IMG/VR virus record: IMGVR_UViG_3300019927_000129
Location: 1-37,596 of that record
Source of the DNA: a virus
Direction: 5' to 3' (one strand)
Length of the DNA stretch: 37,596 bases
The notes beneath the pieces were generated by a model. It saw only the letters and a program-made list of their open reading frames with translations, did not search any database and was not told where the DNA came from. This document shows, piece after piece, positions 1 through 37,596 of the stretch (its first letter is position 1; each line of letters opens with the position of its first letter). The position numbers and the translations under genes are program-made.

Positions 1-99
1 GCTTCACGACGGCCTCGCGCGACCGGACTGTCGACACCGCGAACCGCGAGACGATGGGGCCGGTTGGGCCGTCGGTCCTGCGGACGTGGCTCGTCGCCG
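1..99. repeat. 99-bp terminal direct repeat (left copy); circular contig overlap
   Basis: Bases 1-99 are identical to bases 37498-37596. The length of exactly 99, and an open reading frame that continues smoothly across the join, indicate an assembly overlap of a circular molecule (37,497 bp unique) and not a biological terminal repeat. The circle could be an episomal form or the result of circularly permuted headful-packaged DNA; the sequence alone cannot tell which. Confidence 0.95.
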
Positions 100-242
100 C
101 CAGTATCACTGAGGCACCGTGGCTGGACGGCGACGAAGATCTCGCCGACAAACACGATTACGTCGGCGCACTCCCGCCGGCGTTCAGCGACTGGCTGGAC
201 AGCCAGGTGGAGGAGGCCAATGACCTCTCCGAGGGAAACTGA
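1..242 (+). CDS. Tail assembly chaperone, C-terminal part (gene continues from 37326 across the circle join)
   Basis: This is the 3' part of the gene that starts at 37326. On the closed circle the codon frame continues at base 3 and stops with TGA at 240-242, giving a 137-residue acidic protein. It lies directly after the major tail protein and before the tape-measure candidate, the place of lambda gpG-type tail assembly chaperones. These bind the tape measure and help the tail tube polymerise. The last codons contain a -1 slippery heptamer (233-239), and an in-frame extension follows, as in lambda G/GT. The short 54-242 reading is only an internal piece. The role is inferred from position and frameshift architecture; I recognise no residue motif. 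Confidence 0.8.
   Translation, partial: FTTASRDRTVDTANRETMGPVGPSVLRTWLVAASITEAPWLDGDEDLADKHDYVGALPPAFSDWLDSQVEEANDLSEGN
233..239 (+). promoter_or_regulatory. Programmed -1 ribosomal frameshift site GGGAAAC
   Basis: The heptamer G GGA AAC sits in the zero frame of the tail chaperone gene directly before its TGA stop (240-242). It fits the X XXY YYZ rule and differs only in the last base from lambda's G GGA AAG. A -1 slip puts ribosomes into the frame that starts with CTG at 239 and runs to 412. That downstream frame has no start codon of its own after its upstream stop at 221-223, so frameshifting is the obvious way to translate it. Confidence 0.85.
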
Positions 243-412
243 GAGAGCTGCGGCGACTGGCTGCAGGCGAGGGAGCCAATCCCGACCGCGAGGACCTGTT
301 GCGGTACGCCACGGTCGAAGCCATCGACCACGGCCACGATCCGCGCGACGTCCGCCGATGGTCCGAAGGGGACTTGGTCCGGTACGCTCACTACCGGCTG
401 GCCTCCCGGTGA
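239..412 (+). CDS. Tail assembly chaperone frameshift extension (gpGT-like)
   Basis: This 57-codon extension is read in the -1 frame after the slippery site and stops with TGA at 410-412. The frame is open only from 224 (stop TGA at 221-223) and contains no ATG, GTG or TTG suitable for independent initiation near its start. Its composition is typical of haloarchaeal coding sequence (for example DREDLLRYATVEAIDHGHD). Read through, the fusion would be about 194 residues, made in a minor amount relative to the 137-residue form. In lambda the longer form bridges the tape measure and the tail tube protein; the same role here is inference. Confidence 0.8.
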   Translation: MRELRRLAAGEGANPDREDLLRYATVEAIDHGHDPRDVRRWSEGDLVRYAHYRLASR

Positions 413-445
413 CATGGGGTAACACTCAAGCCTCCAGTGTTCGAC

Positions 446-775
446 ATGACAGACATGAGCGAGACGCCGAGGCCGAACGAAATGTTCTGCCCGGAGTGTG
501 GCGAGACGACGCCACGGAGCGGCGCCATCTGCGGTCACTGTGGAGCTCCGCTGCAAGGCGGCTCGGGCTCGATCACGCCGCCGGCGAAGTGGGAGGAATG
601 GGGCAAGACCGCCGCGGGGTTCGCGTATTTCCTTACACCAGTCATCTTCGCGCCGGTCGCGTTCTACTGCGGATTCAAGCTCCGGAAGTTCGACGAGGAG
701 CAGGGGACGCGCATCATCGGCTACGCCATCGGCTCGGTCGTCGTCTGGTTACTGCTCATCCAACTCTTTCTGTAG
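446..775 (+). CDS. Zinc-ribbon membrane protein inside the tail operon
   Basis: A 109-residue protein with an N-terminal zinc ribbon (Cys15, Cys18, Cys29, Cys32; two CPECG/CGHCG knuckles) followed by two hydrophobic segments at about 57-77 and 89-109. It is therefore predicted to be anchored in the host membrane with a small zinc domain on one side. I chose ATG 446; GTG 437 (112 residues) and ATG 455 are alternatives in the same frame. It lies between the tail chaperone and the tape-measure candidate, where a structural gene would be expected. Similar zinc-ribbon plus two-helix proteins are common in haloarchaeal chromosomes. A membrane function such as exclusion of other viruses is possible, but not shown. 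Confidence 0.75.
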   Translation: MTDMSETPRPNEMFCPECGETTPRSGAICGHCGAPLQGGSGSITPPAKWEEWGKTAAGFAYFLTPVIFAPVAFYCGFKLRKFDEEQGTRIIGYAIGSVVVWLLLIQLFL

Positions 776-781
776 CGGGGG

Positions 782-1954
782 GTGGCCGACGTGTCTGAGT
801 TCGAGAGCGAGGCGTTACTCAACGTCGTCGTTGACCCACAGAGCCTTCGCGAAGCCCGTAACGACGTCGAGCAGTCGCTCGGCAGCGTCTCGGTCGGTGT
901 TGAGAACGGACGTGCGAGAGCGCGCTCGGACGGCGGGACAGCGCTCGCAGGTGCGGGGGCCGTCGAAGAGTTGGGAGATCAGACAGATATACTGGAAGAC
1001 ATCCTCGATGAGTTAGAAACAGCCAACTCAGGACTTATCGGGGGTGGAGGAGGCGGCGGTGGTGGCCTTGGCGTGCCGACTGTCGTCCCTGGTGGCGGCG
1101 GCTCGCTCGCGAAAATTCTTCGTCTCGGGGCAGGGGCAACCGCTCTGCCGCTCGCTGGCGCAGGCATCCTCTCAGCAACGCGCGACGACGTCGACGGATT
1201 GTCCGAAGGTATCCCGGCTTCGGTGGCTGCCTCACCCCTCTTTTTTGGATCAGCTGTCGCGCAGAGGACTGGAGAGCTTGTTGGCGCCGACGCACCGCCA
1301 CGGACCGGCGGGAAGAAAACGCTTGCTCCTGGAGTCGAACCATCGGGGTCGCTATTGAGTGGTGACACCACTATCGAAGATCTTCGGAAGCGCTCGAAAG
1401 AGCTTCGTGAGTCTGCTGCCGGCGACCGCGGGCTCGAGAACAAACTCCAGTTGGACGTCACCGATAGACAGCTCATCCAGCGCTTGGTTGACCGCGGGAA
1501 AATCGAGGCAGACAGTACACTCGCGAGACTCGCGGAGAACGACAACCGCGAGTTTAGCCTCAACGCGGACGACCGCGAACTATTCGAGCGCGTGCTCGTC
1601 AGCTCCCGGCAGTCAAACCCGCCGATTGACGTGACCAATACTGACCAGTCCGACTCAAGCACGCCGACGAGCAGCGTTGAGGTCGGACGAATTGCCGACC
1701 AACTTCCACCGTCGGTGCGCGACGCCGCGTCGACGTTCCTCGGCGGCGCAGCGCGGCCGTTTGACCTCCCAGCGTCGGGGTCGGGGTCGGGCTCAGACAC
1801 CCCCCAGCGCGTGACGCTTGATGTCGGGCCGATAGAGCTGCCTGTCGATTCGCGTCGCATCGACCAGAAGATCGATGAGTTGGGGGCGCAGCTGAAGGAG
1901 GAAACCAAGCGGGAGATCCGACGCGAGCTCACGACCGATGTTGGAGGGCGGTAA
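782..1954 (+). CDS. Putative short tail tape measure protein
   Basis: A 390-residue protein starting at GTG 782 (GTG 791 is possible), 6 bases after the previous stop. It has a glycine run at about residues 86-95, a hydrophobic Ala/Gly segment at about 105-130 of the kind found inside tape measures, and a charged helix-prone C-terminal half. The gene follows the frameshifting chaperone and precedes the tail-tip genes, which is where the tape measure sits in long-tailed viruses. Family knowledge: about 1.5 Å of tail per residue, so 390 residues would predict a tail near 58 nm. It is short for the family and I see no decisive motif, so the call rests on order and composition. Confidence 0.6.
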   Translation: MADVSEFESEALLNVVVDPQSLREARNDVEQSLGSVSVGVENGRARARSDGGTALAGAGAVEELGDQTDILEDILDELETANSGLIGGGGGGGGGLGVPTVVPGGGGSLAKILRLGAGATALPLAGAGILSATRDDVDGLSEGIPASVAASPLFFGSAVAQRTGELVGADAPPRTGGKKTLAPGVEPSGSLLSGDTTIEDLRKRSKELRESAAGDRGLENKLQLDVTDRQLIQRLVDRGKIEADSTLARLAENDNREFSLNADDRELFERVLVSSRQSNPPIDVTNTDQSDSSTPTSSVEVGRIADQLPPSVRDAASTFLGGAARPFDLPASGSGSGSDTPQRVTLDVGPIELPVDSRRIDQKIDELGAQLKEETKREIRRELTTDVGGR

Positions 1955-1957
1955 CGC

Positions 1958-2530
1958 ATGCTCCAAGGTGCGCGGCTGACGCTTGATGCTGATGTTGACC
2001 AGGACGGCGCTGCCGAGACTGGCGTTTTTGACCTATCGAAGAACATAGAAATCACGCCACGAATACGGACTGGAAATCTCATTGCTCAGGCAGGCTCGTC
2101 CGCTGGCTCATTCATTGATGTCATAAGCGGGAGCGAGGGCGGTCGTGCCGGGTTCAACCTCGACGCCGGTGGCGGAGCGGCGGCGGTCGACATAACCTTC
2201 CGGAATTTCGAGGGCAGCGACGGCCGTTGGGGAAACAACTCGACGAACGACCAAGCAGACGCTGAAGGGGAGCATGTTTTCCGTCAGATGTCGGTTCTCT
2301 ACCGGTATCTGAATATTGGGACGTACGACTCGCGGTCGCCTGCGACTCTGGAGTGGGGCGAGTACTCCACCAACGGCGTCTACGAGCCAATGCAGGTGAC
2401 GTTCGAAGAGCCGTCGGTGACGTTCAACGCGGAAGAAGCTGGCTCGAACTCGGTGTACAGCGGAACGATTACAGCTGTCGCGACGCGGTCGTTGGACTCG
2501 CTTGTGTCGCAAACCCTCTCGACAAAGTGA
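1958..2530 (+). CDS. Putative distal tail / tail-tip structural protein
   Basis: A 190-residue protein starting at ATG 1958, three bases after the tape-measure stop. The sequence is beta-rich in character, with alternating hydrophobic residues and many Gly, Ser and Asn, without membrane segments or cysteine motifs. It is the first gene after the tape measure, the position usually held by a distal tail (Dit-like) protein that closes the tube and carries the tip. No signature motif is visible, so the role is inferred from gene order. Confidence 0.5.
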   Translation: MLQGARLTLDADVDQDGAAETGVFDLSKNIEITPRIRTGNLIAQAGSSAGSFIDVISGSEGGRAGFNLDAGGGAAAVDITFRNFEGSDGRWGNNSTNDQADAEGEHVFRQMSVLYRYLNIGTYDSRSPATLEWGEYSTNGVYEPMQVTFEEPSVTFNAEEAGSNSVYSGTITAVATRSLDSLVSQTLSTK

Positions 2531-2532
2531 CC

Positions 2533-3669
2533 ATGCCAGACAAAGAACTCTACGCGCTGATCGTCCCGGAACGGGGCTTGACCGACACGCAAAGTCGCGC
2601 CAGCCAACAGCAGGCAATCCAGGCGTTGCTGGGAAGCGACACCGGGAATGTTGAGAGTATCGCCAGCGACCCTGGCGAGCGGCCGGTAACCGTTGAGTAC
2701 GTCGACGAGTATGCGGAGGTCCGTGCGCAGGAGCTCCGCGAGCTCGCTTCGGGACTGTCTCAACCCCTCCCGTATCACGCCGTCGGCGGACGGTCTCCTG
2801 ATGACCGGTATGTGACTGTCGCGAGTGGCGATGTGGGGCCGGTGGATCCGCGGTCGGGAAAGGCACAACGAGCGACGATTTCGTTGCGGGACGTGGGGAC
2901 AAGAGCAAGCCACTGGCGTGAGGTTCGGACGGCGCCGACGCAACCAGACCACCCATTCGGCAACTCCACCGAGGCTCCGGTCGGTGTCCCAGCGGCAGCA
3001 TCGAAGGTCAGATGGTATGACCGCGAGACGCGGGAGACGGCCGAGCCAACGGTCCAGACAACGCGCTCTTCGCGGCTGGGTGACGTCGATATCCTCGACG
3101 CGACGGCTGCTCCCTTCGACAGGCCGAGCGTCATCTTCGACGTCGAGTACGCGCTGGAAGGGGAGACCGACCCACGCGCGTTCGATACTCGTGGGCACGC
3201 AGAGATAACAGACGAGAACGGAGCTCTGCGATGGGCCAAGGTCTTTACGCCAAGTCACCTGTACCGCGGTCAAGCTATCATCACAAACGGCCTGCTCCGG
3301 CTGACCATCGACGAGGCCGCGGGCACGATCTCCGCCGAGCGCTGGGATGCGGGGACGTCGTCCTGGACCGACGAGGCACTCGGCGATAGCGACTGGGAGG
3401 TCTTCGACGCGGACCTGCGGACCATCGGCCTCGCACAGGTTGGCGGCAAGGTCGAGTTCGTCGATACTACGCAGAGTCCCACCCAGTACCACACGCTCGG
3501 GATGCAGCTGGCCCGCGGCAACGAGGACGTCCTCTGGACGACCGAGTCGGGCGTGCCGGGTGGCCTGCAGACGCTGCTCGAGCCAATCGCTGCGGAGCAC
3601 ATCTACGATCCGTTTGGCTCGCTGCAGAGCGCGCCGCAGCGACTCCGTGCTCGCGAGGAGGTCAACTGA
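2533..3669 (+). CDS. Putative tail-tip / minor tail protein
   Basis: A 378-residue protein starting at ATG 2533, two bases after the preceding stop; the reading frame is open farther upstream but that part overlaps the previous gene and is not needed. It is acidic and beta-rich, with a middle part rich in Arg-Thr-Asp and a C-terminal half with aromatic repeats. The stop (TGA 3667-3669) shares its last base with the start of the next gene, so the two are translationally coupled. I do not recognise the family; its place between the tail-tip gene and the fibronectin III/adhesin genes suggests a baseplate or tail-spike attachment part. Confidence 0.5.
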   Translation: MPDKELYALIVPERGLTDTQSRASQQQAIQALLGSDTGNVESIASDPGERPVTVEYVDEYAEVRAQELRELASGLSQPLPYHAVGGRSPDDRYVTVASGDVGPVDPRSGKAQRATISLRDVGTRASHWREVRTAPTQPDHPFGNSTEAPVGVPAAASKVRWYDRETRETAEPTVQTTRSSRLGDVDILDATAAPFDRPSVIFDVEYALEGETDPRAFDTRGHAEITDENGALRWAKVFTPSHLYRGQAIITNGLLRLTIDEAAGTISAERWDAGTSSWTDEALGDSDWEVFDADLRTIGLAQVGGKVEFVDTTQSPTQYHTLGMQLARGNEDVLWTTESGVPGGLQTLLEPIAAEHIYDPFGSLQSAPQRLRAREEVN

Positions 3670-4109
3670 TGGCGGGCATCAAGCCAGCGCCAGCGACGGC
3701 GCTGCGGACGAACGTGGGCCCGGAGCAGATCACGCTGTCGTGGACGGACAACAGTCGCGTTGAATCGGGCTACCGACTCGAGTATCGTCGGCTGTACGAG
3801 GGCGCTGGCTGGACGGCTGCTGCCACGGTCGGCGCTGACGTGACCGAGCACACAATCTCGGGTTTGCTCACTGGCGAGCGGTATCAGGTGCGCGTCATCG
3901 CGACGGCGTCGACGGGCGAGACGCCTGACCGTGGCGGGCCATCGCCGCCAGCCCCGGGGGCTGCGGGCTACACGCAGGCTGGCGGAGCGACGTACGGTGG
4001 CACGGACGGCACGCTCGAAAACGTCCGGACGCTGGCGACGACGACGGTAACGACTGGCGAGTACGGCGGGTCTGCGGCCGGAGAAACGCAGTACGGAGGT
4101 TCTTCATAA
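3669..4109 (+). CDS. Fibronectin type III domain tail protein
   Basis: A 146-residue protein with one fibronectin type III domain at about residues 5-88 (core SWTDNS, then YRLEYR, then TGERYQVRVIA). A Gly/Thr/Tyr-rich C-terminal tail follows, containing short repeats such as YGGT, YGGS and YGGSS. FnIII domains are common on virion surfaces and are thought to bind carbohydrate or to space other domains. The start overlaps the previous stop (TGATG). The same FnIII type recurs in the protein at 5560-8283, and the two share an exact 18-base stretch (3738-3755 and 5932-5949), which points to duplication or recombination of this module. Confidence 0.75.
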   Translation: MAGIKPAPATALRTNVGPEQITLSWTDNSRVESGYRLEYRRLYEGAGWTAAATVGADVTEHTISGLLTGERYQVRVIATASTGETPDRGGPSPPAPGAAGYTQAGGATYGGTDGTLENVRTLATTTVTTGEYGGSAAGETQYGGSS

Positions 4110-4112
4110 CAC

Positions 4113-5426
4113 ATGTACCAGCGACTCAACGACGGCGACGGTATCCAGGCACTGGACGCAAACCAACTCTCTCGGCAGCTGCGCTACTCGGTCGCGGACG
4201 GCTGCACGGTCTCGGCGGGGACGAACGACCTCACGGTGCAGGTCACGTCTCCCGGCGGGACAGGCACGGTCATCCTCGACGGCACGCGGATCGACGTCCC
4301 CGACGAGGACAACATCTCACTCCCGGCACCGGATGCGAGCAACCCGCGGAAGGACGTCGTCTACGTGGCGGCTGACGGCTCGGTGAACGTCGCCGAGGGA
4401 GTTGCCGAGCCAGCCCAGCCGTCGAATGAGATCCGCCGAGCAACGTACCGACCAGCGCCGCCGGACCTGTCGGCGACAGACGCGGTCGTGCTGGCCGAAG
4501 TGTGGGTGCCGACCGGGGCGTCGGACATTACGGACGCGGACATCTCGGACCGGCGAATTATCAGCGATGCGGTATTCGACGAGGTGTCTGCGCGGTCGGT
4601 CGATACAGGCGAACTATCGAACAACCCTCCGTCGGCACCGTTCACGTGGGAAGGGCTCCCCCGGTTGCTTCAAGACGGCTACTGCGTGTCGTCACTCGGT
4701 AATGTCTACGGTCCTGTGGGCTCAGATGCTGATGCCGCACAGAAGGCGGTCGACGACGCCGTGAACAACGGCGCGACAAAGGTTTGGTTAGGGAATGGCG
4801 ACTTCAACGGCGTGAAAATCAGCACAACAAACTCGCTTCATGCCGAGGTTGTAGGGTGCGGTCGGGACACGTATCTCGATGGCGGCACGTCGGCCCCTGG
4901 CCTCGAAGTGGAAAATCCGAATTACGACCAAATCGGGACTGCGAGGCTTCGACTGAGGGACATAGCCGCCACCACGTCGGGCAATTCCCATCCGGGAATT
5001 AGGTTCGACGGGGCGCACGAGGTCTGGGCTACGCGGCTCATGTCTCAGTCCCCGGACGGCTACGGAATCCACATCGAGGACAGTCGCAGACTGTGGTTAA
5101 CTGACTGTTTCTCAGAGGGCAGCCCGACGAACGCTCTTCGGGTCGATTATATCGGCAACAAGACCCCGGGCGGAATCGAAGCGAACGGCGGTCTTCTTCA
5201 AACGGCCGATGATTACGTAATTGAACTCAACGACCCGAACGCACCGAGTGGAGTTATTTTCGACAGCTCCTTCGCGTGTGGTGTGGATTACGACCAGGCC
5301 AATTACGGTTGGCTGAAATCGAATGGCGGCACCAACAACGTTAGCGCAGGCGGAGGTGGGGGTATGCAGTCCGGCGGCCTGTCAACGACATCAGACGATG
5401 ATATCGCTACCTACGGGCTGAGCTAA
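4113..5426 (+). CDS. Putative tail fibre / adhesin with beta-helix-like C-terminal half
   Basis: A 437-residue protein in two parts. Residues 1 to about 175 are acidic and resemble tail-appendage N-terminal domains. Residues about 200-420 have short beta-type repeats with Gly, Asp and Asn turns (IRFDGAHEVWATR, YGIHIEDSRRLWLTDC), as in right-handed beta-helix/pectin-lyase-like tail spikes. The end is Gly/Ser-rich. The start ATG 4113 follows the previous stop by three bases. From about 4,650 on, the DNA is visibly lower in GC and uses A/T-ending codons more than the neighbours, as expected of a receptor-binding part acquired by recombination. Receptor binding is inferred; I see no catalytic residues that would prove depolymerase activity. 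Confidence 0.6.
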   Translation: MYQRLNDGDGIQALDANQLSRQLRYSVADGCTVSAGTNDLTVQVTSPGGTGTVILDGTRIDVPDEDNISLPAPDASNPRKDVVYVAADGSVNVAEGVAEPAQPSNEIRRATYRPAPPDLSATDAVVLAEVWVPTGASDITDADISDRRIISDAVFDEVSARSVDTGELSNNPPSAPFTWEGLPRLLQDGYCVSSLGNVYGPVGSDADAAQKAVDDAVNNGATKVWLGNGDFNGVKISTTNSLHAEVVGCGRDTYLDGGTSAPGLEVENPNYDQIGTARLRLRDIAATTSGNSHPGIRFDGAHEVWATRLMSQSPDGYGIHIEDSRRLWLTDCFSEGSPTNALRVDYIGNKTPGGIEANGGLLQTADDYVIELNDPNAPSGVIFDSSFACGVDYDQANYGWLKSNGGTNNVSAGGGGGMQSGGLSTTSDDDIATYGLS

Positions 5427-5479
5427 TCTGAGGCTAAATCTAACAGCCAATGCACGTTACCACTGAAATAGAAAAACAC

Positions 5480-5500
5480 AGCCCGTTCAATTAGCGGGTT
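5480..5500 (+). terminator. Candidate hairpin terminator after the adhesin gene
   Basis: AGCCCG at 5480-5485 pairs with CGGGTT at 5495-5500 (six pairs including one G-T) around a nine-base loop. It lies in a relatively AT-rich 133-base gap between the adhesin and the large tail protein. The following T stretch is short, so it may only attenuate transcription or be a recombination boundary. Confidence 0.35.
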
Positions 5501-5559
5501 TAGTGTGCGTGACGGTGCTTCGAAAACGTCGGTATCTTACTCACTCTTGACATAGATTC

Positions 5560-8283
5560 ATGCCAGTAACAGCAACGACAGAGCTGCCCGACGAGGACCA
5601 GCCACAGCTGGGGAACGGCGTCGAAGACGAGGTCGCCGTCGACCGCGAGAGCGCCGTCTCGAACTACGGCGACGTTCGCATCCAGATCCGCGAGACGGGG
5701 CAGTCCTCCTGGGACAGTTCGGCGACCGGCTTTGCGGAGTTCCTCGGCGCCTTCGATACGCTCACGATGGAGTTCGTGGGTAGGGAGGATGGCGAGCGAT
5801 ATGAGGTCCGCGCGCGGACAGAGACCGAGCATGCCATCGGGGCCTGGACGTCGCCGGTCGCGATTACGACCAAGTTCCCCGGCGCGACCAGCTTGACCGT
5901 CGGGGCGATCGGGCAGACGACAGTCGACCTCTCGTGGACGGACAACAGTGACAACGAGGACGGCTTCCGCATCGAGGAGCGGCGGCACTACGACGACGGG
6001 TCCGTCGGAGCGTGGACAGTCGGCGACCTCGTTGCGCCGAACACGACCAGTGCGAGTGTCGACATCCTCCAGCCCGGCCGGACGCATGACATCCGCGTCG
6101 TTGCGTTCACCGAGCACGCTGAGGCCGCAAGCAACGTCGAGACCACAACAACGACCGGCTCCGGCGTTCGGCAGACGCGCGTCCCCAGCAGCGGCTGGTA
6201 CGTTGAGATAGAGCATCCCAATCGTGACCAGCCGCTCACGCCGCGCATCCTCGACGATCCACAAATCCAGCAGCAGGTTAACGGCCTCCCGACGCTCCGC
6301 ATCCCAGTCCCGCGCGACGACGTCTGGCAGCGCGAGTCGTTTACCGATGCACCGATGCGCGTCTGGCGAAACGGCCGTCGGCAGCCTGTCGAAGAATTGC
6401 AGGCCGTCGACACGCAGGCCGACCGGACTGTCCTCGAGGCCGTTGGCGGGCTTGAGTTGGAGCGTGGCATCCAGACCCAAGTCGACCAGCAGCCAGTCGA
6501 CGAGTTCGTCCGCCAGCAGGTCGCCGACATCACGTCTCTGGCGACGACCGTCGATGATCCGCAGGCGACTGTCACCGGCGATAAACTCCTTCAATCGACG
6601 GTGTTCAACTCCTTCGCGGAGCTCATCGCCGATACACTCGGCGAGACTGAGCCCGTCGGCGTGGTTGCGGGCGCGCTCCAGCCGCTGCGCTCGTCGTGGA
6701 TGGCGACCGTCCGCAATGAGCAACTGGAGGGGGGCTACACAACTGTCACCGACTTTAGTGAGTCCGCTCCGAACTACATCGACGGCGAGGCGGCTCGTCT
6801 CTCCGGCGCGTCAGCATCCTCGACACTGCAGAGTGACGAGGGGCCGAGCTACACGCTCCCCGGCAGTCGCGTCGGCGTCGCATACCACAACGAGTCGCTG
6901 TCGGGGTCGGGCGACGTCGGCGATCTGCTGCTGGAGTTGGTCGTCGACGGCGACCGCTACACTGTTGACGACGTCGCTGGCGGGACTGGCTGGACGACAG
7001 TCACGGACTTCGGCGCGCCGGACATCCCGCCCGACGCGACGGTCAGCATCGAGTACAGCGTCGCGTCGAGCTTCGACGTGGACTGCGACGCGCTGGTGCT
7101 GTACGATACCAAGCACAAGCCAGACTTCCCGGCGGTCACGTCCAGCCTTGAGCCGCTTGACGCCCCGCGGCCCTACCAGCCGATCACGGTCTCGTCGATT
7201 CAGTCGACGCCAGCGCTGTCCGTCACTGCTGGCGAGGTCGTGCTGGACATCGACGACACGAGTGGCGCACAGGCGATTGAGGTCAGCAACGACGGCGGCA
7301 CATCGTTCGCATCGGCGTCGAACACGGCCTCGTTCAGTCACGACTTTGCGGCACTGGGAGCGAGTCTTGAGGCCCGCCTCACGCTCGATGGCTACGGCTC
7401 TCGGGGGCAGTCACCAGCGACTGGCTACCTGCCACAGCGCGCCTCCAGCTACGAACTCTCGGCTGACCTCGAGGACACGCCGCTCGTGTTGGACCAAGTC
7501 TACGACCAGTCGCTGTTGAGCGTCCTCCAGGACCTGGCCGACTACAGCGATTCGATCTTCGAGGTTCAGTGGGACGCCAGCGCTGGGGAGCTGTCGCTGG
7601 AGTGGACGCGACCAGGCCAGCGCGACCCCCAGAGCGCCCAGCGCATCTCTCCCGACTGGTCGACGTCGAAGAGTACGGCAGAGCGGCCGGACATCATCCG
7701 CGTCGAAGGGTCGGCCGTCGACCGCGAGGAGACCATCTCGGCGACTGTCGGGTCGGCTGTCGCCCTCTCAGAGCGCAACCTCGTCTCGGGCAGTGAGCAA
7801 GTCCAAGCCGTCTCCGATGACACGGTCTACGAGCGCGGCAAGGACTACGACATCAACTGGCTGACCGGCGACGTGACCGCTCTCTCAAGTGGCTCCATAT
7901 CAGACGGCGACGAGCTGCGCGTGACCTACCGACAGAAGCCTGCGTACGAAGCGTCGGTCGGGGGCAGCGACGGCGGCCGCAAGAAAACCATCCAGCTCCC
8001 CGGGCTCGTGACCGAGCGAGGAGTCGGCATCGCTGCCCGACGCATCGCTGGCGAACTCGACACGCCACTCCGCGAGGCCACTGTCACGATCCCCGTCGAC
8101 GAGGACTGGTCGCTGGTCAACAGCATCGACCCCGAGGCAGTCCCGACCGATGGCCCGCTCGACGTCAAGTCTGTCGAGACTGGCGCTGGCGATGTCGTCT
8201 TGACGCTGGGGTCGCGCGACACGCTCGGCGACATCGTCTCGGACATCCGCACCAAGCTGTCGAAGACAGCCGAGCGGAGTTAA
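5560..8283 (+). CDS. Large tail-tip protein with N-terminal fibronectin III domains
   Basis: At 907 residues this is the largest virion protein in the window. Residues 1 to about 105 form an FnIII-like domain (REDGERYEVRARTETEH), and residues about 106-200 a second one (DLSWTDNSDNEDGFRIEERR). From about residue 208 on comes a long beta-rich region (WYVEIEHPNRDQPLTPR; DVWQRESFTDAPMRVWRNGR) that looks like a tail hub, with several more beta domains to the C-terminus. It is the last large tail gene, so a central tip/fibre hub is likely. The start ATG 5560 has little upstream coding potential. The order FnIII protein, adhesin, FnIII hub suggests that the adhesin was inserted between related modules. 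Function is from context. Confidence 0.6.
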   Translation: MPVTATTELPDEDQPQLGNGVEDEVAVDRESAVSNYGDVRIQIRETGQSSWDSSATGFAEFLGAFDTLTMEFVGREDGERYEVRARTETEHAIGAWTSPVAITTKFPGATSLTVGAIGQTTVDLSWTDNSDNEDGFRIEERRHYDDGSVGAWTVGDLVAPNTTSASVDILQPGRTHDIRVVAFTEHAEAASNVETTTTTGSGVRQTRVPSSGWYVEIEHPNRDQPLTPRILDDPQIQQQVNGLPTLRIPVPRDDVWQRESFTDAPMRVWRNGRRQPVEELQAVDTQADRTVLEAVGGLELERGIQTQVDQQPVDEFVRQQVADITSLATTVDDPQATVTGDKLLQSTVFNSFAELIADTLGETEPVGVVAGALQPLRSSWMATVRNEQLEGGYTTVTDFSESAPNYIDGEAARLSGASASSTLQSDEGPSYTLPGSRVGVAYHNESLSGSGDVGDLLLELVVDGDRYTVDDVAGGTGWTTVTDFGAPDIPPDATVSIEYSVASSFDVDCDALVLYDTKHKPDFPAVTSSLEPLDAPRPYQPITVSSIQSTPALSVTAGEVVLDIDDTSGAQAIEVSNDGGTSFASASNTASFSHDFAALGASLEARLTLDGYGSRGQSPATGYLPQRASSYELSADLEDTPLVLDQVYDQSLLSVLQDLADYSDSIFEVQWDASAGELSLEWTRPGQRDPQSAQRISPDWSTSKSTAERPDIIRVEGSAVDREETISATVGSAVALSERNLVSGSEQVQAVSDDTVYERGKDYDINWLTGDVTALSSGSISDGDELRVTYRQKPAYEASVGGSDGGRKKTIQLPGLVTERGVGIAARRIAGELDTPLREATVTIPVDEDWSLVNSIDPEAVPTDGPLDVKSVETGAGDVVLTLGSRDTLGDIVSDIRTKLSKTAERS

Positions 8284-8320
8284 CGACCCACCCCACCGTT
8301 TCCGCTGTTCTCATCAGACC

Positions 8321-8905
8321 ATGATACTCGAAGAGATGATCCTTTCAAACCCGGTAGCTGCATCGGCACTCACAATCATCCTCATCATCGCGGTCGCGTA
8401 CCTCCGCAAGGTCGGCCCGCGGCGAGCAATTGCTGCGGAAACCGTCCGGAACATCGCTCAGCCGCTGGCAGAGCGCCGGCTCTCGGACGACATCCGGAAG
8501 CTGACACGACGTAAAGCGCTCCCTCACCACAGTGGCGAGTACGTCACCAGCGTCGACGTCGGCCTGCTCACGCTCGCGAAAGGGCTCTGGTCGTTCGGCT
8601 TCCGCTGGAATCCCATATCGACGAAGAAGTATCGAGTCATCGACGGCTCGAAACAATACGCCGTCCTCTCGGTCGCGCTGCGGGAGTCATTGGTGGCCGA
8701 CGCGCAACTCCACGCTTACGTCTTCCCCGCGCCGCAGTCCTCAGGCTATGACGTTTACGCCCATCTTGAGGCGAACGTGACCGACCCTGCCGATCACAGT
8801 GGCGGCGGGGAGCAAATTGCTGGTGACCCTGACGGAGCCCTTCTCAACGCGCTTTCCGAGGCCGATATCGGACACGAGCGACGCCCCCACTCCCCTCCGG
8901 CCTGA
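8321..8905 (+). CDS. Membrane-anchored hypothetical protein at the end of the tail operon
   Basis: A 194-residue protein with a single N-terminal hydrophobic segment at about residues 10-28 (ASALTIILIIAVAYL). A basic juxtamembrane region and a soluble domain of about 150 residues follow. It is the last + strand gene of the structural module, and its stop (8903-8905) is two bases before a long inverted repeat. I do not recognise the family. The anchor suggests a host-membrane protein made late, possibly for release or exclusion, but nothing in the sequence decides this. Confidence 0.65.
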   Translation: MILEEMILSNPVAASALTIILIIAVAYLRKVGPRRAIAAETVRNIAQPLAERRLSDDIRKLTRRKALPHHSGEYVTSVDVGLLTLAKGLWSFGFRWNPISTKKYRVIDGSKQYAVLSVALRESLVADAQLHAYVFPAPQSSGYDVYAHLEANVTDPADHSGGGEQIAGDPDGALLNALSEADIGHERRPHSPPA

Positions 8906-8907
8906 CC

Positions 8908-8951
8908 CTTAACCAACAGTTCTGCAGGTGGCCGGTGCCGTGTTGGTTAAG
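8908..8951. repeat. Dispersed long inverted repeat, copy 1
   Basis: CTTAACCAACA (8908-8918) and TGTTGGTTAAG (8941-8951) form an 11-bp perfect inverted repeat with a 22-base spacer. The shared 9-bp cores of the family are separated by 24 bases here. It lies two bases after the stop of the last tail gene. Copies 2-4 are at 12964-13007, 24634-24676 and 29462-29504; spacer sequences are unrelated. Confidence 0.9.
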
Positions 8952-9031
8952 ACTCCAGACTCCTTTTCGCACCTCTGTCGCGCTTGAGATGTCCTGACCG
9001 AGCCGCAAACAGTGGCAACACTTGGCGTTCT

Positions 9032-9090
9032 TTTCAATTCCACAGAATACTACAACAGAGGAAATCCTAAATTTTCGTTTCAATTCCACA
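9032..9090. repeat. Two direct copies of TTTCAATTCCACA
   Basis: The 13-base string occurs at 9032-9044 and 9078-9090, 46 bases start to start. A partial inverted copy lies at 9141-9148. There are only two full copies and the unit is too short for a CRISPR array. They may be protein-binding sites, possibly arm sites for the recombinase encoded about 1.8 kb away; that is a guess. Confidence 0.6.
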
Positions 9091-9267
9091 CAACATTGCG
9101 TAATGAGCCTGCTTGGTAGCTATTCTGCAGCTAAACCAACTGTGGAATGGCTTGAGAACTCTACGACGGGGGTCTGAACGGGGTCAAAAAAGTCCAGTAA
9201 AATAAGGGGATGGCGCGGTGGAGATGGGTGATGGCGTGGCTGGTGAGGTGAGGTGTGGGTTGTAGAC

Positions 9268-10626
9268 TTACCAGTCGAGTGAGGTGGCGTCGCGGCGCGT
9301 GATAGATATCGGACACTCGTCGCCGAGCGTGTGACGGTAAAGCCAGTCGAGGGTGACGAAGTCGGCGATGGGCCAGTTAGGGTCGTTGCGGTAGGCGGTG
9401 CGGACTTGCTCGCGGGCCCAGCTGATGCGAGGGTCGGAGTCGAGGGGGCCGTTCGGGAGGCTGCCCAGGCCTTGTCGGTGGTAGTAGCTGAGGACGTCGT
9501 AGGCTGCCGCGCGGTCCTCAAAGGCAAGCCAGGCGAAACCCTTGTCGGCGGTAAGCTGACTGAGTTTGTGGTAGGTGCTCCTGTGCAGGTCGGTGTTGTT
9601 GTGACCGGTCACGACCTCGCAGTAGAAGGGCCGGTCAAAGGCGTCGATATCAAGCGCAGAGGTTGCGCTATTGTTTGGCATTACGCGTCTACCGACGACG
9701 TCGACGTTGAACGAGCCACACTGTTCATAGGTGGACACGGCAGCTGTGAAGACCTGTTCGATAAACAGCGCCACAAGACCAGCAGTCAGCCGGTGGCGGA
9801 GTTTCTCCTTGCGGTCGCCGCGCGGGTCCGCAATTTCGTCGCGCCCGAATGCGAGTGTCTTGCCCTTCTGCGTCGGCGCGTACCAGACCTTCTTCCGAAG
9901 GACTCGCTGCGGCGCCAGAAACTCTGTCTTGTCGAACCAACTGTGGTCGTGAAAGCGGCTGAAGAATCCAGGGTTACTGCTGTCGTTAAAGAACAGCCGC
10001 TCAAGTTCTCCCATCGGGAGGTCGCCGAGAAACTCATCCCAAGCAGGGCACTTGTCGGCAAGCAAGTGAACTCCCTGAACGCGCTGACCATTCCAGAGCC
10101 GGATAATGCGGTCCATCGCTTCGACACGCGCCTCAGTGAGAGTCATCCCGCCGGGGTCCGTTTTGGGAGGGCTGTCGTCACGTGGGTTTCTCCGCCCCAG
10201 TTCGCTCGGTGCCGGTGGGTCTGGGCGGTCGGCAGCAGCCGAAGGCGGGTTTCCTGGCGAGTAGCCATACTTCATCTCGTACCAGTCGTCGGTGACCCAA
10301 GCGACGCCAGGCTCGGGAAACGCCTTCTCAACACGGTTGAGCTCGTCCACCGGCGTTGAGGCTCGGCCTGGGTCAAGCCCGTATTTCCTGCCCGCAGACC
10401 GGTCCAGCGGCCAGACGTCAGGATCAGGGCCGTCAGGATTCGGATCTAAGTCGATAAAGTCAGCTGGGCTCTCGCCACCAGGCGGAATACTGTTCGTCGG
10501 GTTGCTGTATTCCGGCTCGTTGATGATCCAGATGTCGTGGCCGTCGATATCGAGCGCTCGAGCGCGTTCCCTCCACCCTGGCGCGCGGTTCTTAGCCTCT
10601 GCAGTTGGGTACGGATCCGGCGGCAT
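9268..10626 (-). CDS. Orphan reverse-strand hypothetical protein
   Basis: A protein of 452 residues if it starts at ATG 10626, or 459 from ATG 10647. I chose 10626 because a CTATATAG box at 10650-10657 lies about 27 bases upstream, which fits a leaderless haloarchaeal transcript. The N-terminal third is rich in Pro, Asp and Ser. The C-terminal half has a mixed alpha/beta character, with ALDIDAFDRPFYCEVVTGHN as a faintly nuclease-like (PD-(D/E)XK-type) Asp...Glu pattern but no clear lysine. It stands alone against the direction of both flanking modules, as lysogenic or accessory genes often do. I do not recognise the family. Confidence 0.7.
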   Translation of the reverse strand: MPPDPYPTAEAKNRAPGWRERARALDIDGHDIWIINEPEYSNPTNSIPPGGESPADFIDLDPNPDGPDPDVWPLDRSAGRKYGLDPGRASTPVDELNRVEKAFPEPGVAWVTDDWYEMKYGYSPGNPPSAAADRPDPPAPSELGRRNPRDDSPPKTDPGGMTLTEARVEAMDRIIRLWNGQRVQGVHLLADKCPAWDEFLGDLPMGELERLFFNDSSNPGFFSRFHDHSWFDKTEFLAPQRVLRKKVWYAPTQKGKTLAFGRDEIADPRGDRKEKLRHRLTAGLVALFIEQVFTAAVSTYEQCGSFNVDVVGRRVMPNNSATSALDIDAFDRPFYCEVVTGHNNTDLHRSTYHKLSQLTADKGFAWLAFEDRAAAYDVLSYYHRQGLGSLPNGPLDSDPRISWAREQVRTAYRNDPNWPIADFVTLDWLYRHTLGDECPISITRRDATSLDW

Positions 10627-10649
10627 ACCTCCATGTGACAGTCGCATAC

Positions 10650-10657
10650 TATATAGA
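10650..10657. promoter_or_regulatory. Palindromic TATA box CTATATAG
   Basis: The box lies about 27 bases before ATG 10626 on the minus strand, the distance expected for a leaderless archaeal transcript of the reverse-strand gene. Because the box is a palindrome it could also start transcription toward the recombinase gene on the + strand. Confidence 0.6.
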
Positions 10658-10817
10658 AATGATTGGTGGTGCAGCGAAGGGTTCAGTCGGATTTTTCACG
10701 CACGAGGGGCGTGGGCGCGTCAGCGTGACCGCGCGACCGACGCGTCCATCTTTGTGCAATGAACAAAATATCACAGCACTTGGACAGCTGCATCGCTCGC
10801 CGCCGGAGGGCCGTCTA

Positions 10818-11528
10818 ATGGCCTCCGACTGGCAACATCATCAGCGCGTCGACACGGTCACTCACTCCAAAGAACACGCCCTTGACGAACGAGAGTTCGA
10901 GTTGCTCTACGAGGGAGCGCAAGAGATCGGCGGCTATCAAGGCCTCGAGGCACAGTTCGTTGTTCTGGTTGCTGGTCGCCTCGGACTGCGCGCTTCAGAG
11001 ATCGCCCATCTTCGCGAGTCTTGGGTTGACTGGCGTGAGGAGCTCATCGAGATCCCCGCGCATCAAGACTGCGACAAAGGCGCAGACGGGTCACTATGTG
11101 GCTCGTGTCGACAGCAAGTCCAGCAGACGGTCGAGTACAACGACGGCGTCTCATGGGAAGAAGTCGCGCCGAATTGGTGGCGTCCGAAAACGGAAGCAGC
11201 CGTGCGTGGCGTTCCGTTTGGCTGGAACTCCAGAACCGAGCTCGTAATCGAACGGTTCTTCGACGAGTACGACCGCTTTGAACGCTCCTACACAGCCATC
11301 GGCAGGCGCGTCAAGAAAGCCGCCCAGAAGGCCGACGAGCTCAACCCCGACGACGTCTACCCACACTGCCTGCGAGCGTCATCAGCCACGCATTTGGCTG
11401 GCAAAGGTCTTGGCGCTCATGCACTCTGCTCAATGTTCGGGTGGGTGTCGTTGTCGACAGCCGAAGTTTACATTTCCCGCTCGTCAGACAACACAAAACG
11501 AGCACTTCGTGCAGCCCACTCGCAGTGA
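10818..11528 (+). CDS. int: Tyrosine recombinase / integrase
   Basis: A 236-residue catalytic-domain-type recombinase that cuts and rejoins DNA through a phosphotyrosine intermediate. Visible catalytic set: Arg58 (GLRASEI), a likely Lys124, His183-x-x-Arg186 (HCLR), Trp209 at the second His/Trp position and nucleophile Tyr218. I chose ATG 10818 because GGAGGG at 10804-10809 is a good ribosome binding site; the frame is open upstream but that part is not protein-like. Oddity: residues 82-97 contain His82, Cys85, Cys94 and Cys97, a possible zinc-binding insertion. The protein lacks a long N-terminal arm-binding domain. It could integrate the virus, or resolve multimers of an episome in XerC/D fashion, which fits the nearby parA. 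Confidence 0.88.
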   Translation: MASDWQHHQRVDTVTHSKEHALDEREFELLYEGAQEIGGYQGLEAQFVVLVAGRLGLRASEIAHLRESWVDWREELIEIPAHQDCDKGADGSLCGSCRQQVQQTVEYNDGVSWEEVAPNWWRPKTEAAVRGVPFGWNSRTELVIERFFDEYDRFERSYTAIGRRVKKAAQKADELNPDDVYPHCLRASSATHLAGKGLGAHALCSMFGWVSLSTAEVYISRSSDNTKRALRAAHSQ

Positions 11529-11534
11529 GTGTCG

Positions 11535-11561
11535 CTTCTCTTTTTTGCTGAAGAAAAGAAG
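11535..11561. terminator. Bidirectional terminator candidate between int and the parA operon
   Basis: CTTCTCTTTTT (11535-11545) pairs imperfectly (9 of 11) with AAGAAAAGAAG (11551-11561). It provides T-runs on both strands between the convergent recombinase and partition genes. A second short hairpin, ACCGG/CCGGT, lies near 11618-11631. The remaining bases up to 11779 hold no supported gene. Confidence 0.5.
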
Positions 11562-11779
11562 TTTGGTGTTATCCTCACAGCTAACTGTTGGTTAGATGTG
11601 AATCTGACACCATTTTACCGGAAACCCGGTGTGCAAGCCGCTCGGCTGTGCGACGAACCGAATCTGTGCGCTCGACCCCAAGGGTTGACGGCGGACATCC
11701 ACCACTCTACACGGCCGTTTCCTATCACACTTCCAGAGAGTTAAACCGCATGTCGCAATACGGAATCTTAAATTTGGAG

Positions 11780-12145
11780 TCACTCAAGCCCGAGTTCGTC
11801 CTCCACGGTTGAGTCGCCGAGCGCGGCCCGGATGACTGCCGGATAGAACTCGTTGTTCTTTGGGAGATCGTCGCCGTGAGCTTGACGCCACTGGACGTTC
11901 AACTCCGAATATCGCAGCTGTAAATCACCGACGAGCTCTTCCGGGAGGTACATGTTCACGTTCTTCCGCTCGCGAACTGTGTCGCCTGACGTCTCGTCAC
12001 TCTCTGCCGTCTCTGTTGTCTTTGACATCTTTGAGGTCTCTGAGTTCTCTTCCATCTCTGCTGCCTTTTCGGTCTCTGAGTCGGTTTCGTCTTCGTCTGA
12101 GTCGTAGCGGTCCTGCCACGGGTCCCGCTCGCGCTTCTCACTCAT
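11780..12145 (-). CDS. ParA partner: acidic linker plus ribbon-helix-helix-like C-terminal domain
   Basis: A 121-residue protein whose ATG (12145) overlaps the end of parA by 8 bases, so it is translated with it. Residues 1-60 are a charged Glu/Asp/Ser/Thr linker coded by degenerate TCT-rich tandem units on the + strand (about 11999-12090). Residues about 61-110 (NVNMYLPEELVGDL, then a helical stretch to YPAVIRAALG) resemble a ribbon-helix-helix or similar small DNA-binding fold. In many plasmids the gene after parA encodes the centromere-binding protein (ParB/ParR type), and that role is the best inference here. The ParA-stimulating peptide would be expected in the disordered N-terminal part. 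Confidence 0.65.
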   Translation of the reverse strand: MSEKRERDPWQDRYDSDEDETDSETEKAAEMEENSETSKMSKTTETAESDETSGDTVRERKNVNMYLPEELVGDLQLRYSELNVQWRQAHGDDLPKNNEFYPAVIRAALGDSTVEDELGLE

Positions 12146-12911
12146 CGCCGTACTCCTCGAGGTGGCGACCGACATTGAGGTACACGTCCTCCATGTCGCA
12201 CTCCTCAGTGTGTTCGAAAATCGAGACGCCGTTATTCCAAGCCCGCTGCAGCGCGACACGCTTTCTGATCTCAAAAACAGCACAACCCTCTTTGTCCTCA
12301 AAGACGTCTCTGAACCACTCCATCATCTCCTCTGCTTCGCCGTCCACCTCAACCTCGTTCGCGACCAACGCGAGTTCGTCGACAGGCCCGAACGCGGATT
12401 CGATACTCCGGAGTTGCTTGAAGAGCAATTCGACCGCGCGGATCGACGTCGACTTCGCCTGTGCGGGGATCAGCACATTCCCCGTCGCGACGATTGCATT
12501 GTCGGTGAGGACACCAAGGTTTGGTGGACAATCGACGAGGACGAAATCCCAGCGGCCGTCGGCGCCGTCCAGAAGCATATCGAGGCGCTCCTCGCGCTTC
12601 ATCACGTTCGCCAGCTCGTCCTCGGCGTTGATCATCGTCATGTGCGACGGGACGACGTCGACCTCGTCGTGCTCGACGACCAACTTCTCGAGTTCGTCCA
12701 TCCGGTCGAGATCTGGGAGGACGTCGAACAGCGAGTCGCGGTCTGGGTCGTCGTACAGGTCCGCAAACCCCAGTCCTTCCGTGGCGTGTCCCTGCGGATC
12801 CAAGTCTATCACGAGGACATCATGCCCGAGTTGGCTGAGCGCGCCTGCGACGTTTAGGGTGGTCGTCGTCTTCCCTGCGCCGCCTTTCTGGTTGGTAATT
12901 CCAATTCTCAT
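12138..12911 (-). CDS. parA: Plasmid-type partition ATPase ParA
   Basis: A 257-residue P-loop ATPase of the ParA/Soj family, which positions plasmid or chromosome copies on the nucoid. The deviant Walker A is NQKGGAGKTT at residues 7-16 (signature Lys9 and Lys14). The A' motif is VIDLDPQG (Asp36, Asp38), and the Walker B-type motif is FVLVDCPPNLG (Asp127). I chose ATG 12911 because ParA proteins begin only a few residues before the Walker A; the longer frame to 12947 would add 12 residues that include the promoter. No N-terminal HTH is present, so repression of its own promoter would need the downstream partner. Its presence in a virus implies stable maintenance as a low-copy circular plasmid. 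Confidence 0.93.
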   Translation of the reverse strand: MRIGITNQKGGAGKTTTTLNVAGALSQLGHDVLVIDLDPQGHATEGLGFADLYDDPDRDSLFDVLPDLDRMDELEKLVVEHDEVDVVPSHMTMINAEDELANVMKREERLDMLLDGADGRWDFVLVDCPPNLGVLTDNAIVATGNVLIPAQAKSTSIRAVELLFKQLRSIESAFGPVDELALVANEVEVDGEAEEMMEWFRDVFEDKEGCAVFEIRKRVALQRAWNNGVSIFEHTEECDMEDVYLNVGRHLEEYGDE

Positions 12912-12943
12912 ATATCTCTCTGAGAACAAAGACCTCGGAAACG

Positions 12944-12951
12944 TCATAAAA
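12944..12951 (-). promoter_or_regulatory. TATA box of the parA operon
   Basis: TTTTATGA read on the minus strand lies about 35 bases before the parA ATG, leaving a short leader with a purine-rich GAGAGA stretch. The long inverted repeat copy 2 begins 13 bases upstream of it, so a protein bound there could act directly on this promoter. Confidence 0.5.
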
Positions 12952-12963
12952 CTGCGTCAGACG

Positions 12964-13007
12964 GTTAACCAACAGTCTGGCCAGTATCGACATCGGTGTT
13001 GGTTAAG
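12964..13007. repeat. Dispersed long inverted repeat, copy 2 (parA promoter)
   Basis: TTAACCAACA (12965-12974) pairs with TGTTGGTTAA (12997-13006), leaving 22 bases between the arms; the 9-bp cores are separated by 24, exactly as in copy 1. It lies between the parA promoter and the end of the CoiA-like gene. Its place beside the partition operon makes it the best candidate for the site bound by the ParA partner. Confidence 0.9.
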
Positions 13008-13032
13008 AGAACGCCTTAGTTCATATGATTCG

Positions 13033-13782
13033 TTAGAACAGCCTGGACTGTCTCGCGTCTCCTTGTTTTTCTGGCACCGCAAACTTTGGGAGGCCTAATT
13101 TAAGACCAGATGGAAGAATAGCCGGTGCAACTTTGTGAAATGGTTTTGATTTGTCAACCCAACCACCCCCGCCGTCGTCAAATAGCGATATTTTGTGTGC
13201 CGTCCCGATAGCACGGCCATCCGTCTCATAGTATGGAAGCCAGACACTCTCACTGTCGGTGGAGCCAGACACAGCATCGATGTAAGCCATTTCACCTGTT
13301 TTGAATTCGACGTATTCATTTCCATTACGCGACGTCTTCCGGGTGTCATAGTGGTCCGCATGGAACAGCCAAACCGTGTACAGGCCGTTTCTTGTTCGGT
13401 CTTTAGTTCGCTGTCGGAGGTCACGAAGTGATATGTGGCTAACCTGGAGTTCCACGCTGTAGGCATCACCGTCAGTGGTGAAGTGGACGTCCGGAATACC
13501 ACCATCCATCTCATGCTCGATTTCGACGTCGTCGATATCTTCGTCCGAGCGGAGAGTTTCGGCAATTTCGTGTTTGCCTTCAATGTGCGCCTCCGTCTCT
13601 TCGCCGCTGGGGTATTCGTGGCACGACTCGCCAGTGTGCCGAAAGTGTTTTTTGTACTGTGTAGCCTTCCCGCCAGCGACAGTCATTTTCGAGCCGCAAT
13701 ATGGGCACTTATACTCACCATCTCGAACCGCTGTTCGAGCAGTGATGCGTTCTCCGGACGGTGCTGTGGCAATCATCGGCAT
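13033..13782 (-). CDS. CoiA-like zinc/nuclease protein
   Basis: A 249-residue protein with the layout of the CoiA competence family. The N-terminal zinc-binding region has Cys26 and Cys29 (YKCPYCG), His47 and His49 (HFRH) and Cys54. Next comes a helical HIEGKHEIAETL segment, then a PD-(D/E)XK-type nuclease core with Pro97-Asp98 (GIPDVHF) and Glu111-x-Gln113 (VELQVSHIS). CoiA acts on incoming single-stranded DNA in competent bacteria; in viruses such proteins could process recombination or replication intermediates. It is the last gene of a reverse-strand operon and its start overlaps the previous stop (TAATG). It is lower in GC than its surroundings, which suggests separate acquisition. The family call is by motif and layout. 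Confidence 0.75.
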   Translation of the reverse strand: MPMIATAPSGERITARTAVRDGEYKCPYCGSKMTVAGGKATQYKKHFRHTGESCHEYPSGEETEAHIEGKHEIAETLRSDEDIDDVEIEHEMDGGIPDVHFTTDGDAYSVELQVSHISLRDLRQRTKDRTRNGLYTVWLFHADHYDTRKTSRNGNEYVEFKTGEMAYIDAVSGSTDSESVWLPYYETDGRAIGTAHKISLFDDGGGGWVDKSKPFHKVAPAILPSGLKLGLPKFAVPEKQGDARQSRLF

Positions 13783-13958
13783 TACGAGTCACCACCCTCC
13801 GACCGTTCAGTAGCCGAGTTTACACAGCGTTCATGAGCTACATCGTAGTTCCCAACAGATACGAAATTATCTCTTTCAAGAACTCTGTAGCCACAGAAGT
13901 TACAGACTGCGGGCCTTTCTCCGTAATCAGTCCCGTGCGAAGATTGATCACTCGGCAT
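13782..13958 (-). CDS. Small zinc-finger protein
   Basis: A 58-residue protein starting at ATG 13958 with a Cys19-x2-Cys22 and His42-x2-Cys45 arrangement (CNFC ... HERC), a treble-clef-like zinc site. The longer frame to 14051 only reads through the neighbouring gene in another frame. Its stop overlaps the CoiA-like start by one base and its start lies inside the end of the upstream 50-residue gene, so the operon is tightly coupled. Function is unknown; DNA or protein binding is the usual role of such domains. Confidence 0.65.
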   Translation of the reverse strand: MPSDQSSHGTDYGERPAVCNFCGYRVLERDNFVSVGNYDVAHERCVNSATERSEGGDS

Positions 13959-14100
13959 CGTGCCCCTCCTCGCGGAACAGCTGCAGTCGGCCAGCGTCGC
14001 TCTCGGCGAGCGCGTGGATGTCGCCATCGGTGTCGCGATAGCCGAGCACAAGACTCCGCGCGCTCTCGGGCGGCAAGTAGAGGTCGACGTCAGGCTGCAT
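13948..14100 (-). CDS. Small acidic hypothetical protein (50 residues)
   Basis: ATG 14100 to TGA 13948-13950. The peptide starts MQPDVDLYLPPESARSLVLG and has a normal acidic haloarchaeal composition. It overlaps the next gene by 11 bases and the previous one by 11, and the whole operon is built from such overlaps, which supports that it is translated. No motif is visible. Confidence 0.6.
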   Translation of the reverse strand: MQPDVDLYLPPESARSLVLGYRDTDGDIHALAESDAGRLQLFREEGHDAE

Positions 14101-14179
14101 CGTCAGCCTCCTCGTAATCAGTTAGCGCGTTCTGCTCCTCGTTCCATCGCGGGTCGTTGAAATCAGTCTGGTCTGTCAT
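14090..14179 (-). CDS. Tiny acidic protein (29 residues)
   Basis: ATG 14179 to TGA 14090-14092, beginning MTDQTDFNDPRWNEEQ and ending in an acidic tail. Start and stop both overlap neighbouring genes of the reverse operon. The strong acidic bias fits a real haloarchaeal peptide, but the length gives little statistical support. Confidence 0.45.
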   Translation of the reverse strand: MTDQTDFNDPRWNEEQNALTDYEEADDAA

Positions 14180-14441
14180 TGTCTTTCCGTGGGTCGTCGA
14201 CGAACCGGTACAGGCCGCGGTAAGGCTTCTCTACCCAACCAGCACCGAGCAGGCCATCCATAGCGCGGCTCACGTACTGTTTCCGGAGGTCCGTCTCCTC
14301 AGTGAACCGCTTGACAGTGGCATATCCCCACGGCTCGTCTCGATCGCGGCCGTCGGTCAGCACTGCAAGGAGTTTCTCCTGCCGGTCGGTCGGGTCGAAG
14401 TCTTCATTGACCATACCGGTCGAGAGTGGTCGTTGTCCCAT
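14163..14441 (-). CDS. Winged-helix DNA-binding protein
   Basis: A 92-residue protein with a winged-helix core: helix RQEKLLAVLTDG, then YATVKRFTEETDLRKQYVSRA as the helix-turn-helix, then MDGLLGAGWVEKPYRGLYRF as wing strands. The start is ATG 14441; ATG 14414 would remove 9 residues. It is the first gene of the reverse operon that ends with the CoiA-like nuclease, so it is a candidate regulator of that operon. Palindromic GTTAC/GTAAC sites lie 30-70 bases upstream (14470-14512) and could be its operators. Confidence 0.7.
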   Translation of the reverse strand: MGQRPLSTGMVNEDFDPTDRQEKLLAVLTDGRDRDEPWGYATVKRFTEETDLRKQYVSRAMDGLLGAGWVEKPYRGLYRFVDDPRKDNDRPD

Positions 14442-14461
14442 GCAGTTTTTGATACACAGCC

Positions 14462-14512
14462 CATTACAATAACAGTTACGACCAAACTACTACTGGCTGT
14501 TACAACGTAACA
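14462..14512. promoter_or_regulatory. Divergent promoter/operator region with GTTAC palindromes
   Basis: TATTGTAATG on the minus strand (14462-14471) lies about 26 bases before ATG 14441 and can act as a TATA element. TAACAGTTA (14470-14478) and the perfect TGTTAC-AAC-GTAACA (14498-14512) are palindromes typical of dimeric regulators. The same GTAAC core recurs in the origin candidate at 24.2-24.4 kb. Confidence 0.5.
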
Positions 14513-14555
14513 ACTAAGTAGGTGGCTGATGTACTATGAAGTAGAGACGCAGGGT

Positions 14556-14610
14556 GCCGCAGAAAGCGGCCGACTGCTCCAACAGTCGACCTGTGTCCTG
14601 AGGTTAGGAC
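14556..14610 (+). promoter_or_regulatory. Structured leader with three tandem perfect hairpins
   Basis: Three hairpins follow each other without gaps of more than six bases: GCCGC/GCGGC (14556-14570, loop 5), CGACTG/CAGTCG (14571-14588, loop 6) and GTCCT/AGGAC (14595-14610, loop 6). The third ends one base before ATG 14612. A TATA-like TACTATGA lies at about 14532-14539, so the hairpins would form the 5' leader of the early operon. A role in translation or RNA stability is inferred. Confidence 0.55.
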
Positions 14611-14611
14611 A

Positions 14612-15187
14612 ATGTCAGCTACGAACGCAACCGACTTCGACGTTTCGACCGACGATGCACAGCTCGACGACCGCGACGCACGCGCCCTTACCGAATACAT
14701 GACCGTCCTCTCCGACGTTGGCGAGGCCCGCAACGCACCGGGCATGGTCAGCGTCACGACCGAGTCCGGCAGCGAGTATCTCGTCGACGTCCGCCACGAG
14801 TCGTGCTCCTGTCCCGACGCAGAGTACCGCGATGTCAAGTGCAAACACATCCGCCGTGCAGAGTTCGCAACCGGCCAGCGCCCCATCCCGACGTGGGCGG
14901 ACACGGACGCAATCGATCCTCGCCTCGGCGAGCACGTCGAGGGCGGGCCGGTCATGACTGATGGCGGGCGGCTGTTCCGCGAGCAGGACCACGGCTACGA
15001 GACCGACGAGGTCGACGGCGGCGTGCTCGTCTACGAGCGCGACAGTGACAAAGTCGGCCGCCGCCTGGTCGGCTTCGCGGCCGTCGACGACTGGGACGCC
15101 ATCCGCTCCGAGCTGGCCCGCCGCGGCCACGGCGTCGGCGCCATCGAGCACAAAGAGGTCTTCGAGCCCGCGGAGGTGGGGCTATGA
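14612..15187 (+). CDS. SWIM zinc-finger protein
   Basis: A 191-residue protein with a SWIM domain: Cys65-x-Cys67 (SCSCPDAEY), then Cys77-x-His79 (KCKHI), at residues about 55-85. SWIM domains bind DNA or protein and occur in haloarchaeal and viral proteins linked to recombination and repair. The C-terminal half (about 110-190) is acidic and ends with a compact domain (GRRLVGFAAVDDWDAIRSEL). It is the first gene of the + strand early operon. Its stop overlaps the next ATG by four bases. The start ATG 14612 directly follows a three-hairpin leader. Confidence 0.85.
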   Translation: MSATNATDFDVSTDDAQLDDRDARALTEYMTVLSDVGEARNAPGMVSVTTESGSEYLVDVRHESCSCPDAEYRDVKCKHIRRAEFATGQRPIPTWADTDAIDPRLGEHVEGGPVMTDGGRLFREQDHGYETDEVDGGVLVYERDSDKVGRRLVGFAAVDDWDAIRSELARRGHGVGAIEHKEVFEPAEVGL

Positions 15188-15627
15188 GCTTCAACCCAGA
15201 CGACTACGAGATATCGATCCGTTCAGTGGAGCCGTCATACAACCATACGCTCCCGCGAGACACCAAACGGCAAGACACAGAACACGAGACTCACCTGTCG
15301 TCCATCACCGTCGAGGTTCACCTGCGCGCTGCTCGCTCAGCAGACAGTGACTACGACCAACAGTTCGCGGCGAAGTTTACTGTTGACCACGACCCGGGCA
15401 GTGTCGCGTTCCAAACTGTCGGTGATGCGTTTGACAAGCGCTCGGCCTTCGACCCCGAAAAGTACTATTACGTCTCGGACTTCGCGGCTCGAGTCGTCGA
15501 GTCATGGCTTGAGAGCGTTGGACTTGCCTACGAGCCACCCGCACAATCAGTGACGATGTGGGACAACCCTCCGCAGCCGACAGTCCACACGAACATGATG
15601 GTTGCGCCGGAGGTGGACAATGCGTAG
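15184..15627 (+). CDS. Hypothetical early protein (147 residues)
   Basis: It starts at ATG 15184 in an ATGA overlap with the SWIM gene and ends inside the next gene (overlap 8 bases). Acidic, no membrane segments, no cysteine motif. A middle part such as SITVEVHLRAARSADSDYD suggests beta strands. I do not recognise it. Confidence 0.6.
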   Translation: MSFNPDDYEISIRSVEPSYNHTLPRDTKRQDTEHETHLSSITVEVHLRAARSADSDYDQQFAAKFTVDHDPGSVAFQTVGDAFDKRSAFDPEKYYYVSDFAARVVESWLESVGLAYEPPAQSVTMWDNPPQPTVHTNMMVAPEVDNA

Positions 15628-15805
15628 CGTGGCAGACCTCTCCGCAGGGACGCGTCTGCGAGCGGGGTCAACCGGTTGGACCTACACAGTCCAAGCCTGC
15701 AGCGACGGGCGGGTCGTTTTGTCTGGTCCCCGCGGGTCGCTCGGCGTCGATCATGACGAGCTGCAGCGTGACATCATGGGCGGCAAAGTGCAGGTGATAT
15801 CATGA
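15620..15805 (+). CDS. Small beta-rich protein (61 residues)
   Basis: ATG 15620 to TGA 15803-15805. The short pattern VADLSAGTRLRAG ... YTVQACSDGRVVLSG looks like a small SH3-like or OB-type barrel. It overlaps both neighbours by a few bases, typical of this operon. An upstream ATG at 15602 in the same frame would add six residues with no gain. Confidence 0.55.
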   Translation: MRSVADLSAGTRLRAGSTGWTYTVQACSDGRVVLSGPRGSLGVDHDELQRDIMGGKVQVIS

Positions 15806-15903
15806 AGCGCGAGATCGGCACCCCGATCCCGCAGACGAAGCGCGAAGTCTACGTTCGCTGGCGGAAAGGGCGAGGCTGGGAGCGCGGGGTGCGCAAACGA
15901 TGA
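15802..15903 (+). CDS. Small basic peptide (33 residues)
   Basis: ATG 15802 (ATGA overlap) to TGA 15901-15903. The peptide contains many Arg and Lys residues (KREVYVRWRKGRGWERGVRK), which is unusual in an acidic haloarchaeal proteome and suggests nucleic acid binding. Support comes from the overlapping start and stop only. Confidence 0.5.
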   Translation: MKREIGTPIPQTKREVYVRWRKGRGWERGVRKR

Positions 15904-16133
15904 GCGGGGCCACGCCGTGGCAGAAAGAGACCGAGTATCGTTTGGAGAAGAGTGACACACCCGTCGACGTTGACGGCTACAAGATCGGCGAACCCAAAGA
16001 ACTCGTCTGCGCTGACTGCGGTGCGACGGTCCAGCTGACCGAGGAGCCGTCCGCTGGCATCGACGACCTCGAGCACTCACCAACCTGCTCGAATCGGTTT
16101 GCGAAAAGTGACTGGTGGCGCAGCCAGTTATAA
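15900..16133 (+). CDS. Small zinc-finger protein (77 residues)
   Basis: It carries Cys37-x2-Cys40 (VCADCGA) and His59-x3-Cys63 (HSPTC), a likely single zinc site. It starts in an ATGA overlap with the basic peptide and is the last gene before a 147-base gap with a promoter. Function unknown; small zinc proteins of this kind are frequent in haloarchaeal viruses. Confidence 0.65.
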   Translation: MSGATPWQKETEYRLEKSDTPVDVDGYKIGEPKELVCADCGATVQLTEEPSAGIDDLEHSPTCSNRFAKSDWWRSQL

Positions 16134-16245
16134 TCGGTTATAACTTTCACTTTACACGTCGCTCTGATTAGACGTTGATAAGATGCCTAATTGCAGTAGA
16201 CGCGGTTTTCTTGCCAATTTCACTTTCACTCCGGATAAGAATCAG

Positions 16246-16257
16246 TTTTTATTCATA
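16246..16257 (+). promoter_or_regulatory. TATA element for a leaderless transcript
   Basis: TTTTTATTCATA centres about 29 bases before ATG 16281. The 16134-16245 part is AT-rich and contains the related strings TTTCACTTTAC and TTTCACTTTCAC (about 16146 and 16219), possible activator sites. Confidence 0.5.
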
Positions 16258-16280
16258 ACCGTGCGAACATCGCAATCTGC

Positions 16281-16508
16281 ATGTCTCCTGCGAAACAACG
16301 CATCGTCGTCGATCGTGAAGTCGAGCCCTATCGATGGCGATGTCCAAACGGCCACACCAGTTGGGATAGAACTAACAGCCACATCTGGTGCCCATCCTGC
16401 TCACGTGCAGCTGAAAACGGCGCAGACGTCTCTCCTGAGCACTGGACGCTGCTCGACAAAAAGACCGACACAGAAGTTGACTATACAGACATTGAGGTGA
16501 AGTCGTGA
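16281..16508 (+). CDS. Zinc-ribbon protein (75 residues)
   Basis: A small protein with Cys21, His25, Cys37 and Cys40 (CPNGH ... WCPSCSRA), a zinc-ribbon-like site in which His replaces one Cys. It has its own promoter. It converges on the reverse-strand gene that ends at 16510, leaving one base between the two stops. Role unknown; nucleic acid or protein binding is likely. Confidence 0.65.
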   Translation: MSPAKQRIVVDREVEPYRWRCPNGHTSWDRTNSHIWCPSCSRAAENGADVSPEHWTLLDKKTDTEVDYTDIEVKS

Positions 16509-16509
16509 G

Positions 16510-16749
16510 TCAGTCTCGCAATTCCTCCAACGTTTCCTGGAGGTCCTCATCGCCGGCCGTGTCATTAAGGTCAAACTGCTGGGGCGTTGCATGTGCGTAT
16601 TTTTCGGAGCCGCTGTCTTCTGCTTCGTCGCCCTCCTCGAGCAACCGTTGGATGACGTCATCAAACGAGTCACCCGGCCGCTTCCGTGCATTGAGCGCGG
16701 CCCAGGTGTCCTCAGTCACTCGAATGTGCGTGTCGGCCTTTCTATCCAT
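16510..16749 (-). CDS. Ribbon-helix-helix/antitoxin-like regulator A
   Basis: A 79-residue protein whose N-terminal part (THIRVTEDTWAALNARK, then SFDDVIQRLLEEG) has the beta strand-helix-helix pattern of small antitoxin-like haloarchaeal DNA-binding proteins. The acidic C-terminal tail of about 40 residues could contact a partner. It is transcribed away from a clear paralogue at 16861-16998; both share R-x-G/E-x-S/T-FDDV-x-QRLLEE. TTAATAAG on the minus strand, about 26 bases before ATG 16749, fits a leaderless promoter. No toxin gene is adjacent. Confidence 0.7.
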   Translation of the reverse strand: MDRKADTHIRVTEDTWAALNARKRPGDSFDDVIQRLLEEGDEAEDSGSEKYAHATPQQFDLNDTAGDEDLQETLEELRD

Positions 16750-16752
16750 GTC

Positions 16753-16811
16753 TATACCATGGAGATGGGCGCTTATTAACTATGCCCCATTGTGCACGCA
16801 GTATACCATGG
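16753..16811. promoter_or_regulatory. Operator pair TATACCATGG in a divergent promoter
   Basis: The exact 10-mer TATACCATGG occurs at 16753-16762 and 16802-16811, 49 bases apart, one beside each of two divergent start regions. CCATGG is itself a palindrome. Because both flanking genes encode related small ribbon-helix-helix-type proteins, these are likely operators for auto- and cross-regulation. Confidence 0.6.
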
Positions 16812-16832
16812 TTAACATGGGTTACCGGTGGC

Positions 16833-16839
16833 TTTATTG
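16833..16839 (+). promoter_or_regulatory. TATA element before the second regulator
   Basis: TTTATTG lies about 25 bases before ATG 16861, indicating a leaderless transcript. The context CCGGTGG-CTTTATTGCCCC resembles CCGGTGGAAAACTTTATGCCCC at 24702-24723, the promoter of the packaging module, so both may share regulation. Confidence 0.55.
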
Positions 16840-16860
16840 CCCCAGCAACACAGTGACAAA

Positions 16861-16998
16861 ATGATGGGGACAGACACTCGCGTTGGAGTGAGCCGAGAAA
16901 CATGGCAGGAGCTCAACGAGCGCAAAGACGAGCCCGGCGAGACGTTCGACGACGTTCTCCAGCGGCTCCTCGAGGAAGAACAGAACCCATCTAAGTAA
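16861..16998 (+). CDS. Ribbon-helix-helix/antitoxin-like regulator B (45 residues)
   Basis: ATG 16861 to TAA 16996-16998. The core RVGVSRETWQELNERK followed by ETFDDVLQRLLEEE matches the DNA-binding part of the divergent gene at 16510-16749 closely, without its acidic tail. The shared family, divergent orientation and paired TATACCATGG sites suggest a two-protein switch. It could be an antitoxin-type protein, but no toxin is next to it. Confidence 0.7.
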   Translation: MMGTDTRVGVSRETWQELNERKDEPGETFDDVLQRLLEEEQNPSK

Positions 16999-17004
16999 CC
17001 ACTG

Positions 17005-17048
17005 CCTGCACGCGTGGCCCAGGCATCACTTGAGCCCACGCGTGCAGG
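17005..17048. terminator. 13-bp perfect inverted repeat (hairpin/terminator candidate)
   Basis: CCTGCACGCGTGG (17005-17017) pairs perfectly with CCACGCGTGCAGG (17036-17048) around an 18-base loop, six bases after the stop of regulator B. No T-run follows, so termination is uncertain; it could also be a protein site, as each arm holds the palindrome CACGCGTG. Confidence 0.5.
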
Positions 17049-17076
17049 TGGTTGGCCCCCGATTGCCACGATTACC

Positions 17077-17154
17077 ATGACAACGGAGACCACCAGAATC
17101 ACGGTCGAGAACCGACTTAAGACTATTCCCACGGCCTCGGAGGGCGATGCCTGA
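17077..17154 (+). CDS. Possible 25-residue leader peptide before pcn
   Basis: ATG 17077 to TGA 17152-17154, sharing its last base with the PCNA start (TGATG). The peptide begins [17 protein letters not shown]. Its close coupling to the clamp gene is the main support. It may control PCNA translation or be a small protein in its own right. Confidence 0.4.
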
Positions 17155-17897
17155 TGTTCGCGGCGACCACCCGCGCAGAGGCACTAACCGATGCCCTCAA
17201 TCCCGTCAGTGCGCTCGTCAACGAGTGCAAAATCCACATTCCAGAAGACTCACTGGAAATCCGAGCGGTCGATCCCGCCAACGTCGGCATGATCGACATG
17301 ACGCTGTCCGCAGAGGCGTTTGAGTCCTACCAAGCCGACGGCGGCGTCCTCGGCGTCAATCTTGAACGGCTGCTGGACGTCGTCGGCATGGCCGACGATG
17401 ACGACCTCGTCCACCTCCAGCTTGACGAGGAAACTCGCAAACTCCACATCGACATCGACGGCCTGTCGTACACGCTCGCGTTGATTGACCCCGAGTCCAT
17501 TCGCGAAGAACCCGACATCCCCGACCTCGACCTGCCGTGCATGACCGTCATCAAAGGCCGGGACATCTCCCGCTCCGTGACGGCGGCCGACATGGTCAGC
17601 GACCACGTCCGACTCCACTCCGACGGCGACGCGTTCTATGTCAGCGCCGAAGGCGACACCGACGACGTCAAGCAAACGCTGACGCCAGATGACCTCCTGA
17701 CGCCAGTTGGGCCGCTGGCGGACGCGGACTCGCTGTTCTCACTCGACTACCTCGAGGACATGGCCAGCGTGATGAGCGCCGACACCGAGGTTCGGATCCA
17801 GCTCGGCGAGGAGTTCCCCGTCAAGCTGCACTACGACATCGTTGACGGCGCCGGTCAGGTCACGAACATGCTCGCGCCGCGGATTCAGTCGGAGTAA
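17154..17897 (+). CDS. pcn: DNA sliding clamp PCNA
   Basis: A 247-residue archaeal proliferating cell nuclear antigen, the ring that tethers polymerase and other enzymes to DNA. The typical pattern runs the full length: an N-terminal helix ([19 protein letters not shown]), the first-domain sheet with [13 protein letters not shown], the interdomain linker around DLDLPCMTV, and the second domain ending with [10 protein letters not shown] and an acidic [12 protein letters not shown] terminus. The length matches cellular haloarchaeal PCNA, so the gene was probably taken from a host. With the viral primase-helicase it indicates that the virus loads its own clamp; no viral DNA polymerase is visible, so host polymerase is probably recruited. 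Confidence 0.96.
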
Positions 17898-17901
17898 TCC
17901 C

Positions 17902-18744
17902 ATGAGTGCAAGCATCTACCTCGCAGGCCCCGTCAAAGAGCGCGACGACTCCGGCGCACCGTGGCGGGACGCCATCAAAGCCGAGCACGGCGACGACTAC
18001 GATATCATCGACCCACTGGACAAGTACGACCCCGACGACGTCCAGCAGCCGTCGGCACAACAGATCGTCGAGGCAGACCTGGAGATGATCAACGATGCCG
18101 ATGCCGTTCTCGTTCGTTATGCTGGAGAACCGACATGGGGGACGCCCATGGAGGTCTTCCACGCTGGCCACATGGAGGCAAGGGTCGCCATCGCGTGGAC
18201 AGCAAACACCCCCGTCTCACCATGGGCGCAACACTACAGCGACTTCGTGCGCGCAAGCACTGGCGGCGCGATGCACGCGCTCATGACCGACATCGACGGT
18301 AACCACGAACCCCCGAAATTCGGCCGGGATATTGAGCCATACGACGCCGAGCGAGACGTCGAGCAGGCCTACAGTGAGCGGAAGGCAGAGACAGCAGCAG
18401 AGGCGACCAACGCTCGGATGCCCAGCGGCGACGAGCTGGCCCGGCGCCTCGCCGAGGACGTCGCGACGCTGCTTACCGACTCCCGAGAGAGCCACGGCGA
18501 TGCCGTCGAGAACCAACAGCACATCGCCGATGCCTGGTCGTGGTACCTTGGCGCAGACGTGGACGGCGTCGACGTTGCGCGGATGATGGAGCTCGTCAAG
18601 ATGTCCCGGGCAGTCGTCGGCGACTACGACCTCGACCACGACCGCGACATCGCTGGCTACGCGAGCATCGCCGCCGCCTGCGCTGTCGCCGAGGGAGAAG
18701 CGGACGTCGAGGACATTCAAGAGCACGCAGGTGGTCAACGATGA
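17902..18744 (+). CDS. Deoxyribosyltransferase-like domain fused to a DUF6378-like phage domain
   Basis: A 280-residue two-domain protein from ATG 17902. Residues 1 to about 130 resemble nucleoside 2-deoxyribosyltransferases: start SASIYLAGPVKERD, the segment EADLEMINDADAVLVRY and the TWGTPMEVFHAGHM loop. Residues about 180-280 (SRESHGDAVENQQHIADAWS, then RMMELVKMSRAV and IAGYASIAAACA) match the small helical DUF6378-type domain common in phages. Family knowledge suggests a role in nucleotide metabolism or base exchange in the viral DNA precursor pool. The fusion of the two in one chain is notable. It lies between PCNA and a run of small zinc proteins. Confidence 0.8.
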   Translation: MSASIYLAGPVKERDDSGAPWRDAIKAEHGDDYDIIDPLDKYDPDDVQQPSAQQIVEADLEMINDADAVLVRYAGEPTWGTPMEVFHAGHMEARVAIAWTANTPVSPWAQHYSDFVRASTGGAMHALMTDIDGNHEPPKFGRDIEPYDAERDVEQAYSERKAETAAEATNARMPSGDELARRLAEDVATLLTDSRESHGDAVENQQHIADAWSWYLGADVDGVDVARMMELVKMSRAVVGDYDLDHDRDIAGYASIAAACAVAEGEADVEDIQEHAGGQR

Positions 18745-18974
18745 GCGGGCAGTCGCTCGCCGAAAAGCACGACGTTGAGACCGTTTATCGGACAAAACGC
18801 AGTCAGACCGTCCATCTCTCTGATGACTGCAACGGCATCAAGCAAAACACGAAGACGATGCCCAGCGACGCAGCGGCGATTCCCGTCGGATACTACACAT
18901 TGTGCAAGCACTGTGACCCAAACGCCAAAATCGAAGCTGGCGGCCGGGCAAATGAAGAGGGGTGGCCGGTATGA
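18741..18974 (+). CDS. Small zinc-binding protein (77 residues)
   Basis: It starts in an ATGA overlap with the previous gene. The potential zinc ligands are His25, Cys30, Cys55 and Cys58 (VHLSDDC ... TLCKHCDP). The fold resembles small halophilic proteins that begin with a VYRTKRSQTVHLS strand pair. Function unknown. Confidence 0.65.
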   Translation: MSGQSLAEKHDVETVYRTKRSQTVHLSDDCNGIKQNTKTMPSDAAAIPVGYYTLCKHCDPNAKIEAGGRANEEGWPV

Positions 18975-19051
18975 CGGCCGCGACGCGCGTAGGAGTCTGG
19001 ACAGTCGCGCTCGGTCTCCTCACCGCTGTCACTGTTGGGGTGGTTCTATGA
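18971..19051 (+). CDS. 26-residue single-membrane-span peptide
   Basis: ATG 18971 to TGA 19049-19051, overlapping both neighbours by four bases (ATGA at each end). The peptide is almost entirely hydrophobic (VGVWTVALGLLTAVTVGVVL), a clear transmembrane helix. The perfect coupling at both ends supports translation. Possible roles are a regulatory membrane peptide or small exclusion factor. Confidence 0.6.
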   Translation: MTAATRVGVWTVALGLLTAVTVGVVL

Positions 19052-19437
19052 GCACGAAGTACTCCGCGGACTCCGACTCGCAGCTCCTTGATGACGAGGT
19101 TGCGATGACCGACCACGCCTGTCTTCGCTATCGCCAGCGGACGCCGCACGAATGCGATGTGCCGCCGCAGGTCGCGTGGCGACGAGGAGAAGACATCAAA
19201 CATCCGCAGGTGTGCCAGTCCGAAGGTGAAGACGACCCACCAGATCGAGTTCGTATCTATCGGCACGGCGAAGACTGGGGTGTCGCGTTCCTCGTCAGTC
19301 AGTACCTCGGCGACGCTGTCCGCGCCGGCGACCTTATCGTTGTGACCGTTATCAACCTACAGGGGTTCGATCACGGGCCCTCGCGGGCGTATCTGCACTC
19401 CCACGGGCCTCATTACATGGAGGATGATGATGATTAA
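19048..19437 (+). CDS. Hypothetical early protein (129 residues)
   Basis: From ATG 19048, overlapping the membrane peptide. It contains MTDHACLRYRQRTPHE, a short helix with His and Arg residues resembling the start of DUF4258/RelE-like folds. A strand pattern RVRIYRHGEDWGVAFLV and VRAGDLIVVTVI follow, compatible with a small alpha/beta nuclease-like fold. The acidic tail MEDDDD overlaps the next gene. The family is uncertain. Confidence 0.55.
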   Translation: MSTKYSADSDSQLLDDEVAMTDHACLRYRQRTPHECDVPPQVAWRRGEDIKHPQVCQSEGEDDPPDRVRIYRHGEDWGVAFLVSQYLGDAVRAGDLIVVTVINLQGFDHGPSRAYLHSHGPHYMEDDDD

Positions 19438-19531
19438 GCGCGACGAGTGCGAGCGATGCGGCGCGTTGCTGCGGACTGAACTGAATGGGAGTCTGTGCGC
19501 GACCTGTATCATGGAGGGTGGCGATGACTGA
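19430..19531 (+). CDS. 33-residue zinc-ribbon microprotein
   Basis: Three ATG codons in a row at 19424, 19427 and 19430; GGAGG at 19419-19423 favours 19430. The protein holds Cys-x2-Cys twice (DECERCG and LCATC), a minimal zinc ribbon. Its end overlaps the HD gene start by 8 bases. Confidence 0.6.
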   Translation: MIKRDECERCGALLRTELNGSLCATCIMEGGDD

Positions 19532-20099
19532 GGTCCCGCCGCTGTCGCCGGCAGAGACTCGACGCCGCCTGCCGGCGCTCGAGTTGATTGACAGTGACCG
19601 CATTCGCGAGGCGACGTGTGAGATTTCGTCGTTTGCCCCCCAGTACTTCTGGACGCGCCCGGGGTCGACAAGTGGCTACCACAACGTCCACCAGCACGGA
19701 CTGTGGGCCCACACGCTCAAACTGTCGACCGTCATCGAGCGACTCGCCGACTCCTACACTGAGCGTAACCTCATTCGGGAGGAAGACGTCGACCGTGTCC
19801 ACGCGGCCGCTATCCTTCACGATCAGCGTAAAGCCGGGATGGACGGCGAGGACACGCGCCGCGACCACGATCTCCGGATGGGCCAGCTCGTCGCCGACGA
19901 GATGGGCGACACCATCGTCGCTCGCCTCGTTGAGGAGCATATGGGCCCGTGGTATCAGGGCCCGCCGCCGCAGTCTCCGCGCGCCGAGTTGCTCCACCAG
20001 GCCGACATGGTCGCCAGCGACGACAACTGCGACATCGACCTCCCAGGGCCCGTCCCCGAAGAACTGCAGACACACGGCTACCAGGAGGCGAAACTATGA
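19524..20099 (+). CDS. HD-superfamily phosphohydrolase
   Basis: A 191-residue protein from ATG 19524. HD-domain metal ligands are visible: His63 (LWAHTLKLS), His99-Asp100 (AAILHDQRK), His139 (EEHMGPW) and Asp161 (LLHQADMVAS). HD enzymes cleave phosphate bonds in nucleotides or cyclic nucleotides; in viral early operons dNTP or second-messenger hydrolysis is plausible. It lies between a zinc microprotein and the DNA methyltransferase, overlapping both by a few bases. The substrate cannot be told from the sequence. Confidence 0.85.
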   Translation: MTEVPPLSPAETRRRLPALELIDSDRIREATCEISSFAPQYFWTRPGSTSGYHNVHQHGLWAHTLKLSTVIERLADSYTERNLIREEDVDRVHAAAILHDQRKAGMDGEDTRRDHDLRMGQLVADEMGDTIVARLVEEHMGPWYQGPPPQSPRAELLHQADMVASDDNCDIDLPGPVPEELQTHGYQEAKL

Positions 20100-20851
20100 G
20101 CGAGGGTGGGCGTTCTGCGGACGGCATTGACCAGAACGTCTGTCTGGACCTGTTCGCTGGACTCGGTGGTTTCTCTGCCGCCTTCGAGGACGCCGACGAG
20201 TGGGAGGTCGTCACTGTCGACGTGGAAGAACGCTTCGAGCCGGACATCCAGGCCGACGTACTCAACCTTCGCCCTGGAGACCTGCCGGACGCCGACGTAG
20301 TGCTGGCGAGTCCGCCGTGTACGCAGTTCTCGATGGCGGCCAGCCGGTATGAGCGGTTCGTCGACGGCGAGCCACAGACGCCGGACGCCCGCGAAGCGGT
20401 CGCACTCGTCTACCACACCATCGGCCTCATCAAGTCGCTGTCCCCGGACTACTGGTATCTCGAAAACCCGCAGGGATACCTGCGTCAGGTGCTCGGACGA
20501 CCGACTGGCCGCGTCACCTACTGCCAGTATGGAACCGAGTATATGAAGCCGACCGACCTGTGGGGCGACCACCCGCCGATGCGGTACAAGGCCTGTTCCT
20601 ACGGCGACGACTGCCACAACAACAACACCGACCAAGAGCACGGCGGACAGGGGAACTGCCGGGACGCTTGGAAAGACGACATGGGCGACAAGGTCCGCGA
20701 CCCGGCGAAGCGGGCGAAGGTCCCCTACGAACTCTCCGAGAGCATCCTGCGGGCCGTCGAGGGACGGCACGAACAGCAGACTCTCACCGCTGTAGCCGAC
20801 GGCGGGAATCGTTCACTAAGCCCGGCATCTGAGCAGGAGGGCGAGCAATGA
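20096..20851 (+). CDS. DNA (cytosine-5) methyltransferase
   Basis: A 251-residue enzyme with the diagnostic C5-methyltransferase motifs. Motif I is LDLFAGLGG (residues 17-25, binds S-adenosylmethionine). Motif IV is SPPCTQFS with catalytic Cys75, and motif VI is LENPQG with Glu123. It is short for the family and I cannot see a standard large target recognition domain, which may be reduced to the region 130-190 containing several Cys and His residues (KACSYGDDCHNN). It is a solitary methyltransferase without a restriction partner, so its likely role is protection of viral DNA from host restriction. It starts in an ATGA overlap with the HD gene. Confidence 0.92.
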   Translation: MSEGGRSADGIDQNVCLDLFAGLGGFSAAFEDADEWEVVTVDVEERFEPDIQADVLNLRPGDLPDADVVLASPPCTQFSMAASRYERFVDGEPQTPDAREAVALVYHTIGLIKSLSPDYWYLENPQGYLRQVLGRPTGRVTYCQYGTEYMKPTDLWGDHPPMRYKACSYGDDCHNNNTDQEHGGQGNCRDAWKDDMGDKVRDPAKRAKVPYELSESILRAVEGRHEQQTLTAVADGGNRSLSPASEQEGEQ

Positions 20852-21264
20852 CGGACTGCGATCCCACGGCCACGATGTTCACGCTCGTCCACGACGGGGT
20901 CTCGCAATCCGCTGCCGTCGCGTGGCGCTGGCTGCGTCGCGAGGGTGATGTCTCCGTTAACGACCTCGCCGAGGCGTTCGACGTCTCCTATCCGACGGCG
21001 CACAGCTGGCTCACGACGCTCGAGAAAAGGGGCGTCGTCGAAACGCGCCGGACAGTCAGCGACGGTCGCGGGCGAAACCCACTGCTGGCGAGTGCACAAG
21101 CACGATGCCCTGAGTGCGGCGAGTGGTTCGATGGGGCGAACGGCGTGGCTACACACATCGGCAGCGCTCATACCGTCAACGCTGGCCAGCTTAAGAAGAT
21201 GTCTCCCGACGCCGTGGGTGAGGATCCATCACCGCCGCCAGTAAGGGGTGAGCGCGATGAGTAA
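20848..21264 (+). CDS. Winged-helix and C2H2 zinc-finger regulator
   Basis: A 138-residue protein in two parts. Residues about 20-75 form a winged helix (VSVNDLAEAFDVSYPTAHSW as helix-turn-helix, then RGVVETRRTV as wing). Residues 87-108 form a classical zinc finger with Cys87-x2-Cys90 and His103-x4-His108 (CPECG ... HIGSAH). It lies directly before the replication gene and a region with repeats and a large hairpin. It is a good candidate for an early transcription regulator or an origin-binding protein. The start overlaps the methyltransferase stop (ATGA). Confidence 0.8.
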   Translation: MTDCDPTATMFTLVHDGVSQSAAVAWRWLRREGDVSVNDLAEAFDVSYPTAHSWLTTLEKRGVVETRRTVSDGRGRNPLLASAQARCPECGEWFDGANGVATHIGSAHTVNAGQLKKMSPDAVGEDPSPPPVRGERDE

Positions 21265-21481
21265 TCGACAGCAACACTTATGCGTCGGCCCTGTTAACAC
21301 GGTTAACACAGCAGCCGCTCACAACACACAAAACGCCGACCGCGAGAAAACGACCCTGCTGACGACAGGGTCAGCGGTCGGCGTTACCCGAATAAGCATG
21401 AGACACTACAACGCCACCGCTGTTAATGATTCCGGTTGTACAGTCGATAAACGAGTTGCTACTCTGGGAGCGGGTCGGTAA
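21257..21481 (+). CDS. Doubtful 74-residue reading frame upstream of the primase
   Basis: ATG 21257 overlaps the previous stop and the TAA (21479-21481) shares one base with the primase ATG, which is what a coupled gene would do. However, the protein is not acidic, has many Asn and Thr, and most of its frame is occupied by repeats (GTTAACAC at 21293-21300 and 21302-21309) and a large hairpin (21332-21385). The stretch may be regulatory and not coding, or both. Confidence 0.35.
   Translation: MSNRQQHLCVGPVNTVNTAAAHNTQNADREKTTLLTTGSAVGVTRISMRHYNATAVNDSGCTVDKRVATLGAGR
21332..21385 (+). promoter_or_regulatory. Two-tier perfect hairpin upstream of the primase gene
   Basis: The outer stem AACGCCGACCGC (21332-21343) pairs over 12 bases with GCGGTCGGCGTT (21374-21385). 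Inside it, GACCCTG (21352-21358) pairs over 7 bases with CAGGGTC (21366-21372) around a 7-base loop. It lies 96 bases before the primase start. Such a structure could end upstream transcripts, regulate primase translation or extrude from DNA near a replication gene. Confidence 0.7.
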
Positions 21482-24186
21482 TGAGTGACTACGAAAACAT
21501 CCCGGAAACGCTCCGAGATCGCGAGCAGTGGCTCTATTGGAACGGCTCGAACGATACGCCACGAGCTCCGCTGGATAGCCCAAACGCCGAGTACGGTTGT
21601 TCGTGGCCCGATCCGGAGACATGGCTGCCGTTCGATGAGGTGCAGGAGAACGCCCAGAAGGTTCCTGACGCTGGCATCGGATTCGTCAACGCGAGAGATA
21701 ACGACGACTACGCGCGGGGGCTCATCGGCTCGATCGACATTGACGGTGCGGCGGACGATGACGGCCGCGCTCGGGATTGGGTGCCGTCACTCGCACCGTT
21801 CTCCGAGCGAGATGCCTATCAGGAGTGGTCGCCAAGCGAGCAGGGGCTCCGAATACCCGTCATCGGCCTCGACGTGCCGGAGTGGTGGTCGGATTTCGAC
21901 AACATCGACGGCGAACACAAGGGCGTTGAGGTTCTGACAAACAAGTTCTCGACCTACACGGGTAACAAGCTCCGCGGCTCAGGCGATGCGGTCGTGGAAT
22001 ACGGCGACTGGTTGGACGACTGGCTGCGCGAAGTCTACAAGGAGCTTGAGGGCGAGGACCCGCTGGCTGACGACAGTGTCGACAGCGACGCCGACGAGTA
22101 CACGACAAACGACGAGTGGTTAACCGAGGAGGCGGCCGAGGAGGCCTTGGAGGCAATCAATGCCGACTGTGGATACGATACGTGGAAAGATGTCGGTATG
22201 GCGCTGGTCAACCACTTCGGGACTGCCCGCGGTGGTTCGTTGTTCAAGCAGTGGAGTCGTAGCGGAACAAAATGGGACAGCAGCGCTGAAGACCAAGCCG
22301 AGCGAATCATCAGCGACGCCTCAAATTACAACTATGACGCTGGCACGCTTGTTCATCACGCCACCAGCCACGGCTGGGATGCGAGTGCGGCGGCACGCGA
22401 GTACGGCAGTGCGACACGGTCTGACGGAGGCGCGACGGCCGTCTCACCATCCGAGATCGAGACCGAGCAGCCAGAGTCACCTGATCGGCGCGACTGGACG
22501 GTGGATCCTGTCAGTGTGCTGGAGCTCGCAGCTCGAGACCCGCTACACCCGCTTGACTATGATGATGAGGGTGGGTTCGACGGTTCCATACGGGACATCC
22601 GAACCGCCGAGCGGGCTAACTACGTCTGGCAACTCGCGAAGAAGACCGGGGATGACGACATCCTCGCCCAGCACAAGGGCCCGATCTATTCTTATCAGGA
22701 CGGCGTCTGGCGCGACGATGACGGCGAGCGGATGCGCCAGATAGCTGGCCAGTCCCTCGACATCGGGTTCTCAAAAGCCGTTGTCAATGAGCTTGAGGAG
22801 CAGGTTCGAAAGGACCGGATGAAGCGACCAGACGAACTCGGGGCGCCAGATGCTACTATCATGTGCGAGAACGGTTTGCTGGACCTCTTGACCAAGGAAG
22901 TCACACCGGCCAAGCCTGACCATCACGCGCTCGCGAAGATACCAACAGAATATAACCCCGACGCGGACTGTCCGCGGTGGGAGGAGTTCGTCAATGAGTC
23001 AGTGGATACTGAGGAGGAACGGCTGAAGCTTCAGGAGTACGCAGGCTACACGCTCTGGCGGCACTCGCAGGACTTCGGCAAGGCGATGTTCCTCGTCGGA
23101 CCCACCGACTCGGGGAAAGGGACAGCTTTGAAGGCGCTCAAACAGGTGCTCGGACGAGACAATGTCGCGGCGGAGTCACTGCACGACCTGATCCAAACAC
23201 GCTGGGGGACGGCACAGCTGTACGGCAACATCGCCAACGTTCGAAACGAGGTGACACCGTCAGGCCTTGGTGAGGTGCAGAAGTTCAAGGAACTTACCGG
23301 CGGCGAGGACGAAGTCTCGGCCGAGTTCAAGGGCCAAGACAAGTTCCAGTTCGTCGTCACACAGAAATTTCTGTTCTCGACTAACGAAGTGCCGACCATC
23401 CAGAACGCCGACGAAGCGTTTTACAACCGCCTATTGTTCGTACGCTTCCCGAACACTGTCCCACCAGAAGAACAGGACAAGCAACTGCTCGATAAGCTCG
23501 CTGAGGAAAAGTCGGGTATTCTCAACTGGATGCTCGAGGGCTTGGAGCGTCTCCTTGAGCAGGGGCAGTTTACCGGCGAACGGACGACGACTGGCAAGAA
23601 AGAAATCTGCGACGCGTTTGGTGGTGTTATCGACCGTTTTGTCCACAACTGCCTGATGGTCACCGGCGATGAAGAGGACGCTGTCTCTAAAAGTGACCTG
23701 CACGATCTCGCGAAGGCGTACGCTGACGACATTGACAAAGAGCCTGAATGGAACAAGCAGTCCGGCTTCACCCAGCAGATCGGCAACCAGCGCGGTATCA
23801 GCCAAGGGCAGAAGCGAATTGAGGGGCAGAACAACAAGGTGTTCGTCGGTGTCCGTGTCAAGCCTGAATTCGTTTACCGGTACGACATGGACATCAAAGC
23901 TGTCAGTGGGTCGAACGACGACACACGGAACAACGGCCTCAACAACTATCGCGACGACGACGTCCGACCTGGCTACGATTCCTCACAGGAAACTGACGTC
24001 TGCGCGCTCATCCTGAAAACCGTTCGTGCCTACGACGGCGCACACGGGATGCCTCACGACGAGCTCGTTGACGAACTCAACAGTCGCGGCCTCGACGAGG
24101 ACACCGCGGAGTCGAAGATCAGGAAAGTTCGCCACGAGCGTGGAGACATCTTTGAACCAGAGTCCGGCCACTACCGCGTAACGTAA
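21481..24186 (+). CDS. Primase-helicase (D5/P4-type superfamily 3)
   Basis: A 901-residue multidomain replication protein. The N-terminal 1 to about 200 has a primase-like SIDIDG acidic motif (residues about 82-87) and EQGLRIPV. A PriCT-2-like helical domain is at about 220-300 (YDTWKDVGMALVNHFG). A D5_N-like linker follows, then an SF3 ATPase with Walker A GPTDSGKGT (540-548), the stretch NIANVRNEV and sensor FLFSTNEVP (Asn635). The C-terminal part of about 830-900 is a winged helix (MPHDELVDELNSRG). Such proteins start and unwind replication forks in viruses and plasmids. The start is a TAATG overlap. Together with the repeats just downstream it marks this as the replication locus. Confidence 0.93.
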   Translation: MSDYENIPETLRDREQWLYWNGSNDTPRAPLDSPNAEYGCSWPDPETWLPFDEVQENAQKVPDAGIGFVNARDNDDYARGLIGSIDIDGAADDDGRARDWVPSLAPFSERDAYQEWSPSEQGLRIPVIGLDVPEWWSDFDNIDGEHKGVEVLTNKFSTYTGNKLRGSGDAVVEYGDWLDDWLREVYKELEGEDPLADDSVDSDADEYTTNDEWLTEEAAEEALEAINADCGYDTWKDVGMALVNHFGTARGGSLFKQWSRSGTKWDSSAEDQAERIISDASNYNYDAGTLVHHATSHGWDASAAAREYGSATRSDGGATAVSPSEIETEQPESPDRRDWTVDPVSVLELAARDPLHPLDYDDEGGFDGSIRDIRTAERANYVWQLAKKTGDDDILAQHKGPIYSYQDGVWRDDDGERMRQIAGQSLDIGFSKAVVNELEEQVRKDRMKRPDELGAPDATIMCENGLLDLLTKEVTPAKPDHHALAKIPTEYNPDADCPRWEEFVNESVDTEEERLKLQEYAGYTLWRHSQDFGKAMFLVGPTDSGKGTALKALKQVLGRDNVAAESLHDLIQTRWGTAQLYGNIANVRNEVTPSGLGEVQKFKELTGGEDEVSAEFKGQDKFQFVVTQKFLFSTNEVPTIQNADEAFYNRLLFVRFPNTVPPEEQDKQLLDKLAEEKSGILNWMLEGLERLLEQGQFTGERTTTGKKEICDAFGGVIDRFVHNCLMVTGDEEDAVSKSDLHDLAKAYADDIDKEPEWNKQSGFTQQIGNQRGISQGQKRIEGQNNKVFVGVRVKPEFVYRYDMDIKAVSGSNDDTRNNGLNNYRDDDVRPGYDSSQETDVCALILKTVRAYDGAHGMPHDELVDELNSRGLDEDTAESKIRKVRHERGDIFEPESGHYRVT

Positions 24187-24228
24187 GTCGCCGTTTTTTC
24201 GCTTCTGACTTTCCTCGATAGCCGATAG

Positions 24229-24409
24229 TGTAACGGTTTTTCTGCCGATGTAACGGTCCCCCGTTACAGACTTACCGCCGCGCCGTATGGCTGTTTCTCT
24301 ATTGTTGTAACGATGTAACGGTTTGCTTCATATCTTTCGCGTACGAGTCGCGCGCACACGCCCGCGCACACACGGAGCCGAAGCGGGACAGAGACCGTTA
24401 CATCGTTAC
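24229..24409. repeat. TGTAACGGT repeat cluster, candidate replication origin
   Basis: TGTAACGGT occurs at 24229-24237, 24249-24257 and 24314-24322, with close variants at 24306-24313 and inverted at 24261-24268. The 16-mer GTAACGATGTAACGGT (24307-24322) is repeated as a perfect inverted copy at 24394-24409, 71 bases away. The array starts 43 bases after the primase-helicase stop. Paired and tandem iterons next to a replication initiator gene are the normal look of plasmid and viral origins. That these are bound by the primase-helicase or by the viral winged-helix proteins is inference. Confidence 0.7.
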
Positions 24410-24633
24410 GCCATCCGCCCACCATTATCCGACGACTCAACGCACGCGCGACCTGACACGCTGTCCACGGCTCTGGTGGTACCGCTGGGTAACATTTAAC
24501 ACGACAACGATCGTCTATTCATATGGTGAGCGGTGGTCTTGCCTGGCGGCACACGCCGTCGGCACCACTGTTTTTGCGAGACGTCGATCGACGAGCGACA
24601 GCTGCGGTTCGCTTCCGTTGACGGCCACCGTCT

Positions 24634-24676
24634 CTTAACCAACACGCGGTCAGGGGGCGCCCTGCTGTTGGTTAAG
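24634..24676. repeat. Dispersed long inverted repeat, copy 3
   Basis: CTTAACCAACA (24634-24644) and TGTTGGTTAAG (24666-24676) are perfect 11-bp arms with a 21-base spacer (23 between the 9-bp cores, one less than in the other copies). It lies 34 bases before the TATA box of the packaging module. Confidence 0.9.
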
Positions 24677-24680
24677 TATT

Positions 24681-24694
24681 GTTAACCGGTTAAC
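24681..24694. promoter_or_regulatory. 14-bp palindrome GTTAACCGGTTAAC before the late promoter
   Basis: A perfect palindrome between inverted repeat copy 3 and the TATA element, built from two inverted GGTTAA units that also form part of the long repeat arms. It is a likely operator for a dimeric regulator of the packaging module. Confidence 0.6.
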
Positions 24695-24710
24695 CACGGC
24701 TCCGGTGGAA

Positions 24711-24719
24711 AACTTTATG
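24711..24719 (+). promoter_or_regulatory. TATA element of the packaging/head module promoter
   Basis: AACTTTATG preceded by GGTGGAA, a good match to a haloarchaeal BRE-TATA pair. Transcription would start near 24738. The next confident gene starts at 24852, giving a leader of about 110 bases with a possible 30-codon GTG frame. Confidence 0.6.
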
Positions 24720-24851
24720 CCCCGGGCGCGCGTACGTGTGAACAACTCCCCGACAGTCACGGCACCAGCCCGCGAGGGCCGGTCGCGGTCGCCGCCCGCG
24801 ATCGCCACGACGACCCCGAGAGTGGGATGAGGTCGGGGGACTCTTTTCGTT

Positions 24852-25307
24852 ATGACCACAGGCATCTACGAGTCAGACGTGCTGGGCGCGCCAGACGTCT
24901 GCAGCAACTGCTTTTCGCTGATCAAGCTCGAGCGCATCGACCAGGCGAAAGCGCGCCAGCCCGTGTCAGCGGCGGAGCGCGAGCTGGCCTCGACGTACGA
25001 GCGCAACGAGCTGACGACCGAGGTCGGCTACGGGCCAGGCGAGGAGCCGGCGCACTCCGCCGGCGTCTTCTGCCAGTGCGGTATGGAGAGCGCTCGGGAG
25101 CGGATCTGGGACGGTGACGACGTCGACCGCAACCGCTTCAAGGAGCTCCTGAAGAACCTGGTCCGGACGCTCGACAGCAAGGGGGTCGACCTCAAGAAAG
25201 ACGAGACGGCGGCATACGCGCTCGCTGGATACGATCAGGACATCGGCATCGACGAAGCGCTCGCGACGGCGGTCGACGCGGGCGTGGTCGCCAACATCAA
25301 CGCATGA
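24852..25307 (+). CDS. Zinc-binding protein at the start of the packaging module
   Basis: A 151-residue protein with Cys17-x2-Cys20 (VCSNCFS) and Cys74-x-Cys76 (FCQCGM), a split zinc site. A helical C-terminal domain (about 90-150) follows with the pattern RFKELLKNLVRTLDSKG and a repeat-like DIGIDEALATAVDAGVV. It is the first gene after the late promoter and overlaps the phosphoesterase gene by four bases. I do not recognise the exact family; a DNA-associated role before the terminase genes is inferred. Confidence 0.65.
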   Translation: MTTGIYESDVLGAPDVCSNCFSLIKLERIDQAKARQPVSAAERELASTYERNELTTEVGYGPGEEPAHSAGVFCQCGMESARERIWDGDDVDRNRFKELLKNLVRTLDSKGVDLKKDETAAYALAGYDQDIGIDEALATAVDAGVVANINA

Positions 25308-26464
25308 CAGACACACCAGATTTCACAGACCGCCAGCGCGAGTTCCTCTCGCACCTTCCGGCGTCGACGGGGGCGCTGGCTGAGGAATTGAACGTCGCTG
25401 CGACAACCGTCGAGGATCATCGGAACGCCATTCAAGAGAAGGGCGTCGTTCTTGACTACGACCGCAGCGCGAATCGCTGGTACATCGCCGACGAGCGGGC
25501 TCCGAAACTGCGACGGATATCGACTCAGCACAAGCAGTCGAAGACTCGCGAGGCGAACGAGCTTATCGAGGCAGAGGAGTCGGTCCTTCTTCGCCGCCTC
25601 AATCACAACGAACCGCTGTCGGCGCCGCCGCGATCGGAGCCCAGCCACGAGACGTTCTGCGCAGTTCTGGGCGACCTGCACTTCGGCGACCTTGTCGAGG
25701 CAGACGACGGGACGGTCCTTTACGACACGGAGACGGCGCGCGACGCGGTCCGGACGTACGCCGAGCAGTGCCTCAAGATTGCGGAAATGCAGTCGGAGCT
25801 GGTCGACTTCGACGACTGTTATCTGTTTCTTCTCGGAGACATCGCGACTGGGATGGCCGTGTACGAGGGCCAACATCACGACATCGAGAGCCACCTCGCC
25901 GACCAGGTCTCCGCTGGCGTCGACGCGCTGCACGAGCTGGTCGTGACGCTCGCCGACCGCTTCGAGACAGTGCAGGTCCGAGCGGTGCTCGGCAACCACG
26001 GGACGGACCGCGCGGCGGCCTCGCGTGGGGCGAATACGGACCTCATCGTCTACCGGTGGCTGGACGACGCGCTCCGTCGCGACGACGTCGACAACGTCGA
26101 TATCGAGATCGCGGAGGCGACACACCATCTCAACACGCAGGTTCGCGACTGGCGGTTCCATATCCGACACGGCCAGGACGGCCAGCGCCACGTCGACAAG
26201 ACAGCGGCCTCCGGTCGCGACTGGCGCGGCTGGCTCGAGGCGCACGACTTCGACGTCGCCCTACGCGGACACTGGCACGACCCGTCGGTCGACTACGTCC
26301 TCAACCGCTACCCCGTGATCACAGCGCCGAGTCCGAAGCCTGGCGCCGAGTTTATCGAGCGGATGGGGCATCCTGACGTCAGCCGTCGAAAGCATCTCGG
26401 CTGGGCGTTCGGAACGAGCGACGGCCGCCGGACGACCTTCGAGTACCTGATTGACGATCAGTGA
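25304..26464 (+). CDS. HTH-metallophosphoesterase (MRE11/SbcD-like fold)
   Basis: A 386-residue fusion. Residues 8-62 form an HTH domain (TGALAEELNVAATTVEDHRN), and residues about 117-370 a calcineurin-like phosphoesterase. All metal motifs are visible: Asp124-x-His126 (GDLHFGD), Asp179 (LLGDIATG), Asn231-His232 (GNHGTDR), His289 (RHGQDG) and His323-x-His325 (GHWHDP). Related enzymes are nucleases or phosphodiesterases acting on DNA ends. With a DNA-binding domain in front and the terminase genes behind, processing of replicating or packaged DNA is likely. The start ATG overlaps the previous stop. Confidence 0.88.
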   Translation: MTDTPDFTDRQREFLSHLPASTGALAEELNVAATTVEDHRNAIQEKGVVLDYDRSANRWYIADERAPKLRRISTQHKQSKTREANELIEAEESVLLRRLNHNEPLSAPPRSEPSHETFCAVLGDLHFGDLVEADDGTVLYDTETARDAVRTYAEQCLKIAEMQSELVDFDDCYLFLLGDIATGMAVYEGQHHDIESHLADQVSAGVDALHELVVTLADRFETVQVRAVLGNHGTDRAAASRGANTDLIVYRWLDDALRRDDVDNVDIEIAEATHHLNTQVRDWRFHIRHGQDGQRHVDKTAASGRDWRGWLEAHDFDVALRGHWHDPSVDYVLNRYPVITAPSPKPGAEFIERMGHPDVSRRKHLGWAFGTSDGRRTTFEYLIDDQ

Positions 26465-26469
26465 TTTTC

Positions 26470-26586
26470 ATGACCACCGAACTCGCCCTTTCACGACTGC
26501 AGCAAGCCGACGCGAACGCCCACGGCGTCGTCCTCGAGACGGGGACCGCCTGGCTCCCGCGGAGTATCTGGGGGCCCAACCGATGA
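26470..26586 (+). CDS. Small protein (38 residues)
   Basis: ATG 26470 to TGA 26584-26586, starting MTTELALSRLQQADANAHG. It fits exactly between two genes, with an ATGA overlap at its end, and its composition is plausible. No motif is visible. Confidence 0.5.
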   Translation: MTTELALSRLQQADANAHGVVLETGTAWLPRSIWGPNR

Positions 26587-26807
26587 ACGACGAGCTGGTC
26601 GCGGCGGCCGAAGACGTCGTCGCCGACCTCGCCGAACGGCGGTCGTACTGCAAGTCTCGCGACATCGCCCGCCAGTTGGACCGTGACTACGCGCCGCAGC
26701 AGATGTCGCACGTCATGGCCTCACTTCGAGATCGCGGTGTTGTTGAAAAGTGGAATAGCGGGACAACTGGCGCGACCTGGCTGATAACCGAGACGAATGG
26801 ATCATGA
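26583..26807 (+). CDS. Small winged-helix protein (74 residues)
   Basis: A compact helix-turn-helix protein from ATG 26583 (ATGA overlap). It has CKSRDIARQLDRDYAPQQMS as recognition helices, then VMASLRDRGVVEKW and a wing strand TTGATWLI. It could be a repressor or activator of the late genes; its target is unknown. Confidence 0.7.
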   Translation: MNDELVAAAEDVVADLAERRSYCKSRDIARQLDRDYAPQQMSHVMASLRDRGVVEKWNSGTTGATWLITETNGS

Positions 26808-27136
26808 GCCACGCACAAACTCCCGACCGGCCGTGGTACTGCACGGATGGGATGGTCGACGACTGGGTCACGGTCGAGCGGCGCGGTGGGGATCTTAAAA
26901 TGCTTAAAGCGCTGAAAATCATCCGCGCCATTATCGTCAACATCGGTGTGAGCGTGATCGCGTTGTTCGCGCTGACGTCGGGTGGGGATCCGACAATCAT
27001 CCCGGCGCTCGCGCTTGTCATCCTCGGAGCGTACAACGGAGTTGAGTACTCCGATTACCAGGCGCTCGTCCAAGCCATCGCTGAGGTACAGGCCTCCGAG
27101 ACAGAGACCGACACAGAGAATGACAATGCCCGGTAA
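26804..27136 (+). CDS. Two-span membrane protein, holin-like candidate
   Basis: A 110-residue protein with two hydrophobic helices at about 40-58 (IRAIIVNIGVSVIALFAL) and 65-82 (TIIPALALVILGAYNGVEY), and an acidic C-terminal tail. The start overlaps the previous stop. Size and topology are holin-like, and late-module position agrees, but haloarchaeal viruses usually lack recognisable lysis genes and no endolysin is seen here. Confidence 0.6.
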   Translation: MSHAQTPDRPWYCTDGMVDDWVTVERRGGDLKMLKALKIIRAIIVNIGVSVIALFALTSGGDPTIIPALALVILGAYNGVEYSDYQALVQAIAEVQASETETDTENDNAR

Positions 27137-27269
27137 CAAGCTCGAATCCTCCGACGTCGACTGCCGGAAGTACTACCAGTGTGACCACTGCGACGCTGTC
27201 CGCGCGACTGAGGAGGGGCTTGAAAACCATTACCAGCTCAAGCACTCGGCCGAGGTGAGCGACGAGTGA
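27126..27269 (+). CDS. C2H2 zinc-finger microprotein (47 residues)
   Basis: ATG 27126, with a classical finger Cys19-x2-Cys22-x12-His35-x4-His40 (CDHCDAVRATEEGLENHYQL, then KH). The gene overlaps both neighbours. Such single-finger proteins are common in haloarchaea and their viruses and probably bind DNA. Confidence 0.7.
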   Translation: MPGNKLESSDVDCRKYYQCDHCDAVRATEEGLENHYQLKHSAEVSDE

Positions 27270-27523
27270 CCAACCCCGTTATCGCACTGGTCGAGAACCC
27301 GTCCGCCGCGCTTGCGGATGCCGGCTGGGCGCTGATTCTGCTGGCGGCGCTCGTCGCGACGTGGTGGGCGGCCGGTCGGAACCTTCTCTGGCTCGACGAC
27401 CGCTGGCGCGACGGGTGGCTGTTCCTGCCGCCGCTCGGGTACGCGGCCCGGACGGTAGCGCTGCTGATCGTCGTCGCGATCGACTGCTGGCTGCTGGCAG
27501 CGCTTGTCGCACTCCTCGGCTGA
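27266..27523 (+). CDS. Multi-span small membrane protein
   Basis: An 85-residue protein starting at GTG 27266 (GTGA overlap). Hydrophobic segments are at about 20-38 (GWALILLAALVATWWAAG), 48-60 and 62-84 (RTVALLIVVAIDCWLLAALV), giving two or three membrane spans. With the gene at 26804 it forms a pair of small membrane proteins directly before the terminase, a candidate holin/antiholin-type pair. No sequence motif proves this. Confidence 0.6.
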   Translation: MTNPVIALVENPSAALADAGWALILLAALVATWWAAGRNLLWLDDRWRDGWLFLPPLGYAARTVALLIVVAIDCWLLAALVALLG

Positions 27524-27669
27524 TTATGATCAGTTTCAGTACGGGCCGTTCGGTGCCGCCAACAGCCCCATGCGGTGCCGATACCCGCTCGAGCCGGTCG
27601 GTTTTCCACGGGGCTTTCTCGGCCGGCGAGGAGACGCGGCCCAACACTCGTTTTGATACCTGACAGACC

Positions 27670-28158
27670 ATGACCGAAGACATCTGCGGCTACGAAGGGA
27701 CGCACAACGGCGAGCCCTGCCAGAACTCAGTCGCTGGCGAGAATGGCCGCTGCTACATCCCGAGCCACAACGCCGCGGCTGACGGCGGGGATCCCGACGA
27801 CGTCGAGAACCCCCAGGGCCCGCCGTCGAAGTTCGATGACGTCCGCGAGGACGTGCTCGAGGCCGCCCGTATCGGCGCGTCGATGGGAGGCTGCGCTCGA
27901 GCAGCTGGCATCCACAAGAGCACGCTGTACGACTGGCTTGACGAGGACTCCGACCGCTACAAGCCCGAGTTCCAGCGGAAATTCTGGAAGGCCCGCTGGA
28001 AGGGCGAGCGACGGTATATCGAGAACCCCGACGACGTCGACAGTCGGCACGCGCAGTTCCTCCTCGAGAGGAGCTTCGGCTATACGAAAGAGCAGACCAT
28101 CGAACATGAGGGAGACGGCCTCGGTGACGTGGTCGTGAACTTCACAGACGAGGACTGA
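27670..28158 (+). CDS. terS: Terminase small subunit
   Basis: A 162-residue protein directly before the large terminase. Its N-terminal part has Cys6, Cys17, Cys28 and His33, a possible zinc site (CGYEGTHNGEPC). Residues 68-93 form a helix-turn-helix (SMGGCARAAGIHKSTLYDWL) typical of small terminases that recognise the packaging site. The basic helical segment RKFWKARWKGERR follows. It ends four bases before the large subunit gene. Between 27524 and 27669 I see no supported gene; a 45-codon frame from 27526 lacks acidic bias. Confidence 0.85.
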   Translation: MTEDICGYEGTHNGEPCQNSVAGENGRCYIPSHNAAADGGDPDDVENPQGPPSKFDDVREDVLEAARIGASMGGCARAAGIHKSTLYDWLDEDSDRYKPEFQRKFWKARWKGERRYIENPDDVDSRHAQFLLERSFGYTKEQTIEHEGDGLGDVVVNFTDED

Positions 28159-28162
28159 CATC

Positions 28163-29479
28163 ATGCCAGGCCAGCGCGTCGAACTGGACTTTGAGCCCTA
28201 CGACGAGCAGCGGGACGTCCTCGAATCGGACGCCCGGTTCCGCGTTGTCGCGGCCGGTCGCCGGTCGGGTAAGACGATGCTCGCGGGCTTCGAGACGGTC
28301 CGGCGCGCACTGCAGTCTGGCGGTAACTGGCACGGGTGGTGGGTGACGCCTGGGCACTCGATCTCGGAGACTGGCTTCACGCTCATCGACAACGCGCTTC
28401 CCGACGCGGTCGTCGCGAAGCGGAAGAGTTCGCCGCCGTTCCGACATGAGTTTGAGAACGGCGCGCGCCTGGACTACCGGACCACCGACGGCGACGCGAA
28501 CGTTTCGGTCGGGCTGGACTGGGTCGTCATGGACGAGGCGGCGAAGGGCATCCCCGAGCGCGCATGGACGCAGGAAATCCGTCCGACGCTTTCGGACACG
28601 GATGGCGACGCGATGTTCATCTCGACGCCGGACGGCAAAGGGCTGTTCCATGACATGTGGCAGCGCGGTCAGTCTGACGACCACGACGACGTCGCTTCGT
28701 GGCGGTGGGCGACCTACGCCAACCCGCATGTCCCCGATGAAGAGGTCGACGCGGCCCGGACTGACATCCCCGACCGCATCTTCCGTCAAGAGTACCTCGC
28801 GGAGTTCCTCGACGACACTGGCGGCGTCTTCGACGTTGAGCGCGCGTCGGCCGAGTACCAGCTCCCCGACGGTGTTCAACCAGCGCCGGAGGCCAACCCG
28901 CCGTATCGCGTGGCGGCCGACCTCGCGCGCTCAGAGGACTACCTCGCCATTGTCGGGCTGGGCGCTGACGGCACGGTTAGTCATCTCACGCGCGAGCGCG
29001 ACATGACGTGGCCGCAGATCCAGCGCCGGATTGAATCGGTCGCCGAGGCCCACGGCAACCCGACGGTCGCCATCGACGCGACACGGGACAACAAACTCGT
29101 GTCGGACCTGGAGGCCGACGGGATGGACCTCGAGCCCGTGACGTTCTCCGCGCAGCGTAAGCAGAGCCTCGTCGAGAATCTCGCGGCTGGCATTGAGGCC
29201 GACGAGGTCACTGTTCCGGAGCACTCTATGCTTGCGACGGAGCTGGGCGTCTTCGAGTTTGACACGACGCGCGCGGGCAACGTCCGCTACGGTGCTCCCG
29301 AGGGCCATCACGACGATACGGTCGACGCACTCGCGATGGCTTACGACCTGACGACGGGCAGCGGCGTCGCGACCGCCCGCGCCACGTTCGGCACGGAGAC
29401 GTCGTCGTCCGATACCACCGACGGCCAAACAGTGGGCGACATCCTGCCCTCAGCGGAAGAGCTTAACCAACACCGATGA
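28163..29479 (+). CDS. terL: Terminase large subunit (packaging ATPase-nuclease)
   Basis: A 438-residue protein with both terminase domains. The ATPase has Walker A GRRSGKT (residues 32-38) and Walker B VVMDEAA (Asp124-Glu125), with a following STPDGKG coupling motif. The RNase H-like nuclease has Asp253 (AADLARSEDY), Asp305 (VAIDATRDN) and Asp384 (GHHDDTVDALAMAY). It pumps DNA into the prohead and cuts it. The near-complete motif set makes it the best marker gene for placing the virus. Its last 18 bases contain the left arm of inverted repeat copy 4. The stop overlaps the next ATG. Confidence 0.95.
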   Translation: MPGQRVELDFEPYDEQRDVLESDARFRVVAAGRRSGKTMLAGFETVRRALQSGGNWHGWWVTPGHSISETGFTLIDNALPDAVVAKRKSSPPFRHEFENGARLDYRTTDGDANVSVGLDWVVMDEAAKGIPERAWTQEIRPTLSDTDGDAMFISTPDGKGLFHDMWQRGQSDDHDDVASWRWATYANPHVPDEEVDAARTDIPDRIFRQEYLAEFLDDTGGVFDVERASAEYQLPDGVQPAPEANPPYRVAADLARSEDYLAIVGLGADGTVSHLTRERDMTWPQIQRRIESVAEAHGNPTVAIDATRDNKLVSDLEADGMDLEPVTFSAQRKQSLVENLAAGIEADEVTVPEHSMLATELGVFEFDTTRAGNVRYGAPEGHHDDTVDALAMAYDLTTGSGVATARATFGTETSSSDTTDGQTVGDILPSAEELNQHR

Positions 29480-29504
29480 CTACAGGCCCGCGCTCGTTGG
29501 TTAA
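29462..29504. repeat. Dispersed long inverted repeat, copy 4 (inside coding sequence)
   Basis: TTAACCAAC (29463-29471) pairs with GTTGGTTAA (29496-29504), with 24 bases between these cores as in copies 1 and 2. The left arm is in the last codons of the terminase gene, the right arm in codons 7-9 of the next gene. Its presence in coding sequence, where codons constrain it, argues for selection on the site itself. Confidence 0.85.
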
Positions 29505-29802
29505 AGCCCGCAGCGTTGACTGGCAGACGGTCGCCTCGTCGAACGTCCACTCGGCGCTGTTCAACGAGGCCGACCAGGACTTCTATGTCCGGTTCCTTCG
29601 CAGCGGTCCGGACGACATATACGTGTACCCGAACCGGTCCCCGTCAGAGTGGGACGACTTCCGGACGGCACTGTCGAAGGGGTCGTGGATTTGGAATAAT
29701 CCCATCGACAAGGGGTGGCCGTACGACCTGCTGACGACGCGCGACTTCGCGGACGTCGCGCGAGAGGACCTGGCGCCCGGCGTCCGCGACTTTTTGGCAT
29801 AA
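29476..29802 (+). CDS. KTSC-like domain protein
   Basis: A 108-residue protein whose centre (SVDWQTVASSNVHSALFNEA, then DFYVRFLRSG, DIYVYPNRSPSEWDDFRTAL and SKGSWIW) fits the KTSC domain pattern of strand-Ser-Ser-Asn, strand and helix. KTSC domains occur in small phage and bacterial proteins of unknown role, sometimes near RNA or DNA enzymes. It starts at ATG 29476 overlapping the terminase stop and precedes the portal gene by two bases. It may be a minor head-assembly factor. Confidence 0.65.
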   Translation: MTTGPRSLVKARSVDWQTVASSNVHSALFNEADQDFYVRFLRSGPDDIYVYPNRSPSEWDDFRTALSKGSWIWNNPIDKGWPYDLLTTRDFADVAREDLAPGVRDFLA

Positions 29803-29804
29803 CC

Positions 29805-31214
29805 ATGAGTCTACTCAATCAACTGAGAGCAGAGTACGAGGCCCAGCGCCAGCGTCGCAACGGCGGTGACCGCGCCGCCGAGACGACTATCGGCGGGGAG
29901 ACGGTCGAACTCGGACAGTCGGAGACAACGCAGTCCCTCGACGACACGTTCCTCGGGGCGTCAAACCTTCACGGCGTGCCCCGTGGTCGCGAAGCCTGGG
30001 ACGCGCGGCAGATCGCGGAGACCGCGCCGTTCCAGATGATCCTCAACGCCATCAACGATCAGCTCCTCGGCGGTGAGTGGGCGTTCCCGTCAGATGATGG
30101 CGAGGAGGACCAGGCCGAGGCCGAACTGCAGGCCGTTGTCGGCGACGTGCTGGACGGCCCGCATCACGGCGGTCTCGACAAGGACGATCTCGTCGCGTCG
30201 TGGGTCTCGGACATGGCGACGGTCGGCAACGCCTACGGCGAGCCCATCCGACCGGAGTCGGCCAGTCTCCCGTTCGTGGCACTCAAGGACGTCGACGCGC
30301 TCTCAATCCGACACAACGTCGACAACTCGGGGGCGTTCGAAATACCAGCGTTCTATCAGGCGCCGGTCCGCGCCGGTGGGGCGCTGTACACTGGCGTCTC
30401 GCAGGCCGACGTCACGCCTCTCGAGCGCGAGGATCTCTTCGTCATGCGATGGCCGGGCTCGACGCGCTCCCACCGCCTCTACCCACTCCCGCCGGCACTA
30501 CAGCTCAAAGAGTGGCTGACGATCATCGACGACTCGACGACGCACCTCGGGCGCTACTACAGCGATAACGAGACTCCGTCGGGGATTCTGACCGCCCGCG
30601 AAGCGACGAAAAACGACGTCGAAACCATCCGCGACGAACTCGAAGCAGCGAAGGGCGACCCCAGGAGCGCGCCGGTGATTACGGAGGACGCCCGCTGGGT
30701 GGAGATTGGAGGGTCCGCCGTGGATCTCAGCCACATCGAAGAGCAGCGCTGGTTCCTCCAGCTCTGTATGGCTGCCTTCGGCGTCCCGAAGACGGAGATG
30801 TCGATGGACGAGGAGGTCAACTACGCGACGTCCGAGTCGCAGCTGTCAGTCGTCGCGAAGCGACTGACGACGAAGCTCACGACGACCATATCTCAGGCTA
30901 TCGAGCGACAAGGCCTCCCGCAGTTCGACTTGTACCAGCAGTTGGACCAGCCGTTCGGCGTCGAACTCCGGCACTCCGACCCACGCGAGGAGCGTGCAGC
31001 CGAGCAGCAGGCCATCGAGAAGTGGAACAACGACGCGCTGACCTACCGCGAGTACCGCGAGGCCATCGGACAGGACGCGACCGATGAGGACACGACGGTC
31101 CAGATGAACGGGCAAACTGTCGACTATGGCGACATGCCGAAGTCGGTGATGGAAGCGGTCCTCACCGACGCGCAAAATGATGAGCCAGGCGATGCGGGGC
31201 CGTCCGGCGAGTAA
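29805..31214 (+). CDS. Portal protein
   Basis: A 469-residue protein between terminase and prohead protease, the standard position of the portal ring through which DNA enters. Typical portal features are the early helical region, the crown/wing pattern around EDLFVMRWPGSTRSHRLYPL, a long helix VETIRDELEAAKGD and the segment CMAAFGVPKTEMSMDEEVNY (about 320-340), which is well conserved in portals. The C-terminal part is acidic and helical. The start is ATG 29805; the open frame upstream belongs to another reading frame of the KTSC gene. Confidence 0.9.
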   Translation: MSLLNQLRAEYEAQRQRRNGGDRAAETTIGGETVELGQSETTQSLDDTFLGASNLHGVPRGREAWDARQIAETAPFQMILNAINDQLLGGEWAFPSDDGEEDQAEAELQAVVGDVLDGPHHGGLDKDDLVASWVSDMATVGNAYGEPIRPESASLPFVALKDVDALSIRHNVDNSGAFEIPAFYQAPVRAGGALYTGVSQADVTPLEREDLFVMRWPGSTRSHRLYPLPPALQLKEWLTIIDDSTTHLGRYYSDNETPSGILTAREATKNDVETIRDELEAAKGDPRSAPVITEDARWVEIGGSAVDLSHIEEQRWFLQLCMAAFGVPKTEMSMDEEVNYATSESQLSVVAKRLTTKLTTTISQAIERQGLPQFDLYQQLDQPFGVELRHSDPREERAAEQQAIEKWNNDALTYREYREAIGQDATDEDTTVQMNGQTVDYGDMPKSVMEAVLTDAQNDEPGDAGPSGE

Positions 31215-31281
31215 CTAATCAACCGATGACCCCGCCGGGGCGAGGTCCTCCCGTCACGGATTCTACACGAGTGACTCAGAC

Positions 31282-33060
31282 ATGACAGACCACGACGACG
31301 TACAGCGCCGGAGTAAGCATACTGCCCCCTCGGACACGATCCGCGTTCGCGAGGTCGAGGTGGACGGCGACGACGCCGACGAGTTCGTCGTGCGGATGCC
31401 CATCACATCCACCGGCGAAGCACGCGACGGAGAGGCGTTTTCACGAAATCGGGTCGAAGGCTTCCGGGACCAAATCTCGCGTGGTGGGGTCGGCGTCTTC
31501 ATCGACCACGGGCGGAACGTCGAAACGGGGTCGCGGTACTCGGCGTTGGGAAAAGTTGGCCGGTTGGCCGAGCCAGAGCTGGTCGAGCGCGACTCGGCGA
31601 CGGACCTGGATGTCGACTTCCGCTTCCCACAGCCTGACGAAGTTGACGATGGGGCGGAGACGCTGCGCGAGGTCCTCGCGACGCTTTACACGCAGGCGCG
31701 GGCCGGCATCCCGTTGACGTCGAGCATCGGCTGGTCGGAGGACACGGGCGACCGCGATGTCCCCGGCGACGCGGACATGCTTGAGGCGTCGGTGGTCGGC
31801 ATCCCGAGCGACCCACGGACGACGACCGCATCGGCCGAGCCAGCCACGCTCGCTCGCGCTGTCTCGGCAGCATCGTCAGATTTCGACGTTGCGGCGTTCG
31901 TCCGCGAACTGACCGTCGACAGCAAAGACGTCGTTGAGGTCGGCGGTGAGGAGATCGACATCACGCCGCCCGAGGCCGTCGAGAACGCCTGCGCGCTCGC
32001 CCTCTCTAAGAAGGAGGAGTACAGCGACGAAATCGGCGACTGCGGCACGGGCGACGGTGAGGAGACGGCGCAGCGCGTCGTCAACGGCGACCTGACCGCC
32101 GAGTACATCGCCGATGAAATCGCGGCGTACCTCGACTCTCATGAGGAGGACGTCGACGGCATCGACCAACCCCCGACGGACTGGGGCGTCGACACCTGGA
32201 CGGACGGCTGCGGCCCGGTCCAGTTCGCACTCTGGGGCGGCACCGCGACCGGCACCGGCCACGAGTGGGCGACGGGCATCGCGAACGATGTCGCCGAGGC
32301 ACTGGGCGAGGAGCTGCCGTACCCCGAGCGTGCGGCCCGCAATCTCGACAATCCCGAGTTTGACGTCGGCGACGACGTCATGTGGTCGTCCAACGACACG
32401 CCGGTCCACGGCCGCGTGGCTGACATCGGTGACGAGTTCGAGCCCGCTGATGGCGTCGTCATAACGGGCGACGACGGCGAGGCGGTCTACCTCATTCACG
32501 AGTACGACGACAGCCTCGAGCCGCCACAGTATCGGCGCGAGAACGTCGCGAAGCCCGAGTCGTCGCTGGACGAGTCCACGATGGACCTCCCGCCGACGGA
32601 CGGCAACTTCGCAGACGAGGAGAACGACATGAGCGACAGCGAAACCAACGAGCCCGACGAGGAGTCGGGCGCTGACAACGGCGAACAGGACCTCCGCGGT
32701 ATGGAGGAAAAGATGGACGAGGTCCGTGAGATGTGCGAGCGGATGGAGTCCATGCAGGAAGAGATGTACGAAGAGATGATGGGCGGTGACGGTGAGGACG
32801 GCGAAGACGACGGCGAGACGGAGGAGTCCGACGCGGACATCTCTGACGACGAAGAGCGGACTGTCACACTCGACGGCGAGGAGATGGCCGTCGACGAAGC
32901 ACGCGACCAGATTGCCGACCTCCGCGAGGAGGCCGCCGAGGCGGAGCCTGCCGAGCCGAAGACGCAGGACCGCGCCGAGGCCTCGGAGGACGGCGACGGA
33001 GGGAGCGACACCGAAAGCGACACCAGCGGGTTCGGCATGGCCGCCCGCGCGGAGGATTAA
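31282..33060 (+). CDS. Prohead protease fused to a tudor-like domain and scaffold-like tail
   Basis: A 592-residue multidomain protein. Residues about 15-195 form a prohead protease of HK97/herpes type, with catalytic-type His76 (VFIDHGRN), Ser147/Ser148 (PLTSSIGW) and LEASVVGIPSDP (168-179). Residues about 220-335 form an acidic helical domain with paired Cys residues. Residues about 359-430 (FDVGDDVMWSSNDTPVHGRV, then YLIHEYDDS) look like a DUF2945/tudor-type beta barrel. Residues about 474-502 form a Met/Glu-rich coiled coil and the end is acidic, resembling a scaffold. Protease-scaffold fusions are known in tailed viruses; the inserted barrel is unusual. The capsid gene starts two bases after its stop. 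Confidence 0.85.
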   Translation: MTDHDDVQRRSKHTAPSDTIRVREVEVDGDDADEFVVRMPITSTGEARDGEAFSRNRVEGFRDQISRGGVGVFIDHGRNVETGSRYSALGKVGRLAEPELVERDSATDLDVDFRFPQPDEVDDGAETLREVLATLYTQARAGIPLTSSIGWSEDTGDRDVPGDADMLEASVVGIPSDPRTTTASAEPATLARAVSAASSDFDVAAFVRELTVDSKDVVEVGGEEIDITPPEAVENACALALSKKEEYSDEIGDCGTGDGEETAQRVVNGDLTAEYIADEIAAYLDSHEEDVDGIDQPPTDWGVDTWTDGCGPVQFALWGGTATGTGHEWATGIANDVAEALGEELPYPERAARNLDNPEFDVGDDVMWSSNDTPVHGRVADIGDEFEPADGVVITGDDGEAVYLIHEYDDSLEPPQYRRENVAKPESSLDESTMDLPPTDGNFADEENDMSDSETNEPDEESGADNGEQDLRGMEEKMDEVREMCERMESMQEEMYEEMMGGDGEDGEDDGETEESDADISDDEERTVTLDGEEMAVDEARDQIADLREEAAEAEPAEPKTQDRAEASEDGDGGSDTESDTSGFGMAARAED

Positions 33061-33061
33061 C

Positions 33062-34384
33062 ATGAGCACGGCACACAACGTTCTGACCGGCGCATCGACC
33101 AAGAGCAACGACCAGGCCCGCGAGCTGTACGACACGCTCGTCCGCGCCTGGAACCTTCCCGAGAAGGGAACCAAGGACGGCACTCTCGGCGACATCGACA
33201 AAGCTCGTCAGCTGGCGCGCGAGATGTCGGGCGAAGAGTGGCGCGAGGCCTACGGCCACGAGCGCCCGTTCCTCGCCGGCGCGATGGCGGGCGAGAACTA
33301 CGAGCGCGGGCAGGACGAGGCCGTCGACGCTATCGTCGAGCGGAGCGCCCAGCCTGACGGCGAGCGCGCCGCTATTGATGCCTCGGTCGTCCAGGCGGCC
33401 ACTCCCATTGAGGTCGACCCGGAGATCGTCACCATCCTCGACGACGCTGCGCCGCTGCTGGACCTTGTCACGATGGAGGCCCAGCCCGGTTTCACCGCGC
33501 AGTACAACATCGTCTCCGACCGCAACCAGCCGGTCGGTCGCACGTCGGAGTCCGACGCTATCGACCTGACGTCCAACTCTGACGGCGACTTCACGCTCGA
33601 CACCAAGCAGCGGGACATGTCCATCTACGTGGACCGTGTCACGCTCTCGGACTTCACCCAGCGCGCCGAGGACAGCCTCGGCTACATGGACGTCGAGGAG
33701 ACGACGCTCGGCCAGCGCACAGCGGTCTACGGCCGCTACACCGCCGGCGAACTCGTCTACGGCGACCCCGATGTCGGCAAGTCGGACGGGTCCATCCAGG
33801 ACAGTAACGCGACGTTCGGCATGGCCCGCCTCGCACAGAAGGCCGACAGCAACCTGTCCGACGGCGTCACCCACGTCGTCGACAAGTCGGGTATTTCTAC
33901 CTCGGGCGACACCCCGCGCCTCGACGACCTCAAGGGCGAGATCACGGACCTCGTCGAGAACACTGGCGCAACCTACGACAGCCTCCGCGCCATCACCTCG
34001 CCCTCGAACTTCGACACGTTCGAGAACGAGGCCAACACGGTCACGCGCCTGTCGGGATACGACGAAGACATCTCGTTCGGCGGCCGCGAGATCAACGTCA
34101 AGGGCGTCCCGCTGACCGAGACGCGGGCCGTCGGCCGTACCGAGCACGGCGGCTTCTCGTACAACCAGACCGGCGATACGCAGGCGGGCAACTTCGACAT
34201 CAGTGAGGGCGACGTCATCATCTACGACGAGTCGACGTTCCGCCACCGCCAGCTCGCCCCGCTCTCGACGGTTCCGCTCGGCCGCCGCGGCCTGGCCGAC
34301 GAGGCCGCGATGTTCGCGTACTCCGCCAACATCGACAAGAGCCACGGCAGCCACCTCAAGTTCCTGCAGGCCTACCCGCAGTAA
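33062..34384 (+). CDS. Major capsid protein (HK97 fold)
   Basis: A 440-residue protein right after the protease-scaffold gene, the usual place. The N-terminal 100 residues are helical and charged and may be cleaved by the protease. The rest has the sequence character of HK97-type capsid proteins: AATPIEVDPEIVTILDDAAP at the start of the mature fold, then DTKQRDMSIYVDRVTLSDFT, a middle spine-like helix with SPSNFDTFENEANTVTR, and the GGREINVKGVPLT and DVIIYDESTFRHRQL segments near the end. Strict order and composition support the call; the fold itself would need structure prediction. Confidence 0.9.
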   Translation: MSTAHNVLTGASTKSNDQARELYDTLVRAWNLPEKGTKDGTLGDIDKARQLAREMSGEEWREAYGHERPFLAGAMAGENYERGQDEAVDAIVERSAQPDGERAAIDASVVQAATPIEVDPEIVTILDDAAPLLDLVTMEAQPGFTAQYNIVSDRNQPVGRTSESDAIDLTSNSDGDFTLDTKQRDMSIYVDRVTLSDFTQRAEDSLGYMDVEETTLGQRTAVYGRYTAGELVYGDPDVGKSDGSIQDSNATFGMARLAQKADSNLSDGVTHVVDKSGISTSGDTPRLDDLKGEITDLVENTGATYDSLRAITSPSNFDTFENEANTVTRLSGYDEDISFGGREINVKGVPLTETRAVGRTEHGGFSYNQTGDTQAGNFDISEGDVIIYDESTFRHRQLAPLSTVPLGRRGLADEAAMFAYSANIDKSHGSHLKFLQAYPQ

Positions 34385-34391
34385 GTAGACC

Positions 34392-34706
34392 ATGCAGGTC
34401 ACGCATCCGCTGGCTGACCGGGACGCATCGCCTGCTGCGGCAACCGTCGGGTCGTCAACGTACACCGTCGATGATGACGGCGTCGTCGGCTGTCCGGACG
34501 AGCGCGCCGGAGACGTCGCGGGTGCGCTTGCGGAGGCGTACGGCGTCGATCCAGACACACTCATCCGCGAGGAGGGCGGCCCGCCTGACGACGACCTCGG
34601 CGAGATGACGCACGACGAACTCTACTCGCTCGCGCAGGACGCTGACGTTGACGGGCGCTCCGAGATGACCAAAGACGAACTGCGTGCCGCACTCCGCGAG
34701 GACTAA
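34392..34706 (+). CDS. Small protein with SAP/HeH-like C-terminal motif
   Basis: A 104-residue protein; its last 35 residues (EMTHDELYSLAQDADVDGRS, then EMTKDELRAAL) match the helix-extended loop-helix pattern of SAP/HeH or Rho N-terminal-like domains that bind nucleic acid. It lies between capsid and connector genes, a place where many tailed viruses keep a small protein of this type (head-filling or packaging related). Confidence 0.65.
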   Translation: MQVTHPLADRDASPAAATVGSSTYTVDDDGVVGCPDERAGDVAGALAEAYGVDPDTLIREEGGPPDDDLGEMTHDELYSLAQDADVDGRSEMTKDELRAALRED

Positions 34707-34709
34707 CCG

Positions 34710-35435
34710 ATGACTGGGTACTGCACTCCCGACGATGTCCGCACGGCACTCCAAGAGACGAGCCTCTCGGGGCCGACGAACAGCGGCATCATCACGGACG
34801 ACATCGTCGGAGTGTCGTCGTGGCTCCGGAAGCAGTCCGGTCGGCACTGGTACGATGCAGACGCCACAACGGATCCACTGTCGACAGGGCCAGAGTCGGC
34901 CTCGAACATCCGACTCGACATCCCGAACTCACCACACGCGCAGCGCGGGCAGATCCACCATGGTCGCGACGACCTTCGGTACCCGGTCACGACCGACGGG
35001 CCGTACGCCCGCATCCGACTCCCGCACGGATTCGTCGAGACGCTGACCAGCCTCGAGGTCCGAGACCTCAGCGGTGACGTCACGGACTGGACGAGCGACC
35101 CCGAGTATGACGAGGGCGTCGGGCAGGATTACTACGTCCGCGAGGAGCAAAAAGAGAATCACGGCGCCTCGTACCTCTACATCCGGGCGGCGGCCATCGG
35201 AGCGCGGTACGATTACTCCGGCCTCGTGACCGCGGCGTACGATTACGGACTGGCCGACAGCGAAGAGTCGTGGGACGACGTCCGACGCGGCGTCGCCCTG
35301 CTAACCGCGGCGCAGGTCGTGGTCGACGACGACGTCCTGACGGCGATTCCCGACAACGGCCAGCTGGTCGGCGTCGATACGCAGGCGCAGCGCCTCGCCG
35401 ACCGCGGGATGCAGTACCTGGAACCGTATCTATGA
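34710..35435 (+). CDS. Head-tail connector (adaptor) protein
   Basis: A 241-residue protein beginning with MTGYCTPDDVRTALQE, a start shared by many gp6-like connector proteins (short helix, T-x-D-D-V). It has helical bundle segments at both ends and a beta insertion between. It lies between the capsid genes and the gp10-like gene, as expected for the ring that docks under the portal. The stop overlaps the next ATG by four bases. Confidence 0.75.
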   Translation: MTGYCTPDDVRTALQETSLSGPTNSGIITDDIVGVSSWLRKQSGRHWYDADATTDPLSTGPESASNIRLDIPNSPHAQRGQIHHGRDDLRYPVTTDGPYARIRLPHGFVETLTSLEVRDLSGDVTDWTSDPEYDEGVGQDYYVREEQKENHGASYLYIRAAAIGARYDYSGLVTAAYDYGLADSEESWDDVRRGVALLTAAQVVVDDDVLTAIPDNGQLVGVDTQAQRLADRGMQYLEPYL

Positions 35436-35863
35436 ACCTCACACTCGAGCGCGGTTTTGAGGACGACCTCCGCGAGGCTGTTCTGGCCGACGTGGAGCAG
35501 ACGCTCCGCGATGAAATCGGGCCAGAACTGAAACGGGCCGCTCGGGAGAACTTCGAAGACTACGCCGCGACCAACGACTACGACATTGAGCACATCTGGC
35601 AGGAAGCGGTCGGACCGATAGTCGAAGCCACTGCCGACGGCGTCTCCGTCAGAATCGAGTGGCCAGAGCTGACCGCGCTGTTCGAGTTCGGCGTCTCCCC
35701 CCACACAATCGAGGGGAACCCGCTCCTGCACTTTTACTGGGAAGCGAAAGACCAGTGGGTCACGACTGAGTCCGTCGAGTGGGGCAGTGAGACGGGCGGC
35801 ATCCCCGAGTCGCGCGCTATCCGTGACGCGCTGCGCTCAATCCGGCGGGAGGTCGGTAGATAA
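35432..35863 (+). CDS. HK97 gp10-like neck/minor tail component
   Basis: A 143-residue protein starting at ATG 35432. Long amphipathic helices (DDLREAVLADVEQTLRDEIG) are followed by a beta part with TALFEFGVSPHTIEGNPLLH, which is typical of the HK97 gp10 family (the FEFG...H-x-I pattern). These proteins act in head-tail joining. It shares its last base with the next gene start. Confidence 0.75.
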   Translation: MNLTLERGFEDDLREAVLADVEQTLRDEIGPELKRAARENFEDYAATNDYDIEHIWQEAVGPIVEATADGVSVRIEWPELTALFEFGVSPHTIEGNPLLHFYWEAKDQWVTTESVEWGSETGGIPESRAIRDALRSIRREVGR

Positions 35864-36342
35864 TGGCCGACCATCTGCTCGTCGAGACAGTCCTGTCGTG
35901 GCTCGGCAACTGGGACCAGAACAACGCGCCACAGCCGGTCCTGATCGACCGCGACGACGCGGAGTCATCGTCATTCTCCGACCGACAGGTCTCGTTTGAC
36001 CTGACTGAAAACCACGCTGCCGGCGTCGCCTCAACGCCTGAGCGTGACGCGACGCCCATCGGGACAGGATACGACAACCGCGTCGAGGACGCCGTCAGCG
36101 TCCGCATCGAAGGGGCTCACACTGACCAGTTCGGGACTATTTCCGACGCTGGCCAGTTTCAGGACATCGTCGATGAGGCGAAGCGCGTGATTCTCGCCGA
36201 GCGCACCTCATTCCCGACCGTCAACGGTGTCGACTACCATTCTGTTTTGATACAAAACGAGTCGAATGTCGCGGCCAACCAGAAGGATTACTATCGGTAC
36301 GACTTCGACGTCATCTTCCGCGGCTACGAAAATCTCCCCTGA
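35863..36342 (+). CDS. Tail terminator / tail completion candidate
   Basis: A 159-residue protein with the size and position of tail terminator proteins: after the gp10-like gene and before the major tail protein. It has an N-terminal helix (HLLVETVLSWLGNWDQNN) and a mixed alpha/beta middle with FQDIVDEAKRVILAERTSFP, as in these folds. Motif evidence is weak; gene order is the main support. Confidence 0.65.
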   Translation: MADHLLVETVLSWLGNWDQNNAPQPVLIDRDDAESSSFSDRQVSFDLTENHAAGVASTPERDATPIGTGYDNRVEDAVSVRIEGAHTDQFGTISDAGQFQDIVDEAKRVILAERTSFPTVNGVDYHSVLIQNESNVAANQKDYYRYDFDVIFRGYENLP

Positions 36343-36420
36343 CTCTCCTCTCCGTCTCATAGAACTCTACAGACCAATGATCCGAACACAAACCCCCACA
36401 GTTGAACGGAGGATAGCACG

Positions 36421-37329
36421 ATGACCGGCGCTGGAGCAGGCTCTATTGCCTGGGCGGCCGAGACGAGTTATCTCGGCGGCGTCTCAGGTACGCCGACGTA
36501 CTACGAGCCAGGAACGAACGTCCAAGTCAACACGGCCGAACTCTCGCGCAACCTCCTGGCCATCCTCGCCCCTGGCGATGTCGAGGCGCAGGAGTACCTC
36601 GCGCAGAACCTCGAGGGCCAGCTGGATGTCTCGTTCATCCTGAAGAACGACGACTTCCATCGGCTGATCTTCAACGACGGCTTTACCGGCTTCACGTCGG
36701 GCCTCGCGAACAGCGCCGAGTGGTATCTGGGAGTCGATTACAACGGCGGGACGACCGAGCGCCAGATCAAGGGCTGGGCGCCGGCCTCGGCCAACATTGA
36801 GTACAGCGGCTCGACCGAGACCGTCCGCGTGACGCTTTCCGGAGCGTACGGCGACGAGGAGCAGAATACGAGCCTGACCCCCGGTTCAGTACAGAGCGCT
36901 GGCGACGAAGTTCCGGGTTTCGGGACCACGCTCAGTATCGCAGGGTCAGACGTCGGCGAACGCCTCCAGTCGGCAACGCTGTCGTTCGAGAACATCGCCC
37001 GCCTGCAGACCGGCGCCTCGCAGAAACCCATCGAGGCGGTCCAGGGGAACGTCCAGACGTCCATCGACATGTCGGCCATCTACACGGGCCCGGAGTTGTA
37101 CGAGCGGGCGCTCGGTAGCTCTGGCGCGACGACTGTTCAGGAGGACGTCGACAACGTCTCCGGGACAGTCACCTTCGACGCAGCGGGGACGACCATCGCT
37201 GACTACTCTCTGTCGACGGTCGCGCCGGAGACGTACGACTGGCAGGACCTGATCAACAACGAGGCCGACCTCAATGAGAGCATCAACTTCCGCGGCGCCG
37301 GCGTCACGGGGAGTGATCCGACGGCATGA
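36421..37329 (+). CDS. Major tail (tube) protein
   Basis: A 302-residue beta-rich protein with good spacing after GGAGG at 36410-36414, which suggests high expression. The start MTGAGAGSIAWAAETSYLGG is typical of haloviral tail tube proteins, and the rest alternates Gly, Ser and Thr with short hydrophobic strands. It precedes the frameshifting chaperone gene, which fixes the role with fair certainty. The last base of its coding part overlaps the chaperone ATG (ATGA). Confidence 0.85.
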   Translation: MTGAGAGSIAWAAETSYLGGVSGTPTYYEPGTNVQVNTAELSRNLLAILAPGDVEAQEYLAQNLEGQLDVSFILKNDDFHRLIFNDGFTGFTSGLANSAEWYLGVDYNGGTTERQIKGWAPASANIEYSGSTETVRVTLSGAYGDEEQNTSLTPGSVQSAGDEVPGFGTTLSIAGSDVGERLQSATLSFENIARLQTGASQKPIEAVQGNVQTSIDMSAIYTGPELYERALGSSGATTVQEDVDNVSGTVTFDAAGTTIADYSLSTVAPETYDWQDLINNEADLNESINFRGAGVTGSDPTA

Positions 37330-37596
37330 GTGGCTTTGAGAACTATCCACCGTCGACGACACTCCGGCTCGGCGACGAACTCGAGTCGCTGCAGGCTGAC
37401 GCTGACGACGACGAAGCGGACGTCAGCGAGACGCATATCGAGGGCCTGCAGTGGGCTGTCTCCGAGTTTGGCGAAGATGGGACTGTCCGCGTGGAGGGCT
37501 TCACGACGGCCTCGCGCGACCGGACTGTCGACACCGCGAACCGCGAGACGATGGGGCCGGTTGGGCCGTCGGTCCTGCGGACGTGGCTCGTCGCCG
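37326..37596 (+). CDS. Tail assembly chaperone, N-terminal part (continues at base 1)
   Basis: ATG 37326 overlaps the major tail stop. The protein begins MSGFENYPPSTTLRLGDELE, followed by an acidic stretch, and runs off the end of the window. Because the last 99 bases equal the first 99, the reading frame continues at base 3 to the TGA at 240-242 (137 residues in total). A -1 frameshift near the end gives a longer form of about 194 residues. Confidence 0.85.
   Translation, partial: MSGFENYPPSTTLRLGDELESLQADADDDEADVSETHIEGLQWAVSEFGEDGTVRVEGFTTASRDRTVDTANRETMGPVGPSVLRTWLVA
37498..37596. repeat. 99-bp terminal direct repeat (right copy)
   Basis: Exact copy of bases 1-99, showing that the contig closes on itself. 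It lies inside the tail chaperone gene, whose frame is preserved across the join. Confidence 0.95.

Follow-up and report, generated by a model that had tools for sequence, protein, structure and literature searches.

The repeat cluster that follows the primase-helicase gene at positions 24229-24410 is very probably the DNA replication origin of a virus of salt-loving archaea. We assign a probability of about 0.85 to the joint reading that this region is the origin of a haloarchaeal tailed-virus-like genome and that replication is initiated there through the protein of the upstream gene, by the mechanism proposed below. This reading rests on a cluster found nowhere else in the genome and far denser than expected by chance, on the same place and layout in relatives, on iterons that change with the protein, and on the fact that experimentally supported origins occupy the same position in PICIs and in the plasmid pRN1. 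The window analysed here is a whole IMG/VR record (IMGVR_UViG_3300019927_000129; 37,596 bases), and a 99-bp direct terminal repeat at its ends indicates that the map is probably circular or permuted, with a length of ~37.5 kb.

Seven GTAACG units, four on the plus and three on the minus strand, lie within 24229-24410, which bears out the claim of the first-pass annotation that at least six repeat units occur within 180 bases. Exact TGTAACGG occurs five times in the window, always inside 24229-24402, compared to 0.53 on average and at most 3 over the whole window in 100 dinucleotide-preserving shuffles. The two variant units that complete the seven are TGTAACGA (24306-24313) and CGTAACGA (24403-24410, minus strand). 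Similarly, TGTAAC is found at six sites in 180 bp, far above the three or fewer per 180-bp stretch obtained in 100 order-3 Markov simulations, and all six TGTAACG sites of the window are at 24229-24402. As also claimed, the cluster starts just after the replication gene, with 42 bases separating the end of the stop codon (24186) from the first unit. Iterons 1 and 2, both TGTAACGGT on the plus strand (24229-24237 and 24249-24257), are followed by iteron 3, a TGTAACGG unit on the minus strand and thus inverted relative to iteron 2 (24261-24268). Iterons 4 and 5 form a tandem TGTAACGA-TGTAACGGT on the plus strand that constitutes the left arm of a dyad (24306-24322), and after a centre of 71 bp (24323-24393) iterons 6 and 7 are inverted on the minus strand as its right arm (24394-24410). 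The perfect 16-bp inverted pair reported earlier was recovered at 24307-24322 and 24394-24409 with 71 bp between, and the resulting dyad of 103 bp (24307-24409) is the longest inverted repeat of the window when gaps of up to 200 bp are allowed.

The upstream gene (21481-24186, plus strand) encodes a primase-helicase of 901 aa, which is the candidate initiator. Pfam and matches to solved structures indicate an architecture of a Prim-Pol-like N-terminus, PriCT_2, D5_N, DUF5906 (an SF3-type helicase) and a C-terminal winged helix: residues 13-170 match three solved chains titled 'Primase' (7rr3, 7rr4 and 6a9w), the portion with the helicase matches the 'DNA primase' 7ola (E 8e-10), and the 75 C-terminal residues match the archaeal MCM C-terminal domain 2ma3 (E 0.05). 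Primase motif II reads SPSEQGLR in the window, with a histidine at the last position in relatives having the motif; the codon of residue 124 is CGA (21850-21852), encoding arginine, whereas histidine occupies this place in relatives with an SPS..GxH motif. This difference may reflect erroneous base calls or may mean that the active site of the primase is impaired, and since motif II of the window is without its histidine, priming may depend on the host. The genome also encodes a PCNA-like sliding clamp at 17154-17897 (Pfam PCNA_N and PCNA_C), and a PCNA-like clamp gene likewise lies upstream of the primase gene of the relative CGphi46. An Rfam search of the window returned no RNA family.

The C-terminal domain (23965-24183, plus strand), the candidate iteron reader, was examined by Pfam, AlphaFold2 and Foldseek. 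It matches MCM_WH_arc with an E-value of 0.0011, a match that does not reach the curated cut-off; a single-sequence AlphaFold2 model contains three helices and two strands (HHHEE, pLDDT 77); and Foldseek ranks MCM winged helices first and second, with E-values that are not significant alone. The domain is thus predicted to be a winged helix resembling that of archaeal MCM, with weak support at the sequence level, and it is likely the part of the protein that reads the iterons. A natural chimera (L071) points in the same direction: its helicase is of the CGphi46 type (44% identity over about 980 residues), whereas its C-terminus is close to that of the window (z 9.5-9.7, versus 1.1 to CGphi46), and its iteron period is 8 bp as in the window, compared to 9 bp in CGphi46. 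The combination of a window-type C-terminus with a window-type iteron period, albeit in a single case, suggests that the C-terminal domain is the reader.

Comparison with relatives, proposed by the first-pass annotation as a check of its candidate origin, supports that proposal, since the cluster persists in relatives that share this primase, and in more distant ones the dyad persists while its iterons differ. For example, HRTV-DL1 (OP630575) encodes a full-length homologous protein (54% identical) and carries TGTAACGG units on both strands directly after the primase gene, with all eight TGTAACG sites of the whole record at 27176-27472. The CGphi46 protein (NC_021537) shares only its first 307 residues with the window protein (64%), the helicase domain being unrelated, and its primase gene is directly followed by GTAACAT/GTAACATCC units; all seven TGTAACA sites of that record are at 13893-14149. 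In both of these viruses, the two nearest virus relatives, the homologous primase gene is thus immediately followed by a dyad of the same kind. Such layouts also occur in haloarchaeal proviruses and plasmids. Among homologues sampled from 394 haloarchaeal genomes of the class and 171 of one family, inverted iterons follow the homologous gene as GTAACATCC (L007), GTAAAACG (L071), GGTCAGGG (L008 and L078), GTAACAC (L077, after a small ORF), GTGTGCAGGG (L080) and ACCGGTGGGG (L082 and L084). A uniform dyad score, evaluated against 30 shuffles per locus, exceeded all shuffles in ten loci, among them the window and the ORFS31B locus of OP630575; their inner gaps span 49-101 bp. For L078 and for L077 a single shuffle reached the same score, and in L095, L078, L077 and L082 the score was equalled by one tile elsewhere. 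Nine other homologous loci had no significant dyad in the stretch scanned, which for L073 reached the contig end.

The second primase of OP630575, ORFS31B (1053 aa), resembles the first only in the helicase part (22%) and is followed by GTCCTGAC iterons in place of TGTAACGG. This record comprises two related half-genomes and carries two replication modules that differ in their iterons. More distantly, the same layout was found in a Halomarina plasmid (56-bp gap), Salinibacter pSR11 (92), Mycobacterium phage Bryler (95) and Streptococcus phage Javan389 (90), and an IMG/VR phage contig with a Prim-Pol/SF3 gene (L096) has an inner pair, GTAACGATGTAACG, identical to that of the window. No comparable dyad followed the gene in Salinibacter phage M1EM-1, Morganella phage Henu15 or plasmids L103, L104, L106 and L108. 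The repeats, the dyad, the gene order, the conserved geometry and the change of iterons with the protein are all computed observations; across the sequences compared, the iteron sequence changes together with the replication protein while the geometry stays. Packaging, partition and recombination sites can be intergenic repeat clusters too, and the cluster could in principle be one of these; we regard this as highly improbable given that it travels and changes with the primase-helicase and also follows such genes in plasmids (pSR11 and Halomarina).

Several further features of these records were observed. The 66-kb HRTV-DL1 record (L094 and L095) contains repeated structural genes and two different primase modules and may join two virus variants, and one 27.5-kb Haloglomus contig holds two related primase-dyad modules (L008 and L078) about 8 kb apart, both with GGTCAGGG-type iterons. 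Protein scans of IMG/VR identified no relatives of the primase-helicase, nor did a first genome scan. Searches of IMG/VR with TGTAACGG tandem and dyad patterns returned phages, several with primase or helicase genes adjoining the repeats; the pattern GCCGTCTTGCGGTTTTC gave unrelated matches. TGTAACGG or TGTAACGA iterons are present in eight phage contigs (L057, L059, L061, L062, L067, L069, L096 and L098), in several of which they lie beside unrelated replication genes (a Zn-ribbon primase-helicase, an AAA_25 helicase or Prim-Pol/SF3), and the GTAACG unit therefore recurs across different initiators. In two of them (L057 and L069), GTTACAACGTAAC lies beside the TGTAACGG repeats.

An origin of the haloarchaeal Orc1/Cdc6-ORB type was also considered; no ORB was found at 24.2 kb, and the ORB pattern gave only two short ORB-like cores in the window, near 8610 and 27970. 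The alpha protein of phage P4 is a fused primase-helicase with a C-terminal DNA-binding domain that acts on iterons, and the window protein is likewise a fused primase-helicase with a C-terminal candidate DNA-binding domain. It differs from alpha in that its N-terminus matches the Prim-Pol chains 7rr3/6a9w and not Toprim, and the window differs from the ori-crr arrangement of P4 in that its genome contains no second TGTAACG cluster. The P4 primase, which is of the Toprim type, has been discussed previously (PMC4234260).

The symmetrical layout itself has been described previously for bacterial phage satellites. In PICIs the origin is found directly 3' of the initiator gene; it consists of two iteron sets around an A+T-rich region, drives plasmid replication and has iterons that differ between members (PMC6092414). 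The window resembles this pri-rep-ori organization of PICIs and SaPIs in having its origin candidate directly 3' of the primase gene and two iteron sets (the 16-bp inverted tandem pair) flanking a centre of 71 bp. It differs in that the centre, which contains an alternating tract, has 63% G+C rather than being A+T-rich, in that the genome is that of an archaeal virus-like element, and in that the protein's N-terminus matches Prim-Pol chains. Replication of the Sulfolobus plasmid pRN1 requires an origin that lies 3' of a primase-SF3-winged-helix gene and forms a stem-loop of ~100 bp (21-nt stem, 58-nt loop); according to the authors of that study, this origin has no iteron structure (PMC4234260). 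The window shares with pRN1 a protein that combines a primase, an SF3 helicase and a C-terminal winged helix (the last weakly supported), followed by the 103-bp dyad, but the dyad arms of the window are tandem iterons among seven GTAACG units. Since one defining feature of each system is absent (the A+T-rich centre of PICIs and the lack of iterons of pRN1), we do not class the window as a member of either, although by analogy its origin very probably works like theirs.

The pRN1 parallel raises the question of whether the origin works through DNA structure, namely a cruciform or a stem-loop (16-bp stem, 71-nt loop) that is recognised in the manner of pRN1, rather than through the iteron sequence as such. 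The dimensions of the 103-bp dyad match those of the pRN1 origin, whose sequence is poorly conserved while its folding is conserved, and the authors extend their proposal to some bacteriophages (PMC4234260). Nevertheless, the arm units of the window also occur outside the stem, in direct and inverted orientation (24229, 24249 and 24261), and iteron sequences are common to related proteins; a pure hairpin needs neither, and we consider a purely structural origin unlikely.

The centre of the dyad is close in base composition to the window as a whole (63% G+C compared to 62%), and only 16 bp (24323-24338) are A+T-richer, with 31% G+C. It contains the two longest alternating CG/CA/TG runs of the window, which are prone to Z-DNA (24349-24361 and 24363-24374). 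By this measure, which was defined after the sequences had been seen, the longest run of the whole sequence falls in the dyad centre in all three virus genomes (window, 24349; CGphi46, 14010; DL1, 27331), as does the longest run within the 5.2 kb read of pSR11. An alternating centre is not a universal feature, since A+T-richer centres were found in L008, L078, L077, L095 and L082; either kind of centre could serve as the opening site. A tentative and rather doubtful extension is that in viruses and plasmids of halophiles, both this lineage and salt-in bacteria (e.g., Salinibacter pSR11), an alternating tract that forms Z-DNA in the centre of the dyad replaces the A+T-rich unwinding element, in keeping with intracellular salt near saturation, and that the iterons are read by a winged helix like the one in the archaeal replicative helicase MCM.

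Outside the arms, GCCGTCTTGCGGTTTT or close variants flank the dyad symmetrically, pointing outward on both sides, in DL1, CGphi46, L007, L008 and the Halomarina plasmid. In contrast to the clear copies in DL1 and CGphi46, that of the window is degenerate: a single copy with four mismatches lies at 24282-24297 on the plus strand, and chance copies with four mismatches occur elsewhere in the window too. Examination of 394 haloarchaeal genomes for GCCGTCTKGYGGTTTT yielded 55 matches in 51 genomes, compared to none for the reversed pattern. Among 30 loci inspected, GCCGTCTKGYGGTTTT lies 17-18 bp outside an iteron dyad in three (L122, L137 and L116, the last being the L008 locus) and separates a primase-like gene from a gene weakly similar to helicases in four (L117, L123, L127 and L134); many others are in ordinary gene contexts. 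GCCGTCTKGYGGTTTT is thus a conserved haloarchaeal element present at several replication modules and in many other places (L109-L138, L005-L008 and L107). It is able to fold into a short hairpin with T's behind it and may therefore act as a terminator or as a priming signal.

Groups of inverted sites close to the starts of genes are a typical sign of operators, and the cluster could instead be bound by a repressor, or by the primase itself, and so regulate either the primase gene or the genes starting near 24827 at the level of transcription. However, the sites are 3' of the primase gene and several hundred bases ahead of the next long ORF, and neither a conserved centre of 49-101 bp nor an iteron type that tracks the replication protein is expected of operators; we judge this reading very unlikely, although autoregulation may occur on top of origin function. 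A separate GGTTAA-rich inverted repeat at 24634-24695 does resemble an operator. This second patch near the putative origin comprises an 11-bp inverted repeat without mismatches (CTTAACCAACA/TGTTGGTTAAG) together with additional GGTTAAC palindromes, sits just ahead of a possible TATA box, and may be the operator for the genes that start near 24827. The first-pass annotation had also pointed to GTAAC-core palindromes at 14470-14512 and hinted at a protein shared with the iterons. The palindrome TGTTACAACGTAACA is real (14498-14512, the sole TGTTACNNNGTAACA in the window) and lies in the gap between two divergent genes, one of which encodes a MarR-like winged-helix protein (14163-14441, minus strand); upstream of this gene, it is placed like an ordinary operator. 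The shared protein was rejected because the arrangement GTTAC-N3-GTAAC is opposite to that of the iterons and no counterpart was found in the genomes of the two virus relatives.

The detrended GC skew of the window has a minimum near 20.6 kb and a maximum near 6.0 kb, and its amplitude is low; there is no clear switch at 24.3 kb, and the signal is too weak for placing an origin. No origin appears in the portions consulted of the features displayed for OP630575 and NC_021537 or of the DL1 paper, and our literature searches found no paper on such an origin for a haloarchaeal tailed virus.

In the proposed mechanism, the upstream gene's protein would bind the TGTAACGG iterons through its C-terminal winged helix, and copies on the two inverted iteron sets would place opposed SF3-type helicase rings across the 71-bp centre. 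These rings would open the dyad centre, priming would be carried out by the fused Prim-Pol domain or by the host primase, and theta replication would start with the host polymerase and the virus's own PCNA-like clamp. The winged-helix binding, the opening at the centre and the bidirectional start are inferred. The matched sets of C-terminal domains and iterons provide a route to decoding initiator specificity.
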